A DNA stretch of 12,960 nucleotides from Candidatus Pacearchaeota archaeon (GTDB lineage: Archaea; Nanoarchaeota; Nanoarchaeia; Pacearchaeales; GW2011-AR1). The stretch's first letter is position 1; each line of letters starts with the position of its first letter. The position numbers were made by a program, and so were the translations under genes. The notes beneath the pieces were generated by a model, which saw only the letters and a program-made list of their open reading frames with translations, was not told where the DNA came from and ran no database searches. Below are positions 1-12,960 of this stretch, in pieces. The DNA lies in contig NZER01000246.1 of the NCBI GenBank assembly GCA_002690445.1, positions 1-12,960 of the forward strand, given 5' to 3'.

Positions 1-2256
1 ATCAGTCAATGTTGTAAAATCAGCACTACAAGCAGCCTGACCTAATAAGTCAGCAGCAACAGAGTTAATACAGCTACCACCAACAACAATTAAGTTCTTA
101 GCAGCAACAGATGCAACTTCACTATCTTCAACAGTAACAGCACCCAATTCAGTAGCACTAGCGCTACTTGCAGAACCAGTACTTACCATTATTTCACCAG
201 AGCTCAAGTATACAAGTGGCTCAATAATTGAGTCAGGGATAGTCAATGTCACCTCGGAAGGTGAATCATCTCCATCTACCTCTTCAATCAAAGCACCATA
301 CCTTGTTCTATAAGAGTTCTTGTTGTTGTCTTCAGGGTCACTAATCCACGCTGGGCTCTTTGTAACAGTTACAGTCATATCAGTTGTGTCTGAACCATTA
401 GCAAATGTAGCATAGTAGATAGTTTCTGGAAGTGATAAATCATCGTCATCACGAGCAGTATCATCTACGCTCACGTTAACAATCCAGTTACCTGTAGCCA
501 AAACTAATCCTCCGTCTTCAACACTAAAGTTGTTTGTTAGTGTAGTATTCAAGTCAGTAATGTTAATCAAAGCATTACTTTGTGTTCTTAAATACTGGCT
601 AACCGGAAGACCCGGAGAAGCACCATCAGCATAGTCTGTACTAGTTAAGGAAATTGTACAATCACTTGAAGCACAAGATGTTTCATTTGTGAAAGTGAAA
701 GTACCACCACCAATCTTAAGAGTAACAAGTGTTCCTCCAAGAGCAGGGTCCTTATCCATAGACAATTCCTGATTACCAACACCCAAGATTTCTAAGTCCA
801 ATTTAGGACTAGTAGAAGATGTTTTATCAGCACCCTTATACTTAACAATATACGTCTTAGCATTGTTCCCTGCAGTTACAGGGTCAGCAGTGTTTAGAAT
901 GAAGTAATCATTCTTTGTAATATTGTCAGCACCAGGAGACATAACTAACCTCTTCTCTCGAGTATCACCACCGTGCATACCTGTTGCATTTGAATAAACA
1001 AGAGGTAACTCGGCAACATCTCCAGCTAGATTTGTGAAAGTCAACTTGTACTTTCTGTCAGAACTAACTGCGTCTAATTTAACTTCGTCAGTATTTACTG
1101 CAGCGAAGCCCTTAAACTCGATGTCCCAATTTTGACCAACTAAGACACCTGGCTCATCACCTTCTAATGCGATCTCGTCACTTAGCTTTCCACCAACAGG
1201 AACAAGATATTCATCTTGAGCAGTCATATTAACCACGATTTCTGCAATGGAGATATCCCCACCAGATTCAGTATGGTTAATTGTAACAGCAGCACCTGAA
1301 ATGGAATCTGCATTAACTTCAAGGTCAGCACCATTCTTAAGTACGATCTTATCAGCACCAATCCAGAATGTAGCTTGGTGTAAACCACCAGCAAAGGATT
1401 CATAGTCAATATCTGTAACAGCGATATAATCGTTTGTCCCAGTAATTGGTTCTATCTCACCCTTATCCATTTCATCAATTGGAGTACCATCAACTGTGAA
1501 TTTCACAGCTGAACTTCCTGAAACAACAGAACTAACAGTGTAACCACCAATAGTGATTTCTTCACCACTTGAAATAGTACCCTGTGCAGCTCCACTCATT
1601 AATGTAAGTTCTACACCACCAGTACCATTTGTAGCAGTAGTAATAGTGTATGATTTACCTAATAAAGAGATAGTTTCATCTTCTACATCATCTATTGTTC
1701 CAGATGTTATATCTGAATCCAAAGTTGTTGTAAAGTCAATTACATATCTAGCAATATTCTGTCCATTTGCAATTTTAAAGTAATCGCCAACAACATCAGC
1801 ATCGTCATCTTCCGCATATTCTACTCGAGATGATTCTATATCATGGAAATGTAACTCTTGGTCATATACTGAAGTACCTTTAGAGTTTACAACAGTCCCA
1901 CTCTCTAAAAGAGCGAAATTTGTGTCATCCAGATAAGTTGTAATATTGTTTAAAGATTCTTGAATTTCAAGAGGGTCAGAACTTGTCATTGCTTGCCAAG
2001 CAGTACCAGTAACACTAGCACCTGTGCCTCCACTTGCAGTTTGTGCAGCAAGAGCAGTTGCTAAATCGCTTGCAATATTCGCAGCACCAACAACATCACT
2101 TATTGCAGCATTACTACCATGGACAATAGCTACATTTGCAGCCCCATTTTCAACAAAAGGAGTTGGATATGCAGCAGCAGCAGCAAAACCGATAGTAGAA
2201 CCAATTAAAGCAGCACTTCCTAAAACTGTAATAGCTTTTTGTATGAATTTTTTCAT
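1..2256 (-). CDS. S-layer protein, 3' end cut by the window edge
   Basis: Main surface-lattice protein of the cell envelope, exported by Sec. Reading from the ATG at 2256, the frame stays open for 752 codons to base 1, so the C-terminus is missing. Residues 1-28 form a signal peptide (MKKFIQKA, a hydrophobic core, then AAAA). The mature start YPTPFV and the following VAIVHGSNAAISDVVGAANI match the conserved N-terminal region of archaeal S-layer proteins (S_layer_N family, known from Methanococcales and many DPANN). Near the visible end, NLIVVGGSCINSVAADLLG matches the conserved S_layer_C motif. The middle is Thr/Ser/Asp/Gly-rich beta-type sequence with N-glycosylation sequons. There are two close cysteines (CASSDC) and two more near the end that may form disulfides. 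The start is fixed by an AAAGGAGGTT site. It is probably the most strongly expressed gene here. Identification rests on motifs read by eye. Confidence 0.93.
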   Translation of the reverse strand, partial: MKKFIQKAITVLGSAALIGSTIGFAAAAAYPTPFVENGAANVAIVHGSNAAISDVVGAANIASDLATALAAQTASGGTGASVTGTAWQAMTSSDPLEIQESLNNITTYLDDTNFALLESGTVVNSKGTSVYDQELHFHDIESSRVEYAEDDDADVVGDYFKIANGQNIARYVIDFTTTLDSDITSGTIDDVEDETISLLGKSYTITTATNGTGGVELTLMSGAAQGTISSGEEITIGGYTVSSVVSGSSAVKFTVDGTPIDEMDKGEIEPITGTNDYIAVTDIDYESFAGGLHQATFWIGADKIVLKNGADLEVNADSISGAAVTINHTESGGDISIAEIVVNMTAQDEYLVPVGGKLSDEIALEGDEPGVLVGQNWDIEFKGFAAVNTDEVKLDAVSSDRKYKLTFTNLAGDVAELPLVYSNATGMHGGDTREKRLVMSPGADNITKNDYFILNTADPVTAGNNAKTYIVKYKGADKTSSTSPKLDLEILGVGNQELSMDKDPALGGTLVTLKIGGGTFTFTNETSCASSDCTISLTSTDYADGASPGLPVSQYLRTQSNALINITDLNTTLTNNFSVEDGGLVLATGNWIVNVSVDDTARDDDDLSLPETIYYATFANGSDTTDMTVTVTKSPAWISDPEDNNKNSYRTRYGALIEEVDGDDSPSEVTLTIPDSIIEPLVYLSSGEIMVSTGSASSASATELGAVTVEDSEVASVAAKNLIVVGGSCINSVAADLLGQAACSADFTTLTD

Positions 2257-2490
2257 TATTATTAACCTCCTTTCAGCACTATTAGTTTAGCCGCCTTTGT
2301 CAAGGCCTCACTTTGCGAGTTCAGCATTTCTAACAGCCTGGCCGGAAATTTCCGCTCTTGACTATCTTGCGATAATCTTACAAGAGTGAAAATTTTTGAC
2401 TTATAACTAGGGAGCGTTATAAGCTAGTCATCTCTAGAATCCCTATTTGTTAATCACTGACTAGTCAGTGTATTATTAAACTAATAACAC
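2257..2490 (-). promoter_or_regulatory. Structured 5' leader of the S-layer mRNA (candidate cis-acting RNA)
   Basis: Read as minus-strand RNA, the leader holds a series of stem-loops. In order they are: a perfect 16-bp palindrome (2470-2455); CUUAUAAC/GUUAUAAG (2423-2416 with 2407-2400), whose loop UCCCUA can pair with UAGGGA at 2445-2440 as a pseudoknot; CUCUUG/CAAGAG (2386-2381 with 2360-2355), enclosing a second 6-bp stem capped by the GNRA tetraloop GCAA (2370-2367); the palindrome CGGAAAUUUCCG (2354-2343); and a possible three-way junction. The junction is closed by 2337-2330 with 2285-2278 and contains two directly adjacent hairpins (2319-2307, and GCCUU-GACA-AAGGC at 2306-2293). The junction ends a few bases before the Shine-Dalgarno site. 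No known riboswitch class was recognised. A role in mRNA stability or translation control is inference. Confidence 0.55.
2264..2273 (-). promoter_or_regulatory. Strong Shine-Dalgarno site of the S-layer gene
   Basis: On the minus strand this reads AAAGGAGGTT, followed by AATAATA and the ATG at 2256. It is the best ribosome-binding site in the window and fixes the start of the S-layer gene. Most other genes here have weak sites, overlap the preceding gene, or look leaderless. Confidence 0.85.
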
Positions 2491-2512
2491 ACTTCTATCC
2501 AACTTAGTTTTA

Positions 2513-2526
2513 CTTTATAAATCTTA
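2513..2526 (-). promoter_or_regulatory. Proximal TATA element of the S-layer promoter
   Basis: The minus strand reads TAAGATTTATAAAG, containing TTTATAAA, a good archaeal TATA box. With the usual spacing of about 25 bases, transcription would start near 2485-2490, giving a leader of about 230 nt. The same 14-mer occurs again at 2577-2590. Confidence 0.6.
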
Positions 2527-2576
2527 TCCCCCCAATCGTAGAAAAATCACATTGAATCACGCATACTCTTAGGTTC

Positions 2577-2590
2577 CTTTATAAATCTTA
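2577..2590 (-). promoter_or_regulatory. Distal copy of the same 14-mer TATA element
   Basis: An exact copy of the 14-mer at 2513-2526, 64 bases further upstream on the S-layer side. It could be a second start site for the S-layer gene (start near 2555) or a binding site for a regulator. TTTATAAA is palindromic, so orientation is not certain, but the flanking bases are also repeated, which suggests the same direction. Confidence 0.45.
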
Positions 2591-2657
2591 TGTTACTCAT
2601 TAAAGTAATAACAATTTCAAGAGGATAGAGGATTTCCAGAAAAAATAAATTAATGAA

Positions 2658-2727
2658 TATATGGTTTAGAATACCCCATATACAAAAACAATAAAGTTTA
2701 TATATCTAGGTAAATATACCCCATATA
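2658..2727 (+). promoter_or_regulatory. Promoter and repeated operator-like sites of the winged-helix gene
   Basis: A TATA box (TTTATATA, 2697-2704) lies about 29-36 bases before the ATG at 2733, so the transcript should be nearly leaderless. The 12-mer ATACCCCATATA occurs exactly twice, at 2671-2682 (upstream of the TATA box) and 2716-2727 (over the expected start site). An inverted half-site TATATGG lies at 2658-2664. Sites that flank a TATA box and cover the start are typical of archaeal repressor operators. The gene directly downstream encodes a DNA-binding protein, so autoregulation is the simplest reading, but this is inference. Confidence 0.6.
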
Positions 2728-2732
2728 GGAAA

Positions 2733-3089
2733 ATGGCAGAAAAAAAGAAAAGCAAGACAAGATATGTGGATATTAATGTAAATAAGGGAGGGTTTGTATC
2801 CAAATTTGTAGGCGGAAAAAAAGCCCACGATTTTTCAGATATAACCTTATTAAGAAAGCTATTAAGCAATGAAAAAGCAAGGATTCTTTATACTTTAAAA
2901 TTCAAAAAACCTCAATCAATTTACAGATTAGCAAAGATTTTGGGCAGAGATTTCAAGTCAGTAAGAGAAGATGTCCAGCTTCTTGTACGATTTGGTTTTG
3001 TAGAATTTCATACATCCAGAACAGGTAAACGAGAAGCACTAACACCCACCTTGTCTGTAGATGAAATAAAACTTGTAATTAATATTTAA
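2733..3089 (+). CDS. Winged-helix transcriptional regulator (COG4190-like)
   Basis: A 118-residue, probably cytoplasmic DNA-binding protein. A basic, likely disordered N-terminus (residues 1-35, MAEKKKSKTR onward) precedes a winged helix at about 38-118. Here LLSNEKARILYTL is helix 1, SIYRLAKILGRDFKSVREDVQLL is the helix-turn-helix, and the segment from GFVEFHTS to the end is the wing. The phrase SIYRLAKILGRDFKSVREDV closely resembles archaeal COG4190 regulators (SIYELAKLLGRD...V..DV..L), many of which sit beside toxin genes. The ATG lies just after a TATA box, so translation is probably leaderless. The only close plus-strand partner is absent. The gene ends 4 bases inside the convergent pilin-like gene, so the two transcripts must overlap. 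It may repress itself through the repeats at 2671-2727, and may also act on the divergent S-layer promoter. The target is unknown. Confidence 0.8.
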   Translation: MAEKKKSKTRYVDINVNKGGFVSKFVGGKKAHDFSDITLLRKLLSNEKARILYTLKFKKPQSIYRLAKILGRDFKSVREDVQLLVRFGFVEFHTSRTGKREALTPTLSVDEIKLVINI

Positions 3090-3589
3090 ACATCATTGCA
3101 CACCCGCAAACGCACCACCAAATCCCCGCCCCCCGCCGCCAGAGGCACACTCGCCCCAGTCACCCCGCCCGTGCAATTTCCCCCAACCACCTTCAAAACA
3201 TCTTCTTCTACATCTGCATCATCCCGGAACAAAATATCAAATTGATAAGCATTAATCACACTCTCACTTCTCATCAAATCACCCATAATGTCAATCAACG
3301 TCTCATTCAAATAATCACAAGCCATCTCATTCAAATTATCGCACCCATCCCCGCCATAACAACTCTTAACTAAATCTTCCACACTATCAAACTGCGGCTC
3401 AAACACAATCGCGCAATCAGTTGTATAATCCAGCACAGCATTCAGCATATTTTCCACCTCAACACTTTGTTTTTCATCTGGCGCCTTTCGCACCGAAATC
3501 ACAATAAAAACCAGCAGCGCAATCACAACAAGCACAACTATCAACACAAACCCTACCATTTCCTGTTGTCCTTTATTTTTTTCACTCAT
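3086..3589 (-). CDS. Pilin-like secreted protein, class III signal peptide
   Basis: A 167-residue protein. The N-terminus MSEKNKGQQEMVGFVLIVVL has the short charged region, KGQ cleavage motif and hydrophobic stretch (about 12-32) of archaeal type IV pilin or archaellin precursors, normally cut by a prepilin peptidase after the Gly. The hydrophobic stretch would form the fibre core or a membrane anchor, and the rest (about 33-167) faces outward. That part has seven cysteines (likely disulfides, for example CYGGDGC), N-glycosylation sequons (NETL, NCTG) and a C-terminal Gly-rich stretch AAGGGDL encoded by runs of G. It is the last gene of the overlapping operon: its ATG lies inside the end of the upstream pilin-like gene (8-base overlap, ATGAGTGA). 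No assembly ATPase or platform gene is in the window, so the appendage type cannot be named. Confidence 0.75.
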   Translation of the reverse strand: MSEKNKGQQEMVGFVLIVVLVVIALLVFIVISVRKAPDEKQSVEVENMLNAVLDYTTDCAIVFEPQFDSVEDLVKSCYGGDGCDNLNEMACDYLNETLIDIMGDLMRSESVINAYQFDILFRDDADVEEDVLKVVGGNCTGGVTGASVPLAAGGGDLVVRLRVCNDV

Positions 3590-4088
3590 CTTTCAAAATC
3601 ACCCCCAAAACCAACTTGCCAATCTCGCATTTATTATAAACATAACCACCTTCCTTCATTTTCCTGCAAATATTCACATAACTTGAAAATTCTTCAGAAC
3701 TTGCCTGTCCAGAATTATAAATTTCCCAGTAATTGCATCCCAAAGCCGGGCACTGCACTTTCCCGCTTTCAGCAAAAGAAGGGTAAATCTTGTAAACTTT
3801 CACAGATGCAACAGGCCAAAAATCACCATACCCCGCCCCCCGCCCCCCAGCTAAAACATCCAGCTTATCCCCATCTAGACACAAGTTTTCCTGCGAATCA
3901 CAGTTCAACTCAGGCATATTAGAAATCACTTCCAAAGACGAAAGCGCCTGTCTTTTTTGCAAATCTTCGTAACTATCTGTAAGAGATTTTGACTGCCAAG
4001 ATATAAAAAAAAGCCCAACAAGAATAAAAAAGAAAAACACAGCTACAATCATAAACGCCATCTGCTGGATTTTTAGCTGTGCTTTCAT
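3582..4088 (-). CDS. Pilin-like membrane-anchored protein
   Basis: A 168-residue protein with an N-terminal hydrophobic segment (about 12-31 of MKAQLKIQQMAFMIVAVFFF...) and an outward domain with four pairs of cysteines, including CDSQENLC and CPALGC, and a Gly-rich tract (LAGGRGAGYG) written in G runs. The frame is open to 4112, but I place the start at the ATG at 4088. That ATG forms an ATGA overlap with the TGA of the dipeptidase gene and gives a short N-terminus like the other pilin-like genes. QLKIQQMAF resembles a class III processing region without the standard KG, so cleavage is uncertain. Order and overlap suggest production in fixed ratio with the two neighbouring surface proteins. 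It could instead be a plain type II membrane-anchored protein. Confidence 0.7.
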   Translation of the reverse strand: MKAQLKIQQMAFMIVAVFFFFILVGLFFISWQSKSLTDSYEDLQKRQALSSLEVISNMPELNCDSQENLCLDGDKLDVLAGGRGAGYGDFWPVASVKVYKIYPSFAESGKVQCPALGCNYWEIYNSGQASSEEFSSYVNICRKMKEGGYVYNKCEIGKLVLGVILKDE

Positions 4089-4639
4089 TTTAGGCATGAC
4101 CAATGCCACCATTCTGGGAGGTAGGGTTTGAATCCTACCTTCCTCATGACTTTTTTTAATAATCTTCTGTTTCTTTTAATCTCTTCTTCTTTTTTAGTCA
4201 ATTTTTTCTTTTTTTCATAATAATTTAAATTATCTTTTTCATTAAAACTTACCCCACCCATTTCAAGCTCTTTTTTCCCTTTCATAATTGTTAGATCCAC
4301 TGCCCCTCCTCCCAGATGACTTGCAGGCCAAAAAGGTCTCTGTTTGAGAATCTTATACCCTCCCGTATATCGAACTAGCATATTATGCCAATTTTTAGGA
4401 TGCTTTCTTTTGAAATCCTTTTCACAGATCTTAATTATCCTTCTTTGGTCTTCAATAGACCTTTTCCCATCCCAAATTTTGAAGTTATTCCCTTCAGGCA
4501 ATAATTCTCTTGCCCTTAACAAAGCCTGCGCAACCGAACTTCTAATGAAAATCTTTTTAGATCTTGCCCAATCATTCCTCTTACGATTGTCAATTACAAA
4601 GCCATGCTTCTTTAAATTTATTAGTCCTTTCATCACCAT
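4085..4639 (-). CDS. VanX-like D-Ala-D-Ala dipeptidase (peptidase M15 family)
   Basis: A 184-residue zinc metallopeptidase of the M15D type, which in bacteria splits D-Ala-D-Ala dipeptide. The family signature is complete: SHLGGGAVD around residues 107-115 (zinc ligands His108 and Asp115) and PEWWHW around 175-180 (catalytic Glu176, zinc ligand His179). DGKRSIEDQR at about 57-66 matches the usual DGYRP..QR segment. No signal peptide or membrane segment is visible, so it should act in the cytoplasm. The frame is open to a GTG at 4648. I choose the ATG at 4639, which is 10 bases after GGGAGG; the ATG at 4633, in a TGATG overlap with the upstream stop, is the alternative. The stop overlaps the next start as ATGA. 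An enzyme of peptidoglycan chemistry is unexpected in an archaeon, so the true substrate may be another dipeptide or a product taken from bacteria. It is less G-rich than the flanking pilin-like genes. Confidence 0.85.
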   Translation of the reverse strand: MVMKGLINLKKHGFVIDNRKRNDWARSKKIFIRSSVAQALLRARELLPEGNNFKIWDGKRSIEDQRRIIKICEKDFKRKHPKNWHNMLVRYTGGYKILKQRPFWPASHLGGGAVDLTIMKGKKELEMGGVSFNEKDNLNYYEKKKKLTKKEEEIKRNRRLLKKVMRKVGFKPYLPEWWHWSCLK

Positions 4640-5649
4640 AACCCGCACACCTCCCTATCTGCCTTAATCTCAACCTGCTTCACAAAATCATTTAACATCA
4701 TTAAATCTTCTGCAGTTGCATTCATAGCCAGCCCGCCAAGCAACCGCAAATCTGCCTTAAGATTAGTATTACATTCTCGTGCATTCATCAAATCTGCTTT
4801 ATCTCCAAATACCTCAGAAATCTTCGCAGTCCGATACATCAGCCTCTTCACATTGCAGTCATAAATATCTTTTTCTGAAAAAATCGCCCCATACATTAAA
4901 CTTCCAACATATTCTAATCTTTCTCCATCTTTCAAAACAAACCCCTCCCCCCACACCCCCGCCCCCCCGCACCCTGAAACACACCCCCCATAAACCACCA
5001 CACCCCTGCCACTGCACCCGCCCGCCCCAAAACAAACCCGCACCTCATCTTCCTCCCCAGTGCAGTTTTCAATTGCAATGTTCGGCACAGCCAGCCCCAA
5101 AATCTCATTTTCAATTTCATCCGGCGTATTAATAAAACAATATTTTTTCTGCGTTAAAAAAATCAAATCAGCAACCTTGTACGGAAATTCAAATGGCTTG
5201 GAAAAAACATAATACTCTTTTCCAGAATTTTGAGGCGAAGAAAAAATATACTTATTATGAACAGAAGTCGCCCCCCCTGCCAGACTCCACTCCTCCCCAA
5301 TCCGCGACCGGGTTGCAACTGAAATCTCGTTTTTCCCAAACTCATCATCATAACAATAATTATTCACCCTTGTTTCTGAACGAAAAATAATTTTCCCAAA
5401 CCGCCCCTCCCCAAAACCTGCCTGCAGCGGGTCAGTAATAATTGAAATCTCCTTTGCCACTTCCGTGTCAGTCTGAAGTCTTTTAGTATCTGCCACCCGC
5501 ACCGCCCCGTAAACAGCTAAAATCAAGATTGCAATCCCCGCGATAATTGCAAAAATCCAGACAAAGTTGAATTCTGCGCGATTTGCTCTTGCACTATCTT
5601 TCATAATTCCTGGCAAGAGTGAATCGCGAGTTACTTTTTTGGTTTTCAT
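4633..5649 (-). CDS. Large membrane-anchored pilin-like protein, Cys- and Gly-rich
   Basis: A 338-residue protein, one N-terminal membrane segment (about 27-48, FVWIFAIIAGIAILILAVYG) after a basic stretch, then a large outward domain. The RAEFNFVWIF start, with an acid just before the hydrophobic core, resembles type IV pilin-like proteins, although no clear cleavage glycine precedes it. At about 200-240 is a Cys/Gly-rich region (CFGAGGCSGRGVVV, GGCVSGCGGAGVWGEG) encoded by long G runs (4942-4974), which may form a disulfide-bonded knot. Several more cysteines follow, and sequons NCTG and NATA occur. The frame opens at 5667, but I choose the ATG at 5649: it makes an ATGA overlap with the upstream TGA and has GGTGAAG before it. 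I do not recognise a named family. It could be a minor or tip subunit of the fibre built from the downstream proteins. Confidence 0.68.
   Translation of the reverse strand: MKTKKVTRDSLLPGIMKDSARANRAEFNFVWIFAIIAGIAILILAVYGAVRVADTKRLQTDTEVAKEISIITDPLQAGFGEGRFGKIIFRSETRVNNYCYDDEFGKNEISVATRSRIGEEWSLAGGATSVHNKYIFSSPQNSGKEYYVFSKPFEFPYKVADLIFLTQKKYCFINTPDEIENEILGLAVPNIAIENCTGEEDEVRVCFGAGGCSGRGVVVYGGCVSGCGGAGVWGEGFVLKDGERLEYVGSLMYGAIFSEKDIYDCNVKRLMYRTAKISEVFGDKADLMNARECNTNLKADLRLLGGLAMNATAEDLMMLNDFVKQVEIKADREVCGLW
4942..4974 (-). other. G-run tract able to form a G-quadruplex, inside the 338-residue gene
   Basis: The coding strand has runs of 3, 7, 5, 6 and 4 G separated by 1-3 bases. This satisfies the usual four-run G-quadruplex rule and contains a slippage-prone run of seven G. 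It encodes the Gly-rich CGGAGVWGEG segment. Similar but looser tracts lie in the two downstream pilin-like genes (3124-3170 and 3831-3848). Confidence 0.7.
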
Positions 5650-6104
5650 TTTTTCTTCACCTTCCAATTTTCAGTCATTCTATTCAAAACAAAAACTTCC
5701 GAAGTCAAATCAGTAGGTATTTTATTTAATAAAGGAATCATTTTTTTATCCATCCATTTATGCATGAGATATTCATTTTTGAACTTCTTTTTTATAATAT
5801 TGCGATGAATAAGCTCATGAAATAATCTTATTAACATAATCTTTGGATTTTTTTCATACCTTATTGTAATTGGATCGCAAAAAACAGAACCCTTGTCAAT
5901 CATAAAAATAGGAATATAATCTTCTTCCCAAGAAATAAATTCCTTACTAATAATCTTCAAAATAGCCCCTATATTTTTTCCGTAGAGTTGTCTGAATATT
6001 TTAGTCTTCTTTTCCAATTTTTTTAAGTTATTCTTATCAAAATCTTTTTGAAAAAGTGTATTATACATCCAAGAATATTCCAATTTAGTCCTCGGTATTT
6101 TCAT
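5646..6104 (-). CDS. HEXXH-motif metalloprotease-like protein (zincin-like)
   Basis: A 152-residue protein with no signal peptide or membrane span, so probably cytoplasmic. The key motif is HELIH at residues 96-100, preceded by a hydrophobic helix (MLIRLF): in zincins the two His bind zinc and the Glu is the general base. A downstream helix holds further candidate ligands (EYLMHKWMDKK, about 111-121), but a third ligand cannot be assigned. The segment before the motif (PIFMIDKGSVFCDPITIRYE) looks like a beta-rich substrate cleft. I do not recognise a named family; SprT-like or minigluzincin-type proteins are the closest in plan. The start is the ATG at 6104, which shares its A with the hepT-like TGA (TGATG); a GTG at 6107 is possible. 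The gene ends in an ATGA overlap with a pilin-like gene. It might process surface-protein precursors or act with the toxin-antitoxin pair upstream; both are inference. Confidence 0.6.
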   Translation of the reverse strand: MKIPRTKLEYSWMYNTLFQKDFDKNNLKKLEKKTKIFRQLYGKNIGAILKIISKEFISWEEDYIPIFMIDKGSVFCDPITIRYEKNPKIMLIRLFHELIHRNIIKKKFKNEYLMHKWMDKKMIPLLNKIPTDLTSEVFVLNRMTENWKVKKK

Positions 6105-6505
6105 CACCCCACCACCCCCAAAAATTTCTTAGTATCAGGAATTAATTCTTCAGTCACAGCGTGAAAAACTTTCTCATCATCAATTTCACCATATTCATGA
6201 GCAATTATATTTCTCATAGATTTAGCATCTTGCAATCTTTCAGATAATTCATGAGAAAGGAGGTTTGAATTCTCCAAAATTTCAAAAGCATGCTTGTCAT
6301 TATCTGGAGATTTTAATTTCTTTTTCTTTATAATCAAAAAAGCCAAATCAACAACAGCCTCAACAATTTTTTCAAAATACCTTTCACAAGCAGCTTTCTT
6401 ATCAAGTTGTTTTTTGTAAGCTTCCAAACTTTCTGGCAAAAATGATTCCAACTCTTCTAAGTAACTATCAATCTCTTTTGTTTTATCACCTACCCTATTT
6501 TCCAT
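6104..6505 (-). CDS. hepT: HepT-like RNase toxin (type VII toxin-antitoxin)
   Basis: A 133-residue all-helical protein of the HepT/DUF86 (HEPN) family. The catalytic and modification motif R-X4-H-X-Y is exact: Arg98, four residues NIIA, His103, Glu, Tyr105 (RNIIAHEY). In characterised systems Arg and His make the RNA-cutting site of a dimer, and the Tyr is AMPylated by the partner nucleotidyltransferase, which silences the toxin. The length is normal for the family. The ATG at 6505 lies 11 bases inside the upstream nucleotidyltransferase gene, the usual antitoxin-first order, and the stop overlaps the next gene as TGATG. Unusually, the pair is not a free-standing module but heads a seven-gene overlapping operon. 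Function is assigned from motif and context. Confidence 0.88.
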   Translation of the reverse strand: MENRVGDKTKEIDSYLEELESFLPESLEAYKKQLDKKAACERYFEKIVEAVVDLAFLIIKKKKLKSPDNDKHAFEILENSNLLSHELSERLQDAKSMRNIIAHEYGEIDDEKVFHAVTEELIPDTKKFLGVVG

Positions 6506-7004
6506 CTTTTTTATATAATACTTTATGGTTTTTTAATATTGACTTTTTGATTTTTTCAGGCAAAACATTGAAAACCTGAATATCCACCTTATCTGGAACT
6601 CTTCCGAAAACCCTTATTCTAAAATTGGCAGCCTCCCTTTTAGTTATCTCCTTAAATAAAACAGCAACATCAACATCAGATCGAACAGTCATCTCATTAG
6701 TAACAATAGAACCAAAAAGCCACACCTCTTTAATTCGTGAAAAAAATTTATCTTCTCTTATTGCTTCTATAACTATTTCAATCAACTTTTTATTCTCAGC
6801 ACCTCGCTTTAACTCAAATTCATTCTCAAACTTATTCACTTCACGAATAAACCTCAACTTCGGCCTTATATCTCTAGAAAGCCGATTTTTTTCAGATTGT
6901 GTAAGACGAATCCCAGATATTTGCTTCTGGATTATAACTAACTCTCGCTTTCCAAAAATCTTTCTTGCTAAAGGACTTTTCTTCAAAAAAATCTTAAATT
7001 CCAT
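6495..7004 (-). CDS. mntA: MntA-like minimal nucleotidyltransferase antitoxin
   Basis: A 169-residue protein. The C-terminal half is a minimal nucleotidyltransferase: WLFGS at 95-99 opens the GS-X10-DXD motif (Gly98, Ser99, Asp110, Asp112 in SDVDVAV), and the likely third catalytic Asp141 lies in KVDIQVF. In MntA-HepT systems this enzyme transfers AMP to the toxin's tyrosine. It is longer than the roughly 100-140 residues of the simplest members because of an N-terminal part (1-80) containing IRLTQSEKNRLSRDIRPKL, a segment I know from archaeal nucleotidyltransferases of this group. The ATG at 7004 follows a TATA box (7045-7052) by about 40 bases. Two copies of a 13-mer cover the TATA box and the expected start site, suggesting repression by the complex. 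The end overlaps hepT by 11 bases. Confidence 0.86.
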   Translation of the reverse strand: MEFKIFLKKSPLARKIFGKRELVIIQKQISGIRLTQSEKNRLSRDIRPKLRFIREVNKFENEFELKRGAENKKLIEIVIEAIREDKFFSRIKEVWLFGSIVTNEMTVRSDVDVAVLFKEITKREAANFRIRVFGRVPDKVDIQVFNVLPEKIKKSILKNHKVLYKKDGK

Positions 7005-7013
7005 TTCTAACCA

Positions 7014-7059
7014 CCATTTAGGTTATAGTAACCCCCATTTAGGTTATTTAAACCTTTCG
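7014..7059 (-). promoter_or_regulatory. Promoter with two operator-like repeats ahead of mntA-hepT
   Basis: The minus strand reads CGAAAGG (BRE-like, 7059-7053) then TTTAAATA (TATA, 7052-7045). The 13-mer ATAACCTAAATGG is present exactly twice, at 7047-7035 (overlapping the TATA box) and 7026-7014 (over the expected start), 21 bases apart, about two helical turns. The layout fits control by a repressor, possibly the toxin-antitoxin complex. This is probably the promoter of the whole 7004-3086 unit. Confidence 0.65.
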
Positions 7060-7065
7060 CCCAAC

Positions 7066-7584
7066 TCACTCAACCACCACAAATTTATCATAAAAACCCT
7101 TTTTCAAAACAAGCCCTCGCGAAACATCAACACAATACGGATTCCGGTTTTCAGTTATCTTTGTAATATTAATATGCTCAATCTTAGAAAACTGCATCTC
7201 ACACGCCTCCCCCGGCGGAATCAAAAAAACATTCGCGTCCTGATATTTGTAAATACTAATCTCACCATAATCATCCAAAACCTCATCTGTCTGGCTAATC
7301 TCCCCAGTTAAATTCCCAAAACAAATTTTCATCACCCCCGAAGGCAAATCCATTTCAAACTCCCTGTTAGATTCCTGCGTCGCCCAAACATCATCAACCC
7401 CCCTCTGCAGCTCATCATAAAACATCCCAACACCTGAACAAGACCCAATATCCAAAAAATATTTAATCGCAACAAACGCAATCACAATAAAAACAATAAT
7501 CAGGAAAATCGCAAATATAATTCCAAACGGCAGCCCCATCGTGTGTTGCGCACTTTTATTGCTTTTACCTAAACCTCTTTTCAT
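7066..7584 (-). CDS. Pilin-like membrane-anchored protein
   Basis: A 172-residue protein with a basic N-terminus (MKRGLGKSNKS), a strong hydrophobic segment (about 18-43, GLPFGIIFAIFLIIVFIVIA onward) and an outward domain with five cysteines and sequons NLTG and NITK. The plan and G-rich style match the pilin-like genes further down. There is no clear KG cleavage site, so it may be a bitopic anchored protein rather than a processed pilin. The ATG at 7584 is about 22-30 bases from a TTTTATAAAA box, so the mRNA should be leaderless. A 61-base gap, holding the promoter of the next unit, separates it from mntA, making it the only pilin-like gene of the group not fused by overlap. I do not know its family. 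Confidence 0.7.
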   Translation of the reverse strand: MKRGLGKSNKSAQHTMGLPFGIIFAIFLIIVFIVIAFVAIKYFLDIGSCSGVGMFYDELQRGVDDVWATQESNREFEMDLPSGVMKICFGNLTGEISQTDEVLDDYGEISIYKYQDANVFLIPPGEACEMQFSKIEHINITKITENRNPYCVDVSRGLVLKKGFYDKFVVVE

Positions 7585-7604
7585 AAATTATCAACGCAAA
7601 TCAG

Positions 7605-7614
7605 TTTTATAAAA
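7605..7614 (-). promoter_or_regulatory. TATA box of the 7066-7584 pilin-like gene
   Basis: TTTTATAAAA, preceded on the minus strand by the BRE-like GAAAG, lies about 22-30 bases before the ATG at 7584. This predicts a start at or next to the ATG, that is a leaderless transcript. Confidence 0.65.
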
Positions 7615-7624
7615 CTTTCAATTT

Positions 7625-8419
7625 CTACCATGTCCATTTTGCGAAGATCCCATAAGTTGCAACTAATTTTCCACTAAAAAACTCAGGACCCCCCAATCTA
7701 ACAGCATTTTCGTGGCGTACCCATTTTTCTTGAGATCCAATCCCTATTTCTCCCCCAATGATCTTTCTAGAAACAATAAAGTTATACTGCGTTGCTTCAT
7801 CTGCTGGAGAAGTATAAAATGAATAACCCTTATCAAGGTCACCTTTAAATTGTTGAGAGGTAAAATCATAAGAAGTTCGTCCATGTAAGTCTACATCATT
7901 CCCCAGTAAATTCTTCCGATCTATTTTCCAGGACCCATCAGTCGCCTCAATACCTGAAGAGCTGAAATCAAAAAATGTTTTCCCCATAGTTTTCTGTCCA
8001 GGTTCATAAGTAAGCCTAGAAGAGTCAGTTCCTTCCGTAATTTCAGAAAGGAATCCTTTTCTATTACTTCTTCCCCCAAGTTCAATTGGATCACCAGAAA
8101 GAATATCACTCTCACTAATTTTAAAACTGCCCCTGTCAGAGGTTGCCATAGTGTCCATTCCAACAAGAGAGTAACTTCCATCCCCGTTAGGTATTACATC
8201 ACCAGCAAAATCAAACCATCCATCTATTTGACCCTCGCCGCTAACTACATCCCCTAAGAGGTCATCATCTATAACATGGATTTCCCTCCCTTCAGGTCGG
8301 ATATTAACTAATTTCTCTTTCCCTGACAATTCAAAGTTCTCTTCTCCAATAATTGTAATTTTACCATCCCCATATAAGATTTGAGTTCCTTCCGACTTTC
8401 CTGGTGTATGGGAGATCAA
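7625..8419 (-). CDS. Beta-rich repeat protein, probably missing its N-terminus
   Basis: The open frame encodes 264 residues from a TTG at 8419; it is open back to 8443 (stop TAA at 8446-8444) with no ATG or GTG near the beginning. The sequence starts inside what looks like a domain, without signal peptide or Shine-Dalgarno site. It is Gly/Asp/Ser-rich and beta-like. A repeated phrase is visible: DDLLGDVVSGEGQIDGWFDF (about 51-70), SDILSGDPIELGGRSNRKGF (104-123) and KNLLGNDVDLHGRTSYDF (169-186), spaced 53 and 65 residues, as in beta-helix or beta-solenoid surface proteins. It ends in FAKWTW. The plus-strand gene that begins at 8427 also lacks a clear start, so this may be the 3' remnant of a larger surface-protein gene cut by a rearrangement. 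If intact, it would need the TTG start. Function unknown. Confidence 0.5.
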   Translation of the reverse strand: MISHTPGKSEGTQILYGDGKITIIGEENFELSGKEKLVNIRPEGREIHVIDDDLLGDVVSGEGQIDGWFDFAGDVIPNGDGSYSLVGMDTMATSDRGSFKISESDILSGDPIELGGRSNRKGFLSEITEGTDSSRLTYEPGQKTMGKTFFDFSSSGIEATDGSWKIDRKNLLGNDVDLHGRTSYDFTSQQFKGDLDKGYSFYTSPADEATQYNFIVSRKIIGGEIGIGSQEKWVRHENAVRLGGPEFFSGKLVATYGIFAKWTW

Positions 8420-8426
8420 AGCTATT

Positions 8427-9074
8427 TTGCTAAAACGAGAGGATTATTTCAATAATACAAATCCGAGTTATCGCATGAATTTTGAAAAAGAATTTGATGA
8501 TTCTTTTTTTGATTCTGAAAGAGTACATGTACTCTCGTACAATGAATATATCATAGAAAGAATAACTGTGAGATCTTTTTGGGTTGCAATATTTGCTCTA
8601 TTTGTAGCAGTATTTGCGGGATTTATCCCGTTTTATCGAGATTATGGAAGGCAAGTGAGTTTGCTGGAAGCGTTGTATGCGGAATTAAATGCTATAAGTA
8701 GCAAAAAGAGTGAGATTGAACTGATAAAGAAAAAAATACCTACCAAAGGTAATCTTCAATGGGTCAAGGAATTATTGGGGTGGGGGTTGAAGGGAGGGCA
8801 TGAAATTTGGAGATTAAATACTCGGGATTATGTGGTGGGTCTTAATAGAAAAATTAAAGGAAGGAAGACAAAACACTTGAAAGACACTTTAATTCACATA
8901 AGTCAAAAAATAGAACTTATTGGAAATCATCTCTCACAATATGATCAAATTCCGCAGGTAAGGAGAAAAGATGTAATGCATGCCATAATGAAACTTATAG
9001 AAGAGACTATTGAGCTTGTCGAAGAAACAAAAAAATTCATAAAAAAAGAATTTAGAATAAAAACTCCTTTTTAA
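8427..9074 (+). CDS. Single-span membrane protein of unknown function
   Basis: A protein of 215 residues from a TTG at 8427, or 199 residues from the ATG at 8475. The TTG has GGGAG 12 bases before it; the ATG has no clear site, and I cannot decide between them. One membrane segment is clear (about 51-70, FWVAIFALFVAVFAGFIPFY), preceded by an acidic and aromatic stretch (FDDSFFDSERVHVLSY). After it come mainly charged helices (YGRQVSLLEALYAELNAISS and a C-terminal EETIELVEETKKFIKKEF), probably forming a coiled coil. The basic residues after the span suggest a cytoplasmic C-terminal domain, but topology is uncertain. It is one of only two plus-strand genes and lies head to head with the repeat protein. 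The AT-rich composition differs from the pilin-like genes. No family recognised. Confidence 0.65.
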   Translation: MLKREDYFNNTNPSYRMNFEKEFDDSFFDSERVHVLSYNEYIIERITVRSFWVAIFALFVAVFAGFIPFYRDYGRQVSLLEALYAELNAISSKKSEIELIKKKIPTKGNLQWVKELLGWGLKGGHEIWRLNTRDYVVGLNRKIKGRKTKHLKDTLIHISQKIELIGNHLSQYDQIPQVRRKDVMHAIMKLIEETIELVEETKKFIKKEFRIKTPF

Positions 9075-9106
9075 TATTTATTTCATTCATAAACCCATTA
9101 AGGAGT
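9063..9106. terminator. Inverted repeat between convergent genes, possible terminator
   Basis: ACTCCTT (9063-9069) and AAGGAGT (9100-9106) are exact inverse complements across a 30-base AT-rich loop. They lie between the ends of the plus-strand membrane protein and the minus-strand KGQ protein. A T run (9068-9072) follows the first arm in the plus direction. The long loop makes this weak evidence. Confidence 0.3.
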
Positions 9107-9137
9107 CTTATCCCAATATGGCCAACCAAAACCCCCA

Positions 9138-9653
9138 CTAATCACACTTTTCTTCTATTCTATATTTTGTTACAGTTCTCGTTTTGGTAATTGAATCTGC
9201 TTTAAAATTATAAGTAAATTTTGTGTCCTCTCCGAGGTCATTATCATAAATGGATAAAAATTCAATAGTTTCATCAGGTTCTATGTAATGTTTCACATTA
9301 TCTTTCCGTTCATCATTTAAGGTTTCCCAATTGAAAGATACAGTAAACCAGCCAGCTTCATTATCGACATTATTTAGTAAAACTTTTCCTTCTTGATATA
9401 TTCCCCTCTCAAAGTTAAAACTTTCTTTTTGAGAACCGCTTATTACTCTTCCTGTAGGATAGTAATCATATTCTTCTGTTACTGTATAAGGAATTTCAAC
9501 ATCTCTGCAATTTTTTAAAGTTTTAATAACATTTCCAGTTATAGAAGAAGATTCATTTAAATTAGTGTCAAGAGCTATAAATATAAAGATTAAACCTATT
9601 GCAATTCCTATAATCAATAATATAACTATTGCCTTTTGTTGGCCTTTTTTCAT
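9138..9653 (-). CDS. Secreted or anchored protein with KGQ signal and SITGNVI motif
   Basis: A 171-residue protein. The N-terminus MKKGQQKAIVILLIIGIAIG has a class III signal (KKG then QQ and a hydrophobic core, about 9-28), as in archaeal pilins, followed by NESSSITGNVIK. Motifs of the ITGNV type just after the first membrane segment recur in secreted proteins of Pacearchaeota/Woesearchaeota-like genomes as far as I recall; that is memory, not a search. The remainder (50-171) is a compact beta-type domain (alternating hydrophobics such as GWFTVSFNW) with one cysteine near each end (CRD and the terminal KCD) that could form a single disulfide. A TATA box just upstream predicts a leaderless mRNA. 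It stands alone, unlike the overlapping pilin-like genes, and is AT-rich. It may be another fibre subunit or a lone surface protein. Confidence 0.68.
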   Translation of the reverse strand: MKKGQQKAIVILLIIGIAIGLIFIFIALDTNLNESSSITGNVIKTLKNCRDVEIPYTVTEEYDYYPTGRVISGSQKESFNFERGIYQEGKVLLNNVDNEAGWFTVSFNWETLNDERKDNVKHYIEPDETIEFLSIYDNDLGEDTKFTYNFKADSITKTRTVTKYRIEEKCD

Positions 9654-9674
9654 AATCTCTTTAAGAAAAACCGG

Positions 9675-9683
9675 TTTTTAAAA
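9675..9683 (-). promoter_or_regulatory. TATA box of the KGQ-signal gene
   Basis: The minus strand reads GGAAATTTTAAAAACC. TTTTAAAAA lies about 22-30 bases before the ATG at 9653, the spacing expected for a leaderless archaeal gene. Confidence 0.5.
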
Positions 9684-9910
9684 TTTCCGCCTTATTTTTT
9701 TCATCAATCAGTAGAGAAAATTCCACCCCCACCCAACAAAAAAATCACACCCCACCCACACGCTCGAGCTTCGCCCTCGCTCCAAAAAGGAAAACTACGT
9801 TTTTCTCTTTACCCCTTTCCTTCCTTATCCACCCCGTTTTCTAAACTCTTTAAGAGGAATCATTCCCATTTATCAAGATTATTATATCCAAAAATATAGT
9901 TTATAGAAAG
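9684..9910. other. Intergenic region with GC-rich inverted repeat and terminator-like hairpin
   Basis: No convincing gene. On the plus strand it is pyrimidine-rich, with many CCACCC-type runs (9724-9760). A GC-rich island (9761-9782) contains the palindrome GCTCGAGC and GAGC/GCTC arms, out of keeping with the AT-rich surroundings. Beside it AAAAC-TAC-GTTTT (9791-9803) is, on the minus strand, a hairpin followed by TTCCTTTTT, which could terminate the PIN gene transcript arriving from 9911. Confidence 0.4.
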
Positions 9911-10531
9911 TTAAACTAAATACTCTGAAATTTTTATCAACCTAACAAAAGGGAACTCTGATTCTATGTCTCTTTTTCTCACGATTATGCTATTTTGGTC
10001 CCGCGTAACGAAATTCACGGACTTTTGGGCTTTTTTGTAGATATGATTTAGAATAGCGAGAATTCTCAAATCTTCAGAATGCAATTCTGGAAGTCTCCTT
10101 AATTTTGTAAGAGAAGAAGAATACTTCTTCAATATTTTTCTCTCTTTGATTTTATTCTCCGGATAAAATTTAGCAGTTTCAACCCAAGTATCTATTGTAA
10201 TTAACCTTTGAATACCCAAATCTATCACTTCCAGCAATTTTTTTATATTTTTAAAATTATTTGATTTTAATTTAAGAAAGGAATAAACATTATCATAACT
10301 ATTATTAAGGTCTACAAGTTCTTGTATTTTATCTGGAGAAATACCCTTTTTTAATTCATGGCTTATTTTCTGAAAATTAATAAGAAGAATTAAACTTTGA
10401 TTTGAAATTTCGTTGTGAAGCGAATACGGTATCGGATCTTGTTGATTAGTGAGAAATTTATTCACCGCCCTCACATATAGGGGGGCATAAATAGAGATTA
10501 TGAAAATATTCGTATCTAAAATATCGACCAT
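9911..10531 (-). CDS. PIN-domain nuclease, possible toxin
   Basis: A 206-residue cytoplasmic protein with the layout of a PIN nuclease: an N-terminal beta strand ending in the acidic residue (VDILDTNIFI, Asp6 and Asn8), a second acid at about Glu41 (LHNEIS), a third at Asp154 (HSEDLRILAIL) and a last one at Asp178 in FVTRDQN. PIN proteins cut single-stranded RNA with Mg2+ and are commonly VapC toxins. This one is about 60-70 residues longer than a typical VapC because of a helical insert between about 50 and 140, so a specialised nuclease is also possible. The ATG at 10531 shares its A with the TAA of the upstream gene (TAATG), so the two are co-translated. The partner is not a recognised antitoxin. 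Confidence 0.72.
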   Translation of the reverse strand: MVDILDTNIFIISIYAPLYVRAVNKFLTNQQDPIPYSLHNEISNQSLILLINFQKISHELKKGISPDKIQELVDLNNSYDNVYSFLKLKSNNFKNIKKLLEVIDLGIQRLITIDTWVETAKFYPENKIKERKILKKYSSSLTKLRRLPELHSEDLRILAILNHIYKKAQKSVNFVTRDQNSIIVRKRDIESEFPFVRLIKISEYLV

Positions 10532-11130
10532 TATACAACCATAAGTTTAGAAAGAGGATTGTAATCTCTCCAAATGGCCTTAATATCCAGCATTGATTCT
10601 TTCAAGAAGTTTTCCTCAATCTCCCCAAGTAAAAATAAGTATGTTTTAAACAATGATTTAGATATCCCCTGCACATTTAAGAAATCCTGTTTTTCTGCAC
10701 TCAAAGTATCCAATTTATTTTTGACTAATTTAAGTAAACGAGAGTTGGCTTCCAATAAAAATAAAGCTTCCCTGAATTCGGTAAAGTTTTCTTTTTCAAG
10801 TAAATCTTTCTTAACTAAATCATCTCTCTCTATCATTGCCTCCATTGATAGACTAAGAACTCCATTAGCCTCTTTTTTATCCATCTTTACAATCGGGCCA
10901 TTAATCCCAGAAGTAATAATCTTTTGCATTTTCTCTAAAAATAATTTCTCCTTTTTTGTTAAGGATTTCATGGATAGAAGATTCTTAATCGCTTCTCGCA
11001 AACTTATTGCCCCTCTTTTCATCCAAAGCCAATGAGGACTATTTCTCAATGGAGAAAACTCAATTTTACTAAATGCATCTCTCACAAATTCGTTATATGC
11101 TGCAGATTGTTTCAAAATTTGTTCTTGCAT
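10531..11130 (-). CDS. Helical protein of unknown function coupled to the PIN gene
   Basis: A 199-residue, predominantly helical, probably cytoplasmic protein. I do not recognise it. It contains several amphipathic helices rich in Leu, Lys and Glu (for example LREAIKNLL, FREALFLLEANSRLLKLV, FKTYLFLLGEIEENFL) and one aromatic motif (PHWLWMKRG, about 32-40). There is no membrane segment and no cysteine. The ATG at 11130 is supported by GGGAG six bases before it and a TATA-like element about 45-53 bases upstream. Its TAA overlaps the PIN start as TAATG. The position, directly before a nuclease in a two-gene unit, is that of an antitoxin, but it is larger than usual VapB proteins and has no visible DNA-binding domain. 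A regulatory or substrate-guiding partner is equally possible. Confidence 0.62.
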   Translation of the reverse strand: MQEQILKQSAAYNEFVRDAFSKIEFSPLRNSPHWLWMKRGAISLREAIKNLLSMKSLTKKEKLFLEKMQKIITSGINGPIVKMDKKEANGVLSLSMEAMIERDDLVKKDLLEKENFTEFREALFLLEANSRLLKLVKNKLDTLSAEKQDFLNVQGISKSLFKTYLFLLGEIEENFLKESMLDIKAIWRDYNPLSKLMVV

Positions 11131-11174
11131 AATGTCTCCCTATAAAGGTTTAGATAACAAAAAGAAAGATTTCT

Positions 11175-11183
11175 GCTATAAAA
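11175..11183 (-). promoter_or_regulatory. Probable TATA box of the two-gene PIN unit
   Basis: The minus strand reads CTTTTATAG, 45-53 bases before the ATG at 11130, leaving a leader of about 20-25 nt that contains the GGGAG ribosome site. A second TATA-like CCTTTATAGG at 11139-11148 is too close to the ATG to serve the same start. Confidence 0.4.
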
Positions 11184-11282
11184 GTGTTTTCCAAAAAATT
11201 CGTCCATATTCAGTAGAGACATAGTATACAACCCCTTTTCATAAATATATAAGAAGATAGAAGTTTATAAATATTACCACCT

Positions 11283-11294
11283 CCAAAAAACCCC
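11283..11294 (-). terminator. T-run terminator after the Ig-like protein gene
   Basis: Directly after the stop, the minus strand has GGGG then six T then GG. Short T runs are sufficient terminators in archaea. The following AT-rich stretch to 11131 holds no gene I can support. Confidence 0.35.
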
Positions 11295-12960
11295 TAAAGA
11301 AAATTCCTCGTCGGTCTCACAATAATAGAACAATCAGCCTCCTCATTCTTAAACTGGTCACGGCACTTAATATAATATGTCTTGTCCTCATTCCACTCAG
11401 TCACATGAACAGTTGAATTAGCATACGGCATATCACTTCCCTCAGCAAAAGCAAAGTCGCAATTATCCAAACTATAAGCGCACTCAGAATTCCGCACAGT
11501 TACAATCTTCAGCATTGCATCTTCTTCATAAACCCGCGCAACAACCGGAGCATTAGTATCAATTTCCAAATTAAATGTAGTTGACTCAATAGCCGCATTC
11601 CCGCCCGAATCAACACACTTGTAATGATAAGTATGGCTCCCATCCCCTAAATCCAGCCTCTGCGTGTGAATCCCGTCTTCCTTATCTGTATCATAAAACA
11701 TTATATAATCACCCTCATCCCCGCTGTCAGAATAATAGCAAATCGCCTTCCCGCTGTCGCACCCAAACATCGTCTCAGTATACAATTCAACAGGAGCAGG
11801 ATTAACAGACCCGTAAATTGTCCCGTTCGGCTGAAGATTCTTAATCATCAAATCACTGCTCCCCCTCAAACTAAATTCATAACTCTGCTTATTCTCATTC
11901 CGTTCATTCTCAGCCTTCCCTGGCTGGTCCTTGCACCGAACATAAAACTTTGTATCATCCCGCGCCACCCCAGTCAAAGTTGTCTTGCAAGTATACAACT
12001 GCAGCGCATTCAACTCATAAATCTGATTAGTGCAAGCCATTGAATTATCCATGCTGTCATAATCCTGATCAACCGGGCTCCAACTGCACTCAACCGGCTC
12101 ATTCACATAAAACTCAACTTCAGCAGAATCAGTATCAGCAGCAACACACCCGCCGTTGTTAATCGAAGTTGCCTTAATCTGCGGCGCAGTACTGTCCGGC
12201 GTCGCGTCTACGCAAAATCCAATAGAATAATCTGCCTCATTAGTGTTCCCTAATTTATCCATACACCTAATAAACAAAGTCATGTCCTTATCATTTTCCA
12301 AAATAATAGAACCATTCCCAAATGCATCTGGACCAGGCAACAACAACTGCTCAGTATGGTTATACAAATAAAGATTAACCCCGCCCATCCAGTGCGTCAT
12401 CTCTTCAAAACTTGTCTTGTGCTCAATATCAATCTTACACTGAGCTGGCTCATCAGTATCAACCCCAAACTTCAGCGGAGTAAACGCTTTCACACACCCA
12501 TCAGAAACTTCAGGATTAAGAATTTTCAAACCAGCATTAGGCGGATTCGGCCTCACATTACTATATTCATAACCAACAGTCAGCTCATTCTTATTCGGCG
12601 TAATAATCGGAGGGTTCGTATCCCGCGGATTCAAATTAATACACTGCTTCTTATCTGTTCCCGGATTCACCAAATCACACCCCTGCCCTAAACTCTTACA
12701 TCGATATTCAGAACACGGCAAATCAGGATCATTGCACTCCTCGCACTTATTCCCCCCACCCGGCGCCTGCCACCCCAGACACTTAAACTGAACAACTTCA
12801 GTACTCTCATCCTTTGCTAACAAGTGATAAACCAGCAAGGCCACCCCAACTGTTACAGCTAGATTTACCAGCCCTGCATTTGCTCCTAACCATGATTGTT
12901 GTGTAAGTGAAGCTACCTTCCCATTTTGAAAAGTTGCAGTTACAATCCTACCCTTAGCAG
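11294..12960 (-). CDS. Large membrane-anchored protein with four Ig-like modules, 5' end cut by the window edge
   Basis: The frame is open to the right edge, so the visible 555 residues are the C-terminal part; a GTG at 12844 is not the true start. The first visible residues (KGRIVTATFQNGKVASL) precede a membrane segment (LVNLAVTVGVALLVYHLL), after which the chain should lie outside the cell. A short Cys-rich linker follows (CEECNDPDLPCSEYRC). Four modules of about 90-140 residues come next, each ending in a strand with a shared motif: LFIRCMDKLGN, FYVRCKDQPGK, YHYKCVDSGGN and YYIKCRDQFKN. Modules start with phrases such as DTNPPIITP, DSTAPQI and DTNAPVV, as in bacterial and archaeal Ig-like folds, and each pairs its conserved Cys with an earlier one (AQCKI, VECSW, AICYYS, SECAYS). 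This suggests an adhesin or stalk. Its G-rich style matches the pilin-like genes. Confidence 0.75.
   Translation of the reverse strand, partial: AKGRIVTATFQNGKVASLTQQSWLGANAGLVNLAVTVGVALLVYHLLAKDESTEVVQFKCLGWQAPGGGNKCEECNDPDLPCSEYRCKSLGQGCDLVNPGTDKKQCINLNPRDTNPPIITPNKNELTVGYEYSNVRPNPPNAGLKILNPEVSDGCVKAFTPLKFGVDTDEPAQCKIDIEHKTSFEEMTHWMGGVNLYLYNHTEQLLLPGPDAFGNGSIILENDKDMTLFIRCMDKLGNTNEADYSIGFCVDATPDSTAPQIKATSINNGGCVAADTDSAEVEFYVNEPVECSWSPVDQDYDSMDNSMACTNQIYELNALQLYTCKTTLTGVARDDTKFYVRCKDQPGKAENERNENKQSYEFSLRGSSDLMIKNLQPNGTIYGSVNPAPVELYTETMFGCDSGKAICYYSDSGDEGDYIMFYDTDKEDGIHTQRLDLGDGSHTYHYKCVDSGGNAAIESTTFNLEIDTNAPVVARVYEEDAMLKIVTVRNSECAYSLDNCDFAFAEGSDMPYANSTVHVTEWNEDKTYYIKCRDQFKNEEADCSIIVRPTRNFL

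Follow-up and report, generated by a model that had tools for sequence, protein, structure and literature searches.

The locus analyzed here raises the question why a toxin-antitoxin pair, two metallopeptidase-like enzymes and several pilin-like proteins follow each other in a single run of overlapping genes in an archaeon, and whether they act together. An initial annotation of the window, i.e. the whole analyzed stretch of 12,960 nt, proposed a fully coupled seven-gene operon with joint control and perhaps a joint function. According to our analysis, the block is probably a Pacearchaeota-like surface-pilin operon of four genes, pilA-anch-pilB-pilC, which has received two separate inserts. 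The slot between pilA and anch would harbor a mobile type VII MntA-HepT-like module equipped with a TATA box and a tandem operator of its own; the gene of a HEXXH protein would come next as hitch-hiker, while the M15 peptidase gene would be the single hitch-hiker in the slot between anch and pilB.

Gene organization of the block

Coordinates and sequence confirm the seven open reading frames on the minus strand in the order first noted (Table 1), and the family names hold as well, with Pfam matches to Polbeta, HepT-like and Peptidase_M15. The annotated interval, 3086..7004, is correct for these genes, but the core operon starts one gene earlier with pilA, just beyond it. Likewise, overlaps are found at all junctions inside the interval, whereas pilA and mntA are separated by a 61-nt gap.

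Table 1. Features of the block and its surroundings, in coordinates of the whole stretch
Feature	Position	Strand	Basis or remark
pilA, pilin-like core gene	7066..7584	-	homologue 5' of anch in 25/27 named loci with full four-gene order
TATA-like box TTTAAATA	7045..7052	-	48 nt 5' of mntA start
Operator-like palindrome 1, TAACCTAAATGGGGGTTA	7029..7046	-	predicted from sequence motif
Operator-like palindrome 2, TAACCTAAATGGTGGTTA	7008..7025	-	predicted from sequence motif
mntA-like nucleotidyltransferase antitoxin	6495..7004	-	profile matches; GSX10DXD read in translation
hepT-like HEPN RNase toxin	6104..6505	-	profile matches; RX4HXY = RNIIAHEY
HEXXH protein, 152 aa, zincin-like motif HELIH	5646..6104	-	alignment of relatives
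anch, 338-aa pilin-like core protein	4633..5649	-	conservation; structure model
M15 (VanX-like) peptidase, insert in anch|pilB slot	4085..4633	-	domain matches
pilB, pilin-like core gene	3582..4088	-	gene-order survey
pilC, pilin-like core gene	3086..3589	-	gene-order survey; 4-nt overlap with convergent regulator
wHTH regulator, HVO_A0114 family, often convergent neighbour	2733..3089	+	profile match in 120/148 loci
Large surface protein, C-terminal part, often 5' of pilA	11294..12958	-	profile match in 97/148 loci
S-layer protein (S_layer_C), often downstream neighbour	1..2256	-	profile match in 111/148 loci

The genes mntA and hepT overlap by 11 nt, hepT and the HEXXH gene have 1 nt in common (TGATG at 6104; an alternative GTG start at 6107 would give 4 nt), and overlaps of 4 nt (ATGA, 5649-5646), 4 nt (ATGA, 4088-4085) and 8 nt (3589-3582) were found for HEXXH/anch, M15/pilB and pilB/pilC, respectively, all of them in agreement with the sizes given before. 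The value of about 7 nt for anch/M15 has to be revised, because the two closest relatives of the M15 protein begin with MKGL and MKKQ; its start is probably ATG 4633, which gives an overlap of 1 nt (TGATG) instead of the 7 nt obtained with ATG 4639. However, inserts in ribosomal operons are also coupled by overlaps of 1-4 nt and short overlaps are frequent in the order; hence, tight overlap taken by itself says little about a joint function. Gene overlap in such genomes is generally a poor indication of shared function.

A conserved surface operon

Of 200 genomes, 177 have the gene anch, nearly always as a single match, and 25 of the 27 named loci display the complete order pilA-anch-pilB-pilC. 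The exceptions are L011, in which pilB-pilC moved upstream, and L020, whose contig begins inside anch. Hence, anch is a core gene, and the four genes represent its usual neighborhood. Both pilA and anch were assigned in 133 of 142 loci, among which 109 have no insert of at least 250 nt between them; in these relatives the distance between pilA and anch, taken to the nearest ATG, has a median of 1 nt. Moreover, the operon lies about 27-55 kb from the gene of ribosomal L2 on the same contig in at least 20 genomes with both places listed, with larger distances in G008 (71 kb) and G040 (131 kb). This proximity indicates that the operon itself belongs to the chromosomal core. An origin as mobile island or virus was rejected in view of the nearby L2 gene and of viral contigs that gave 13 pattern matches, none of which was confirmed; the M15 protein had no match among phage records at E 1e-5.

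Archaeal type IV pilin-like proteins have an N-terminal signal with a hydrophobic helix behind it; the structure model of anch displays a long N-terminal helix (29-71), and a putative signal motif was judged by eye at its N-terminus. Foldseek comparisons of the anch and HEXXH models with the PDB gave no fold match at E < 0.001, and no Pfam match above cut-off was obtained for HEXXH, anch and the pilin-like proteins. A literature search, with subscription papers and preprints outside its scope, found no description of such an operon. For DPANN archaea, diverse pilins in islands and an MNT-HEPN fusion in house-keeping surroundings have been described and preferential attachment has been proposed (PMC6393860); the available sections of this source contain no account of the operon in the window, nor of its slots or of an operator brought along by an insert. 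The earlier statement that no described system has this composition is compatible with the exact set of genes, but this set is a mosaic. Our survey points to an uncharacterised operon for surface proteins in DPANN archaea that extends throughout the order.

The MntA-HepT-like module and its leader

MntA matches Pfam Polbeta (E 3e-14, 53.4 bits vs a cut-off of 26.9), but it stays below the cut-off of the curated NCBIfam MntA model (49.6 vs 60 bits); hence, the pair is named MntA-HepT-like. HepT reaches 100.3 bits with NCBIfam HepT (cut-off 60) and E 1.5e-27 with Pfam HepT-like, and its PDB matches are HEPN toxins only (6 sequences). The motif GSX10DXD in MntA (GSIVTNEMTVRSDVD) and RX4HXY in HepT were read from the translations, following their definition in the available text of PMC7641770. 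These motifs, and an antitoxin gene placed before the toxin gene and overlapping it, are shared with the type VII HepT/MntA (HEPN-MNT) systems. The pair would act as an ordinary RNase toxin with its AMP-transferring antidote, most likely in defence or self-maintenance and not as part of the fibre.

In the gap between pilA and mntA, a TATA-like box is accompanied by two 18-bp palindromes of the form TAACC-N8-GGTTA. The palindrome motif precedes 21 of 31 mntA relatives (0.1 expected from shuffled sequences), in two copies in 16 of them, and it is absent in the other 10, L008 included. A precedent is known from Shewanella, where the promoter of the MNT antitoxin likewise contains two palindromes and is bound and repressed by the antitoxin itself (PMC4621449). 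Since the gap combines a TATA-like box with palindromes that recur before so many relatives, mntA-hepT is most likely a self-contained, autoregulated module, and we infer that MntA, or MntA with HepT, binds the two palindromes and thereby represses the module. Unlike the known HepT/MntA systems, the window pair is located inside a surface operon and coupled to it, its operator-like tandem abuts an archaeal TATA-like box, and its MntA scores below the family cut-off. These sequences define a candidate HepT/MntA operator for archaea.

The conserved putative promoter-operator of mntA breaks the coupling on the upstream side, which argues against the full coupling of all genes, although a core promoter could still drive the whole block. 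As annotated, the module is joined at its end to the next pilin gene, which it overlaps or nearly touches. Since the 3' end of each gene runs into the start codon of its successor, co-transcription of anch, M15, pilB and pilC may proceed from the module promoter, by read-through from the pilA promoter, or both; it is plausible that the downstream fibre genes are expressed from the toxin promoter. Furthermore, owing to the 3' overlap the module might not be lost cleanly without harm to a core surface gene, which would help to keep it. The locus may serve as a case for testing how toxin-antitoxin modules get into streamlined genomes and persist there, namely by importing a promoter and attaching their end to a core gene.

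In 199 draft genomes, mntA has 36 relatives with complete or nearly complete length (39-63% identity), only one of which adjoins anch; the others are on other contigs, a few of them without a listed place of anch. The adjoining pair, in L008, occupies the same pilA|anch slot as that of the window. A single ancient insertion shared by both is disfavoured, but an AU test with the two mntA genes as one clade gave no rejection (p 0.126), so that the arguments for their independent arrival are identity, the absence of the motif from L008 and a moderately supported tree. Judged from this distribution, mntA-hepT together with the HEXXH gene is a lineage-specific insert, the pair being probably mobile.

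The HEXXH and M15 genes

Residues H96, E97 and H100 of the HEXXH protein are invariant in 12 of 12 sequences, and its structure model has a pLDDT of 93.6. Relatives occur in 16 of 199 genomes, none of them in the pilA|anch or anch|pilB slots; a weak relative lies directly 5' of pilA in L127. A fixed partnership with mntA-hepT was rejected, because six relatives (L289-L294) have neither a nucleotidyltransferase nor hepT within about 1.5 kb on each side. The M15 protein is a clear member of Pfam Peptidase_M15 (E 3.4e-11, 43.7 bits, cut-off 27), its translation contains the His, Asp, Glu, His pattern of the metal site, matching SHxxGxAxD plus ExxH of the M15/VanX signature, and its only PDB match is 1r44 (1.5e-7). 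It shares these traits with VanX and other M15 D-Ala-D-Ala dipeptidases, but its VanX equivalog score is far below the cut-off (43.2 of 320 bits); by these scores it is an M15 enzyme, not VanX. Relatives were detected in 7 of 199 genomes, none in these operon slots. Elsewhere, the genes of relatives of both proteins have unrelated coupling partners, GNAT and HAD genes among them. We regard HEXXH and M15 as lineage-specific hitch-hiker inserts.

These distributions bear on the initial proposal that toxin, peptidases and fibres form one contact or host-interaction device. The tight overlaps would fit such a device, as would the fact that M15 peptidases cut cell-wall peptides in bacteria. However, the fibres occur without the remaining genes in most relatives, as seen in the 109 of 133 loci without a pilA|anch insert, close relatives of mntA, HEXXH and M15 are located on other contigs or at a large distance (except mntA of L008 and the weak HEXXH relative of L127), and HepT, MntA, HEXXH and M15 have no secretion signal by eye. 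A single seven-gene device is, hence, very improbable.

Inserts in the pilin operon and in control operons

Inserts were found in 46 of 407 junction observations in the pilin operon and in 19 of 169 in ribosomal operons (p 1.0). In view of the equal rates, an insertion hot spot was rejected. The methods differ slightly, since the control families come from one reference locus with pairs within 150 nt there; moreover, the control inserts are of lesser size, and the gap of L187, counted among the 19, has only an antisense ORF. The pilA|anch slot alone has inserts in 24 of 133 loci (p 0.10), including the gaps of L142 and L146 without a convincing co-directional gene. What is unusual is not the insertion itself but the kind of cargo. 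Nucleotidyltransferases are present in 9 of the 24 pilA|anch inserts vs none of the 22 inserts in the two slots that follow (p 0.0012, a value that ignores kinship), seven of the nine with a HEPN-like partner. Besides the window and L008, seven loci carry other nucleotidyltransferases there, that of L174 in antisense. The genes are thus not always apart in relatives, so that the refuting condition named in the initial annotation does not apply. All eight co-directional nucleotidyltransferase inserts have a leader of 44-87 nt with a TATA-like box (shuffle expectation 1.5/8); long leaders also precede some inserts of other kinds (L164, L064, L090), which makes the leader only a moderate criterion for telling the insert classes apart (p 0.016).

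It might be supposed that operons of small genomes simply gather coupled genes anywhere, the toxin module among them. The equal insert rates, the identical couplings in ribosomal operons and the unrelated partners of HEXXH and M15 relatives agree with such neutral hitch-hiking, but the different cargo and the leaders of the nucleotidyltransferase inserts do not, and we consider it rather unlikely as the whole explanation. A module with an apparent switch of its own, and other modules in the same gap of relatives, point to repeated capture; the combination of pilin genes and toxin module looks like its product rather than a single designed machine.

Capture could also be specific for this slot, which would refine the preferred reading of a surface operon with two inserts rather than exclude it: the operon, and in particular its pilA|anch junction and the sequence just upstream, would be a preferred and functionally relevant home of nucleotidyltransferase-HEPN modules, whose own repressor would place the fibre genes under toxin-antitoxin control. 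Nucleotidyltransferase matches number 9 in 27 kb of slot sequence vs 0.27 expected, 19 vs 5.2 upstream of pilA, 1 vs 6.2 downstream of anch and 0 vs 3.1 in 314 kb of control loci, with a profile trained partly on slot members and an expected density based on an estimated mean genome size, both of which weaken the argument. This excess over the genome-wide density, in and just upstream of the operon and mostly of genes with HEPN-like partners, supports one part of the initial proposal, the link of toxin genes to fibre genes, while the seven-gene device is not supported. At least four different nucleotidyltransferase subfamilies are among the slot occupants, and in L119, L124, L134 and L106 a pair is located directly 5' of pilA. 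The subfamily of L162, L079, L073 and L111 uses the same slot in all four, although distant lineages are among them. Its vertical inheritance is disfavoured, because the L162 nucleotidyltransferase is more similar to those of L073 and L111 (65.5% and 70.5% identity) than the L2 proteins are (54.7% and 55.3%); however, uneven rates could still reconcile the data with vertical descent, since L073 and L111 share 63% in the nucleotidyltransferase and 72% in L2. Moreover, the tree of anch requires only 6 changes of the co-directional nucleotidyltransferase state, and selection might favour any steadily expressed operon. Altogether, slot-specific capture is possible but doubtful; if true, the surface state would be tied to stress or infection. 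A stronger version, in which the modules spread horizontally among distant Pacearchaeota to this one address, installing their own operator before the anchor pilin and tying surface-fibre output to an autorepressed RNase toxin, seems unlikely; a repeat of the anch start beside one insert (L073) would fit such an address.

Among the other occupants of the pilA|anch slot, the L162-type pair is the most frequent. It matches PDC-M05A (8e-21) and, weakly, PDC-M05B (6e-5) of the candidate defence system PDC-M05, which consists of a nucleotidyltransferase and a HEPN protein and is described as archaea-enriched in the available text of PMC12988326; the L141 pair matches the same two profiles (2e-12 and 1e-4). 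In contrast, the window pair is MntA-HepT-like, and its best PADLOC match is PDC-S09 (3e-8). Flanking direct repeats were rejected as a general insertion footprint: at 40 of 41 junctions, including both of the window, they do not surpass the whole set of 570 mismatched pairs, the one exception being L073, where 17 nt of the anch start are repeated beside the insert.

Gene order and the conserved core operon

All seven ORFs lie on the minus strand of the window in the order given by the initial annotation, and the seven-gene block is real as a sequence observation. Overlaps of 11, 1, 4, 4 and 8 nt could be confirmed, while the remaining junction, between the 338-residue pilin-like protein Anch and the VanX-like peptidase M15, probably overlaps by 1 nt (7 nt with an earlier ATG). 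Two points had been missed: mntA is preceded by a further pilin-like gene, pilA, and a gap of 61 nt separates these two.

Database searching at E 0.001 gave 376 relatives of anch. Of 200 genomes of the order, reached via the relative L001, 177 carry the gene, nearly always in single copy. Among 27 loci sampled from Pacearchaeota, Nanoarchaeota or 'archaeon' records, to which we take the window to belong, 25 show the complete order pilA-anch-pilB-pilC; the exceptions are L011, with pilB-pilC relocated upstream, and L020, where the sequence begins within anch. Genes that recur nearby code for a large surface protein on the upstream side, and for a convergent wHTH protein and an S-layer protein on the downstream side. 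A distance of some 27-55 kb separates the locus from the gene of ribosomal protein L2 in at least 20 genomes for which both positions are listed on one contig. Hence, pilA-anch-pilB-pilC is a kept chromosomal operon.

Coordinates of features in and around the pilin-like operon
Feature	Locus	Positions	Strand	Place or likeness
pilA	window	7584-7066	minus	ahead of mntA
Two genes of 199 and 206 aa, 1-nt overlap	window	9911-11130	minus	between large surface protein and pilA
264-aa ORF	window	7625-8419		resembles part of the 461-aa gene of L012 (E 6e-23)
674-677-aa protein	L020	2057-4081	antisense	between pilC and wHTH gene
674-677-aa protein	L026	10185-12218	antisense	between pilC and wHTH gene

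Inserted genes and control loci

After addition of 120 further regions, core-gene profiles were built and gaps were measured in 142 loci including the window, with 6 duplicates removed; gaps of at least 250 nt counted as inserts, and totals vary by junction (slot) since some genes are missing or unassigned. Inserts occurred in 24/133 pilA|anch slots (nucleotidyltransferases, HicA, Fic, SLFN_AlbA, LMW phosphatases, DUF3800), in 13/139 anch|pilB slots, plus one locus with odd order (GNAT, ParA-like, weakly DUF6886-like, AP_endonuc_2, NYN and the M15 gene of the window), and in 9/135 pilB|pilC slots (GNAT, HAD, 23S_rRNA_IVP, PemK). Altogether 63 cargo ORFs were listed, 7 of them antisense and some possibly not genes; 40 and the four of the window were scanned for families. 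The overall rate of 46/407 equals that of the ribosomal S10 cluster (19 of 169 junction observations in 20 loci; p 1.0), where the gaps are mostly occupied by genes coupled through 1-4 nt overlaps; thus, there is nothing unusual in these archaea about an inserted gene that overlaps its neighbours. A second control, T2SSF (20 loci), gave 6/66. Read by eye, control cargo consists mostly of DnaQ-like exonucleases and of orphan proteins some 100 residues long, both seen in the S10 clusters L184-L203, with one VapB/MazF-like pair.

Two non-core genes were also found highly similar in shared slots: a GNAT acetyltransferase in pilB|pilC of L073 and L148 (87% identity; core proteins 57-63%, L2 77%), which is the same-slot pattern for a non-toxin gene, and a ParA/MinD-like ATPase in anch|pilB of L141 and L104 (78%; core proteins 45-63%).

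Nucleotidyltransferase modules at pilA|anch

The nucleotidyltransferase cargo at pilA|anch is not ordinary. It makes up 9 of the 24 inserts there, eight co-directional (window, L008, L141, L162, L073, L079, L083, L111) and one antisense (L174), compared to none of the 22 at anch|pilB and pilB|pilC (Fisher p 0.0012, uncorrected for kinship), where the profile search gave no match. In seven of the nine, a HepT or HEPN-like gene follows, some of these weakly supported. The profile, whose training set included some slot members, gave 30 matches in the 142 loci. Nine lay in the slot and 19 upstream of pilA, 16 of the latter on the operon strand; of the remaining two, one was upstream of anch with pilA unassigned and the other downstream of anch. 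Expected were 0.27, 5.2 and 6.2 in the slot, upstream and downstream, respectively, from the genome-wide PF18765 density (1338 matches in 180 genomes, mean genome size estimated). The control loci (314 kb) gave no match to this profile, with 3.1 expected. Eight slot members independently match Pfam nucleotidyltransferase models; the remaining one, L079, is 88% identical to L162. The co-directional insert state changes six times on the anch tree. In L119, L124, L134 and L106 a pair stands directly ahead of pilA, its second ORF ending over or at most 11 nt from a pilA start.

The distance from the pilA stop to the module start is 44-87 nt in all eight co-directional cases, and every leader has a TATA-like box (1.5 expected); leader lengths of other inserts are widely spread, many being coupled and some long (p 0.016). 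Within the window leader are TTTAAATA and a pair of 18-bp palindromes, TAACC-N8-GGTTA. A T(A)ACC-N6-9-GGTTA motif precedes 21 of 31 mntA relatives, in two copies in 16 (expectation 0.1; the locus L028 is counted twice, also as L257), while the other 10, including L008, are without it and several show another palindrome on inspection. In the L162 type, GGACA-N1-4-TGT precedes 14 of 32 members (expectation 0.1; L079 also counted as L224). The Shewanella MNT antitoxin is described as binding and repressing its own promoter, which bears two palindromes, and the MNT-HEPN pair as lowering motility (PMC4621449). The window leader likewise has two palindromes, a candidate operator. At the 3' side, the window, L162 and L083 show a 4-nt overlap between the last module gene and the next core start, and L008 one of 11 nt; in L073, L079 and L141 the two are 1-27 nt apart, and for the L111 module no second ORF is listed.

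Relatedness and possible transfer of modules

Regarding INDEPENDENCE and transfer, the window and L008 share 40% identity in MntA and 46.5% in HepT, while the window MntA reaches 63% with copies elsewhere. One of 36 full-length or nearly full-length mntA relatives adjoins anch; the rest lie on another contig of these draft genomes, a few without a listed anch place. In the MntA tree the window falls among other copies and L008 is separate; one clade for both was not rejected (AU test, p 0.126). For the L162-type pair, identity is 88/86% between L162 and L079 (core proteins 57-64%, L2 75%) and 65.5/65% between L162 and L073 (core proteins 34-43%, L2 54.7%), and the four slot copies form one group with modest support (82/80). 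These identities and the grouping suggest, short of proof, that L162-type modules may have been transferred between distant lineages to the same address. Against such transfer speaks the comparison of L073 with L111, where the nucleotidyltransferase (63%) is less conserved than L2 (72%). Only L073 has a 17-nt direct repeat, in which the far end of its insert carries a copy of the anch start.

The other two inserts of the window were compared likewise. The HEXXH protein (152 aa) gave a confident model (pLDDT 93.6) without a fold match in the PDB, and its zincin-like HEXXH motif is invariant in 12/12 aligned sequences. Relatives occur in 16 of 199 genomes, none in the pilA|anch slot; in L127 a weak one lies immediately ahead of pilA, and in L292 the coupled partners are a GNAT gene and a YHGS-type protein, which by eye resemble pilin-operon cargo. 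The M15 active-site pattern is complete. Of 199 genomes, 7 have M15 relatives; the two best matches (64% and 57%) lie on contigs without a listed anch, one of them coupled to a HAD-like gene that by eye resembles the HAD genes inserted in L162 and L083.

Collectively, capture of an operon by mobile modules is the best reading of the window block, rather than the joint machine suggested initially. The point worth notice is the repeated occurrence of nucleotidyltransferase-HEPN modules with their own candidate operator in a surface operon. An MNT-HEPN protein in a DPANN house-keeping context was noted earlier (PMC6393860), and PDC-M05 is described as archaea-enriched (PMC12988326); the literature searched for the pilA-anch-pilB-pilC operon and its operator gave no description.

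Other genes around the operon

The 199- and 206-aa genes may represent another toxin-antitoxin pair. The 206-aa protein begins MVDILDTNIFI and is, as we take it by eye, PIN-like; neither protein matched Pfam over the cut-off, and the 206-aa protein had no PADLOC match. The 461-aa gene of L012 likewise sits between the large surface protein and pilA. Finally, the antisense 674-677-aa protein carries a C-terminal alpha/beta hydrolase domain in L020.
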